Source of the DNA: Magnetococcales bacterium
Lineage (GTDB): Bacteria > Pseudomonadota > Magnetococcia > Magnetococcales > UBA8363
Length of the DNA: 48,099 nucleotides
Direction of reading: 5' to 3'
Assembly (NCBI GenBank): GCA_015228975.1
Contig: JADGCN010000015.1
Coordinates: 1 to 48,099 of the forward strand
Shown here: in pieces, positions 1 to 48,099 of the stretch
Layout of the letters: each line of letters begins with the position of its first letter
Position numbering within the stretch: the first letter of the stretch is position 1
Notes under the pieces: generated by a model
Seen by the model: the letters and a program-made list of their open reading frames with translations, nothing else
Databases searched by the model: none
What the model was told of the DNA's origin: nothing
Program-made: the position numbers and the translations under genes

Positions 1-480
1 ACGGAGCGTTCCATGGATTCGACAATGCGTCCTGTCTGAGATTCGATGGATTGCATGACGGGCTGCGTGGCGTTTTGTACGGAGCGTTCCACGTTTTCGA
101 CGATGCGTCCTGTCTGAGATTCGATGGATTGCATGACGGGTTGTGTGGCGTTTTGTATGGAACGGTATAAATGTTCGACGATGCGTCCCGAGTGGGTTTC
201 CACGGATTGCAATACGGGTTGCGATGCGGTTTGCAAGGATCGGTACAAATGTTCAACCAATCGTCCTGATTGGGTCTCCATGGCCTGCAATACCGGCTGG
301 GAGACGCCATGGAGCGACCGATCCACGTGTTCCATGACGCGACCAAGTTGGGATTCCATCGCATGCAGCATGGGCTCCGCAGCTTTTTGCATGGCACCTT
401 CGATTTGTTGAGAAAAACCCCGTGACTGGCTTTCGATGAGTTGCAAAACAGGCTGGCTGCTGGACTGAATCGAATGGCTG
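1..480 (-). repeat. Imperfect 78-bp (26-aa) tandem repeats inside the coiled-coil CDS
   Basis: Repeated unit of the type SIESQTGRIVENVERSVQNATQPVMQ; 'tgcgtcctgtctgag' recurs at 26 and 104 (78 bp). Confidence 0.8.
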
Positions 481-3400
481 ACATGTTCCAGAATGTGAGC
501 GGATTGCGTCTCCTGTCCTTGCAGGATGCTATGGACGGCCATTTCCAGGTCGCGACCGGTCAATTGTCCCGCCGTGTGTTGTCGGATCGTGTCGATGACT
601 GGCCCGATATCGAGGGTTTGTCCACTGCTGGCAAAACTCTCGTTAATTGTCTGACGCAAGGTCTCCAGATGCTTGTCCGCCACGAGCCGGGCTTCATCGA
701 TGGCGGCTTGTCCAAGCCTGTCCACGTGTTCGATCACACGGCTGTGTTCCCGCTCCAGGGCTTCTTGCAGATGGGTGATGACGTCTTGTTCGTGGCCAGC
801 CTCAGGATGTTGTTGGGCTAGGAGTTCTTTTTGTGCCAGGGCGATTTCGCTGGCTTCCTGTCGGATAACCTGCAGGATGATGTCAATTTTTTGTCCCAAT
901 CCTTCGTTGAGGGCGTTCAGCGGGGCTTGCCAGTTGGGTTGGTGTCCCAAGGCATCGGCAACGGCCAAGCTGGCTTGCTGCGAAATCTCCAAAATCTGCG
1001 ACTGGGCGATTGTCAGGCGATTGGTTTCCTGCTGCAGGGTGGTGAGCATTTCCTCCATGCGGTTGTGCAAACCACCATTCATGTCGTCCAAGGTCTTGAG
1101 AAGTGGTTCCAGGGATACCTTGGAGTTCTCTTCCCGCGTGGTGTCGCCAAAGAGTTGCAAGAGCATGTGATGTTGGTTGGTGGTGCTATGGGAAATCTCC
1201 TCATGCAACTGTTGGGTTGCCTCCTCCAGACGCATCAATATGGCGTGATTGCCTTCCTGCATGGTGGTCTGCATTTGCGTCAGTTGCGGTAGGGATTCCA
1301 GCAAATGGTTCATGGCTCCGACTTCACCGGCGATGCGATCGGTATTATCCCGTACCAGATCGAAACTTTGTTCACTGCGGGCAAAGCTTTCATTGATGGT
1401 CTGACACAAGGCTTCCAGGTGTTTGTCAGCGACAAGCCGGGCTTCATCACGGGCCGCTTGTCCAAGCCTGTCCATGTGTTCGATCACCCGGGTGTGTTCC
1501 CGCTCCAGGGCTTCTTGCAGGTGCGTGAATGCCCGTTGCTCGTGACCATCTCCAGGGAGTTGCCGCACCAGGAGTTCTTTTTGCGCCCTGGCCATTTCGT
1601 CGGCTTCCTGGCGGATAACGTCCAGTATGGCATCAAATTTCCGTTCCAATCCATCGTTGAGTATGCTCAGCGGACCTTCCCAACTGGGTTGGTGCCCCAA
1701 GGCATCGGCAACAGCCAGGCTGGCTCGTTGCGAAATCTCCAGAATCTGGGTCTGGGCAATGGTCAGGCGATTGGTTTCCTGTTGCAGGGTGTTGAGCATT
1801 TCTTCCATGCGGTTGTGCAAACCACCATTCATGTCGTCCAAGGTTTTGAGAAGCGGTTCCAGGGAAACCTTGGCGTGCTCTTCCCGGGTGGTGTCGCCAA
1901 ACAGTTGCAAGAGCGTGCGATGGTGATTGGTGGTGTTGTGCGACATCTCTTCACGCAACTGCTGGGTAGCCTCTTCCAGACGCACCAGAATGGCGTGATT
2001 TCCTTCATCCATGGCCGCCTGCATTTGCGTCAGTTGCAGAAACCGATGATCCAAACGTTGTTCCAAGGATTCCAGAATTGGGTTGAGATTGGGTTCCTGA
2101 ATGGCCAATTGCCGAATACTATCCTGAAGATGTACGAGTTTGTCCTCAAAGGCTTCCAGGTTGATCTTTGCGCTGCCTTGGGGTTGGATCAGGGTGCTGA
2201 TGCGTTGCAACTCGTCCCGCACGCTGCGCACAATAGGCTCGACTATCGGCTCCATGCTGGCGTGGGGATTGAGTGCTTGTGCTGCCTGTTCAATTTCCTG
2301 ACGGATATGATCCAATATCGGTTGCAAAAATTCCGGCGTGCTGAGGTGGGCCAAGCTATCCTGCATCATTTTTTTCAGAATGGACTCCGCTTCGCTGCCG
2401 TGGTGCCTGGAGAGGGCGTGTAATGATTCAACCACTGTGGCGGCCAGGTTGGGTGTGCCGATCCGCTCTGCCAGGTCCGCTCCTTGTCGCGAGATGGTCT
2501 GCGAAAGGTCTTCCAGGGCAAGGTGCAGTCCTGATATCGGTTTTTCCTTGATCGCCTCGGCAAGGTGTTCAATCTGTCTGACGGAGCGCTTGATGGTTTG
2601 CGTCTCCACATCGGCGATTTCCCGAGCCTCTGCCAAGCCGCGTTTGACATCTTCCCGAAAATCGGCCAGCAAGGATTCCTGGGTTTGCTGATGACGGGCG
2701 TTTTCCCGGCGGGATTCCTCAAGCAGGGGCCGCGTTGCCTGACGGATCATTCCACCCAGACGTTCGTCGATCACGGCGGTGATCTGGGCTGACAAGGAGT
2801 CGGCAAGCTTAGGGAATTGTTCCAAAATTTCTTGGTTAGGTTCGGCGTTCAGGCTGGATTTGGCTATTTGTTCCAGAACCATGGTTTCCCGCGGAACTTC
2901 GGGAACCATCCGCTTGAGCGTTTGCCCGAGCTGAATGGTACGTTGTTCCAAAAGTTGCAAATGGTTGCGGATGACGGCGGACAACAGCATGGAGCTGCTG
3001 ATACCGGCAATGGCGGATAAAAACTTGAACGATGCCACCTGAAACAATTCCTGAATGGCCTGGAGAGAGGGTCCTTGGGCGGTGACGATGGTGGTGCCTG
3101 AAACCTGGATGGCGACCAACAGGCTGAAAAAAGTAAAGGCGAGACCGGCATTGGCCAGATGGGAAGGGATGGTTTGAAAGGCGCGTAATGACGGCAGAGG
3201 GGTGCCAAGATTGTCCAAGATAAAATATTTTTCAGCGGCATCGGAGGATTGGATCGTGTTCGATTTTACCGATAAAAACAAGGTGGCGCGGTAGCTGGAC
3301 CAAGCTGGGGCCAAAAGGCTGTTGCGGTTGAGTGTGGAATCGAGGGCATCCAGATTGCGTGCCAGGGCTGCGGGGGATGTGTACGTGGCCAAGGCGTCCG

Positions 3401-3542
3401 CGGCATCGCTCACCCCCTGATAGGCGCGGCGGGCCAGTGCGCGGAAGCGCACCAGAACGAACAGACTCCAGAGTACGATGAGGACCGAGATGGCCCAAGG
3501 CAGGCCAGGGTGATTGATGAGGTTGGTGATCCGTTCAAACAT
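1..3542 (-). CDS. MotA/TolQ/ExbB (ZorA-like) membrane protein with very long coiled-coil C-terminal tail; incomplete, runs off left edge
   Basis: Own translation of the minus strand from ATG at 3542-3540 (MFERITNLINHPGLPWAISVLIVLWSLFVLV...) stays in frame to position 2. It has hydrophobic segments with an ExbB/ZorA-like stretch (AGLAFTFFSLLVAIQ...LFQVASFKFLSAIAGISSSMLLSAVIRN), then Gln/Glu/His-rich helical repeats. It is absent from the ORF track because it has no stop inside the window. Confidence 0.75.
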   Translation of the reverse strand, partial: MFERITNLINHPGLPWAISVLIVLWSLFVLVRFRALARRAYQGVSDAADALATYTSPAALARNLDALDSTLNRNSLLAPAWSSYRATLFLSVKSNTIQSSDAAEKYFILDNLGTPLPSLRAFQTIPSHLANAGLAFTFFSLLVAIQVSGTTIVTAQGPSLQAIQELFQVASFKFLSAIAGISSSMLLSAVIRNHLQLLEQRTIQLGQTLKRMVPEVPRETMVLEQIAKSSLNAEPNQEILEQFPKLADSLSAQITAVIDERLGGMIRQATRPLLEESRRENARHQQTQESLLADFREDVKRGLAEAREIADVETQTIKRSVRQIEHLAEAIKEKPISGLHLALEDLSQTISRQGADLAERIGTPNLAATVVESLHALSRHHGSEAESILKKMMQDSLAHLSTPEFLQPILDHIRQEIEQAAQALNPHASMEPIVEPIVRSVRDELQRISTLIQPQGSAKINLEAFEDKLVHLQDSIRQLAIQEPNLNPILESLEQRLDHRFLQLTQMQAAMDEGNHAILVRLEEATQQLREEMSHNTTNHHRTLLQLFGDTTREEHAKVSLEPLLKTLDDMNGGLHNRMEEMLNTLQQETNRLTIAQTQILEISQRASLAVADALGHQPSWEGPLSILNDGLERKFDAILDVIRQEADEMARAQKELLVRQLPGDGHEQRAFTHLQEALEREHTRVIEHMDRLGQAARDEARLVADKHLEALCQTINESFARSEQSFDLVRDNTDRIAGEVGAMNHLLESLPQLTQMQTTMQEGNHAILMRLEEATQQLHEEISHSTTNQHHMLLQLFGDTTREENSKVSLEPLLKTLDDMNGGLHNRMEEMLTTLQQETNRLTIAQSQILEISQQASLAVADALGHQPNWQAPLNALNEGLGQKIDIILQVIRQEASEIALAQKELLAQQHPEAGHEQDVITHLQEALEREHSRVIEHVDRLGQAAIDEARLVADKHLETLRQTINESFASSGQTLDIGPVIDTIRQHTAGQLTGRDLEMAVHSILQGQETQSAHILEHVSHSIQSSSQPVLQLIESQSRGFSQQIEGAMQKAAEPMLHAMESQLGRVMEHVDRSLHGVSQPVLQAMETQSGRLVEHLYRSLQTASQPVLQSVETHSGRIVEHLYRSIQNATQPVMQSIESQTGRIVENVERSVQNATQPVMQSIESQTGRIVESMERS
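690..2040 (-). repeat. Two copies of a ~750-bp (250-aa) in-frame duplication in the coiled-coil CDS
   Basis: 'tccacgtgttcgatcac' at 721 versus 'tccatgtgttcgatcac' at 1471, with extended similarity through 'accaccattcatgtcgtccaaggt' and flanks. Confidence 0.8.
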
Positions 3543-4200
3543 CCGTCACTCTCCACTGCGGCCCGGTTCTAAAGTTTGTCATGATTTTTTCAAGGTGTTC
3601 CCAGATGGTGGCATGTTTTGAAAGGGCTGGAACCCTGGTGGAATACGATGGCACGCGTCTTCAGATATCATCCTGTCTGTTGACGAGCAACCACCGGGAA
3701 ACACACCGATCTCTTGCAAAAACGAAACATGCAAAAACGAAACCATGTTAAAGAAACCAGTCGCGTGTCAAGGATTTGTTTCGGCACGGTCGGCAGCAAA
3801 CAATATCGGTATCCCAGTCAGATTCTCCCCGATGTCGTACTATGACATCCCCTTGCTCCTGGACGCCATGGGGGTCGTGCCACAGATTATGGCCGCGATT
3901 TTAGCAATACCAGGCATGATCAGGAGTAATGAAATGACCTGCGCGAACCCAAAATGCATCAAATATTCCGAGATTGGAAGTAGTAAAAGACTATCTTGAC
4001 GGAGTCGGAGCGAACCGTGGACAAGAATAGCATAAAGGCGAGTCTCCATGCCACAGGCATACAGGATGAGGGTGAGAAGCGTTAGAGACGTTGTTCTTGG
4101 TTGTCAAATCATCCAGTTGCTGTCAAGCTTCAAGTATATCTGTTGGGGGATATCTGCGGGTAAATCACCGGCATGAATTGTTCTGCCGGAGGTTAAGAAC

Positions 4201-4356
4201 TAAACCGCAGCTATCTTGGGATTCATAGTTCTTGTCATCCACGCCCCCGAATGCCTGAATCGGGGGGGACCTACACACCTTTCTCTGACTTTCTGGATTC
4301 CCGCTTTCGCGGGAATGACGCTAGAAAACTACGTGTCCCGCGTTGGTTGCGGTTTA
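4201..4356 (+). mobile_element. MITE-like element copy 1
   Basis: Bounded by TAAACCGCA...TGCGGTTTA inverted termini; internal hairpin ATTCCCGCTTTCGCGGGAAT; same family at 25258 and 36845 (opposite orientation). Confidence 0.8.
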
Positions 4357-4363
4357 ACTATAC

Positions 4364-4957
4364 TCAAAATGGCGGTGTTTTGTTTCTCATGGTGATTTTC
4401 CAGGCGGGAATCCTCCATACAAGCAACATGGTCAAAACCACTCCATGTAGAGCGGGCTGAAGGTGGTCAGCTTTGACCATCAACCAGTAATGAACAACCG
4501 CAAACGCTGCCGAAATGTAGACCAACCGGTGCAGCCGTCCCCAATAACGGCCCAGCCGTTTCATGTATCCATGGGTTGAAGTGATGGCCAGGGGAAGCAG
4601 CAGCAGAAATGACAATGCCCCGACCGTGATATAGGGATGTTTGAGGAGATCCCTCACCGTGGATTCCCAGTCAAAATAGCGATCAAGCGCTACGTAGCCC
4701 ATAACATGCAATGTTGCATAGAAAAAACTAAACAGCCCCAGCATCCGACGTACGCGAATCAGTTCCGTCAGCCCCGGAACCCGACGTAACGGCCTCACCG
4801 ATAATGTGAGCAAAAGCCACCACAATGCCCAATCACCACAGAAGCGGATAGCCCGCTCGATGGGATTGGCTCCCAACAAATCCTGCCAAGCAGCGTAGGT
4901 CAGCCATGCCAAGGGTAACAGTCCAACAACGAAAAGGAACCTGCTGGCCGCAATCAT
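4364..4957 (-). CDS. msrQ: MsrQ-like heme-binding ferric-reductase-type membrane subunit
   Basis: MIAASRFLFVVGLLPLAWLTYAAW...GDWALWWLLLTLSVRPLRR...RRMLGLFSFFYATLHVMGYVALD...; lies directly downstream of msrP. Confidence 0.85.
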   Translation of the reverse strand: MIAASRFLFVVGLLPLAWLTYAAWQDLLGANPIERAIRFCGDWALWWLLLTLSVRPLRRVPGLTELIRVRRMLGLFSFFYATLHVMGYVALDRYFDWESTVRDLLKHPYITVGALSFLLLLPLAITSTHGYMKRLGRYWGRLHRLVYISAAFAVVHYWLMVKADHLQPALHGVVLTMLLVWRIPAWKITMRNKTPPF

Positions 4958-4961
4958 GGAA

Positions 4962-5873
4962 TCAGAAGTTTCTGGAGAGATCCATGTGGGCGTAGAGTCC
5001 AGCCACGTGATCACCATACCCATTGAAAATCAGCGTGGGACGACGGCGGAATTCACCTATGCGTCGTTCACTTTCTTGATCCCACCGGGGGTGGGGAACC
5101 AGGGGATTAACGTTGGCGTAGAAGCCATATTCCTCAGGAGCCATTTGATTCCATGAGGTGACCGGCTGCTGCTCGGTCAGGGTGATGCGTATAATGGATT
5201 TGATGCTTTTGAAGCCATATTTCCAGGGGACCACCAGACGAAGTGGTGCCCCGTTCTGATTGGGCAGGGAACGGCCATACATCCCGGTGGCGATGATAGT
5301 CAGGGGATGCATCGCCTCGTCCATCCGCAGTCCTTCGCGATAGGGCCAATCAAGAATCTTCCTGGTTTGTCCGGGGAGGTGTTGAGGATCGAGAAGGGTC
5401 TCGAACGCCACGTACTTGGCATTCCCCTGGGGATCGAAACGCCGCAGCAAGTCTCTCAGTGGAAATCCCTGCCAGGGAATCACCATGGACCACGTTTCGA
5501 CACAACGTAGTCTGTAGACTCGTTCTTCGATGGCATGGGGTTTAAGCAACTCTTCAAGGCTCACCTTGCCGGGCCTTGTCACGGCACCATCAATGATGAC
5601 GCTCCATGGAGAGATGAGCAATTTGTCGGCATTGGCGGCGGGTTCATCCTTGCCTGTGCCAAGTTCATAAAAATTATTGTAATGGGTGGCTTTTTCATAA
5701 GGTGTTGCGGTATCGTCCTGTGACTCTCCACCCAATGCGGTCAAGGGATTGAGTCCCAGGACGGCCCCTGCTCCTACCAGGGCGGCTTGCTTTATGAATC
5801 GCCTTCGTTCCAGGAAATATTCTTCCGGGGTGATGTCCTGCATCGTGAGTTCGGGATTCCAGCGAAAGGGCAT
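4962..5873 (-). CDS. msrP: MsrP-like protein-methionine-sulfoxide reductase, molybdopterin catalytic subunit
   Basis: Signal with [15 protein letters not shown]; ...[22 protein letters not shown]...; YedY family sequence. Confidence 0.9.
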
Positions 5874-6352
5874 GGCGCACTACTCCTATCGGTATTCCAT
5901 CGGTTCCAAACGGTTGTTTCAGTTGATGACATAAAGTAGTTTTACAAGCTTCGCAACTGTAACGCCATCTCTTACTGACCATGCTACAGTTCGGGATCGT
6001 TGCTTGTTTTTGCCAGCAGTAGAATCCCCTCCAGGAAGGATATAAAAAGTTGTGTAGTTTGATGTGGATCAGCCATCTTCAGAACACTCGATACCAAAAG
6101 CTTCTTTACAGTGTTGATTCAAACCGCAGAATTCAGGATAAATACAACCTATCAAAATTATTTATGAGTATGCTTGATATTTACCGGACAGTCAACGATG
6201 TCTCACGAGCGAATTTTCCAAGATTTTAGTGTTCATGATATGTCTTGTAAAATCCGGAAGCTTTTGTTGCTAAGCAATAAGGATCCGTACTAGACTCCAC
6301 GGCATCCGGTGAGGGGCATAGGGTCAGCATATCATAGAATATTGGTGAAATT

Positions 6353-7654
6353 ATGGGTTTGCGCAATTTTTCGTCCATTTCAGCCTTCCTGTGTCCGCTT
6401 ATCTTTTTTTCCTTTGCGTTACCATTGTTAGGGCCTGTTGCCTGCGCACAAGCTGATGAGGAAGGTCAGTTTCGTTATCTTGCCTATGGCACTTTGGGGA
6501 TCAGTCATGACGACAGTTCCAATCTGGCCGCCATGCGCGATATCAGCCAAAGGCCGAAGAAATTGAACCTGATGAACAATTCTTGGGTAAAAGATAGTCG
6601 CATAGGGTTGCAAGCGAGCTATCAATTCAATTCATATATGGATGTCATGACCCAGGGGGTGTTGCGCGATCAGCATGATACGTCCCTGAACCGTTATTTG
6701 GACTGGGCCTATGTGAATGTGCATCCGACACCAGCGCTTGATGCCCGACTGGGTCGGGTGGGGTATGATGTGTTTTTGATGTCGGATCATCGCAATCTGG
6801 GCTACGCGTACCCATGGGTACGCCCACCCGTGGAGTTTTATGGCTGGGTTCCGGTGTATTCCATTGATGGCGGTGACGTTGCCTATACCTTGGAGAATGA
6901 CGCTGTCCGTTGGCGTTTCAAGGGACAAATGGGTCGCACGGGACTTAAGTTTCCCATGGGTGCGGATGCGGAGTACAACTTTAAAAGCAATCAAATATGG
7001 AGCATCAGTATTGCTCGGGAGACAGATACCTGGCGCATCAAGGGGGGGTATTCCCATTGCATCCCCAAAACCGATGCCCCAATGTTGGCACCGTTGCAAT
7101 CCGGGCTTGCCGCCGTGTCGGGGGCTGGGATTCCCGGCGTGAGCAGCGAATCCTCCGACCTCCTCCGTGAATTGACTTATAAAGACGTAACCTTACGTTA
7201 CGTCAATTTAGGCTTTGCTTATGACGATGGAACCTGGCTGGGTCAAGCCGAACTGGGCAGTGTGGTCACCACTGCGGATATGATGCCCAATGGGACGATG
7301 GCCTATATCGGCTTGGGTCGTCGATTGGGGGATTTCACCCCTTTCATGCTGCTCAGCGGTATTCGTTCCAACGCCCCCGTCAGGCAAACATCGGACAGTT
7401 GGGCCGTCATGGGACCTTCGGGGCCAATCTTGCAAACCGCAGTGGTGCAGGCGTTGAATTCGACACGTTTTGACCAGGAAACGGGATCTTTAGGGTTGCG
7501 CTGGGATGCCAATAGCCATGTTGCCCTGAAGGTGCAATGGGATTCCACCCATATCAACTCGAATGGTTACGGTTTGTGGTATAGCGATGAAGGTCAGGTA
7601 ACAAAAAATGCCAGAGTAAATATGTTATCGGCTACTATGGATTTCATATTCTGA
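6353..7654 (+). CDS. Outer-membrane porin-like beta-barrel protein
   Basis: N-terminal signal peptide; alternating aromatic beta strands; C-terminal ...MLSATMDFIF. Confidence 0.6.
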   Translation: MGLRNFSSISAFLCPLIFFSFALPLLGPVACAQADEEGQFRYLAYGTLGISHDDSSNLAAMRDISQRPKKLNLMNNSWVKDSRIGLQASYQFNSYMDVMTQGVLRDQHDTSLNRYLDWAYVNVHPTPALDARLGRVGYDVFLMSDHRNLGYAYPWVRPPVEFYGWVPVYSIDGGDVAYTLENDAVRWRFKGQMGRTGLKFPMGADAEYNFKSNQIWSISIARETDTWRIKGGYSHCIPKTDAPMLAPLQSGLAAVSGAGIPGVSSESSDLLRELTYKDVTLRYVNLGFAYDDGTWLGQAELGSVVTTADMMPNGTMAYIGLGRRLGDFTPFMLLSGIRSNAPVRQTSDSWAVMGPSGPILQTAVVQALNSTRFDQETGSLGLRWDANSHVALKVQWDSTHINSNGYGLWYSDEGQVTKNARVNMLSATMDFIF

Positions 7655-7656
7655 CC

Positions 7657-8118
7657 ATGGATAATTACACCGCAAAAATATGCGCAACACGTCGTGTATT
7701 TCTGACTGTATTTTTTCTATTGATTGGTTGGGTTTCATGCGCGGATTCGGCCGATGTTGTCGTTATTGTTAACAAGAGCAATCCCGTTACCTCGATGAGT
7801 TCGGCCCAAGTTTCCGATTTGTATCTTGGAAGAAGCCGTACCTTTCCCGATGGCTCAATCGCACATGTTATTGATCATGCACGAGAAGCACCTTTGCGAG
7901 AGGAATTCTTCCGCCGTATCAATGGAATGCCCTTGAATAAAGTCAATACTTACTGGGCGCGTTTGGCAGTCAGTGGACAGATCATGCCGCCTGTAACAAA
8001 AACAAACAATGGTGACGTTATCTTGGCTGTTCAGGAAGATTCCAAGGCGATTGGTTATGTCGAGGATTCGGCGTTAATCCATGCGGGTGTCGTTCAGGTG
8101 TTGAGGCTTCATGACTAA
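7657..8118 (+). CDS. Phosphate-type periplasmic substrate-binding-like protein
   Basis: Signal peptide; VVIVNKSNPVTSMSSAQVSDLYLGRSRTFPDG...AIGYVEDSAL resembles PstS/PBP-like domains; overlaps the start of the next gene. Confidence 0.65.
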   Translation: MDNYTAKICATRRVFLTVFFLLIGWVSCADSADVVVIVNKSNPVTSMSSAQVSDLYLGRSRTFPDGSIAHVIDHAREAPLREEFFRRINGMPLNKVNTYWARLAVSGQIMPPVTKTNNGDVILAVQEDSKAIGYVEDSALIHAGVVQVLRLHD

Positions 8119-11059
8119 AATAAACAAATATTCCAGTCTGGAACGCCGCTTTGTCGTTACCGTTGGATTGGGTATGCTGCTGTTTTCCCTTATTGCCGGA
8201 GCCAGTTATTACCAATACCTGTTCATCAACGAAGTCGAAAATGCCAATGACCTGCAAAAACAATTGGTTGAGACTGTGCGATCCCAGGCCGAAGTGGGCG
8301 TTTTCACTCAAAACAAGCCCATTGCCAACGAAGTCATTCAAAGTTTGCTGGTCAATCCGACCATTCTGGCGGTACGTGTCGAAACGCTTACAGATTTTCG
8401 CGTGGAAAAAACGAGGAAAGCATCGGTCGATTATTCCAATGGAACGGTGTATCCGCTCTTTTCCCCGGTTGATCACAAGGAGCAGATGGGTTCATTGATC
8501 GTGATTCAGGATCAGGATCATGTCAATCAATCCGCGGCTAGGCGTTCCATTTTCAATGCCGTGCTGATGGTCTTGCAAACGGGTATTGCGACGGTCATTT
8601 TGATGGTGATGTTTCGGCGGTTGGTTGCCAGACCAGTGGCTGATTTGGCTAAAAAAATGAAGGATATCACCCCGGGTCACGGCGTCTACTTAAAGGTCGG
8701 GGAACGGCACCGCCATGATGAAATCGGTCTCTTGTCGCAATGTGCCAATTCTTTGCTTAGAGCGACCGAGGATGCGCTCAAAACCGTGCAAGCCGCCAAC
8801 CAGTCCAAGAGTGAATTCCTTGCCAATATGAGTCATGAAATTCGTACGCCCATGAATGGCGTTCTGGGGATGATTGATTTGGCGCTGGGTATTCCGTTAC
8901 CAACCAAAGCCCGTGACTATTTGGATCACGCCAAGACATCCTCCAGGATACTCCTGGGCATCATAAACGATATTCTCGATTTTTCCAAAGTTGAAGCTGG
9001 GAAATTAACCCTCGATCCCATCGAATTTGATCTGGAAACTCTTCTGGATGAGGTTGTTGCACTGTTTCGCAGGGATATTGACAGAAAAAAACTTGAATTG
9101 CTCGTGTTTTTGCCCCCCAAGGGGCCATTGCTGTTGGTTGGAGATAAACTTCGTTTGCGGCAAATAATAACCAACCTTTTGGCTAATGCCGTCAAATTTA
9201 CTGAAAAAGGGGAGATTATCGTCCAGGTTGCCATTATTGATCAAACCAAAGATGATATCCTCCTGCAATTTTCTGTGAAAGACACGGGCATTGGACTGAC
9301 TGAGGATCAAATTTCCCGTTTGTTTACGGCTTTTTCACAAGCAGATGGCAGCACTACCCGCAAATTTGGGGGAACGGGTCTGGGACTTACGATTTGCAAA
9401 CGCCTTGTATCCCTCATGGATGGTGAGATTTGGGTTGAAAGTGCCTCTGGAGCGGGAAGTCAATTCTATTTTACAGTCTCTCTGGGCCATAAAACGATGC
9501 CGGGGAATGCCAACCATCTACCCCCTGTATGTCTGGAGAATCTGAACATTCTCGTGGTTGACGATAACGACAACGCCCGTGCCGTATTTACTGAAATTTT
9601 TGCATCATTCAACCTATCCATCGAACTGGCCTCTTCGGGTAGCGAAACCTTGTTAAAAATGAGAGAGGCTCATGAAAGTGGTCATCCTTTTAATCTGATT
9701 CTGCTTGATTGGCGCATGCCTGCCATGGACGGTATCGAGGTTGCTACTGCGATTCGTCTGGACCCATTATTTGGAAATTCTCCGCCGAAGATTATTTTAA
9801 TGACCGGATTCAATCGTGAAGATGTCGAGAAGGAAGCACGACAAATTGAGATAAATGCTTTTCTCTCCAAGCCGATTTCTCCATCTTTATTGTTCAATAC
9901 CATAATGGATGTTTCAGGTATACCTGTTGATAGTCACTATGGAAAAACTGAAAAATTAATCGATATGAATCAATTGATCAGGAAGGTGGGAGGTGCCAAA
10001 ATTCTATTAGCTGAAGATAACCTTATTAACCAGAAAGTTGCTCAGGAATTATTGAAAAATGTTGGTATGGAGGTCACTCTCGCCAATGATGGTTTGGCCG
10101 CGGTAACATTGTTACAGCAAGGGGAATACAGTTTGGTATTGATGGATATTCAAATGCCGGTGATGGATGGCTACAATGCAACGCGAGCGATCCGCTCCGA
10201 CCCGCGATTGGCTAAATTGCCAATTATCGCCATGACGGCACATGCCCTGACCGGGGATCGGGAACAATGTTTGTTGGCAGGAATGGATGACTACATTACC
10301 AAACCCATTGACCCGGATCAATTGTATGAAACATTGGAAAAATGGATCAGGCCAACTGGATGTATGGTGGATGTGGATGGCATTTTGGCCAGGCGGGCGG
10401 GTGGAGAGTACACGACAACAATGCTGAGGGAGTTACCGGGTATTCATATTGAGTCTGGTTTACGTCGGCTGGGCGGCAATATGACGTTGTATCAAACCAT
10501 GCTTGGCGAATTCAACCGCGACTATTCCATGGCGACCAAGGCGATCATGGTTTCTTTGGATGGGAGAGGACCTTTGGAAAACGCATTACGCCTCCTTCAC
10601 TCCATCAAGGGTATTGCGGGTAACCTGGGTGCCCAGTTTTTGTATGAATCCGCCCGAACTTTGGAGAAGGCCATTCTGGAGGATGAGCGTGACCGATGGC
10701 AGGAATTGTTGTCTCAATTTGCAACATGCTTAAATCAGATATTGGAATCGACGCACCCCTTCATCCCGAAAAAGAACACGATCATCACCGATGATCGTTC
10801 GGCGGTTGCTGATGGAAATAACGTGGACAGGGAAAAAGCTGGGACGATCGTATTGGAATTGTTGGAGCGGATTCAACACGCCGATATCAGTGCCCAGGAG
10901 TGCGTAGTTCCTCTCCGGGAAATCCTTCAAGATTCCAACTCTCAGACAGAGCTGGAATTATTGGCGTCTTCACTGGATATCTTTAATTTCAAGAAGGCGA
11001 AAACTCACCTGGAGTCTATTGCCGACCTTCTACAGATCCCCCTGAAGAACCAGTCATGA
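8111..11059 (+). CDS. Hybrid sensor histidine kinase (TM sensor-HAMP-HisKA-HATPase-REC-REC-Hpt)
   Basis: SEFLANMSHEIRTPMNG (H box), GGTGLGLTICKRLV, two REC domains (LLDWRMPAMDG; LMDIQMPVMDG), Hpt LLHSIKGIAGNLG. Confidence 0.92.
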   Translation: MTKINKYSSLERRFVVTVGLGMLLFSLIAGASYYQYLFINEVENANDLQKQLVETVRSQAEVGVFTQNKPIANEVIQSLLVNPTILAVRVETLTDFRVEKTRKASVDYSNGTVYPLFSPVDHKEQMGSLIVIQDQDHVNQSAARRSIFNAVLMVLQTGIATVILMVMFRRLVARPVADLAKKMKDITPGHGVYLKVGERHRHDEIGLLSQCANSLLRATEDALKTVQAANQSKSEFLANMSHEIRTPMNGVLGMIDLALGIPLPTKARDYLDHAKTSSRILLGIINDILDFSKVEAGKLTLDPIEFDLETLLDEVVALFRRDIDRKKLELLVFLPPKGPLLLVGDKLRLRQIITNLLANAVKFTEKGEIIVQVAIIDQTKDDILLQFSVKDTGIGLTEDQISRLFTAFSQADGSTTRKFGGTGLGLTICKRLVSLMDGEIWVESASGAGSQFYFTVSLGHKTMPGNANHLPPVCLENLNILVVDDNDNARAVFTEIFASFNLSIELASSGSETLLKMREAHESGHPFNLILLDWRMPAMDGIEVATAIRLDPLFGNSPPKIILMTGFNREDVEKEARQIEINAFLSKPISPSLLFNTIMDVSGIPVDSHYGKTEKLIDMNQLIRKVGGAKILLAEDNLINQKVAQELLKNVGMEVTLANDGLAAVTLLQQGEYSLVLMDIQMPVMDGYNATRAIRSDPRLAKLPIIAMTAHALTGDREQCLLAGMDDYITKPIDPDQLYETLEKWIRPTGCMVDVDGILARRAGGEYTTTMLRELPGIHIESGLRRLGGNMTLYQTMLGEFNRDYSMATKAIMVSLDGRGPLENALRLLHSIKGIAGNLGAQFLYESARTLEKAILEDERDRWQELLSQFATCLNQILESTHPFIPKKNTIITDDRSAVADGNNVDREKAGTIVLELLERIQHADISAQECVVPLREILQDSNSQTELELLASSLDIFNFKKAKTHLESIADLLQIPLKNQS

Positions 11060-12486
11060 ACCAAGCAGAAAAACATGCAACGCTATTGATAGTCGATGAC
11101 ATGCCTGCCAACATCAAGGTGTTGGTCCAGTCCCTGCACGCCAAATACCGTATTATTGTGGCAACCAATGGCCCTGGCGCTTTGGAACTGGCACTGTCTG
11201 AAAAACCCGACCTGATATTATTGGATATCATGATGCCGGGAATGGACGGTTATGAGGTATGCAAAAAATTGAAGGCCAATGAACAATTGCGAGATATTCC
11301 AATCATATTTATCACGGCCAGGGATGAGGAGGAGGATGAAGCAAAGGGCTTGGAATTAGGAGCGGTGGATTATATCACCAAACCTTTCAGCATTGCCATA
11401 GTATTGGCCAGGATCCATACGCAATTGCAAATCAGGGCCTTGAACCGCGACCTTGCAAAATCATTGAAACTGATTCGTTCGACGTTTGGCCGGTATATCT
11501 CCGAAGACGTTGTGGCCAGCATCTTGGATACGCCCGATGGGTTACGCATGGGTGGTGAGCGGAAAGAGGTCACGGTCCTGATGTCCGATTTGCGGGGATT
11601 CACTCTTTTGAGCGAGCATTATTTGCCGGAAGAGGTGTTCTCTGCGCTCAATATGTATTTGGAAATGATGACCACAATAATATTGAAACATCAGGGGACA
11701 ATTATAGAATTCATTGGAGATGGCATTCTGGCTATTTTTGGTACACCCATGCGTCAACGAGATGATCCGCAACGCGCCGTGGCATGTGCCTTGGAAATGC
11801 AGTTGGCCATGCCGCAGGTCAATGAAAAAAATAGAAATGCGGGGTTCCCTGAATTCATGATGGGCGTGGGATTGAATACCGGACATGTGATTGCGGGTAA
11901 TATTGGTTCGTATCAACGGACCAAATATGGTGTCGTGGGTAGTACGATCAATCTTGCTTCCCGCATTGAGTCACTGACCGTTGGCGGTCAGGTTCTTGTT
12001 TCAGAAGCCACAGCCCGAGCCTGCGGTCCTGTTCTTGCCATCAGCCAAAGTTGGCCAGTCATGCCCAAAGGGGTGGGACGTCCAATCACCATCCATGAGG
12101 TGACAGGGATCGCAGAACCATATTCCATCCATTTGCCAGACACGAAAAAAATAGATGTTCAGCCCATCGATAATCCTGTCCCTGTGATCATCCACATCAT
12201 GGAAGGCAAATCTGCCATAAAAACTTCCAGTGAAGGAAGACTTACGGGAGTTTCACTGCCTCTTGCGACAATTGCTTCCAATATGGGTGTTGAGAGGCTA
12301 ACCAACCTGCAAATCGATCTTTTCAATCCTCATGGGGTCTCTATCACCAATCCATTGTATTGCAAAGTGATAACCGAAGATGATGGAGACGGAACCATGA
12401 CGGTTCACTTTACTTCGGTGTCCCAGGAGGCCGAGATGTTTTTGCAGCGTCTCATAGGTTCCAACAGTGCCATTATCGCGTCATGA
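11056..12486 (+). CDS. Response regulator with class III adenylate/guanylate cyclase catalytic domain
   Basis: REC: LLDIMMPGMDGYEVC; cyclase: VLMSDLRGFTLLSEHY, FIGDGILAIFG, GVVGSTINLASRIESL; ATGA overlap with the kinase gene. Confidence 0.9.
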   Translation: MNQAEKHATLLIVDDMPANIKVLVQSLHAKYRIIVATNGPGALELALSEKPDLILLDIMMPGMDGYEVCKKLKANEQLRDIPIIFITARDEEEDEAKGLELGAVDYITKPFSIAIVLARIHTQLQIRALNRDLAKSLKLIRSTFGRYISEDVVASILDTPDGLRMGGERKEVTVLMSDLRGFTLLSEHYLPEEVFSALNMYLEMMTTIILKHQGTIIEFIGDGILAIFGTPMRQRDDPQRAVACALEMQLAMPQVNEKNRNAGFPEFMMGVGLNTGHVIAGNIGSYQRTKYGVVGSTINLASRIESLTVGGQVLVSEATARACGPVLAISQSWPVMPKGVGRPITIHEVTGIAEPYSIHLPDTKKIDVQPIDNPVPVIIHIMEGKSAIKTSSEGRLTGVSLPLATIASNMGVERLTNLQIDLFNPHGVSITNPLYCKVITEDDGDGTMTVHFTSVSQEAEMFLQRLIGSNSAIIAS

Positions 12487-12532
12487 TGGTTCAAGACACA
12501 CCCTTGAAGCCAAATGTTCAGGCATGTCATTG

Positions 12533-13453
12533 TTATCCTTGTATTTTCCCCATATTTGTCGTTGCCACAACAATGTTCCCAACCCCTTGGAATTCAACTT
12601 TGGAAAATGCGATTCCAGAGGCCAGGGCAATACCGCGCCCATGGGTATCGAACATACGCGCCGGGTCAAATTTCATGAAAGGTTTCCAATCAAAACCGGA
12701 GCCCTCGTCGCGAATGGTGAACTCGATTTCTTCTCCCAATCGTTTGTAGGCGACATAGACCTTCTTTTGAACGTTTTCAGGAAGTTGCATACGGCGTTTG
12801 ACTTCTGTTTCCCAATCAGTCGGATCAGCGAGTTGCGATTTGTCCGCATAGGTGATTCCCAGGTTGCCATGCTCCACCGCGTTAAACAGCAATTCCCTAA
12901 GACCTACGACGATGCTTTCCCGCTCCTTGCAGGGGCAGGAGAGGAGGATGGAAAGATAATCAGCTTCTTCGAGTGTTTGAAAACTGAAATGACCTTCATC
13001 CAGAAGTTTCAATGAGTTGGCTGCTGCTCGTGTTCGCTCCAGGAGGATCCGGTGGTTGTAATAGTGATGAATGGCCGCCTGGGCGATGGCCAGGAGCGTT
13101 TCGCGATGGATCGGTCGGGTCAAATAATAATAGGCCCCGATTTCCAAACCCTGGGCGATATCGGTGCCGGAATCTTTCGAGGTTACGAATACGACCGGAA
13201 TATGGCGGGTGTGCGCGCTCTTCTTGAGTTCCTTGCAGACTTCCAAGCCTGTCATTCCCGGCATGACGATATCGAGCAGAATGAGGTCGAATGGTTGTCG
13301 ATTGACCAGTTCCAGGGCTTCCGGGCCGTTGGTGGCAAAATACATTTCGTGTTCATCGCCGAAAATGGACGAGATTGTTTTGATATTGGCGGCGACGTCA
13401 TCGACGATGAGAACTTGCCAGGGAATTTGCTGCTTGAGCATAGACGGTTCCAT
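12533..13453 (-). CDS. Response regulator with C-terminal RsbW-like (HATPase_c_2) ATP-binding domain
   Basis: REC: LLDIVMPGMTGLEVC; C-terminus GLRELLFNAVEHGNLG...FTIRDEGSGFDW...HGRGIALA (N and G boxes). Confidence 0.85.
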   Translation of the reverse strand: MEPSMLKQQIPWQVLIVDDVAANIKTISSIFGDEHEMYFATNGPEALELVNRQPFDLILLDIVMPGMTGLEVCKELKKSAHTRHIPVVFVTSKDSGTDIAQGLEIGAYYYLTRPIHRETLLAIAQAAIHHYYNHRILLERTRAAANSLKLLDEGHFSFQTLEEADYLSILLSCPCKERESIVVGLRELLFNAVEHGNLGITYADKSQLADPTDWETEVKRRMQLPENVQKKVYVAYKRLGEEIEFTIRDEGSGFDWKPFMKFDPARMFDTHGRGIALASGIAFSKVEFQGVGNIVVATTNMGKIQG

Positions 13454-13483
13454 TCTAAATAAAATAATAAAAAGGAAAAATTG

Positions 13484-16400
13484 TCATTCTTGTTTTGGTT
13501 TGTTTATTGACGGCAGCTTTCGGGCTGATGGTTTGGCCAGGGATTGGAATTTTGGGTTGGGATAGCTTTTGGGCTCGACCGGCATATCCGGGCTTGGCGG
13601 AAATCCATTGCTATCCGCTATTTTTTCCTCTTTTGGGGTGAGTATGCCTTTAAAATCTTGAAAGGCGATCAAACGATCCTGTATTTCCATGGCCTGTACT
13701 TTGAGTTGATCCAGGGTATCCAGGTTACGTTGGGTGTAGGGGTGGTCCGATTGCAGTATGGTCTCCATGACGTGGATAATGGCATCGGCTTCTTTGGGTG
13801 CTTGGTCGAGAATGGAGCGATTCAAGTGGTGGTTGAGCATCACCGATTGCGACGGAAACCCTTTCTTCCTGTATTGTAGCTCACGCATTTTCATCCGCAA
13901 GATGGTTTGGCTGATGTCATTGAAGATTTGCCTGAGTTCCATCAGACGCATGTCCATGGTGCTGGCCATGGCCTCCATCTCTTTGCGTATCCTTTCCTCC
14001 TCCATCCGTTTTTTCTGTTCTTCCGCCTCTTTGATTTTGGCGATCAGGGCATAAGCCTCTTCCAATAATTTTTGACTCTCTTCCTCCAAGGCCATACCGG
14101 TAATGACGTGCAGGTCAGAATGGCGGTCCCGATTGTTGTCGATGACCTTGAGAACTTCCAAGATTTGCGATGTATTCAGGTTCATCCTGGATTCCATGCT
14201 GTTCAAGGTTTCCAGAAAGTCGGCCTGAGATCCGGTACCGGCCAGGGCCGGGATCATTCCCAGGCTTTCCAGCAGATTTTGCTCAAAATCCATGAGTTTG
14301 GTTTCAAAAGCGGCGAAGCGTTCGTTCCAGGATTGAGTCAGGTGGTTGCCATATTTTTTTTGAATCTCAACGGTTGGGTAGTAGCTGTTTTCAAAGATGG
14401 ACGGGATGGTTACGTCCAATAAGGATTGGAGTTCCGGTTGCAACCTGGCGATCAAATTTTTCAAGTTGGAGGATCGGGCCAGGGAATGGACGAATTCTTC
14501 ACGCCAATGGTAATAGGAGAGGGGAAACCATTCCGGTGTTGGGCGGATTCCTTTAAAAAACAGGGTGTAAAAGACATTGAGGAGGATCTCAAAGTGTTCT
14601 TTGCCCCGTTGTGACAGTCGATGGAACCGCCGTTGCGGGGCAGTGGATGTAATGAAAGAATTTTCTACGATTTCAGTGTTTCCGGAATCCAATTGTTTGG
14701 AATAGGCTTTGACGATGCGATTGATCTGTTCTTTGGTTCGTTGCGAATTATTGCGGATTTGGATACACGCTTCCGACAGAACGGGACCGTTTTTGTCGGG
14801 TATTTTTCCGGATTCGAAGAAAAATGCGGCAAACCATTGTTTGAGGATGGGCTTGCCAGGGTGAATCATCCGTTGCAGGGCAGCCAGCCGAACGTTGTAG
14901 GAACGTGTCCAATTGGGACGGTTGAGGAGGAACATTCCCAGGAACCAAAGAAGGAATCCTTCCACGAAGTTGCGATCATTGGGATGTTTGGCTTCGGCAT
15001 CCAAACGATCAACCTGTTGGTTAAAATGCATTTCGACTTCATTTCTGGTGATCGGGGATCGATCTCCGAGAACGGTTCGGGCGAGGGCGGATTCGAGGAG
15101 TTCATTGCTGGTCAGGGTGAACTCTTTTTCCCATTGGGACAGCTCTTCGAGCAATACATTGACCGATTCCCGATCCCGTCGGCCATGGCGGGCAACGGAG
15201 CGGGCAAACAAAATGGGATCAGCCAGGTCCATGCTGATGGACAAGAAAAGTATCAGGATTAAAAACAAGCCACCGGCAGCGGCACCATAGCGTTCCATGA
15301 GAAAAAAACGCAATTCGGCAAAACTTTTATGGCGGGCCTCGGGGATCATTCCGGCGCGTAATCTTTCAATGGATTCAAGCCTGGGGACATTCATGCTGGC
15401 GGAGATGACATAATCGCCGGGTTGGATATTGCCCGACAAGTCGACCTTGAGCAGGATGGCCAGATAGGCTTTGGTAATGTCGTGTAAATCTTCGACAACC
15501 TGCTGGTAGACATCCTTGGAACGTTCCAATTCCAGGATGATTTCGCCAACCAGGGCGTTGATTTGGTAATGTTCGATGGCCAGGAGACGTTTGATTTCCG
15601 ACAGGGAGTATCCCCGGACGTTCATCATGCCATCCAGGGCGTTCATGCGTTGGGTGATGGCGGATTCGGTTTGTTCGATTTGGCGGGTATAGGTTTGCCC
15701 GAGCAGGTTGATTTTTTGCTGTACCGACGTATAAAAATCGATGCCGGAACTGGTGAGCATGTGATCGATGGATTGGGCGAGAGGGGTATTGATGGACAGA
15801 CTGACATCGGAAATACCCGGTTCGTAGCCGCCGAAAATGATGAAATGTTTGGCCCAGTAACGCGGTCCCTTGCGGGCATCGCCGCTGGAGGCCAAACCGC
15901 CCGCTTCATCGTTGGGGATGCTTTCCAGGGTGGGGATGAGCGTGGCAATGTTGTCGTCCAGGACGGCTTTCAAGTCGAACAGGGAGTTGGGTTCTTTGGC
16001 AGAGGCGAAGAAGCGGTTGCCGAGTGCTTCATAGATGTTCTTTTTGATGGTTGTGGCCTGAACGGTCAGATCTTCCTTTTTGGAAAAGATCGAGACGATG
16101 CCATCGTAATTGGTCTTGATGGAAAGTGAGGTCAGGATCAGGGCGAGAATCATCCAACGCGGATTGATCAGAAAGGCATCGCGGATGCCGACGAATACCC
16201 GACCGCTGTCGGCGATTGCGCCGAACAGACGGGTTTTAAAGTCAAGAATGGCCGAGGAGAGGGCAATTCCGACCAGCACCGAGACCAGATAGCGTCGGCT
16301 TTCGCCGGCGGCTCCCTGAAAAGCATCCTGGACCAGGAAATGTAACTCTTGGGATTGGAGCAGGTCGTTGACACCACGGTAGGTGGTGTAGGTGGAACCA

Positions 16401-17047
16401 AGGAACAGGAGGATTGCCAAAGGTGGGCGGGTCAGGATGACTACTTTGGCTATGGTTGCGTAAATTTTTGAGAAAAAACCACCAAATTCCTTGGGGCGTC
16501 GCCATATTTCCCGCACTGTGGGTGAGTAACTTATGAATGGCGGTAGTTTGGCCATCCGGGTTTGGGATTCCCGGGCAAAATAGGCGAACAACCCATTCAC
16601 AGAGGCCAGGAACAACATTCTGGTCAGTTGGTAAAAAGAATTATGCTCCAGGCTGTTTTCCTGGCCAACGGCAATCTGATCATGGAAATATTTGAGTTGC
16701 CGTATTGAAACGCTTTGATCCGCTTTCTGGGCCTCGGTGGATTGTGACTGGCTGAAATTTTTTCTATAGTCAGAAATGACGCCGTTGATACGGGTCAGGT
16801 CATTTGGACTGAGCAGGGTCGGTACTATTTTTTGCAGTTCATTTTTATCGCGTTCTGAGCGCTCAAAGGTTGCGGACCCAGTGGTTGTTGGGGGGGCAGG
16901 GGTTTGATCAGGGGATGCCTTTTTCTTGCTGTGGGGAACCGGATGTTTATCGGGTTCTGCCAAGGATCCCAATCCCCCTTTGGCATGGGGGCCAAACAGG
17001 TCTTCAACCAGGCCGCCGTAGAGCTTGAGAAGATCGTCGTTGGCCAT
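13484..17047 (-). CDS. Large (1187 aa) multi-TM/coiled-coil membrane protein of unknown function
   Basis: Continuous ORF; several hydrophobic segments in the N-terminal half and long charged helices (EEAYALIAKIKEAEEQKKRMEEERIRKEMEAM). Confidence 0.8.
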   Translation of the reverse strand: MANDDLLKLYGGLVEDLFGPHAKGGLGSLAEPDKHPVPHSKKKASPDQTPAPPTTTGSATFERSERDKNELQKIVPTLLSPNDLTRINGVISDYRKNFSQSQSTEAQKADQSVSIRQLKYFHDQIAVGQENSLEHNSFYQLTRMLFLASVNGLFAYFARESQTRMAKLPPFISYSPTVREIWRRPKEFGGFFSKIYATIAKVVILTRPPLAILLFLGSTYTTYRGVNDLLQSQELHFLVQDAFQGAAGESRRYLVSVLVGIALSSAILDFKTRLFGAIADSGRVFVGIRDAFLINPRWMILALILTSLSIKTNYDGIVSIFSKKEDLTVQATTIKKNIYEALGNRFFASAKEPNSLFDLKAVLDDNIATLIPTLESIPNDEAGGLASSGDARKGPRYWAKHFIIFGGYEPGISDVSLSINTPLAQSIDHMLTSSGIDFYTSVQQKINLLGQTYTRQIEQTESAITQRMNALDGMMNVRGYSLSEIKRLLAIEHYQINALVGEIILELERSKDVYQQVVEDLHDITKAYLAILLKVDLSGNIQPGDYVISASMNVPRLESIERLRAGMIPEARHKSFAELRFFLMERYGAAAGGLFLILILFLSISMDLADPILFARSVARHGRRDRESVNVLLEELSQWEKEFTLTSNELLESALARTVLGDRSPITRNEVEMHFNQQVDRLDAEAKHPNDRNFVEGFLLWFLGMFLLNRPNWTRSYNVRLAALQRMIHPGKPILKQWFAAFFFESGKIPDKNGPVLSEACIQIRNNSQRTKEQINRIVKAYSKQLDSGNTEIVENSFITSTAPQRRFHRLSQRGKEHFEILLNVFYTLFFKGIRPTPEWFPLSYYHWREEFVHSLARSSNLKNLIARLQPELQSLLDVTIPSIFENSYYPTVEIQKKYGNHLTQSWNERFAAFETKLMDFEQNLLESLGMIPALAGTGSQADFLETLNSMESRMNLNTSQILEVLKVIDNNRDRHSDLHVITGMALEEESQKLLEEAYALIAKIKEAEEQKKRMEEERIRKEMEAMASTMDMRLMELRQIFNDISQTILRMKMRELQYRKKGFPSQSVMLNHHLNRSILDQAPKEADAIIHVMETILQSDHPYTQRNLDTLDQLKVQAMEIQDRLIAFQDFKGILTPKEEKIADSNGFPPSPDMPVEPKSYPNPKFQSLAKPSARKLPSINKPKQE

Positions 17048-17263
17048 GGAAGGTCCAGATGTCCTTTACGGATGATCAGGGGATTGGTTCTTTTTTTTGA
17101 AGGTCATTCGCTGAATTGATTTACAATACGGCAGACTGGCTTTTACCACAACGGGCCTATTTTTTTCCATGAGGAAAACCGTTCCGGTTGGAGATTGCAG
17201 GCACCCTTTGATAGATAATATTTTTTTTGGCTGTGGGGCGGCGAGTTCGCCGGGAGATCGTCC

Positions 17264-17887
17264 ATGAGTGGCGTAACGGCTCAGTCACGAAGGTGGTTTT
17301 GGGTTTTGTTGCTTGTGTTGTTGGGGATGGACCCCCGGAGTTCCCATGGCGGTGATGCAGGGGTTCTCTCCCTGTTACGTCGGGAAGGGCAGGTGGATGA
17401 ACGGGTCAGCATGATCCTGGGGCAGGCGATGGTGGCGGTGGAGGGGTGGGGGCCGGAGCAGGAAGCATTCGATGGCTTGGTGCGTGCGGCGAACCAGGGT
17501 GATGGCTTGGCGGCGCTGAATCTGGTCGTGCTGTATCAGACAGGGGGGAAATTCGCCAAAGATCCTGGAAAGGCTTTTTATTGGTTGCAGAAAATAACCT
17601 CGGGAGCAATCGTAGCGGGTCTATCCCGCGAATTGGCAGCCTGGGCCAGGCTCAAGATGGGCATGGCCTATCTCAACGGGGAGGGGGTGGCTGTTGACCC
17701 GGAAAAAGCCCGGTATTGGCTGTTGGAGGCGGCCAATATGGATGCGGCCTATGCAGAATACGTGTTGGGTCAGTTGGATGCTCCGGAGGGTGGTGCGGCC
17801 AGCGGGAGTTCCGTTCAGAATTGGACCCGACGTGCGGCATCGCGAGGGTTTACCCCAGCCCGGGCTACCCTGAAACAGATGCCATGA
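17264..17887 (+). CDS. Sel1-repeat (TPR-like) secreted protein
   Basis: Signal peptide; AANQGDGLAALNLVVLYQTGGKFAKDPGKAFYWLQKI...AWARLKMGMAYLNGEGVAVDPEKARYWLLEAA. Confidence 0.8.
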   Translation: MSGVTAQSRRWFWVLLLVLLGMDPRSSHGGDAGVLSLLRREGQVDERVSMILGQAMVAVEGWGPEQEAFDGLVRAANQGDGLAALNLVVLYQTGGKFAKDPGKAFYWLQKITSGAIVAGLSRELAAWARLKMGMAYLNGEGVAVDPEKARYWLLEAANMDAAYAEYVLGQLDAPEGGAASGSSVQNWTRRAASRGFTPARATLKQMP

Positions 17888-17930
17888 GGAATCCGTGCAG
17901 GTTGCCAAAGGGGTGGTGCTGGGGTGGGGA

Positions 17931-18668
17931 TCATTCCCCGGAGGCGTTTTTTTGTAGTGTAACCCAACTATGGAAGTCCTTGTCACCCATTTCAACCGCG
18001 ATGTCCGTCGTTACATATCCGGGCAGGGAGGCGCGGAGAAGATACCGTCCTTTGGGGAGTGGCATGCCCGGTTGATAGGTTTTGGGATAGTTGAGAAAGT
18101 GGACCTTGGCCTCTTTGGGGGTCATATCCAATAGAAAGCTTTTAGGCTTGGGTTCGTTCCATAAAACGGTTGTCGTGACAGATTCACCTCCGATGACCTG
18201 TACCGTCAGTTTTTTTTCCCCTAAACCTGGAAATTGCACGGTGAGCTGGTGTTCTCCCTCCGGGGTGCTTTCGTTACGCATGGGGGATTTGCCCAGTGTT
18301 TGCCCATCGAGTAACAAGTTGGCACCCTGGGGGTCGGTTTCGATGATGAGCGTGCCGGGAATCTTGTCGGTATCGTTCGACCGGCTGGCGAGTATAAGAA
18401 CCGCGACATTGTTCTGGTTGGCGAGGACGTCAAAATTGCGGGTCAGAGAGCGAAATCCCATGGATCTGGCATGAATGTTGACTTGGCCAGGCTGTGGATT
18501 TTTGATGAGAAAAGGGGCTTTTCCCATGAAGGTGCCATTGACCAATACCTCGGCCCCCCGGGGAATGACCTTGATGAGGAGGGTGGTTTCGGTAGTTTTG
18601 GTCTCTTCGGCGCTTGCCGGGAAAATGGCAAACAGGATGCATGCGGCCAAGAGCAGGGGGATGGGCAC
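17931..18668 (-). CDS. PEGA-domain lipoprotein/secreted protein
   Basis: IKVIPRGAEVLVNGTFMGKAPFLIKNPQPGQVNI...IETDPQGANLLLDGQTLGKSPMRNESTPEGEHQLTV: tandem PEGA motifs. Confidence 0.85.
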   Translation of the reverse strand: MPIPLLLAACILFAIFPASAEETKTTETTLLIKVIPRGAEVLVNGTFMGKAPFLIKNPQPGQVNIHARSMGFRSLTRNFDVLANQNNVAVLILASRSNDTDKIPGTLIIETDPQGANLLLDGQTLGKSPMRNESTPEGEHQLTVQFPGLGEKKLTVQVIGGESVTTTVLWNEPKPKSFLLDMTPKEAKVHFLNYPKTYQPGMPLPKGRYLLRASLPGYVTTDIAVEMGDKDFHSWVTLQKNASGE

Positions 18669-18926
18669 GGGAAAACTCCAGGTGTTGGTTGTTCATCGGC
18701 CTGAAATAGAACTGCTAAAGATAGATCAAGGCGGGGTTTAATTCAAATTTGCGCGAGACATTTTCCAGGAAGGCTGTTATTCTGCCCTTTGCCCGTTGTT
18801 GAACCTGGGCGGCTGATATGCAGATGCGGCAGAACTTCGCAGAAGGCATTCCCGGGGGGTGGGTGTATATGATGCAAAAATCATAATCATAGATGCGTGT
18901 TTAAACATCCTTGAAGAAATGGTGCC

Positions 18927-19235
18927 ATGGCCAAGGTTCATCTGACTGTTGACAGGGATCGGGATGTGCATATCACAATTGTCGGTCCCCTCAATCATAC
19001 AACGTGGTCGTCAATCCGGCGGGAATGCTATGAACTGGAGGACATCAGGTCAGTGTCCATCAATTTGTCCGGGGTGCAATCCATTGATTCGGCTGGTATT
19101 GGCGTGCTTCTTATGATTCGAGAATGCGCGGAAAAGAAAAATGGCAAGGTGATGATTACCGGTGCCATGAAGAACCCTAACGTGAACCAAATCGTCAAGT
19201 TGGCTCATCTGGATAAAATTTTTACGATCGAATGA
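18927..19235 (+). CDS. STAS-domain anti-sigma-factor antagonist
   Basis: VSINLSGVQSIDSAGIGVLLMIRECAEKKNGKVMITGAMKNPNVNQIVKLAHLDKIFTIE. Confidence 0.88.
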   Translation: MAKVHLTVDRDRDVHITIVGPLNHTTWSSIRRECYELEDIRSVSINLSGVQSIDSAGIGVLLMIRECAEKKNGKVMITGAMKNPNVNQIVKLAHLDKIFTIE

Positions 19236-19418
19236 ATCTGCTTCGTGAAGGAAAGGGGCGAACAAATCTGGCGGGGATACGCATCGTTGGCGGGTTGCGA
19301 AATCTGGAAACGGGGCGTACTCGCTTGCCGGCATGTGCGAATGCTTTTGGGCAAGCGAGCTTTTCGTCCGATGTTCGGGGTGGACGTCGCCTGAGTTCCG
19401 TTGCAAGGCCGTGCCGTT

Positions 19419-19679
19419 TCAGGAAAGATGCCGGCGGGCCAGGAATTTGTCGAGGGCGCTTGCCATGCGACGTTCCCGGGCCAACAGGCGGACGATATCC
19501 TGGTCAAAACCATCGGCCTCAGCCTCGGTCAGTATGCGGTCAATGTGGTTGCGCGCAGCATCCTGGGCTGCTTGACGGGCGCGCTCAATGCGGTCCACGT
19601 AGCGGTCCAGTTTTTTGGTCGCCGGCGGGGGTGTATTGGGGACGGTAATGCCATGATTGCTGATAGTGTGCAGGGCCAT
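19419..19679 (-). CDS. Small conserved-looking helical protein of unknown function
   Basis: 86-aa ORF, KKLDRYVDRIERARQAAQDAARNHIDRILTEAEADGFDQDIVRLLARERRM; overlapping + ORFs are Arg/Cys-rich and implausible. Confidence 0.55.
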   Translation of the reverse strand: MALHTISNHGITVPNTPPPATKKLDRYVDRIERARQAAQDAARNHIDRILTEAEADGFDQDIVRLLARERRMASALDKFLARRHLS

Positions 19680-20019
19680 GGTATGAGATTCTCCTTGGAT
19701 TGCGTTGTGCTTCCTAAGGCCAGCGTTTGTTTGACTGGCTTGTGTTAGGCGAGATAATGCAAATCAGGTGCCATTCTTGGATGATATTATATAAATAACG
19801 GATTAATATTGAGATATTTTATTTTGTTGTGTCGTTGCTCTGGAAAAAAATGAGTTTGGAATCGTCTCGGCGTGGGGAATTTGACGATTTTTTGTGTCGA
19901 TGATCGGGCATGGATTGGCATCGAGGTGGGGTCGTGAGGGTCCAGCATGGCCTGCTTTGCGTGGCTGCTGGATTGGGTTTCCGAGTACCACTTGAATGGC
20001 TCGGCTAGGGGATGAATCT

Positions 20020-20358
20020 ATGGAAAACATGGCCAGCAAATTGCTGACGGAACTTGGACCTGGAGAAGTTCTGACGTTGACGGGGCCGGGTGTTGTGCAG
20101 GTGAGTGCCGGCAAAACGGTGATGATTGCCAAATCTTCCATGCTGGGAACGGGCGGAATGATTGGTCACTCAGCCGCCAAATTTGCCCTGCCGGCCATGT
20201 CGGCTCATTTCCCGGCCATGGCCATGGGACCGGTCTTTGGTGTTGGTCTGTTGGTGCTGGGGGCCATGTGGTTGGTCAAAACCTGGACAGTGGGTGACAA
20301 ACAGCTTACCGGAGAAGGTGACCATTCCGTGTCAGGCGGTCTTCATTATGTGGAGTGA
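20020..20358 (+). CDS. Small membrane protein, Mms6-like N-terminus
   Basis: LLTELGPGEVLTLTGPGVVQVSAGKTVMIAK resembles LLPGETLTLIGPGKVEFQAAKAAQAAK of the 24802 ORF; C-terminal TM. Confidence 0.55.
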   Translation: MENMASKLLTELGPGEVLTLTGPGVVQVSAGKTVMIAKSSMLGTGGMIGHSAAKFALPAMSAHFPAMAMGPVFGVGLLVLGAMWLVKTWTVGDKQLTGEGDHSVSGGLHYVE

Positions 20359-20479
20359 TTCCTTTACTACGGTTCAGGTGTCTGATATCTATTTCCGGGT
20401 GGTACACTATGATCGTAGCCTGGAATGCGCTACTTTAAAAATCAATGGTTGGTATTACTATCAATAATGGAGAAGTCTC

Positions 20480-21496
20480 ATGGCTGGTACCGAACCGATG
20501 CTGTTTGCAGTGGAGGGGGCGCGGCAGGCGGCGCAGTTGAGTACCCTGTCTGGAAAATCCTTTGTCGTTGGTCAAGTCTCATCAGCGGGTACCGGGCTCA
20601 CCGGCAACTGGTTGTTTTTGCAACCGGCTGGCGAAGTTGGTGCCGCTGCTGCCAAAAAGACGGTTGCCATTAAACTGGAGGGGGCCAGACAAATGGCGAG
20701 CCTCAGCTCACTCACCGGTAAGACCGTGATGGTAGGCAAGGCACCCGTAACAGTGGGTGGGGCCTGCCACTGGTTGGCGTTGAATCCGGTGACCGGAAGT
20801 GCGGTTGCGGGTGGTGTGGCGACTCCCGGCACTGCGGCGGGGCTGACCATGCTCAAGCTGGAGGGCGGAAGGCAGGCTGTGCAAATGAGTGGTATGGCCG
20901 GGAAAACGTTTACGGTTATCCCGTCGCCAGTGATGGGGGCCAAGGGTGCGGATTGGGTCTTCATGCAACCGGCGGGTGGCGGAAAGATTGTTGCCCTTAA
21001 GGTTCAGGCCAACGCTGGCAGCGTGACCTCTTCGTCTTTGGTGGGGAAAAGTTTTATGGTCGGTAAGGCACCGGTCATGGCTGGTAAGGGTGGGGCATCG
21101 TGGCTCATGCTCAAACCGGCTACTGCGGGTATGACCCTGGTCAAAGGGGGCGGTGGAGCCTGCGTGGCGGCTGTCGGGGGTGGTGCGGCGGCCGGGTGTC
21201 CCGTGGCCACGGCTCAGACGGTTGCTTTGACGACACCGGCGGCCTCAGTGGCTCCGGTTGCGGTCGCGGGCAAAACCGGTACCGTGGTTGGCAAGGCCGC
21301 TTTGGCCAAGACCGCTGGTGGCGGCGTGATCTGGAAGGGGACGGGGATGGGGTTGGGAGTTGGTCTCGGTCTCGGTGCCTGGGGTCCGGCAATACTGTTG
21401 GGCGCTGCCGTGACGGGTGTTGGGGTCTACAGTTATTTAAAGCGGCGTAAAGAGGCCGAGGTTGACGGCGATGCGGTGGAGGCGGCTACTGCGTGA
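20480..21496 (+). CDS. mamD: MamD/Mms7-like LG-rich magnetosome membrane protein with ~4 internal repeats
   Basis: Internal repeats (EGARQAAQLSTLSGKSFVVG / EGARQMASLSSLTGKTVMVG / EGGRQAVQMSGMAGKTFTV / SSSLVGKSFMVG) and C-terminal GMGLGVGLGLGAWGPAILLGAAVTGVGVYSYLKRRKE. Confidence 0.75.
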   Translation: MAGTEPMLFAVEGARQAAQLSTLSGKSFVVGQVSSAGTGLTGNWLFLQPAGEVGAAAAKKTVAIKLEGARQMASLSSLTGKTVMVGKAPVTVGGACHWLALNPVTGSAVAGGVATPGTAAGLTMLKLEGGRQAVQMSGMAGKTFTVIPSPVMGAKGADWVFMQPAGGGKIVALKVQANAGSVTSSSLVGKSFMVGKAPVMAGKGGASWLMLKPATAGMTLVKGGGGACVAAVGGGAAAGCPVATAQTVALTTPAASVAPVAVAGKTGTVVGKAALAKTAGGGVIWKGTGMGLGVGLGLGAWGPAILLGAAVTGVGVYSYLKRRKEAEVDGDAVEAATA

Positions 21497-21562
21497 CATT
21501 TTGGTAAGTGATGGCTGTGAAGCCTGACGTGTAAGGGTAAAGCGGCGTCTTCAAGGAAAATC

Positions 21563-21595
21563 AACCCGGCCAGGTCGTTGCCTGACCGGGTTTTT
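21563..21595 (+). terminator. Rho-independent terminator after mamD-like gene
   Basis: AACCCGGCCAGG-tcgttg-CCTGACCGGGTT followed by TTT. Confidence 0.75.
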
Positions 21596-21601
21596 CCATT
21601 T

Positions 21602-22504
21602 GTGAGGGTGACGGTGGGGCGAAAGTTGAGCTGTGGTGATTGTGTGATGAAATCGGTGCGGCTGGATTTGGCCGTAGCCGCTGGTCAGGCTGTGTTCAAT
21701 GGTGCCCTCGGTTCTTTGGCAGGGAGCGTGGCCCTGCATGCCTTTGCGTTGCAATTTTTGGGTGATTTGTTGGGCAAAAGTGTGAATTATCTGGGCATTC
21801 GCGCATCCATCCGACCTGCGGATGCCGACTTTCCCTATGGTTATGGCAAGATACAATTTTTGACGGCCTTGTTCGTCGGTTTGGTGTTGCTGGTCGGGTC
21901 GATCTCTTTCATGTACTACAATATCATTCATCTGCATGAAGGAAAGGTTACAGCCCCTTCGGGGTTGGCAATTGTCGGAACGCTTTTGACCGGGTCGGTT
22001 TGCGAGGTGATGCACCGGTACATGTCCTGTGTGGGGCGAGAAAATAATAATTTGGTCATTACGGCGGCGGCCTGGGACAATCGTAACGATGCCTTGTCGG
22101 CGTTGGCAATCCTGTTGGGGGTGGTTGCGGCTTGGTTGGGGATGACCTGGGCCGATCATCTGGTGGCATTGGTTGTCTCTTTGTTGGTGATGCGGGCTGG
22201 TCTCATGATTGTGACCGACGCGGTCAAAGGATTGTTGGATGCTCGTGCCCCGGAACATATCCTGAAGGAGGTCGAGGATATTGTTGATTTCCTCCCGGAG
22301 GTTCGATGCAAGAAAAGTTTACGTGGGAGGAGGTTGGGGGATACCTGGGAACTGGATATTGTTTTGGGTGTTGATCAGGGGCTTTCCGTTACCCAATTGC
22401 ACCATTTGGAATCCAATTTGATTAAACAAATTTATCAGCAAATATCGCATATTGGTCATGTTCACGTCAGCTTCATTCCAAATTCAGAGGGTGATGCGGT
22501 TTGA
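21602..22504 (+). CDS. CDF cation transporter paralog (third CDF, MamB-like)
   Basis: LSCGDC N-terminal CxxC; MHRYMSCVGRENNNLVITAAAWDNRNDALSA closely resembles MamB MYRYQSCVGRENNSPAIIANAWDNRSDAISS. Confidence 0.8.
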   Translation: MRVTVGRKLSCGDCVMKSVRLDLAVAAGQAVFNGALGSLAGSVALHAFALQFLGDLLGKSVNYLGIRASIRPADADFPYGYGKIQFLTALFVGLVLLVGSISFMYYNIIHLHEGKVTAPSGLAIVGTLLTGSVCEVMHRYMSCVGRENNNLVITAAAWDNRNDALSALAILLGVVAAWLGMTWADHLVALVVSLLVMRAGLMIVTDAVKGLLDARAPEHILKEVEDIVDFLPEVRCKKSLRGRRLGDTWELDIVLGVDQGLSVTQLHHLESNLIKQIYQQISHIGHVHVSFIPNSEGDAV

Positions 22505-22556
22505 TGTTTGGCGTTGGGAATAGTGTTCCCGGCATCGGGGGTGATTTGAAACGGTG

Positions 22557-22673
22557 ATGGTTATGGCGAAGCACGTTTGGGTCCTGATAAAGGCTTTGCT
22601 GATTGCCCTGTTGGTTGGATTGGCGGCACGCTTTGTATTGGCTCATTTGTTGGCCTGGACGCGGATGCGTTAG
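22557..22673 (+). CDS. Small single-TM protein (38 aa)
   Basis: Own translation MVMAKHVWVLIKALLIALLVGLAARFVLAHLLAWTRMR*; below the ORF-track length cut-off. Confidence 0.4.
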   Translation: MVMAKHVWVLIKALLIALLVGLAARFVLAHLLAWTRMR

Positions 22674-22748
22674 ATGTGGCTTGGAATGGGCTGGCTTGGA
22701 ATATGCTAATTCTGTGGTGTCAGCCAACTGAATGCAGGGAGTGTGCAT

Positions 22749-22937
22749 ATGATGGAAAAATTGCTATCGGAGCCGTCTACCAACGATGGTCGTGTTGTCG
22801 AAGGGGATCCTCTCAATTTGAGGGGCAGTTATGATGCACCGGCTTTCCAGCGTCTGGGTCGCAAACTGGGTAGTGAGATTCCGTTTGAACCGCCAGGACG
22901 GGGCACGGGGTCTGGTGTGATGGAGCGCCGTTCCTGA
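22749..22937 (+). CDS. Small soluble protein of unknown function (62 aa)
   Basis: MMEKLLSEPSTNDGRVVEGDPLNLRGSYDAPAFQRLGRKLGSEIPFEPPGRGTGSGVMERRS. Confidence 0.4.
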   Translation: MMEKLLSEPSTNDGRVVEGDPLNLRGSYDAPAFQRLGRKLGSEIPFEPPGRGTGSGVMERRS

Positions 22938-23220
22938 TGTTGCGACTGGTGCCTGAGTGTAATCTGTGAGATTTCGTTTTTGTTTGGATGGTGTCGTTCG
23001 ACTGGGCCACGATGGACCTTGTGGGGTGCCGCGTGGCCTTGTCGTGCGTAGCTTGCGGCATGGCGTGTTGACAGGCTAAAGAGGATTTCGCAACGGTTGG
23101 TTCGGGTGGGTGCGCGATCTCTTGTGTTGTATCATGTGGGTTTGTTGTTATGGTTTTATCTTGTTTATTTTCCTTTTTTGTACTTTTCATATTGACAGAA
23201 GGCTAATGTATGAACTAAGG

Positions 23221-23275
23221 TTCTATTCTATTCTATTCTATTCTATTCTATTCTATTCTATTCTATTCTATTCTA
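23221..23275. repeat. Pentanucleotide microsatellite (TTCTA)11
   Basis: Eleven perfect TTCTA units read directly. Confidence 0.98.
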
Positions 23276-23291
23276 TAATGTATTTATTAAA

Positions 23292-23323
23292 TTGACAATA
23301 TGAACAATTGTTCATGTATAGAT
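23292..23323 (+). promoter_or_regulatory. Putative promoter with palindromic operator TGAACAATTGTTCA
   Basis: TTGACA at 23292-23297, perfect 14-bp palindrome 23301-23314, AT-rich tgtata/tatagat at 23315-23323. Confidence 0.45.
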
Positions 23324-23545
23324 ATTGAACACAGTTACAAGTGCCGTATTTTTTAATATATTTTATTGTCAAAAGTTCTTGCGATTCCAAATCATCATTG
23401 TTAATCTATGTAGCGCTTGAATGATGTTTGCCAAGCGGTTGAAACAGAGATTAAAGTGGCGCGTATTCTGAACCGATCAACAAACAATGTGATCTGGTTG
23501 TGGATAGCGTTCGGAAGTGCGTGATTTGTCTCATGAGAACGGGGG

Positions 23546-24313
23546 TTGAATATGCCAGTAGCTCAAAATACCGTGGTCGTGGCTAACGGGGAACTTGCCA
23601 AACTGACAGGCAAAACGTTCGTCGTTGAAGGAGTCGGGACCAAGAGTGCCGTCATCGTGCCGCTCACCGGGGCGGATGGCAAGGCGATCACCACCGGGCA
23701 AAAGATCATGCTGTCGAAAAATGCCACCATTGAAGGCTTGGCCAAAACGGGTGCTGGTAAAGCGGCGACCGGAGCCAAAACAGCCCAGATGGGTAACATC
23801 GCCGTAGTGGGTAACAAAACGGCGGCTGCCAAGGCCGGAATCGTCCTCCCGAAATTGGTTGAGATTGAAGGGGCCGGTAAACTGGTCGGCACCGGACAGA
23901 CCGTGGGCTTGAATGGCTTGGAAATTCGCGGGGTTCTGCAACCAGGTCCAAACGGAACGGAAGTGTTGTTCCAGGGTGGTGAGGCCAAGCTAACGATTAA
24001 AACGGCTGCCGCCAAAGCCAAGGCGGTCGGGGCTACCGCTCTGACCAAGGGGGCGGGGGCCGCAGGCAAAGGGACAGGCGTGTTGGTCAACCAAGCACCG
24101 ACGGTGGCGGCAGGTTCTGTAGCAGGTTCTATGACAGGCTCCGCTGCCGGTACGACAGCCGCGAAAGCTGCTGCGGCAGGGACCATCTGGAAGGGTACCG
24201 GACTGAGTTTGGGTTTGGGGCTCGGCCTGGGTGCCTGGGGTCCGGTCCTGTTGGTGGGTGCCGTTGCGGCAGCCGGTGTGGGTGTCTACAGCTACATGAA
24301 ACGTAAGGCCTGA
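23546..24313 (+). CDS. MamD/Mms6-family LG-rich magnetosome protein
   Basis: LTGKTFVV repeats; Ala/Lys-rich middle; GTIWKGTGLSLGLGLGLGAWGPVLLVGAVAAAGVGVYSYMKRKA. Confidence 0.72.
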   Translation: MNMPVAQNTVVVANGELAKLTGKTFVVEGVGTKSAVIVPLTGADGKAITTGQKIMLSKNATIEGLAKTGAGKAATGAKTAQMGNIAVVGNKTAAAKAGIVLPKLVEIEGAGKLVGTGQTVGLNGLEIRGVLQPGPNGTEVLFQGGEAKLTIKTAAAKAKAVGATALTKGAGAAGKGTGVLVNQAPTVAAGSVAGSMTGSAAGTTAAKAAAAGTIWKGTGLSLGLGLGLGAWGPVLLVGAVAAAGVGVYSYMKRKA

Positions 24314-24437
24314 TCGTTTTGTCTTTTCCCGGGACAGGATGGTGGGACAAGGGGGGGTGGCCTTGGTTGATTTAAGGTTACAGGCTCTCATTGTGGGGTG
24401 TTTCTTAACATACAGGCTTTAACACGTAATAAAAGGG

Positions 24438-24764
24438 ATGTGTTTGATGGATAAAATAAAAAGAAAAGTAGGCCGCAGAAGCCGCGTTATGGCCATCATG
24501 AGTTATCTGGGTATTCTTTGTCTGGTGCCGCTGGTCTTCAGCCGTGACGATGAGTACGTCAGCTTTCATGCCCGTCAGGGTGTTGCCTTGTGGATCTGGG
24601 GAGTCTTGGCCATTCTGGGTCTGTACCTACCAGGGATCGGGCAGGTGTTTTTTAATTTTTCCATCCTGGCGATCACTTTTCTTTCGTTGGTCGGGATGGT
24701 GGCCGTGATTTTTGACCGGGCTTGGCGCCTGCCGTTCGTGTACAATTTGGCTATGAAGTTGTGA
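24438..24764 (+). CDS. mmsF: MmsF/MamF-like (DUF4870-type) membrane protein
   Basis: VMAIMSYLGILCLVPLVFSRDDEYVSFHARQGVALWIWGVLAILGLYLPGIGQVFFNFSILAITFLSLVGMVAVIFDRAWRLPFVYNLAMKL. Confidence 0.82.
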   Translation: MCLMDKIKRKVGRRSRVMAIMSYLGILCLVPLVFSRDDEYVSFHARQGVALWIWGVLAILGLYLPGIGQVFFNFSILAITFLSLVGMVAVIFDRAWRLPFVYNLAMKL

Positions 24765-24801
24765 TTCTTGTCGCCAGAGTACCCTTTCAACATCGGAGTG
24801 A

Positions 24802-25179
24802 TTGATTATGCCAGCCACAACAATGAATGCGGATCTCCTTCCTGGCGAGACCTTGACTTTGATCGGCCCCGGGAAGGTTGAGTTTCAGGCTGCCAAAGCG
24901 GCGCAAGCTGCCAAGGTGGCTAAAGGAGCCACCGTGGCGGGGAAGGGGGTCGTTGGTACCAATGTACAGACGGCTATCGGTGGAATTACCAAGACCGGGA
25001 CGGCGGCGGCTACCTCTACAGCGGTAAAAGCTGGGACGATTTGGACCGGAAAAGGTCTGAGCCTGGGCTTGGGTCTTGGGCTCGGGGCTTGGGGACCGGG
25101 GATCTTGGCCGCAGCAGCGATTGGCAGTTACGTCTATTACCGCAAAAAGAAGGCGATGCGCCTTTGGCCCTTTGCCTGA
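24802..25179 (+). CDS. mms6: Mms6-like LG-rich magnetosome protein
   Basis: Ala/Lys-rich N-terminus; GTIWTGKGLSLGLGLGLGAWGPGILAAAAIGSYVYYRKKKA. Confidence 0.7.
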   Translation: MIMPATTMNADLLPGETLTLIGPGKVEFQAAKAAQAAKVAKGATVAGKGVVGTNVQTAIGGITKTGTAAATSTAVKAGTIWTGKGLSLGLGLGLGAWGPGILAAAAIGSYVYYRKKKAMRLWPFA

Positions 25180-25206
25180 TATCCGGAAAGCCTGATGTTC
25201 ATCAAA

Positions 25207-25248
25207 CGCCGCAATCTCGCGAAGGCTGGGATTGCGGCGTTTTTTTTG
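25207..25248 (+). terminator. Rho-independent terminator after mms6-like gene
   Basis: CGCCGCAATC...GATTGCGGCG followed by TTTTTTTT. Confidence 0.85.
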
Positions 25249-25257
25249 GTTGCGGTT

Positions 25258-25435
25258 TAAACCGCAACCAACGCGGGATACGTAGTTTTCCCGCGTCATT
25301 CCCGCGAAAACGGGAATCCAGAAAGTCAGGGAAAGGTGTGTAGATCCCCCCGATTTAGGCTCTCGGGGGCGGGCTCTGGATCCCCGCTTTCGCGGGGATG
25401 ACAATAACTACACATTCCAAGATAGCTGCGGTTTA
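25258..25435 (-). mobile_element. MITE-like element copy 2
   Basis: TAAACCGCAACCAACGCGGGATACGTAG...GATAGCTGCGGTTTA; reverse orientation relative to copy 1; internal ATTCCCGCGAAAACGGGAAT hairpin. Confidence 0.85.
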
Positions 25436-26230
25436 GGTATAACACACGATACGTTCACCGATGGTCAGCCAACGTTTGATCTCTTTGTCGTGGGGTCGTA
25501 TGGCGGCTGCTTTGCGCCAAGCGTCCATGGCTTTGTTGGTCTGATCCAGTTTGGCGTGGGCAATGCCAAGGTAATAGTGCAAGTGGAACCGATCCGGATG
25601 GGTCAGGGAGGCAGGCGCCAGGACATTGATGGCTTCCTTACGTTTGCCCGATAACAGCAGTGCTTTGCCCAGGAGTGTGGCAACGCCAGCATCGAAGGGA
25701 TGACTGGTTTGCAAGGTCCGTAACAGTTCAATGGCTTCATCAAGGCGTCCAAGGCGGGTATAGGCCAAACCCAGATTCATATCGCAGGCATAGTCATCTT
25801 GCCCCAGTTCCCGGGCGCGTTGCAGGAACTTGACCGCCTTGGCGTAGCGTTTTTGATTGACGTGCTGGATACCAACCCTTTTTTCCAGCGCCCCGGGCAT
25901 CGCATCGCTGTCCTCCTGGGACTGGGGGGTGACAAAATGGATCCCCTTGATGGTGATGGGATTGGCTTGGGCATCAAGTGCCGCCAACAGGCGTTGGGCT
26001 GTTGCCGTCTGCCCCATGAACGTGGGATGGGGGGGGGAGGACTCGCTTGACCCCGCAGGTTCATGGCTGGTGTCGGGTGAGGCAACCGGGGTATGCTTGT
26101 AACATCCTTCAGAACTGGCAATGGGTGCTGCCGTGCCAATGGTGGCGGGATATTCAAAAGCCTGATCGGGCTCGGTAGCCGGGATAGTGGTAAAGGTGAG
26201 GGTTTGGTTGGATGTTGAAAGCTTGTTCAT
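25433..26230 (-). CDS. TPR protein, MamA-like paralog
   Basis: KRYAKAVKFLQRARELGQDDYACDMNLGLAYTRLGRLDEAIELLRTLQ...LGKALLLSGKRKEAINVLAPASL...YLGIAHAKLDQTNKAMDAWRKAAAIRP; its stop codon region lies in the end of MITE copy 2. Confidence 0.75.
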   Translation of the reverse strand: MNKLSTSNQTLTFTTIPATEPDQAFEYPATIGTAAPIASSEGCYKHTPVASPDTSHEPAGSSESSPPHPTFMGQTATAQRLLAALDAQANPITIKGIHFVTPQSQEDSDAMPGALEKRVGIQHVNQKRYAKAVKFLQRARELGQDDYACDMNLGLAYTRLGRLDEAIELLRTLQTSHPFDAGVATLLGKALLLSGKRKEAINVLAPASLTHPDRFHLHYYLGIAHAKLDQTNKAMDAWRKAAAIRPHDKEIKRWLTIGERIVCYT

Positions 26231-26442
26231 GAGTACGGCCTCTTTTTTTTCAAGTAGGTGCTTTTTAAAGGAGTGACCCTGAAGCTCTACTGCAAAAAAG
26301 AGGCCGATTGACGAAAGTCAAGTAATTTCAATAAGTTTCGCTAATATGTCCGGGATTGCGGATCACCATGAGTTCTCGGTTGTTGCCAATTTTCCGCCGC
26401 GGCGGTAACCTTCGTTCGCGGGTGATCCTTTTTTGCGGGGGT

Positions 26443-26640
26443 TCAGAAAAAAGTAAAACGCTTCTTGCGGCTGTAATAATAGCCACCGATGGCCCCGATG
26501 CCGAGAAGGATCCAGGGGTTGACAGCGGCCAGGCTCAACCCCAGGATTTGACCGGAGAGGAGTTTGGCTGGAAACGATTTTGCAGCAACGATCCCTGAGG
26601 CTTTGACCAGGGTGACGGTCGCGGGTTGGTTGGGCACCAT
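26443..26640 (-). CDS. Small (65 aa) Mms6/MamC-like membrane protein
   Basis: MVPNQPATVTLVKASGIVAAKSFPAKLLSGQILGLSLAAVNPWILLGIGAIGGYYYSRKKRFTFF; TM plus basic tail typical of this group. Confidence 0.55.
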   Translation of the reverse strand: MVPNQPATVTLVKASGIVAAKSFPAKLLSGQILGLSLAAVNPWILLGIGAIGGYYYSRKKRFTFF

Positions 26641-26838
26641 GGGTTTCTCCCAGAGTTCATGTGTGATGTTCAGGTGATTGGTTTTGTATACTGGTGGCAC
26701 ACTGTATCGCCAAAATGAGGGGAGGCCAAGAGGAAAAGAACGTGGGGGGGTGCTGATTGTCATGTTTTGCCAGGCGGGGTTGTGATAGCGTGGCGGGATG
26801 GGTCATGGTGATGTTTCTTTGAGGATTGAGGTGATTGT

Positions 26839-27489
26839 ATGCTCCCCTTTTTGCTTCCGATAGGCGTGTTTTCGGCAGTGGGCTATGTGCTTGGGCATCG
26901 GGCGGCCAAAAAGGCGGCCGATAGCGAGGAGCCGATCGGCTCCAAGGAACTGCGGGTGGAAATTGTTCGGGACCATGTGTTTAGCGATGAATCCTTGATA
27001 TTGGCTACCGAAGAGGTCCCTTTGGACAATCGCTTTGGTGATCGGGTGTTGAGCAGTGACAACGAATTCAGCCGTGCGGCCACGGTGGCGTTGGACATTG
27101 ATCGCAGCACGGAGGTTAGCAGTTCCTGGCGCAGTGGTTTTGGCAAAGTGTTTTCCAGTGAAATTTCCGGGGAGTTGTCCCGCTCTTTGGGTGTCAAAAT
27201 TGGCAGTCAGATCCACCGTAGGATTCGGCTCAATTTTTCCGTTTCCCCCCACAAACAGGTGATTTATCGGGTGGTTTGGCGCCAGGAATCGCGGCGTGGT
27301 GAATTTGAGATCATGGTTAACGGCAAACGACGTTTTCGTGTCCCCTACTTGATTACCTATGGGTTGTCGCATTCGGTGGAAAGCATTGAAGACATGAGCA
27401 TGCTCCACCCTTCCGCCGGTAGCGCCCGGGATGTGGTCTCCTCAGGGGATGAGGGAGGAAAACCGGCGGATGGCGGCGTCACCCAATAG
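26839..27489 (+). CDS. Unknown membrane-anchored protein, candidate magnetosome accessory protein
   Basis: N-terminal hydrophobic MLPFLLPIGVFSAVGYVLGHRAAKKA followed by a beta-rich domain. Confidence 0.65.
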   Translation: MLPFLLPIGVFSAVGYVLGHRAAKKAADSEEPIGSKELRVEIVRDHVFSDESLILATEEVPLDNRFGDRVLSSDNEFSRAATVALDIDRSTEVSSSWRSGFGKVFSSEISGELSRSLGVKIGSQIHRRIRLNFSVSPHKQVIYRVVWRQESRRGEFEIMVNGKRRFRVPYLITYGLSHSVESIEDMSMLHPSAGSARDVVSSGDEGGKPADGGVTQ

Positions 27490-28296
27490 GCGGTATTCGA
27501 TGACGCTCAAGAGGTAAATGATCTCCTTGCTGAGCTTGAGAACATCGGCGTAGGCCCGGTCGGCATGTTGGTCCCGGCGCATGCGAAGGTTGCTCAAAAT
27601 CTCTTCGGCGCGTGCATGAAAGTCCTTGTGGGCTTGGTCGCATCGGATCAGCTCGGGCATTTGCCCAAAGCGTTTCAGTCCGGTACCATGGATCCAGACG
27701 CTTAAAGGGCACAACTCCACCGATTCCAGGGAGATACGGCGGCCCCGGTTGCGAAAGGTCTCCGGCAAATGGTTGGCCCAGCGCAAGTGGAGGAGACGGG
27801 CTTGGTTGACTTCCAGGATGCCGGCTTTTTCCGAGGCTGCCAAGCGTGGTCCATGGAACAGAAAGCCCAATAAGCGGCTCCAAGGGTGGGTGGGAAGCTC
27901 TGAGATCGGACTGTTGCCGTGATGCTCCAGCTCCGCCTGGGTGAGCATGCTGATAATGTGGTGGCTGGCATGTCGCAGTTCTTTGAGTTGTTCGTCCACG
28001 CTACTGGGTAGAGCTGCCGCCGGGTTTTGTCTGGGCAGTGTTTGTGAACAGATGGACTCCCCCGCCTGATGAAATCGGCGGTGCCATTCAATCAATTCGG
28101 CCAGCAGGGTGCGGTTGCCAATTTGCCGCTGGCCGCGGCTGTGCAGCCAGATTCCCAATTCACAATCCTGGTACTGGGGCATGTGGATGGTGTTGCTTGC
28201 ACCCAGTACCGCTGCTTCCAGATCCAACTCCCAACGAAGGTGGCTGATGCGGGCGATTGTGACGTCCAGCCGGGTATTCGTTGTGGTTTGCGTCAT
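27442..28296 (-). CDS. Protein with tandem CZB-like (chemoreceptor zinc-binding) domains
   Basis: Two modules of the form H-L/RW...CxLxxWxHxxG...H..FH (ISHLRWELDLEAAV...CELGIWLHSRGQR...EWHRRFHQAGE; LLHLRWANHL...CPLSVWIHGTGLKRFG...AHKDFHARAEEI). Confidence 0.7.
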   Translation of the reverse strand: MTQTTTNTRLDVTIARISHLRWELDLEAAVLGASNTIHMPQYQDCELGIWLHSRGQRQIGNRTLLAELIEWHRRFHQAGESICSQTLPRQNPAAALPSSVDEQLKELRHASHHIISMLTQAELEHHGNSPISELPTHPWSRLLGFLFHGPRLAASEKAGILEVNQARLLHLRWANHLPETFRNRGRRISLESVELCPLSVWIHGTGLKRFGQMPELIRCDQAHKDFHARAEEILSNLRMRRDQHADRAYADVLKLSKEIIYLLSVIEYRLLGDAAIRRFSSLIP

Positions 28297-28654
28297 GGTT
28301 ACGTCTTTCCTCCTGGTTGACCATTCATGGTTCTTATTATGCTATCCGAAGAGCCTTGTTTATAATCTATTTTACAATGATCGTCCATAGTATTTAATCC
28401 TGCGGCATGGGGAGCAGGGCTAGTACGGTTGTTTGCACGCGCCTGGGATTGTCGATGCCGCCCTCCTGGATAGCTTTGAAAAAAAATAAACATTTGGCAT
28501 GTTGCATGCTTAGGACATGCTTAGGATACGAAGAAAATACGTTTCAGGTTGGTTTTGTCTGCCTGGTTCCATGTTGGGTGTTGGATCGGGCGTGGCACTG
28601 ACTACCGCTGTCGCACGACACTTAAACTGGCAAGCGGGAAGGATACATCCAAAA

Positions 28655-29641
28655 ATGGCTAACTCAGCGGGGCCTCAAAGCGGCCAGGGTCTGTTCGTCA
28701 TCACCGTATTGGAATTTTTCATAGGCTTCTTGTTCGTAAGCTTTATCGTCCTATCGGCTGTTGTCCTGATGGATCCCAAAAAGGTGGGTGGGGGAATGCA
28801 GGATGAGCCGGGTTGGGTTCCGGAAAAAAAGGCCAAAATTGCTGACGATCAGGAATGGGTTGCCGAGAAAACGGTGGACAGCTTGGCGGAGCATTTGTCA
28901 TCCAGGCTGGATCGCAACATGAAAGAGCGGGATGATCGGTTGGGTCGCTTGATAATCGGCCTGGGGCATAAAATGGATGTGGCCAATGAGATTCGCGAAT
29001 CTCAATGGTCGCGTTTGCGCAAAGAAATCGATGGCAAGTTGGAAGGCATACTCCAGGAAGCGGCTTTGCAGACAACCCGATCCGAAGGGATCAAGGGGTC
29101 AGGCAAAGGGGAGGCGGATTCGGTACGGGTGGCTGAGGCCCCGTCGCCCGTGGTGAGTGATGCCCCATTGACTCCTGTTGCGGCCCCGGCTGGCGATAAA
29201 TTGGCGGAGGGATTGGCTACGTTTCCGGCACCTGCGGTGGCGTCAGAAACAGCTCCGACAGCAGCGCTTCAGGTAGCTTCTGCTCAGGAGACACCCATCC
29301 AGACGCTTGCATCTCTCGCGCCCAGGGGGGATGTGACTGAGGCGAATCGACCTGCTGCAATGCCTGAGCTGGTGGATGGCGTCACCAACCCGGCCCCCGA
29401 GGGTGCGCAAAAGAAGGGGTATTTCATTGCCTTGGGCTGTTTTTCTCGGGCCGATAATGCCCTGGATCGTGGTCGCCTGGTACGTCCTCATGTTCCCCTG
29501 GTCTATAAAAAAACCATCCAGGACGGTGCCATGACATGTTTGTTTTCCGGTCCGTTGGCCAGTAAAAGCGAAGCTGAAAGTTTGTTACAGCGCGTTCAGT
29601 CCGGCACCCACATTTCCGGTTTTACCATCGGATCTTATTGA
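28655..29641 (+). CDS. Single-TM protein with C-terminal SPOR-like domain
   Basis: TM FVITVLEFFIGFLFVSFIVLSAVVLM; Pro/Ala-rich linker; C-terminus KKGYFIALGCFSRADNALDRG...CLFSGPLASKSEAESLLQRVQSGTHISGFTIGSY. Confidence 0.65.
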   Translation: MANSAGPQSGQGLFVITVLEFFIGFLFVSFIVLSAVVLMDPKKVGGGMQDEPGWVPEKKAKIADDQEWVAEKTVDSLAEHLSSRLDRNMKERDDRLGRLIIGLGHKMDVANEIRESQWSRLRKEIDGKLEGILQEAALQTTRSEGIKGSGKGEADSVRVAEAPSPVVSDAPLTPVAAPAGDKLAEGLATFPAPAVASETAPTAALQVASAQETPIQTLASLAPRGDVTEANRPAAMPELVDGVTNPAPEGAQKKGYFIALGCFSRADNALDRGRLVRPHVPLVYKKTIQDGAMTCLFSGPLASKSEAESLLQRVQSGTHISGFTIGSY

Positions 29642-29683
29642 GAGTGTGTAGGTCCGTTCTTCCCGAGCGTTTTGATTATTCTG

Positions 29684-30016
29684 TTACAGCAGGCTCGCGA
29701 GCTGGTAGATAAACGGCAATCGCCACGCCCGGGAGAACAGGACGGAGACGACCCCGGCGATAGCGAACAGGGTAATCATCAACACCGAAAAGCTGAAAAT
29801 AAACCCACCCAAAACGGGGACGTACAGGCTGAAGATGGCCAGAATGCCCCAAATCCACAGGACCAGCCCCTGTTTGGCATGAAACCGGACGTAGTCATCG
29901 CCATTATCGTTGAACATCAGGGAAATCAGGCACAGCACCCCCAAATAGCTGAACATGGCAAGGATTTGCGATTTGGGGGATCGATGTTTGCTGACCGTTA
30001 ACGCACGAAACGCCAT
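29684..30016 (-). CDS. MmsF/MamF-like membrane protein (second paralog)
   Basis: ILAMFSYLGVLCLISLMFNDNGDDYVRFHAKQGLVLWIWGILAIFSLYVPVLGGFIFSFSVLMITLFAIAGVVSVLFSRAWRLPFIYQLASLL. Confidence 0.82.
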   Translation of the reverse strand: MAFRALTVSKHRSPKSQILAMFSYLGVLCLISLMFNDNGDDYVRFHAKQGLVLWIWGILAIFSLYVPVLGGFIFSFSVLMITLFAIAGVVSVLFSRAWRLPFIYQLASLL

Positions 30017-30036
30017 AAGAAAAGACTCCGATCCAT

Positions 30037-30687
30037 TTAGCTGATGGCATCATCCAATTCGTTGGCAATGCCTTTTTTATTTTTCATATAACTGTAAATA
30101 CCGATACCCAGTGCGGCGGTTGCACCTGCGACGAGGAGGGGTGCCATGCCGCCGAGGCTGAAACCGAGGCCGGGCAGGGCGCTGGACAAAAAAGAGCTGC
30201 CGGTGGTGATTCCCTTGATGGCAACGCCGCTGGGGCTGGAAGCGAGGACGCCCTTGGATGTGACGAGGCTGCCGGCTGCCAATGTTTTTCCGGTAGTGGC
30301 CTTGGTGGTGGCAGCGATGGTTGCCGGCGCGGCCTTGGCCGTGGTTCCTTTGATTGCAGCGGCTTTGGTTGTGGCGGTTTGGGTTGCAGCACCTTTGACA
30401 GCGGTTGTTTTGGCCGTCGTGACCTTTGCTGCTTTTACCCCTTCGGGTGCTTCCCATTCGGCGCCCGGGGGCAGGTTGGCAGGGGGGGTGACAGTGGCTG
30501 CTTTGACGGGCAATGTGGCGGCTTTGCCTGCCTTGGCTTTGGCGGGCAATGTGGCGGCTTTGCCTGCCTTGGCTTTGGCGGCAACGGCCTTGGCACCTTC
30601 AGGCGCTTCCACCTCCACCCCGGGCGGTGGTGGGCTCACGGTCCCCTGGTTGAGTCCTCCAGATTGGGTATTCGCGGCGATGGCCAT
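30037..30687 (-). CDS. Ala/Thr/Lys-rich low-complexity protein with Mms6-like C-terminal TM and acidic tail
   Basis: Repeats AKAGKAATLPAKAKAGKAATLPVKA, then GLGFSLGGMAPLLVAGATAALGIGIYSYMKNKKGIANELDDAIS. Confidence 0.65.
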   Translation of the reverse strand: MAIAANTQSGGLNQGTVSPPPPGVEVEAPEGAKAVAAKAKAGKAATLPAKAKAGKAATLPVKAATVTPPANLPPGAEWEAPEGVKAAKVTTAKTTAVKGAATQTATTKAAAIKGTTAKAAPATIAATTKATTGKTLAAGSLVTSKGVLASSPSGVAIKGITTGSSFLSSALPGLGFSLGGMAPLLVAGATAALGIGIYSYMKNKKGIANELDDAIS

Positions 30688-30961
30688 GGTGTTCCCCTTT
30701 GCGTCAATTTTTGGTGCCTGTGGTCACGGATTGCACGATGTCTCCGAGGGCGCAGTATAGCCCGATGAATTTTTTTTTTCACGGTGATTTTGTTGCCGGG
30801 TTCAAGGAAAATTTGCTTCAAGACGACTTGATTGTTTGCCCGGGATCATGCCCTAATAATCGGTTCAAAATTTGCTTTCATGAGTTTTTTGCCGGAATTC
30901 GGGATTTGTGCCGGGGTTGGGATGCCCTGTGTTGTTGTTGACCCTTTATTAATTGAAGTAC

Positions 30962-32281
30962 ATGAAAACTGATCCGTCACAGGACATTTCCACCAGTTTG
31001 CGCAACAGCCTTTATTTGGTTGTGGCGTTGTCGATGATATTCATGACCCTGGTATTGGCAACCCAACCTCTATTTTTGAAAGGTTTGGGTTTGGGGCGGG
31101 ACAATGCCGGATTCGTCAACGCCAATATCCAGGTGATCACCGAACTGGTGGATCTCCTGTTCGTCGGCTATTTGGGTTACCTTTCGGATCGTTTTGGACG
31201 CATACCCATCATGTATTATGGCTTTGTGCTGTCGGCGATCACGGCGGCGATTACGCCATTTTGTCTGGAAATCGGTTTGTTCTTGGGAATAAGCGGGGTG
31301 GCGGTTTTTTATGCCGCCCGTATTGTCATGTCCATTGGTTCCACCGCCGTCTGGCCCCAACTGGGCACCCTGACCGGCGACTATACCACGCAAAAAAATC
31401 GCCCCATGTTGCTGGCCAAGGTTGGTTTCATGACCGCCTTTGGCGCAACTCTGGTGTATGCAGTCCTCATGCAATTGCCCAAATACATCGGTTTGACCAT
31501 GGTGATGATGATTTCCGTGGCAACGGCTGTTGCTGGTGCTTGGTTGAGCCGGCATTTTTTGACGGAGAGGGCTATTCCCATCAAACAGGAAAAATTTCCA
31601 TTCGCCAAGGTGATGGCATTGTTACGCCAAGATAGGGATTTGCGCTTGAGCTTTTTGGCCGCTTTTTCCTCGCGCAACGACATGGTTATCATTGGCCTGT
31701 TCCTGATGACCTGGTTCATCTATTTTGCCGACCTCCTTCCCCACGTAAGTCATGCCCAGGCTGCGGGACAGGCGGGTATCGTCATCGGTTTTATCGGTTT
31801 TATTATTTTGATCAGCTTGCCGTTTTGGGGATGGTTGATCCAAAATGTCGGGCGTGTCGAATCGTTAACGTTGGGCATGGTGCTATCGGGTGCCGGCTTC
31901 ACCGGCATGGGATTGATCATCAACCCTTTCAGTTGGTGGACTTTCCTCCCGGCCTTGTTTGTCGGTTTGGGACAGGCGGGATGCCTTTTGGCCCCGCAAA
32001 CCCTCGCCTTGGATATCTCGCCACCGGACATGCGCGGTTCCGTGATGGGGGCGTTCAACACGGTGGGTTGCATCGGCATCGTCTTTTTCATCCAGATTGG
32101 CGGGTTTTTGTTTGACCTTCTGAGTCCGACGTCTCCCTTCATATTCACCGGGCTTGCAAATTTTGTCATTATGGCGTACGGTCTGTGGGTTTTACGTGCC
32201 GGATCCCGGGATGGTCTGAAGGAGGAGGCGTTGGCCCGTATCGGGTCGAGGTCCGCTCGTGATACGGACCTTGAACTCTAA
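30962..32281 (+). CDS. mamH: MamH-like MFS transporter
   Basis: 12-TM MFS sequence (LFVGYLGYLSDRFGRIPIMYYGF), immediately upstream of mamI-mamE. Confidence 0.85.
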   Translation: MKTDPSQDISTSLRNSLYLVVALSMIFMTLVLATQPLFLKGLGLGRDNAGFVNANIQVITELVDLLFVGYLGYLSDRFGRIPIMYYGFVLSAITAAITPFCLEIGLFLGISGVAVFYAARIVMSIGSTAVWPQLGTLTGDYTTQKNRPMLLAKVGFMTAFGATLVYAVLMQLPKYIGLTMVMMISVATAVAGAWLSRHFLTERAIPIKQEKFPFAKVMALLRQDRDLRLSFLAAFSSRNDMVIIGLFLMTWFIYFADLLPHVSHAQAAGQAGIVIGFIGFIILISLPFWGWLIQNVGRVESLTLGMVLSGAGFTGMGLIINPFSWWTFLPALFVGLGQAGCLLAPQTLALDISPPDMRGSVMGAFNTVGCIGIVFFIQIGGFLFDLLSPTSPFIFTGLANFVIMAYGLWVLRAGSRDGLKEEALARIGSRSARDTDLEL

Positions 32282-32316
32282 ATCAAAACGCGAGCGTTTG
32301 GGGGTGAACAGGTTGT

Positions 32317-32547
32317 ATGGCCAACATAATTTTTGGGCTCGTTGCCCTCGCTCTGGGTCTCTGGGGGTTATCGGTATGGTGGTGGTCGGTGGTGGAAATG
32401 CTGCGGGGTATCGTGCCTTTGCTGCTGATCATGTTGGGCTTTGTCGCCCTGGGCGCCGGTATCACCCGGGTTCGTGAAGAAGGGAATACCGGTAGTGCCG
32501 GGTTGGCCGAGGAGTTGGGCCGGGACGCCGTTTCCAGGGACGAATAA
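32317..32547 (+). CDS. mamI: MamI-like small membrane protein
   Basis: MANIIFGLVALALGLWGLSVWWWSVVEMLRGIVPLLLIMLGFVALGAGITRVRE; two TM helices; between mamH and mamE. Confidence 0.88.
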   Translation: MANIIFGLVALALGLWGLSVWWWSVVEMLRGIVPLLLIMLGFVALGAGITRVREEGNTGSAGLAEELGRDAVSRDE

Positions 32548-32553
32548 AACCTC

Positions 32554-34947
32554 ATGGCCTTCATGTCAAACGGATCGGATAAGTTTTGTGGCAGAGAGTA
32601 TCACAAATACCTCTATCTCATCGCTGCGGTCGCTGTCGCCATCCTGATCGGTGGTTATTGGTACAACGAATTCCAGGGCAAGCCGACTGCGGTACGCCAG
32701 GGCGGACCCGTTGTTACCGGCGTCCCTGCGGCACAGCCGCGTAACGTGGCCGCTGCATTCCCGGTACAACCCGCCGGTGATCCCAACGGTTTCAACAGGC
32801 CACAGGGTTTTGCCGCAGTGGTCAAAGCCTTGATGCCCAGTGTGGTCAACATCAGCGCCCACAACGATTCGCCGCCCATGGCCCAGTCTGCCGGTCCCAA
32901 GGTTGGTCCCGAGTTGCCCCAGACGGTCAAGGCACCTGCCCCGGATGGCCTGCAGTTCGCCAACCCGTACAGTGGCGTTTCCCAGGAAAGCATCGGTTCG
33001 GGTATTGTCGTAACCGAGGAGGGACACGTCCTGACGAATTTTCATGTGGTGGAAAATTCCAAAAATATTGTCGTCATGGTGTATAACGAGGCGGGCGACA
33101 AGAGCTTCTTTGCCGATGTCGTCGCCCGGGACAACAACCGCGATTTGGCGCTGCTGCTGATCGAGCCGAACAACAAACTCAAGCCGGCTCCCCTGGGTAA
33201 CAGTGAAAGTGCCCAGATCGGCGATTCGGTGATCACCATCGGTTCACCGTTTGGCTTGAATCATTCGGTGAGCAAGGGCATCGTGTCGGGTAAGCGCAAG
33301 GTGGTCAACATTGGTGGCGTCCTGCACAAGGGATTGCTTCAGACCGATGCGGCCATCAATCGTGGCAATTCGGGTGGCCCCCTGGTGGACGGGCAGGGGT
33401 GGGTGATCGGGGTCAATACGGCCATTTATACCACCACCAGCGCCTTTGCCGGAGTGGGTTTTGCGGTGCCCATCAACACCGCCCGCGAATTTTTGGACGA
33501 GTGGATTACGTTGCCACCGGTCCGGCCCGCAATGCCATCGCCTCCCACTCCCATGGTCGGGCAGGCTGCCGGGGCTCACATTGCCGTGCGCCCGCCACCG
33601 CCGATTCAAGCCAATGCCACGCCACCCCATGGGGATCGGGGACCGTGCGCCAATTGTCACGATATTCTCCCTGGTCCGCAGGCGGTTGCGTTCACCAATG
33701 TCGCAGGTACCCAGCCACGCAAGGGGCCCCCCATCCCGGCCAATGCCCCGCTGGCCCATGCCGATTGGGGACCCTGTTCCAACTGTCATCAAATCATCTC
33801 TTCCGCGCAACCGATCGCTTTCGGAGTGGGGCCGGGGCCGGGCTTGCATCGACAACCCCCGGGTCAAGGGCCGGGCCAGGGAGCGGGCGTTGGACCCGGA
33901 GGGCCGGATGAGCGTAATTTTGATGCCATGCAACAGTTTTCTTTCAATCCCGGAGGGGCCATCGGGGTCACCGTTGCCGGAGTGACCGATCCGGCTCAGG
34001 TGGCGACTGGTCCCACTGCAGGTTCTACCAATGGCCCTACCAATGGCCCTGCCAATGGCTCCGGCCTCGCCTGGACGGTGTTGGATGGTGCCCGGGCGGA
34101 AAAATTGCGGGTACCGGTACCGTTTGGAGCGATCATAACGTCGGTGGACCCGGGGCTATCGGGACAGGCCTTGGGATTGCGGGTGGATGATGTCGTTTTA
34201 AAGGCGGATGGGCGGTGGCTCAAAACCCCTGATCAGGTTCAAGGGGTGATGGATCGTTTACAGCGTGGCGATGCGGTACGCTTGCTGGTGTATCGTTCCG
34301 GGGCGCGATTGGAATTGGATACGGGACGAATGAACGTTGGGGGGCAACCGCCACCGGCTACCTGGTTGCCTGTTGCAGGGCAGGGGAATCAGACGCCCAT
34401 GCTGATGAACCCGCAGTTCCCCACGGCACTACAGCCCGAAGCCATGATGATGCAACAGCCGCAGCAATTTGCAGCGCAATCCCCTCAGGGAGGCCTGAAT
34501 CCTGCCGAGATTCCCGCCAACCAGGGGGCGATGCAATTTGCCGGGGCGGGACAATTCTCCCAGCAAAATCAGCAAATGGTGGCTAATCCGAACGGGATCG
34601 CTCCTCCCGGGCAGCTCAACCAGCCTCCGGGTCAGGGCAAAGCGGCACCTCCGCCACCCACCGAGTTCGAGTGGATGGGGATGGAAATGATGCCCATGGA
34701 TCAGGCGGCGTGGCAGCGCAATCCTGATATGAAGGGTAAGCTGGGTGGATTGGTTGCCGATATTGATGCGGGAGGGTTGGCGGATCGGGCGGGGATTCAG
34801 CGGGGTGATTTGGTTGTGGCCATCAATGGCTTGCCGGTTCCCTCGGCGCAGGCCCTGGATAATGCCATCAAGTCGGTTAAAGCCCAGACGGGAGTGCTGG
34901 TAGAGATTGAACGCAGGAATCAACGTATGTTTGCCACTCTGCAATAA
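32554..34947 (+). CDS. mamE: MamE-like trypsin/PDZ protease with two magnetochrome heme motifs
   Basis: His/Asp/Ser triad (GHVLTNFHVV, NRDLALL, RGNSGGPLVD); CANCH and CSNCH; two PDZ-like C-terminal domains. Confidence 0.92.
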   Translation: MAFMSNGSDKFCGREYHKYLYLIAAVAVAILIGGYWYNEFQGKPTAVRQGGPVVTGVPAAQPRNVAAAFPVQPAGDPNGFNRPQGFAAVVKALMPSVVNISAHNDSPPMAQSAGPKVGPELPQTVKAPAPDGLQFANPYSGVSQESIGSGIVVTEEGHVLTNFHVVENSKNIVVMVYNEAGDKSFFADVVARDNNRDLALLLIEPNNKLKPAPLGNSESAQIGDSVITIGSPFGLNHSVSKGIVSGKRKVVNIGGVLHKGLLQTDAAINRGNSGGPLVDGQGWVIGVNTAIYTTTSAFAGVGFAVPINTAREFLDEWITLPPVRPAMPSPPTPMVGQAAGAHIAVRPPPPIQANATPPHGDRGPCANCHDILPGPQAVAFTNVAGTQPRKGPPIPANAPLAHADWGPCSNCHQIISSAQPIAFGVGPGPGLHRQPPGQGPGQGAGVGPGGPDERNFDAMQQFSFNPGGAIGVTVAGVTDPAQVATGPTAGSTNGPTNGPANGSGLAWTVLDGARAEKLRVPVPFGAIITSVDPGLSGQALGLRVDDVVLKADGRWLKTPDQVQGVMDRLQRGDAVRLLVYRSGARLELDTGRMNVGGQPPPATWLPVAGQGNQTPMLMNPQFPTALQPEAMMMQQPQQFAAQSPQGGLNPAEIPANQGAMQFAGAGQFSQQNQQMVANPNGIAPPGQLNQPPGQGKAAPPPPTEFEWMGMEMMPMDQAAWQRNPDMKGKLGGLVADIDAGGLADRAGIQRGDLVVAINGLPVPSAQALDNAIKSVKAQTGVLVEIERRNQRMFATLQ

Positions 34948-35078
34948 TGGGTGTCCTGGTAGAGATGAAACGTGAGGAATCTATGTATGTCTGCCTCTCG
35001 GCAGGGATTAAGTTTGATACGCATTGGCATGTCGGGATATGTGGTTTTGTGGTGCGACTTATAGGGGAGTCACTCTAA

Positions 35079-36116
35079 ATGATGCAAGAAATGGATAAAA
35101 CCTTGTTTCTGGGGATTGATCTGGGTACTTCGCGCACAACCATCATGTCCAGCCGTGGTGGCAAGGGGTTGGTGCGTTCGGTGGTCGGCTATCCGAAGGA
35201 TATCCTGGGGGTCAAACTGCTGAATCGCACGTTCGCGGTGGGGGAAGAGGCCCTGGCGAAAAAATCCTATATGGATCTGCACTTCCCTTTGGAGGATGGT
35301 GTTCTCAAGGAGACCGGAGAGCAGAACACCCAGGCGGCCCGTGAACTCCTCAAACATGCGATCAGTTTGGTTTCGCCGGCACCTGGGGACCGCTTGTGTG
35401 GTATTCTGGGCGTGCCCGCCCGGGCGTCGGTGACCAACAAGGGACAGTTGCTCAAGATTGCCGATGAGGTGATGGATTTGTCCATGGTGGTATCGGAACC
35501 GTTCATGGTTGCCTATGGTCTCAATCGATTGACCAATGCCATCATTGTCGATATCGGTGCTGGGACCACCGACCTGTGCGCCATGAAGGGGACTATTCCT
35601 TTGCCTGAGGAACAGGTGACTCTCCTGAAGGCGGGGAGTTATGTGGATGATATTTTGGCAGCCGCTATCACCGAGGCCCACCCCGAGGTGCAGATGACCA
35701 ATCTGCTGGCTAAAAAGCTCAAGGAGCGTTTCAGTCATGTGGGGCCGGGTCCGCAGGAAGTGGCCATGGTGGAACTGCGCTCAGGAGGCCGGCCCAAGAA
35801 TTATGACATTGGCCGCGAGGTGCGCTTTGCATGTGAAACCATTGTCCCGGATATTCTGGAAAATCTGGAACAATTGATCAGTGTGTTTGACCCGGAAGAT
35901 CAGGCGGAAGCGGTGAAGAACATCATCCTGGCCGGGGGTGGATCCTGCATCAGGGGATTGGATCAAATGATCAAGGAAGGATTGAAATCTTTTGGTGAGG
36001 TCCATGTGTTCAAGGTGGATGAACCCGATTATGCGGGTGCGGCAGGGGCTCTCAAGTTGGCGACCGAATTGCCGCCCGATTATTGGACGCAGGTCGGTGA
36101 TGTCGTCGGGGAATGA
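35079..36116 (+). CDS. mamK: MamK-like bacterial actin
   Basis: LFLGIDLGTSRTTIMSSRGGKGLVRSVVGYPKDILG; IIVDIGAGTTDLCAM; AGGGSCIRGLDQMI. Confidence 0.93.
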   Translation: MMQEMDKTLFLGIDLGTSRTTIMSSRGGKGLVRSVVGYPKDILGVKLLNRTFAVGEEALAKKSYMDLHFPLEDGVLKETGEQNTQAARELLKHAISLVSPAPGDRLCGILGVPARASVTNKGQLLKIADEVMDLSMVVSEPFMVAYGLNRLTNAIIVDIGAGTTDLCAMKGTIPLPEEQVTLLKAGSYVDDILAAAITEAHPEVQMTNLLAKKLKERFSHVGPGPQEVAMVELRSGGRPKNYDIGREVRFACETIVPDILENLEQLISVFDPEDQAEAVKNIILAGGGSCIRGLDQMIKEGLKSFGEVHVFKVDEPDYAGAAGALKLATELPPDYWTQVGDVVGE

Positions 36117-36229
36117 TGGTATCCGGGTTGCGTGTTGATGGTCGCGGGAAGGTTGAACGGGTACATGGGGCGGGGAGGTTGGTTCCCCGTCTGGGGTTTT
36201 GGGATTTGTCGCAATAGCGAGGCTGGGAC

Positions 36230-36544
36230 ATGACTATGGAAAAACCTGTGACAATTGGGACACAGATTATTGCCGCCATGAGTTATCTGGGTATATTGGC
36301 CCTGGTACCTCTGGTGTTGGGTGCGATCACCCCCTTCGCACGTTTTCATGCCCGTCAGGGGATTATTCTCTGGATTTGGGAGGTATTGGCAGTGTTCGGT
36401 TTGGTAGTGCCCGTCATTGGCAGGGTGTTTTTTCAAGTTTCCAGCGTTTTATGTTTTACGTTGTCGGTCGTGGGACTGATTGCCGTCTTTTTGGGGCGGA
36501 CCTGGCGTTTCCCGATCATTGCGCAGTTGGCCGATAAATTGTAA
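36230..36544 (+). CDS. mamF: MamF/MmsF-like membrane protein (third paralog)
   Basis: IIAAMSYLGILALVPLVLGAITPFARFHARQGIILWIWEVLAVFGLVVPVIG...FLGRTWRFPIIAQLADKL. Confidence 0.82.
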   Translation: MTMEKPVTIGTQIIAAMSYLGILALVPLVLGAITPFARFHARQGIILWIWEVLAVFGLVVPVIGRVFFQVSSVLCFTLSVVGLIAVFLGRTWRFPIIAQLADKL

Positions 36545-36600
36545 AGCCGGTCGAACGCCGGGGGATTCAAGGATTTTCAAACCGGGCTTGGCACAGCCTC

Positions 36601-36843
36601 TTGATTGCAGGGATCTGTTGTGTGGTCAGACTTGTCATATCACTGATTTTTGCTATCTTTCTATTGATTTTTGCCTCGCAAAACATGCATGGGACGGCAG
36701 TGCGCTTCGTGTTTGGTGAGGCTGTGGAAATGCCACTTATCCTGGCTTTGGCGGGGGCGTTCATCGCCGGTTTCGCGCTGGCGATATTTTATTTTATCAT
36801 TCGTACAGGGAGCAAAAAACCGGATCGGGATATCGATTATTAA
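36601..36843 (+). CDS. mamL: MamL-like small membrane protein (LapA-like)
   Basis: VVRLVISLIFAIFLLIFASQNMHGTAVRFVFGEAVEMPLILALAGAFIAGFALAIFYFII; mamK/F neighbourhood. Confidence 0.85.
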   Translation: MIAGICCVVRLVISLIFAIFLLIFASQNMHGTAVRFVFGEAVEMPLILALAGAFIAGFALAIFYFIIRTGSKKPDRDIDY

Positions 36844-36844
36844 G

Positions 36845-36995
36845 TAAACCGCAACCAACGCGGGACACGTAGTTTTCTAGCGTCATTCCCGCGAAAGCGG
36901 GAATCCAGAAAGTCAGAGAAAGGTGTGTAGGTCCCCTGGATCCCCGCTTTCGCGTGGATGACAAGAACTACGAATCCCAAGGTAGCTGCGGTTTA
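36845..36995 (-). mobile_element. MITE-like element copy 3, between mamL and mamM
   Basis: TAAACCGCAACCAACGCGGGACACGTAG...GGTAGCTGCGGTTTA; same orientation as copy 2; starts 2 bp after the mamL stop. Confidence 0.85.
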
Positions 36996-37054
36996 ATCCT
37001 TGGACGGTTTTTTCCCTTGATTCCATTCCCATTGACTGTGGTTCTGACTGATCC

Positions 37055-38008
37055 ATGAAATATTCCAAGTGCATCGTGTGTTACGAAGGGGTCGGATGGA
37101 TCGGTCTGGCTGTCAACCTTGCCTTGTCAATACTGAAACTGTTCATCGGTGCCCTGTCTGGATCCCACGCCCTGGTGGCCGATGGTCTGTATTCCGCCAA
37201 AGATGTGGTGACCTCGTCGGTCATCATCGTCGGCTTGAAGGTTTCACAAAAACCTTTGGATCAGGAACATCCCTTCGGCCACGGCAAGGTGGAATTCTTG
37301 TTGGCTCTGGTGATCAGCCTGCTGCTGTTGCTGGCAACAGGTTTTCTGTTCTACTTTTCTGCGGGGAATCTGCTGGAAGGGCGGCACAACGTGCCACACT
37401 TGATCGCTTTGTGGACGGCGGTACTCTCCATCGTGATCAACTGGTTCATGCATCGTTATACATACTGCGTGAGTGCCGAAATCAATTCACCCTCCGTGGA
37501 ACTGTTGTCGAATTACCATGGAGTGAGCAGTTATGCCTCCCTGGCGGTGGCGCTGGGTATCATTGGGGCGCATTATCTGGTGGTACCGTGGCTGGATACG
37601 GTTGTGTCCTTGCTGGTCAGCGTGCATTTGATTTACCTGACTGGGGAAATGTTTTGGAATGCCTTCCGGGGATTGATGGATACGGCAGCCCCGAGAAAGG
37701 TGATCGAACGGATTCGCAAGGTGGCTTTGCGTGTTTCGGGTGTACTGGGTGTCGGGGAGGTTCGTACCCGGCAGGTGGGACAGGAATTGTGGATTACCCT
37801 GGTGATCGGTGTGGACCCGACGCTGACATTGACCAAGGCCAAGGCATTGGCGGTACAGGTTGAGACCGCCTTGGTGGAATCGATTCCCCATGTGGGCGAT
37901 GTCGGGGTGCAGTTCCGCTCGCACAAGGAGAGTCGGGAGGTCTACGAACACGTGCGGCAGGAGGGTTTTGAATCTTTGGGACTGCCCCAGGATAAGGGGG
38001 GTGCGTGA
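37055..38008 (+). CDS. mamM: MamM-like CDF iron transporter
   Basis: LVADGLYSAKDVVTSS (Y/D site), HPFGHGKVEFLLAL, C-terminal CDF domain. Confidence 0.88.
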   Translation: MKYSKCIVCYEGVGWIGLAVNLALSILKLFIGALSGSHALVADGLYSAKDVVTSSVIIVGLKVSQKPLDQEHPFGHGKVEFLLALVISLLLLLATGFLFYFSAGNLLEGRHNVPHLIALWTAVLSIVINWFMHRYTYCVSAEINSPSVELLSNYHGVSSYASLAVALGIIGAHYLVVPWLDTVVSLLVSVHLIYLTGEMFWNAFRGLMDTAAPRKVIERIRKVALRVSGVLGVGEVRTRQVGQELWITLVIGVDPTLTLTKAKALAVQVETALVESIPHVGDVGVQFRSHKESREVYEHVRQEGFESLGLPQDKGGA

Positions 38009-38095
38009 CGGTACGTGGGCAGGTAATGTAGCCCCGGTTTTCTGGTTTTTCTATTTGTTATCATCAACTTTTTGACCTTCGGATCCAATACTGAC

Positions 38096-40009
38096 ATGGC
38101 CAAACCGGGAAAGAAGGCTGGTCGCCATCCCCCTTTTTGCCGACAACCCTGGTATGCCCCAGCCATTGTCTTGAGCCTGCTGGTTCTTGGGACGTTTGCC
38201 TGGGGGATTCACCTCGTTAAAGAGCATCGGGATGAATTGCGTGCCCTGGCTGATCTGGCGCAAACAAGTCCATCATTGCAGGTTGCGGCCTTGCCGGTGG
38301 CGGCGGGTTATGACCCGATGAGTACCTTGGTGCGGGCCGCTCTGGTCAACGTGGCCGGGGTGATGAGCGTCAAGGGGGAACCCGATAAGTTTGTTTCTGT
38401 GGGTTCGGGTGTCTTGGTGGCCTCCAATGGCCATGTGATCACGGCCAATCATCTGTTGTCGGGGTTGAAGGAAATTTTCGTTCGGGTACAGACTCCGGCT
38501 GGCCCCAGGCAATATTCCGGGCGATTGGTCAAGGCAGTGGCGGCACATGATCTGGCCCTGGTCAAAATTGTTTCCAAGGATGTCTTCCCATTCTTGATCC
38601 CCGGGGATTCCCGACAATTGGCCCTTGGAACGCCAGTCGTGGCATGGGGTGATCCGGATGGTTCGGCGACCTTGCGCAACATTGGGGCGATTGATGCGGG
38701 CCTTTCCAGGGAACCGGTGCGTGTGGGTACCACGGAACTGACCCATTTGCTTCCGACTTCCGCAGTCAATCATTGGGCGATGGTGGGTGGGCCGCTGGTG
38801 GATGAAAAAGGTCGGCTGTTGGGGATTAACCTGTTGATCCAGGCACCGGGCAATCGTTTTCTGGGTTATTCCATCCCCGCCCACGTCATCGTGACCCATT
38901 TTCAGGATGTTGTTGATTTTCCAATGAATGGTATGGTTAATCAACCCCCCGGTGCGGCGGCTCTTCCCCAGGCGTTACCCGCGGCCATGGCGGTACAACA
39001 ACAATCCCCCCCCGTGCTGGAACGACCACCACGACAAGCGGACCATTGGTGGAGTCGGGCCAAGGCCATGGTGGAATCGCAGTTGGGTTACCAACTGCCA
39101 GCGAATCAAGGGGGGACGGACATTAAAGCCGGCGGGGTCCAGAGTCACGGTGAGACACAACGTATTCTAGGCTATCCCATCCCCACATTTTTAGGTTTAT
39201 TGTTATTGGGATTTTTTTCAGGCTTGTGTGGTGGCATGATGACTATGGGTGGGGGGATCATCAAGGTGATCGGCCTGATGTCGGTATTCGGTTATGGCTT
39301 GCTGTTGGTGCGCCCGGTGGCCTACTTGACCAATATATTCATGTATGGTGCGGCCTCTCTGCGCTATCGTCGTGATAATCTATACCGTTGGGCCGATATT
39401 CAACCCATGATCCCCTGGGCCATGGTGGGGGTGGTGATGGGCTACTTTATCGGCAACGTCCTGAACTCGGGGGTTATTCGCGTCCTTCTGGGACTGTTCG
39501 CCTTTTTTCTCGCCGTTAAAATGTTGGTGGAGATATCGGAATCGCAAAAACGGGAGGGGCTTCTCGGTGACTTGCAGCGGGCAATCGGCGCCAAAGAGCC
39601 AACCGGATCCTATCCCTCTTCCCTGGTGGGGCATTCGACATTGGCGCATGGCTTGCTCGGCTTGCCGATGGGGATGATAAGCGGCATCCTGGGTATTACC
39701 GGCGGTGTCATCGAAGTGCCGTTGCAACGTTATATTTTGCAGGCTCCCTTGCGTCGTGCCATTGCCAACTCGGCCGTTCTGGTTTTCTTTGCATCGGTGG
39801 TGGGTTCTCTGGTGGCGGTGACCCATGGTGTGCAGACGGGGGCATTCAATTTTTTGACCCCGGTGGTGCTGGCGCTCATTTTAACCCCGGGGGCCTATGT
39901 GGGTGGCTTTGTCGGGGCCTGGCTGACAACGGTGGCACCGTTGAATGCGCTGCGTTGGATGTATGCCGTCCTGATGTTTTTGATATCTTTGCGAATGGTC
40001 CTGTCATGA
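38096..40009 (+). CDS. mamO: MamO-like protein: degenerate trypsin-like domain plus TauE/SafE-like membrane domain
   Basis: GHVITANHLLSG / AAHDLALVKI retained, GNSGGP replaced by WAMVGGP; C-terminal multi-TM domain (FSGLCGGMMTMGGGIIKV). Confidence 0.9.
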   Translation: MAKPGKKAGRHPPFCRQPWYAPAIVLSLLVLGTFAWGIHLVKEHRDELRALADLAQTSPSLQVAALPVAAGYDPMSTLVRAALVNVAGVMSVKGEPDKFVSVGSGVLVASNGHVITANHLLSGLKEIFVRVQTPAGPRQYSGRLVKAVAAHDLALVKIVSKDVFPFLIPGDSRQLALGTPVVAWGDPDGSATLRNIGAIDAGLSREPVRVGTTELTHLLPTSAVNHWAMVGGPLVDEKGRLLGINLLIQAPGNRFLGYSIPAHVIVTHFQDVVDFPMNGMVNQPPGAAALPQALPAAMAVQQQSPPVLERPPRQADHWWSRAKAMVESQLGYQLPANQGGTDIKAGGVQSHGETQRILGYPIPTFLGLLLLGFFSGLCGGMMTMGGGIIKVIGLMSVFGYGLLLVRPVAYLTNIFMYGAASLRYRRDNLYRWADIQPMIPWAMVGVVMGYFIGNVLNSGVIRVLLGLFAFFLAVKMLVEISESQKREGLLGDLQRAIGAKEPTGSYPSSLVGHSTLAHGLLGLPMGMISGILGITGGVIEVPLQRYILQAPLRRAIANSAVLVFFASVVGSLVAVTHGVQTGAFNFLTPVVLALILTPGAYVGGFVGAWLTTVAPLNALRWMYAVLMFLISLRMVLS

Positions 40010-40782
40010 AAAACATGGGCCAGGGGGTGGTTGCCGGCGGTATTTTGGTCGTTTTGGCTATTTTGGTCTATGGGTTGTTCGCCAGTCCCAATTATTCCAG
40101 CCTGAAAGGCAGTGGGCCGGGGAAAGGGGGGGGGGCCGGGGATCCCGGTCAGCCTGTCGCCATGAATGTCGGCCTGATGGCACCCGATGGCGTCAGTAAT
40201 CCCGCACCACCACAGTCGGTAGCCCCAGTTTCGGAGTTTATTCCTGCCAAACCCCAACTGGCAGAGGCCCATTGGCAGGGGATGGAAGTGATTCCGCTCA
40301 CCTCGGAGCTTAAGAAAAAGCTGAATCTTCCGATGAATACCCAGGGTGTACTCATCGATGAAGTCACGTTACAATCGATTCAGGCGGGTTTGTTGGCTGG
40401 AGATATCCTGGTGGCGGTCAACAGCCGTCAGGTATTGAGTTTGGAAGATGTTTACCGGGAAAGTCGCGGGGTGCAAAATCAGGAGAGCGTGGTGCTGACG
40501 GTAACCCGCAGTGGGCAGTGGAAAAATTTCCAGCTCCTGGCTGCTCCGGGTGAAAATCTTGGTTTTGCGCAGGTGGAAACGGCACCCATGATTTTGCCGG
40601 GAGATATCAAGCCCCATCGTTACCGGGGGCCATGTACCATGTGTCATGCGATCGGGCAGACGGGGCATCTTGTTCCTGATCCGGATGGCATCATTTTGCC
40701 CCCCCCTGCCATCAAGGCTGGGGTGCCCAGGCCACATATGGACCGTGGGCCTTGTTTGGCGTGCCATCGGATCATCCCTTAG
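40006..40782 (+). CDS. mamP: MamP-like PDZ + double magnetochrome c-type cytochrome
   Basis: CTMCH and CLACH motifs after a PDZ domain; ATGA overlap with mamO. Confidence 0.92.
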   Translation: MKNMGQGVVAGGILVVLAILVYGLFASPNYSSLKGSGPGKGGGAGDPGQPVAMNVGLMAPDGVSNPAPPQSVAPVSEFIPAKPQLAEAHWQGMEVIPLTSELKKKLNLPMNTQGVLIDEVTLQSIQAGLLAGDILVAVNSRQVLSLEDVYRESRGVQNQESVVLTVTRSGQWKNFQLLAAPGENLGFAQVETAPMILPGDIKPHRYRGPCTMCHAIGQTGHLVPDPDGIILPPPAIKAGVPRPHMDRGPCLACHRIIP

Positions 40783-40894
40783 GGGTGGAGACACGAAGGT
40801 AACGTGGGGGCCAGGATGAGAATCGGGTGCGATGGGAATACGACGGCATCGTCAATGGGCGGCAGAGTCGTGCAACGGGAAAAGGATGTGAGCT

Positions 40895-41557
40895 ATGAGA
40901 CGCGATGAGCAGGGCGTGAATCCCATCTCGGAGGTCGGCTTCTTTTTGCATGCCGCACTCCATGTGGTGAAACGGGCTTTTGTTGCGGCTACCGAAAGTT
41001 TTAACAATTTTTTTTCAGTCGATCCGGAATTTCGGGTGCGCTACTATCGGGAACGGGGCACGGAGTATACCCGGCGTGGACGCTATGATGCGGCGGCAAC
41101 CATGCTGGAAAAGGTGCTTGAGGAGTGGCCCGGAGATGAGGATACCCTGTTTCATTTGGGGTTTTGTTATCTGAAAATGAATCGGACCCAGGAAGGCATC
41201 GAACTGTTGGAACGGGCGGATGCGTTGGGTCGTGGTGGTACCCGGGTGCGCTCCATCCTGGGGATGGCCTTCCTGCAAACCAAGGAGTATGCCAAGGCGG
41301 TGATCGTGTTGGAAAAAGCCTTGGAAGAGGATGCCCATAACTTCCATCTGAACTATCGAATGGCCCTGGCATTGGATAACCTGGAAAAATATGAGCGCGC
41401 TGTGGAATTTTTCACAAAGGCGGCGGCGATACGTCCGGATGAGCCCAAGGTTTTTCGTTCATTGGGATTTACCCTGGAACAGTTGGGCCGCCATGAGGAT
41501 TCGGTAGCGCAATTCAAGAAGGCGGCGAACCTGGAAGAGGGGCGCCCCGCGTATTAG
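40895..41557 (+). CDS. mamA: MamA-like TPR protein
   Basis: Tandem TPRs RYYRERGTEYTRRGRYDAAATMLEKVLEEWPGDEDTLFHLGFCYLKMNRTQEGIELLERA...; directly after mamP. Confidence 0.88.
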   Translation: MRRDEQGVNPISEVGFFLHAALHVVKRAFVAATESFNNFFSVDPEFRVRYYRERGTEYTRRGRYDAAATMLEKVLEEWPGDEDTLFHLGFCYLKMNRTQEGIELLERADALGRGGTRVRSILGMAFLQTKEYAKAVIVLEKALEEDAHNFHLNYRMALALDNLEKYERAVEFFTKAAAIRPDEPKVFRSLGFTLEQLGRHEDSVAQFKKAANLEEGRPAY

Positions 41558-41750
41558 AGTGGTGCGAGGTTCTCTTAGGTTACATTTTCTGCCGGCCAGC
41601 TTCCGCTATCCAGGTACTTTTTTGTTGGGCCGGTGGTTTTCTGAAGATTCTTTCGTCATGTTGTTGGATGTTGTCCTTGATATCGGTGTCCGTCGGAGGT
41701 TGTGATGGTGCCGCTCCAATCGTCTCTCCTTGACCTGTTTGCATAACGCC

Positions 41751-44700
41751 GTGTCCGATACTATTGATCCCGTGGATGCGATAGACACTTCCAAGTTGGA
41801 AGAAAATCTTTGGGCTGCCCGCATGGATCGAATGGATGCCATGATTCAGGGGGCCATGATGAAGCGCCAGGCAATGGTTGCTCTGGAAACGGCTATCCCT
41901 GTTGCAAGCAGTGAAAGGATGGGGGAGGCCACCGATAGCGTTTATCGTGCGCTGATGGAAAAACAGGTGAGTTTGGCTGCGGGGGATATGGAGGCGCAGC
42001 TTGACGAGGAGGGTGGAACGGACGAAGCGAATGGATCGGATGAGGAGGGTGGTGCGGACGAAGCGGGTGGATTGGGCGAGGAGGAATGGGCGGGCGAGGA
42101 GGGTACGGACGAAGAGGATAGGGCGGACAGGGAGGAAAGAACGATAGAAGAGGGTGGAGCGGACGAGGTCATTCTGCAAAACCTGGCAGTATCACGGATC
42201 CCTGATGCTACTGGTGTGGCATCGACGAAGACTGCGAATCGATTGGCGCACACCGCGACGATGCGTGTTCAGGAAAAGTCGGAACCGGGGAACTCGTTGG
42301 AGAATGGGGGAGGGGATAACGAAAAATTGGAGCTGCGATTGCTTCCACGGTCGCATTTGCAATCGGGTAGCAAGGTTGAAGATAGCGCACCATTTGTGAT
42401 ACGGGGTCCAGATGGGGGGAGGGGCGAGGCGGTTGAAACACAGAACAGGCAGAGTTCGGATGCTGAGGGGGGAGATCAGGAATTTGGGTATGGGGGCGAT
42501 GTGGCATTGCCCCACAGGAGTCGGGATATTCATGCCGAACCAACGCCTATGGAACTGTTCCAGATCATGTCGCATAAACGGCAGGTGGGCGTAACGCAAT
42601 CGTTGCAGTCCAGTCTTGAAATGGGGACCACTTCCGTACGCTGGAGCGAGGGTGCGGCGCAACGTTTTACTGGGGATGACCTTTTTTTGGAAGTGGTGGA
42701 AAAGAGTGCGGCCCCTGCGTCCGCAGGTGGTCTACCCGACCTTCCCCTTCCTGGGCACATCGAACAACCGCTCGCGGTTAGGACAATTCCACCTGACCAA
42801 AATACCATGTGTCGTTTTCTGTCCTTGTTTGGGCAATTGCGTCAGCAGGAGACCCGGGTGGCATCTCGGGATGTCCATAATCGGGAGGTGCGGCAGCCGG
42901 AAGTTGGACCGGTTGTATCTTCGATGCAGAGGGTGGAACATCGGCAGGTGCGGCAACCGGAAGTTGGACCGGTTGTATCTTCGATGCAGAGGGTGGAACA
43001 TCGGCAGGTGCGGCAACCGGAAGTGGAATCGGTTGTATCTCCGATCCTTGCGGAAGACAAAATGGGCGTGGCAGTCCCAGTGACCGAAGAGGGGGCACCT
43101 GCCCCTCTTGTGACGGCTGACGAGCTTGTGGTTGTGGAAAAGAACAGATTATCACGCGCATTGCATGATTTTCGGAATCATAGACAGGCGATGATGGTTG
43201 CGAGTGAGGTAAAGACTCCAGGATTGATCCCCGGGTCGGTAAGTTCCGGGCATGCGTTATCCAGGCTTTTGGTTGAGGAGGAAACCCTGGATGATCAATT
43301 TGTTGCAACAGAGGGTGAGGAAGCGACAAACGCTAATGACTGGAATGATTCCCGGGAATTGTCGGAAATGCCACTTGGTAGCGCTTTGGAGGATAGAGAG
43401 GCCGTTGGCGTTTTTGAAGATATCGTTGCGGTTGTTTCTTCAGAGGAAATAACAGGGATTGAAGTTTTGGAAGATGCCGAAGCGTTTGGCGTTCTGGAGG
43501 AAAATGAGGGCGTTGGTGTTTCTGAAGATATCGTTGCGGTTTTTTCTCCGGAGGAAATAACAGGGATTGAAGTTTTGGAAGATGCCGAAGCGTTTGGAAC
43601 TCTGGAGGAAACTGAAACCGTTGGCGTTTTTGAAGATACCGTTGTGGTTGATTTTCCGGAGGAAAAGGCCGGGATTGAAGAATTGGAAGATGCCGAAGCG
43701 TTTGGTACTCTGGAGAGTGGCGAGGCAGATGGCGCTTTGGAGGAAGTCATTGAGGTTGGCGCACTGGATGAAAGTGAGGAAAGCGGTGTTTTGGCGGATA
43801 TGGAAGGGGTTGGTATTTGGGAGAATACCGAACTGACGGTTGGTATGGAGACCAAGGTTACGCCATCGGTCCCGGACGCCTATCAACGGCACCATGAAGA
43901 AACGGTGTCCGAGCTTATGGCAAACATGACCCTGGAGGAAGAAAGAGAGGGTGTCCGTGGCGAGGAACCCGACTTGCCTATCCCCGCTGTGACGCGTGGC
44001 AGGAGGAGGTTCAGTCAGAAAAGGTTGCCAGAGGGTTTCTTTACACAGGATATTCGGGATTCCCAAGGTACTGAAAAGGGTGGCTTGGTTGCCGGGGGGT
44101 ATGGTGCCAAGCCGTTGGTTCGGGTTCATAGGTTGGATGAGTTGCATTTTGCTTGGCGCTCATTGGTGCGTATGTTCGGGAGCTTTTCCGAATCCTTGGT
44201 ACGGAAATATTTGGAGTGGACATCCCTGGATGGCAATGCCTGGACTGAGTATTACCTGACCCGGGGTCGTAGATCCTTGGCTTTGGGAAGGGTCCATGAT
44301 GCGGTGTTGTACTTTGGCAGAGCCTTGGAAAAAAATGAAGACAATGCGTCCATTTTGGCAGCTTTGGGGCGCTGTCATATCACATTGGGATCCTTCGAGC
44401 AGGCATTGAATTATTTGGAAAAGGCCAAGGAACGGGATCAAGCGGGTGGGGCGTGGCTGGACGCTGACCTGATCGTGGCCTATAGTGGATGCCAGCTCTT
44501 TGATCAGGCGGAAAGATTGTTGCGACATGGCCTGGATGAAGATCGAAGTGCTTCAAGTGATCGGTCTGCCTTATGGTTTCAGCTTGCGGAACTCCTGGCG
44601 CGTCAGGAGCGCCACGCCGATGCCGTCGCGGCCTATCGTGAGGCAGTGGCCCTCAAACCGACACGTCGGGATTATCAGCGGGCGTTGGGGTTCGCTTTGC

Positions 44701-44792
44701 AGATGGTGGGGCAAAGCAAAGAGGCGGTTGCCCATTTGAAAATGGCTGAATCTGTGGATGATAGGGAGTTGACCCCTGGAAATTTGGGGTAG
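41751..44792 (+). CDS. Large acidic, repeat-rich protein with C-terminal MamA-like TPR domain
   Basis: Glu/Asp/Gly-rich stretch (DEEGGTDEANGSDEEGGADEAGG...), two repeat arrays, C-terminal TPRs (NAWTEYYLTRGRRSLALGRVHDAVLYFGRALEKNEDNASILAALGRCHITLG). GTG start at 41751 or TTG at 41730. Confidence 0.8.
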   Translation: MSDTIDPVDAIDTSKLEENLWAARMDRMDAMIQGAMMKRQAMVALETAIPVASSERMGEATDSVYRALMEKQVSLAAGDMEAQLDEEGGTDEANGSDEEGGADEAGGLGEEEWAGEEGTDEEDRADREERTIEEGGADEVILQNLAVSRIPDATGVASTKTANRLAHTATMRVQEKSEPGNSLENGGGDNEKLELRLLPRSHLQSGSKVEDSAPFVIRGPDGGRGEAVETQNRQSSDAEGGDQEFGYGGDVALPHRSRDIHAEPTPMELFQIMSHKRQVGVTQSLQSSLEMGTTSVRWSEGAAQRFTGDDLFLEVVEKSAAPASAGGLPDLPLPGHIEQPLAVRTIPPDQNTMCRFLSLFGQLRQQETRVASRDVHNREVRQPEVGPVVSSMQRVEHRQVRQPEVGPVVSSMQRVEHRQVRQPEVESVVSPILAEDKMGVAVPVTEEGAPAPLVTADELVVVEKNRLSRALHDFRNHRQAMMVASEVKTPGLIPGSVSSGHALSRLLVEEETLDDQFVATEGEEATNANDWNDSRELSEMPLGSALEDREAVGVFEDIVAVVSSEEITGIEVLEDAEAFGVLEENEGVGVSEDIVAVFSPEEITGIEVLEDAEAFGTLEETETVGVFEDTVVVDFPEEKAGIEELEDAEAFGTLESGEADGALEEVIEVGALDESEESGVLADMEGVGIWENTELTVGMETKVTPSVPDAYQRHHEETVSELMANMTLEEEREGVRGEEPDLPIPAVTRGRRRFSQKRLPEGFFTQDIRDSQGTEKGGLVAGGYGAKPLVRVHRLDELHFAWRSLVRMFGSFSESLVRKYLEWTSLDGNAWTEYYLTRGRRSLALGRVHDAVLYFGRALEKNEDNASILAALGRCHITLGSFEQALNYLEKAKERDQAGGAWLDADLIVAYSGCQLFDQAERLLRHGLDEDRSASSDRSALWFQLAELLARQERHADAVAAYREAVALKPTRRDYQRALGFALQMVGQSKEAVAHLKMAESVDDRELTPGNLG
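42889..43032 (+). repeat. 60-bp (20-aa) tandem repeat
   Basis: Unit ggtgcggcaaccggaagttggaccggttgtatcttcgatgcagagggtggaacatcggca repeated with 60-bp period; 2 near-identical copies plus a degenerate partial third. Confidence 0.92.
43390..43720 (+). repeat. 108-bp (36-aa) acidic tandem repeats
   Basis: EEITGIEVLEDAEAFGVLEENEGVGVSEDIVAVFSP-type units; GAGGAAA phase points at 43443, 43551 and 43659. Confidence 0.9.
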
Positions 44793-44804
44793 ACAACGTT
44801 TGCT

Positions 44805-45764
44805 GTGTCCTTTAACGAAGATGATGCGCCAGTGGCTGAACATTCAGACGATCATTTTGAACAGTTGGGCGGGTTGGGTCCGGAGACGAGCAATTCGGAG
44901 CGTGTGCGCCGGATGAAACGTTTGCTGCGTCAATTGTACAAGGATGAGTTTTCGGGCAGTCGCCTGCGTTTGCCACCGTTCAAGGTAAAAGGTTTGGTTG
45001 TATCTTTGTCGCTTCTGTCAATAGTTATTTTTGGCGTGACGACTCTTTATAATTTTAATATATTTATTACCTTTGAAGAAAAAATTTTATCGGCCAAGGG
45101 GCATATCCAAGATGCCTTGCAGCGGCGGGCCAACCTGTTTACCAACTTGATCAATTTGACATTGAATCAGGCCGCCTTGGAGCAGGAGGTGTTTCGGCAC
45201 GTTGCCGATGTGCGGGCGGCCATGGCGGGACAGGAACGGGGGAGGAAAGATGGGGGGGTGGCAGGAGACAAACAGCCGGGGGCGGGAGATTCCAAACCGG
45301 GTGAGTCGGCTGGGGCGGCAACCAGGGCACAGGGATTGGCAGCCGCTCTGTCCGGAATGGAAGGGGGGGCTTCCATGGCGAAACTCATGGCGGTTGTGGA
45401 GCAATATCCCGAAATCAAATCATCGACCACCTATCAGCAACTCATGGATAAATTGGTGGAGATTGAAGACCGAATCATTTCACGTCGGGATGGCTATAAC
45501 GAGGATGTCCGCGTGTACAACACCCTGATCACCTCGTTTCCCTGGTACATCCTGGCCCATATTACCGGATTTAAACGCTACGAATATTTTACCATGGATT
45601 CCATGAATCAGAGCGACAAGCAGGTATTATCCAACCTTTCCTCCATGGAGTTTCAGCGCCTTCTTCCACTGGCTCCAGGTCAAAAACAGGATGCCAACCG
45701 GAAGGAGCTGCCAGTCCAACAGGGTGATGGCAAATTGCCCGCGAACAAGGAAAGCGCGCCGTGA
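44805..45764 (+). CDS. mamQ: MamQ-like LemA-family protein
   Basis: VYNFNIFITFEEKILSAKGHIQDALQRRANLFTNLINLTLNQAALEQEVF...; position before mamB. Confidence 0.85.
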   Translation: MSFNEDDAPVAEHSDDHFEQLGGLGPETSNSERVRRMKRLLRQLYKDEFSGSRLRLPPFKVKGLVVSLSLLSIVIFGVTTLYNFNIFITFEEKILSAKGHIQDALQRRANLFTNLINLTLNQAALEQEVFRHVADVRAAMAGQERGRKDGGVAGDKQPGAGDSKPGESAGAATRAQGLAAALSGMEGGASMAKLMAVVEQYPEIKSSTTYQQLMDKLVEIEDRIISRRDGYNEDVRVYNTLITSFPWYILAHITGFKRYEYFTMDSMNQSDKQVLSNLSSMEFQRLLPLAPGQKQDANRKELPVQQGDGKLPANKESAP

Positions 45765-46639
45765 AATATCCCCATTGCCCGGAATGTCGTTATCAGGTGG
45801 TGTGGTATGCCATGACATCCAATGTATTCATGGTGTTTTTCAAGGGGACATTGTCGATCTTAAGTGGATGTTCGGCTTTGATGGCGGATGCCTTGCATTC
45901 ATCGGCGGACGTGGTTGCTTCGGGTGTGACCATGGCCAGCATGCGTATTTCCGGTAAACCGGCGGATGACAGTCATGTGTATGGTCATGGGAAAATCCAG
46001 TTCGTCTCGTCTGCCGTGGTTGGTATGCTTTTGATTGTCGGTGCCATGTTCATTATCTACGGTGCCGTTCGCTCCATCATCAACCATGAGTACAGCTCTC
46101 CCGATGCCATTGCATTGCTGGGGGCCGGTGTTTCTGTGGTGGCCAACGAGCTGATGTATCGTTATCAAAGTTGTGTGGGACGGGAGAACAACAGCCCAGC
46201 CATTATCGCCAATGCCTGGGACAATCGCTCCGATGCCATTTCCTCCATTGCGGTGATGATTGGCATAGCTTTGGCGATATTCGGCTATCCAATTGCTGAT
46301 CCGCTGGCTGCGGCGGGGGTGGCATTGGTCATCATCCACATCGGCGTCGAATTGATCAAAGATGCCATTGCCGGTCTGATGGATACATCGCCTGAAGTGG
46401 AGGAATTGCGTAAAATCTATGAAGTGATGCGTGGTGTTGGCGGTATCTTGGGTGTTTCCTACATGCGGGCGCGTACCGTGGGGGATGCGTTGCATGTGGA
46501 AGTGAGTGTCGAGGTTGATGCCTCCCTGTTTGTCTATGAAGGGGATGTGATCGTCGATGTTTTGAGGGAAAGAATTGTCAATGCCGTGGACCACATCGGT
46601 GAAGTGTATGTTTTTTTGACGCCTCTGGAGGTGGTGTGA
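45761..46639 (+). CDS. mamB: MamB-like CDF iron transporter
   Basis: CPECRYQVVWYAMTSN; LMADALHSSADVVASG; GHGKIQFVSS; SCVGRENNSPAIIANAWDNRSDAISS. Confidence 0.9.
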   Translation: MKYPHCPECRYQVVWYAMTSNVFMVFFKGTLSILSGCSALMADALHSSADVVASGVTMASMRISGKPADDSHVYGHGKIQFVSSAVVGMLLIVGAMFIIYGAVRSIINHEYSSPDAIALLGAGVSVVANELMYRYQSCVGRENNSPAIIANAWDNRSDAISSIAVMIGIALAIFGYPIADPLAAAGVALVIIHIGVELIKDAIAGLMDTSPEVEELRKIYEVMRGVGGILGVSYMRARTVGDALHVEVSVEVDASLFVYEGDVIVDVLRERIVNAVDHIGEVYVFLTPLEVV

Positions 46640-46679
46640 TGGCAGCATTTCAGCAAGACAGCTTCCAGGGGAGCTTGGC

Positions 46680-47282
46680 ATGAAATTGGAAGAAGGGTTG
46701 GGATTGTTGGCGGCTGTGGTGATGTTTGTTATTATTGCTGCGGCAATTGCCCCAGAATCATTGTGGAAAGCGGATGGTCGGGATCATGGCTCAAATGCTG
46801 GCGTGGCCATTCCCGTTGGGATGCCCGCTGCTGTGGCACCGGGAGGCTTCAGTCAGCAAAACTTGTGGGCAGGTTCCAATCCCCGGGCCATTCCGGTCGC
46901 TCAAGCCAAAGGAGGGAAAGTCCTCGCAGATCAACCCGTGCCACAACCAGGGGGTGTTTTTAATTTTGAACGGGCACCCCGTGTGCAGTTTTATGGCAAA
47001 GTTCAACAAATTTCTGAAATTATACAGGATGATGGACAAATTCATGTCTGGATACACGATCCTGCTGGCGGCGAAATGCAAATTTCTGTCGCGCCCAACT
47101 GGTATTTGAAACTGGTCAATTGTCAGTTGGATCACGATGTTGTTATAACCGGTAGCGGGTTTCGTTTTGACCGTAAGAACAAGGATGCCCTGGTCTACGC
47201 CAAAAAAATTCAGGTCAATGGTCATATTTGCCACCTTCGGAACGATGAAGGCTTTGCCCTCTGGTCCAACAAGTTGCGCTAG
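46680..47282 (+). CDS. mamS: MamS-like protein
   Basis: Single TM followed by a beta-rich domain; position between mamB and the CXXCH protein MamT. Confidence 0.75.
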   Translation: MKLEEGLGLLAAVVMFVIIAAAIAPESLWKADGRDHGSNAGVAIPVGMPAAVAPGGFSQQNLWAGSNPRAIPVAQAKGGKVLADQPVPQPGGVFNFERAPRVQFYGKVQQISEIIQDDGQIHVWIHDPAGGEMQISVAPNWYLKLVNCQLDHDVVITGSGFRFDRKNKDALVYAKKIQVNGHICHLRNDEGFALWSNKLR

Positions 47283-47284
47283 CG

Positions 47285-47803
47285 ATGAAACGGCCTAAAA
47301 AGAGTTTTTCCGTTCAAAGTTTATTTTCTGGGGCGATGGTGGTGTTGTTGCTGATCGTTGCGGCGTGGGTGGGCAAGGAGCGTTTTGGATCGGGTATTCA
47401 CGGTTTCATGCGGGATTGGATGTCCACGGACAAGGCTTCCCGGCAACTCAAGGGGGAAGTGTTTGGTTCCATGCCAGCCCCAACCGAACCGCCGATGAAC
47501 AAACCGGTGCTGGATATCGTCGCACCGAAGAATACCCGCAAAATTGTGGTCAAAATGATTCCGCAAATCAAACGTACTGCCAAAATTCCCCATTCCTACT
47601 GGGGGCCCTGCACCAAGTGTCATTTGATTATTGGGGGGGCTCCGCCTGGTTCCCAGCCCATCACGCCGGTGGGCAAGGCCTGGGAGAAAGCTTCGACGTT
47701 CAAAAAAGTGGGGCCGCCCATTCTGCCCGATTCGACGCGGCACCACCCCCCCTCGGGTCGGTGCATCAAGTGTCATGATATTGTGGTGGAAATCCCTATC
47801 TGA
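47285..47803 (+). CDS. mamT: MamT-like double magnetochrome c-type cytochrome
   Basis: N-terminal TM, CTKCH and CIKCH motifs; follows mamS. Confidence 0.88.
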   Translation: MKRPKKSFSVQSLFSGAMVVLLLIVAAWVGKERFGSGIHGFMRDWMSTDKASRQLKGEVFGSMPAPTEPPMNKPVLDIVAPKNTRKIVVKMIPQIKRTAKIPHSYWGPCTKCHLIIGGAPPGSQPITPVGKAWEKASTFKKVGPPILPDSTRHHPPSGRCIKCHDIVVEIPI

Positions 47804-47980
47804 TTTGGAGGCAGAGTACTGTTTGCAGTTCATCCGGGACAGTTCCCTGCGATATCGGGTTGGATGCTTGGGAGTGCAAGCGATCAATGCACTAATTATG
47901 ATTATCCATGCGGAAGGTTCAAACTACCGGCTTTAGCCGGTCAGGTTTTAGCACCGTCATTCCCGCGAAAGCGGGAATCC

Positions 47981-48099
47981 GTGCGCCTGTAATGGCGCTT
48001 TATCAGCACGGTGCAAGTCCGTGTCGGAGTATGCCATAACTCCGTAGCCGAAGGTAACTGCGTCGCTGTGAGGCGGGGTGGAGAGCAACCGGAAGCGAA
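47981..48099 (+). mobile_element. 5' end of a probable group II intron (truncated by window edge)
   Basis: Starts GTGCGCCTGTAATGGCGC; contains GGTGCAAGTCCGTG...CCGTAGCCGAAGGTAACTGCGTCGCTGTGAGGCGGGGTGGAGAGCAACCGGAAGCGAA, resembling domain I of bacterial group II introns. Confidence 0.75.

Follow-up and report, generated by a model that had tools for sequence, protein, structure and literature searches.

A MamA-like protein with a long acidic arm between mamA and mamQ in Magnetococcia, a candidate coat-borne magnetosome tether

The stretch of DNA analysed here (the window; 48,099 nucleotides of contig JADGCN010000015.1) comes from a 3.75-Mb genome in 234 contigs that is 75.9% complete and that we assign to the class Magnetococcia from its gene content and named relatives. 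The window carries a magnetosome operon in the order mamH, E, K, F-like, M, O, P, A, X, Q, B, S, T, in which mamB, mamK and mamM score above their NCBIfam cut-offs, mamH, the F-like gene and mamT were identified by position and homology only, and X is a single plus-strand gene at 41751-44792 filling the slot between mamA and mamQ. The operon features that bear on X are as follows.

34948 to 35078, no strand: gap of 131 bp between mamE and mamK, free of a gene at the mamJ position, where other lineages carry a MamJ-type gene (ORF list, relatives' loci)
35079 to 36116, plus strand: mamK of the mamAB operon, the sole mamK found in the incomplete window genome (NF040964, 498 bits)
40895 to 41557, plus strand: mamA, the parent family of the C-terminal domain of X (NF040959, 213 bits, cut-off 200)
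41751 to 44792, plus strand: protein X, 1013 residues, a disordered acidic N-terminal region and a C-terminal MamA-like domain (ORF, coding signal, orthologues in the matching slot)
44805 to 45764, plus strand: mamQ, starting 13 bp after X (NF040966, 246.9 bits, cut-off 250)

The open frame of X ends at 44792 and offers two possible starts, TTG at 41730 and GTG at 41751; we adopt the GTG, and hence a length of 1013 residues, because an orthologue (L071) begins at the residue matching it. Relative to an 84%-identical orthologue in the genome G041, X differs at 60, 90 and 121 sites at codon positions 1, 2 and 3, respectively, with an overall dN/dS of 0.48, a pattern that marks X as a real coding gene and upholds the reading frame of about 1010 residues that a preliminary description had placed between mamA and mamQ. 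The 13-bp spacing to mamQ shrinks to 3 bp in a relative from family f6 (locus L081), and a search for promoters and terminators around X returned counts equal to or below those in shuffled sequence. The N-terminal part is strongly acidic (pI 4.31, 20.9% Asp plus Glu, net charge -98), and the protein contains no membrane-like or signal peptide-like segment, its highest 19-residue hydropathy being 1.16 and not C-terminal, so that X is probably cytosolic as judged from its sequence. Broken down by part, the comparison with G041 gives dN/dS values of 0.18 for the C-terminal domain, 0.09 and 0.14 for two conserved islands of the arm (M1 and M3) and 0.62-0.74 for the acidic linkers; two further islands (M4, 0.59; M5, 0.51) are indistinguishable from the linkers in this single comparison. 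By this substitution-rate measure, purifying selection acts on the C-terminal domain, M1 and M3, and the linkers and repeats drift. The features within X are listed below.

41775 to 41891, plus strand: island M1, residues 9-47, helix LWxARMxRMDxMIxxAMMKRQ, with the f6 counterpart QWMDRLARTDKLMAKVMR (genus alignment, shuffles, dN/dS 0.09, AF2 helix 9-47)
41928 to 41981, plus strand: predicted helix, residues 60-77, alignable between the window sequence and G041 alone (alignment, AF2)
42003 to 42168, plus strand: Asp/Glu/Gly-rich tract with an 18/36-bp period (repeat search)
42513 to 42620, plus strand: island M3, residues 255-290, EPTP[ML]E[LI]FxxM, in 7/7 members of the genus (alignment, dN/dS 0.14, AF2 helix 266-287)
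42768 to 42845, plus strand: island M4, residues 340-365, PLAVRTxxPDRxxVxRLLxSFGxSR, in 6/7 members of the genus (alignment, AF2 helix 350-360)
42880 to 43045, plus strand: 20-residue tandem repeat, 60 bp x 2.8, 94% match, score 290 (repeat search)
43113 to 43202, plus strand: island M5, residues 455-484, LxRLLxDFRxHRQ, in 6/7 members of the genus (alignment, AF2 helix 456-484)
43387 to 43758, plus strand: 36-residue acidic tandem repeat, 108 bp x 3.0-3.3, 81-86% match, score 429-476 (repeat search; dN/dS 0.74 over residues 500-790)
44133 to 44789, plus strand: C-terminal MamA-like domain, a pre-TPR helix and five TPRs (NF040959, hhalign 99.1%, AF2 pLDDT 84.8, Foldseek)

The C-terminal TPRs given in the preliminary description are indeed present (Pfam TPR_2, 4e-14), as part of a complete MamA homologue with a pre-TPR helix rather than as TPRs alone. 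The NCBIfam MamA model NF040959 aligns with residues 803-1010 (numbered on the 1020-residue version) along positions 1-203 of its 204, and this end-to-end match means that the domain includes the region before the TPRs; the score of 65.5 bits (E 4.3e-18) lies below the curated equivalog cut-off of 200, which identifies X as a MamA-related paralogue and not MamA itself. A profile comparison with the MamA of the window reaches 99.1% in hhalign over 198 columns; the identity of the domain to MamA is about 25%. The AF2 model of the domain, built from a 29-row alignment, has a pLDDT of 84.8 and eleven helices; in this isolated-domain model the pre-TPR helix is of low confidence, the initial 30 residues having a pLDDT of about 56-61. 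Searched against the PDB with Foldseek, the model retrieves generic consensus TPR proteins first by E-value, then the MamA structures 3asf, 3vty, 4xi0 and 5lfl from Magnetospirillum, Magnetobacterium and Desulfovibrio, at target-normalised TM scores of 0.65-0.88. Nothing beyond MamA and generic TPR proteins was returned by this search of solved structures, and the two methods together predict a five-TPR hook fold.

A tree was built from 15 X domains, 28 MamA sequences and one TPR outgroup. All 12 X domains from families f1 and f6 fall into a single clade, supported at 100/100 and nested inside MamA, which points to an origin of X in these two families by duplication of mamA. The branches leading to the three f14 copies are very long, and the grouping of all X domains in one clade, tested without G040, is not rejected (AU p 0.217). 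Two of these three f14 copies match both the MamA-specific and the X-specific models across the pre-TPR helix, a helix that even the most divergent copies retain (those of f14 and one from f2); a generic TPR protein of the window matches the same models only from the TPRs onward. The relationship of the C-terminal part to MamA is supported by sequence, predicted fold and phylogeny alike.

The arm that precedes this domain, about 800 residues long, is mostly unalignable within the genus except for M1, M3, M4 and M5, and the orthologues that share these islands have an overall identity of only 26-34%. In the full-length AF2 model helices fall on the islands, with weaker ones at residues 60-77 and 711-724, most of the rest has a pLDDT below 50, and there is no confident arrangement of the whole chain (pTM 0.32). 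M1 alone crosses family borders, recurring in each of the four f6 proteins with an assembled N-terminus (as QWMDRLARTDKLMAKVMR or a similar sequence; p <= 1/2000 each against shuffles, the four being related rather than independent); it was searched for and not found in the f14 X proteins, and a DNA pattern built for it was not specific. M3, M4 and M5 were seen only in the genus, and tests of M5 in other families had no success. In four proteins tested, M5 resembles M4 and M1 in a fixed register, and these two are the best other matches of the M5 profile in the arm. The Asp/Glu/Gly tract and both tandem arrays of the preliminary description are confirmed, with the correction that the 20-residue array is a recent local expansion, three copies in the window corresponding to one in G041; repeat units in general differ from lineage to lineage. 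This turnover resembles that described for the acidic repeats of MamJ, the repeat itself being different.

Orthologues of X lie between mamA and mamQ in 17 genomes from four Magnetococcia families. In f1 an X-type gene follows mamA in 7/8 genomes (in two of the seven, mamA and X are parted by an insertion or do not lie on one shown uninterrupted stretch); in the eighth, G045, mamQ directly follows mamA, and its MamA looks transferred, since it groups with other families. Named relatives in the genus of the window are the MAGs HA3dbin1, C5_bin.1, nHA5abin3, nWRX3bin6, DCbin2 and DCbin4. X is present in all five f6 genomes, with mamA and X on separate contigs in G009, in all three f14 genomes and, with a decayed TPR part, in two f2 genomes, one of which (G002) has almost lost its TPRs; the contig of a third f2 genome ends too early. 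In eight further families (f4, f5, f7, f8, f9, f11, f12 and f13) mamQ comes directly after mamA. Homologues outside magnetosome clusters, which the preliminary description had named as counter-evidence, were not found: every orthologue found lies in a magnetosome cluster, and no genome of genus g1 yields strong matches beyond X and MamA. The genome G038, which we take to be Magnetococcus marinus MC-1, encodes an X-type protein at the mamA-mamQ slot (L089:6321-9398); X is thus present in this chain-forming, MC-1-like genome and absent from G020, taken as UR-1.

Its acidic repeats invite comparison of X with MamJ, which carries the motifs DXWX2LLEXSPWS near the N-terminus and VPVEX4GXFX2AXSA near the C-terminus (PMC2818848) and is held in the magnetosome membrane by a C-terminal glycine-rich hydrophobic helix (PMC11628618). 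Neither motif occurs in any of 15 X proteins, the second not even as a relaxed core; X has no C-terminal glycine-rich membrane anchor, and its slot is mamA-mamQ rather than the mamE-mamK slot of MamJ. An acidic repetitive region is common to both, and in MamJ the acidic repeats are dispensable for function (PMC2818848, PMC3905215). No significant similarity was detected between the islands of X and the MamJ-type proteins of the genus, and the idea that the islands are copies of the MamJ-type N-terminal motif was rejected (for M3 and that motif p was 0.08-0.91 whichever way the comparison ran; for M5 the lowest p was 0.04, reached in one of four). X as the MamJ of its lineage was likewise rejected, because it fails on motifs, anchor and operon slot and because the MamJ-type proteins form a family of their own.

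In the lineages examined outside f1, a long low-complexity gene lies between mamE and mamK; it has been named maq1 (PMC6783814) and listed as a shared hypothetical protein, locus 02790 of IT-1 (PMC3934378). The encoded proteins have a common C-terminal motif, V[PE]VExLGxG[IV]xNxLGDxVGG, that overlaps the first half of the C-terminal MamJ motif (for example VPVESLGEGIF in G015): among 23 mamK-adjacent proteins, 11 contain the relaxed MamJ core, 16 a broader core and none the strict form, and the strict N-terminal motif is likewise found in 0/23. For the proteins at the mamJ position, Pfam and NCBIfam return only low-complexity matches. The motif profile detects such proteins in 44/48 Magnetococcia genomes, including 27/27 at 90% completeness or above, and the gene is directly upstream of a mamK wherever its position is resolved; short mamE-mamK genes with a similar ending also occur at mamK loci from outside the Magnetococcia (G122, G152 and G415). 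In the genus of the window the gene lies at another locus, upstream of a second mamK, usually with a relative of about 95-150 residues just behind this mamK. Neither the second mamK nor the motif was found in the 75.9%-complete window genome, most likely because of that incompleteness, as both are present in the closely related G041 (97% complete). On this basis the mamK-adjacent motif proteins, and not X, look like MamJ-type proteins, and from motif, position and composition we infer that they are MamJ homologues, MamJ being compared through its published motifs only. The earlier view of a lineage with no obvious mamJ consequently fails; from the proposal that X combines the roles of MamJ and MamA, the MamA-derived domain is supported and the MamJ/MamK half is not, with motifs missing from 15/15 proteins, no anchor and no likeness of the islands.

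MamA coats the magnetosome vesicle and self-assembles, and its complexes fall apart when the first TPR helix is mutated (PMC3905215, PMC4482739). X is kept in the same slot in related genomes, and is so probably a tether borne on this coat; that it is specifically a duplicated MamA turned to such a use is our leading reading, held tentatively at somewhat under an even chance. The C-terminal domain of X would dock into the cytosol-facing MamA coat of the magnetosome, through the pre-TPR helix and the TPR groove that also serve MamA self-assembly, the charged arm would reach outward into the cytosol as a brush, and the short helices of the arm may bind a partner involved in spacing, linking or positioning magnetosomes. 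Either the MamA coat of an adjacent magnetosome or a positioning factor is more likely in this part than a MamJ-style bridge from membrane to MamK, because the group already has a separate MamJ-type protein. Co-assembly with MamA may have been lost, given the 65 of 200 bits and the identity of about 25%.

Among the other readings of the same evidence, we regard it as unlikely that X cross-links the MamA coat from within, with helices of the arm seated in the grooves of MamA or X so as to string several MamA units together and with no cytoskeletal partner. TPR grooves bind short helices and that of MamA is a known binding site (PMC4482739), and M1, M4 and M5 are mutually alike in a fixed register, but the likeness is modest, M3 fits it poorly, and the low pTM of the full-length model leaves no confident arrangement of the chain. 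A role as a MamJ analogue that bridges magnetosomes to MamK, with the MamA-like domain on the coat and the acidic arm on MamK, we consider distinctly unlikely. X does resemble MamJ in its acidic, repetitive architecture with a hypervariable middle (PMC3905215), the operon mamK of genus g1 has no adjacent MamJ-type gene, and X occurs in chain-forming G038 and not in UR-1, whose magnetosomes are clustered (PMC6783814), a comparison of few strains that is confounded by descent. Against it stand the lack of MamJ motifs (0/15) and of a membrane anchor, islands unlike those of MamJ-type proteins, the coexistence of a MamJ-type protein with X in f6, f14 and, beside the second mamK, f1, and the weak functional weight of acidic repeats that MamJ itself can dispense with (PMC2818848, PMC3905215). 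A MamK from DCbin4, which belongs to the genus and has two mamK genes, is functional in M. gryphiswaldense (PMC10653835). X may have some MamK role, notably for the operon MamK, which lacks a MamJ-type neighbour in the genus.

A drifting, dispensable mamA duplicate that acquired low-complexity sequence would account for the long stem branches, the truncated TPRs of f2, the near-neutral linkers and the absence of X from eight families; we regard it as improbable, since the frame is open in all orthologues read, purifying selection is seen on the domain, M1 and M3, the slot is retained in four families and the islands are conserved at 26-34% overall identity. The acidic composition is all that would recommend X as a biomineralisation protein binding iron or the growing crystal, which is very hard to credit for a protein with no signal peptide-like or membrane-like segment whose homologue MamA surrounds the vesicle from the outside (PMC3905215), so that X should not meet the crystal.

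Compared with known systems, X shares with MamA (NF040959; PDB 3AS4-3ASH, 3VTX/3VTY, 4XI0) its whole C-terminal domain, its operon and an adjoining mamA, but differs in its score (65 bits versus 200), in sharing only about 25% identity, in its disordered acidic arm of about 800 residues and in coexisting with a normal mamA. With MamJ and LimJ of Magnetospirillum it has in common an acidic, repetitive, mostly disordered chain and a hypervariable middle, but not the MamJ motifs, the anchor or the operon slot, and it has a MamA domain. The maq1 and IT-1 02790 proteins are, like X, long, of low complexity and encoded in magnetosome clusters, but carry V[PE]VExLGxGxxNxLGDxVGG, mostly with a Gly-rich hydrophobic tail, and no MamA domain. 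A known counterpart, labelled 'HP', occupies the mamA-mamQ slot of Magnetococcus marinus MC-1 and of Magnetofaba australis IT-1 (PMC3934378) and is probably what another study calls a 'mamA-like gene inside the mamAB cluster' (PMC6783814); it has been described only as hypothetical or mamA-like. The gene is therefore already known as a 'hypothetical protein', while its architecture looks undescribed: the open-access literature searched holds no description of this architecture, of an origin by mamA duplication, of the islands or of the distribution.

Both mamJ and mamY have been reported absent from magnetotactic cocci (PMC2818848, PMC6783814), which raises the question of how these cells align or cluster their magnetosomes. 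Our analysis offers two separable candidates, a MamA-derived coat tether and a mamK-adjacent family whose motif overlaps that of MamJ. It is conceivable, if rather doubtful, that in four families of cocci the coat carries a second tethering layer, made of a MamA paralogue, an acidic brush and docking helices, beside a separate MamJ-type adaptor, and that the geometry of chains or clusters would then rest jointly on a membrane-anchored and a coat-anchored system. MamA is conserved and its exact function has been described as unknown (PMC4482739); X would provide a natural long-armed variant of MamA with which to probe the coat.

All 27 of the 27 near-complete Magnetococcia genomes encode a member of a protein family, upstream of a mamK wherever its position was resolved, with the C-terminal ending V[PE]VExLGxGxxNxLGDxVGG, which overlaps the published MamJ C-terminal signature; mamJ has been reported absent from Magnetococcia (PMC2818848, PMC6783814). 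The loci listed are examples, and further ones exist.

MamJ-type family members (motif present, upstream of mamK)
L153:10339-14103, MC-1-like genome
L090:17212-19377
L147:9244-11472
L148:5062-7638
L149:275-2818
L150:3362-6214

Within the window's genus, small relatives (~95-150 aa) of the MamJ-type motif are also encoded directly downstream of the second mamK.

Small MamJ-type-motif relatives directly downstream of the second mamK
L147:7671-8030
L148:9096-9416
L149:4020-4346
L150:1768-2223
L098:2119-2406

Outside Magnetococcia, the mamE-mamK interval of MamK-bearing genomes holds short genes whose products end in VEGLFDGVINxxG or VEDLFNGVINALG and which are likely mamJ relatives; one of them includes a tract that is almost entirely (AE)n.

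Short genes between mamE and mamK outside Magnetococcia
L151:5609-6031
L152:5411-6409
L154:588-1265

Elsewhere in the window's magnetosome island, a perfect TTCTA repeat (11.2 copies, 23221-23276) precedes an Mms6/MamD-like ORF (23546-24313) by ~270 bp and could provide phase-variable spacing ahead of it. The ORF at 21578-22504, between MamD-like and Mms6-like ORFs, looks by eye like a third cation-diffusion-facilitator transporter beside MamB and MamM, and another TPR protein, of 265 aa (25433-26230, minus strand), may correspond to the 'MamA-like' protein that has been reported close to mamD in MC-1 and IT-1.

The X gene, encoding the acidic protein with a MamA-like domain, varies in its setting. 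In family f2 an X-type gene follows mamA, with its TPRs mostly gone and mamQ not adjacent (L156:2967-4841, L157:1131-2963), and in one f2 genome it is reduced to little beyond the pre-TPR helix. Within the window's genus, DCbin4 (G043) carries mamA in three copies and mamK in two (L075; L097:10471-11133; L098:6647-7309), and X in its main operon is followed by mamB, not mamQ. In G044, a ~4.7 kb insertion separates mamA from X (L070:8128-12885); by eye, its ORFs resemble genes for a glycosyltransferase, a methyltransferase and a membrane protein of large size. Another genome of the window's genus, G045 (L082), is without X, and its MamA groups with those of other families, so that its mam cluster looks to have been horizontally replaced.
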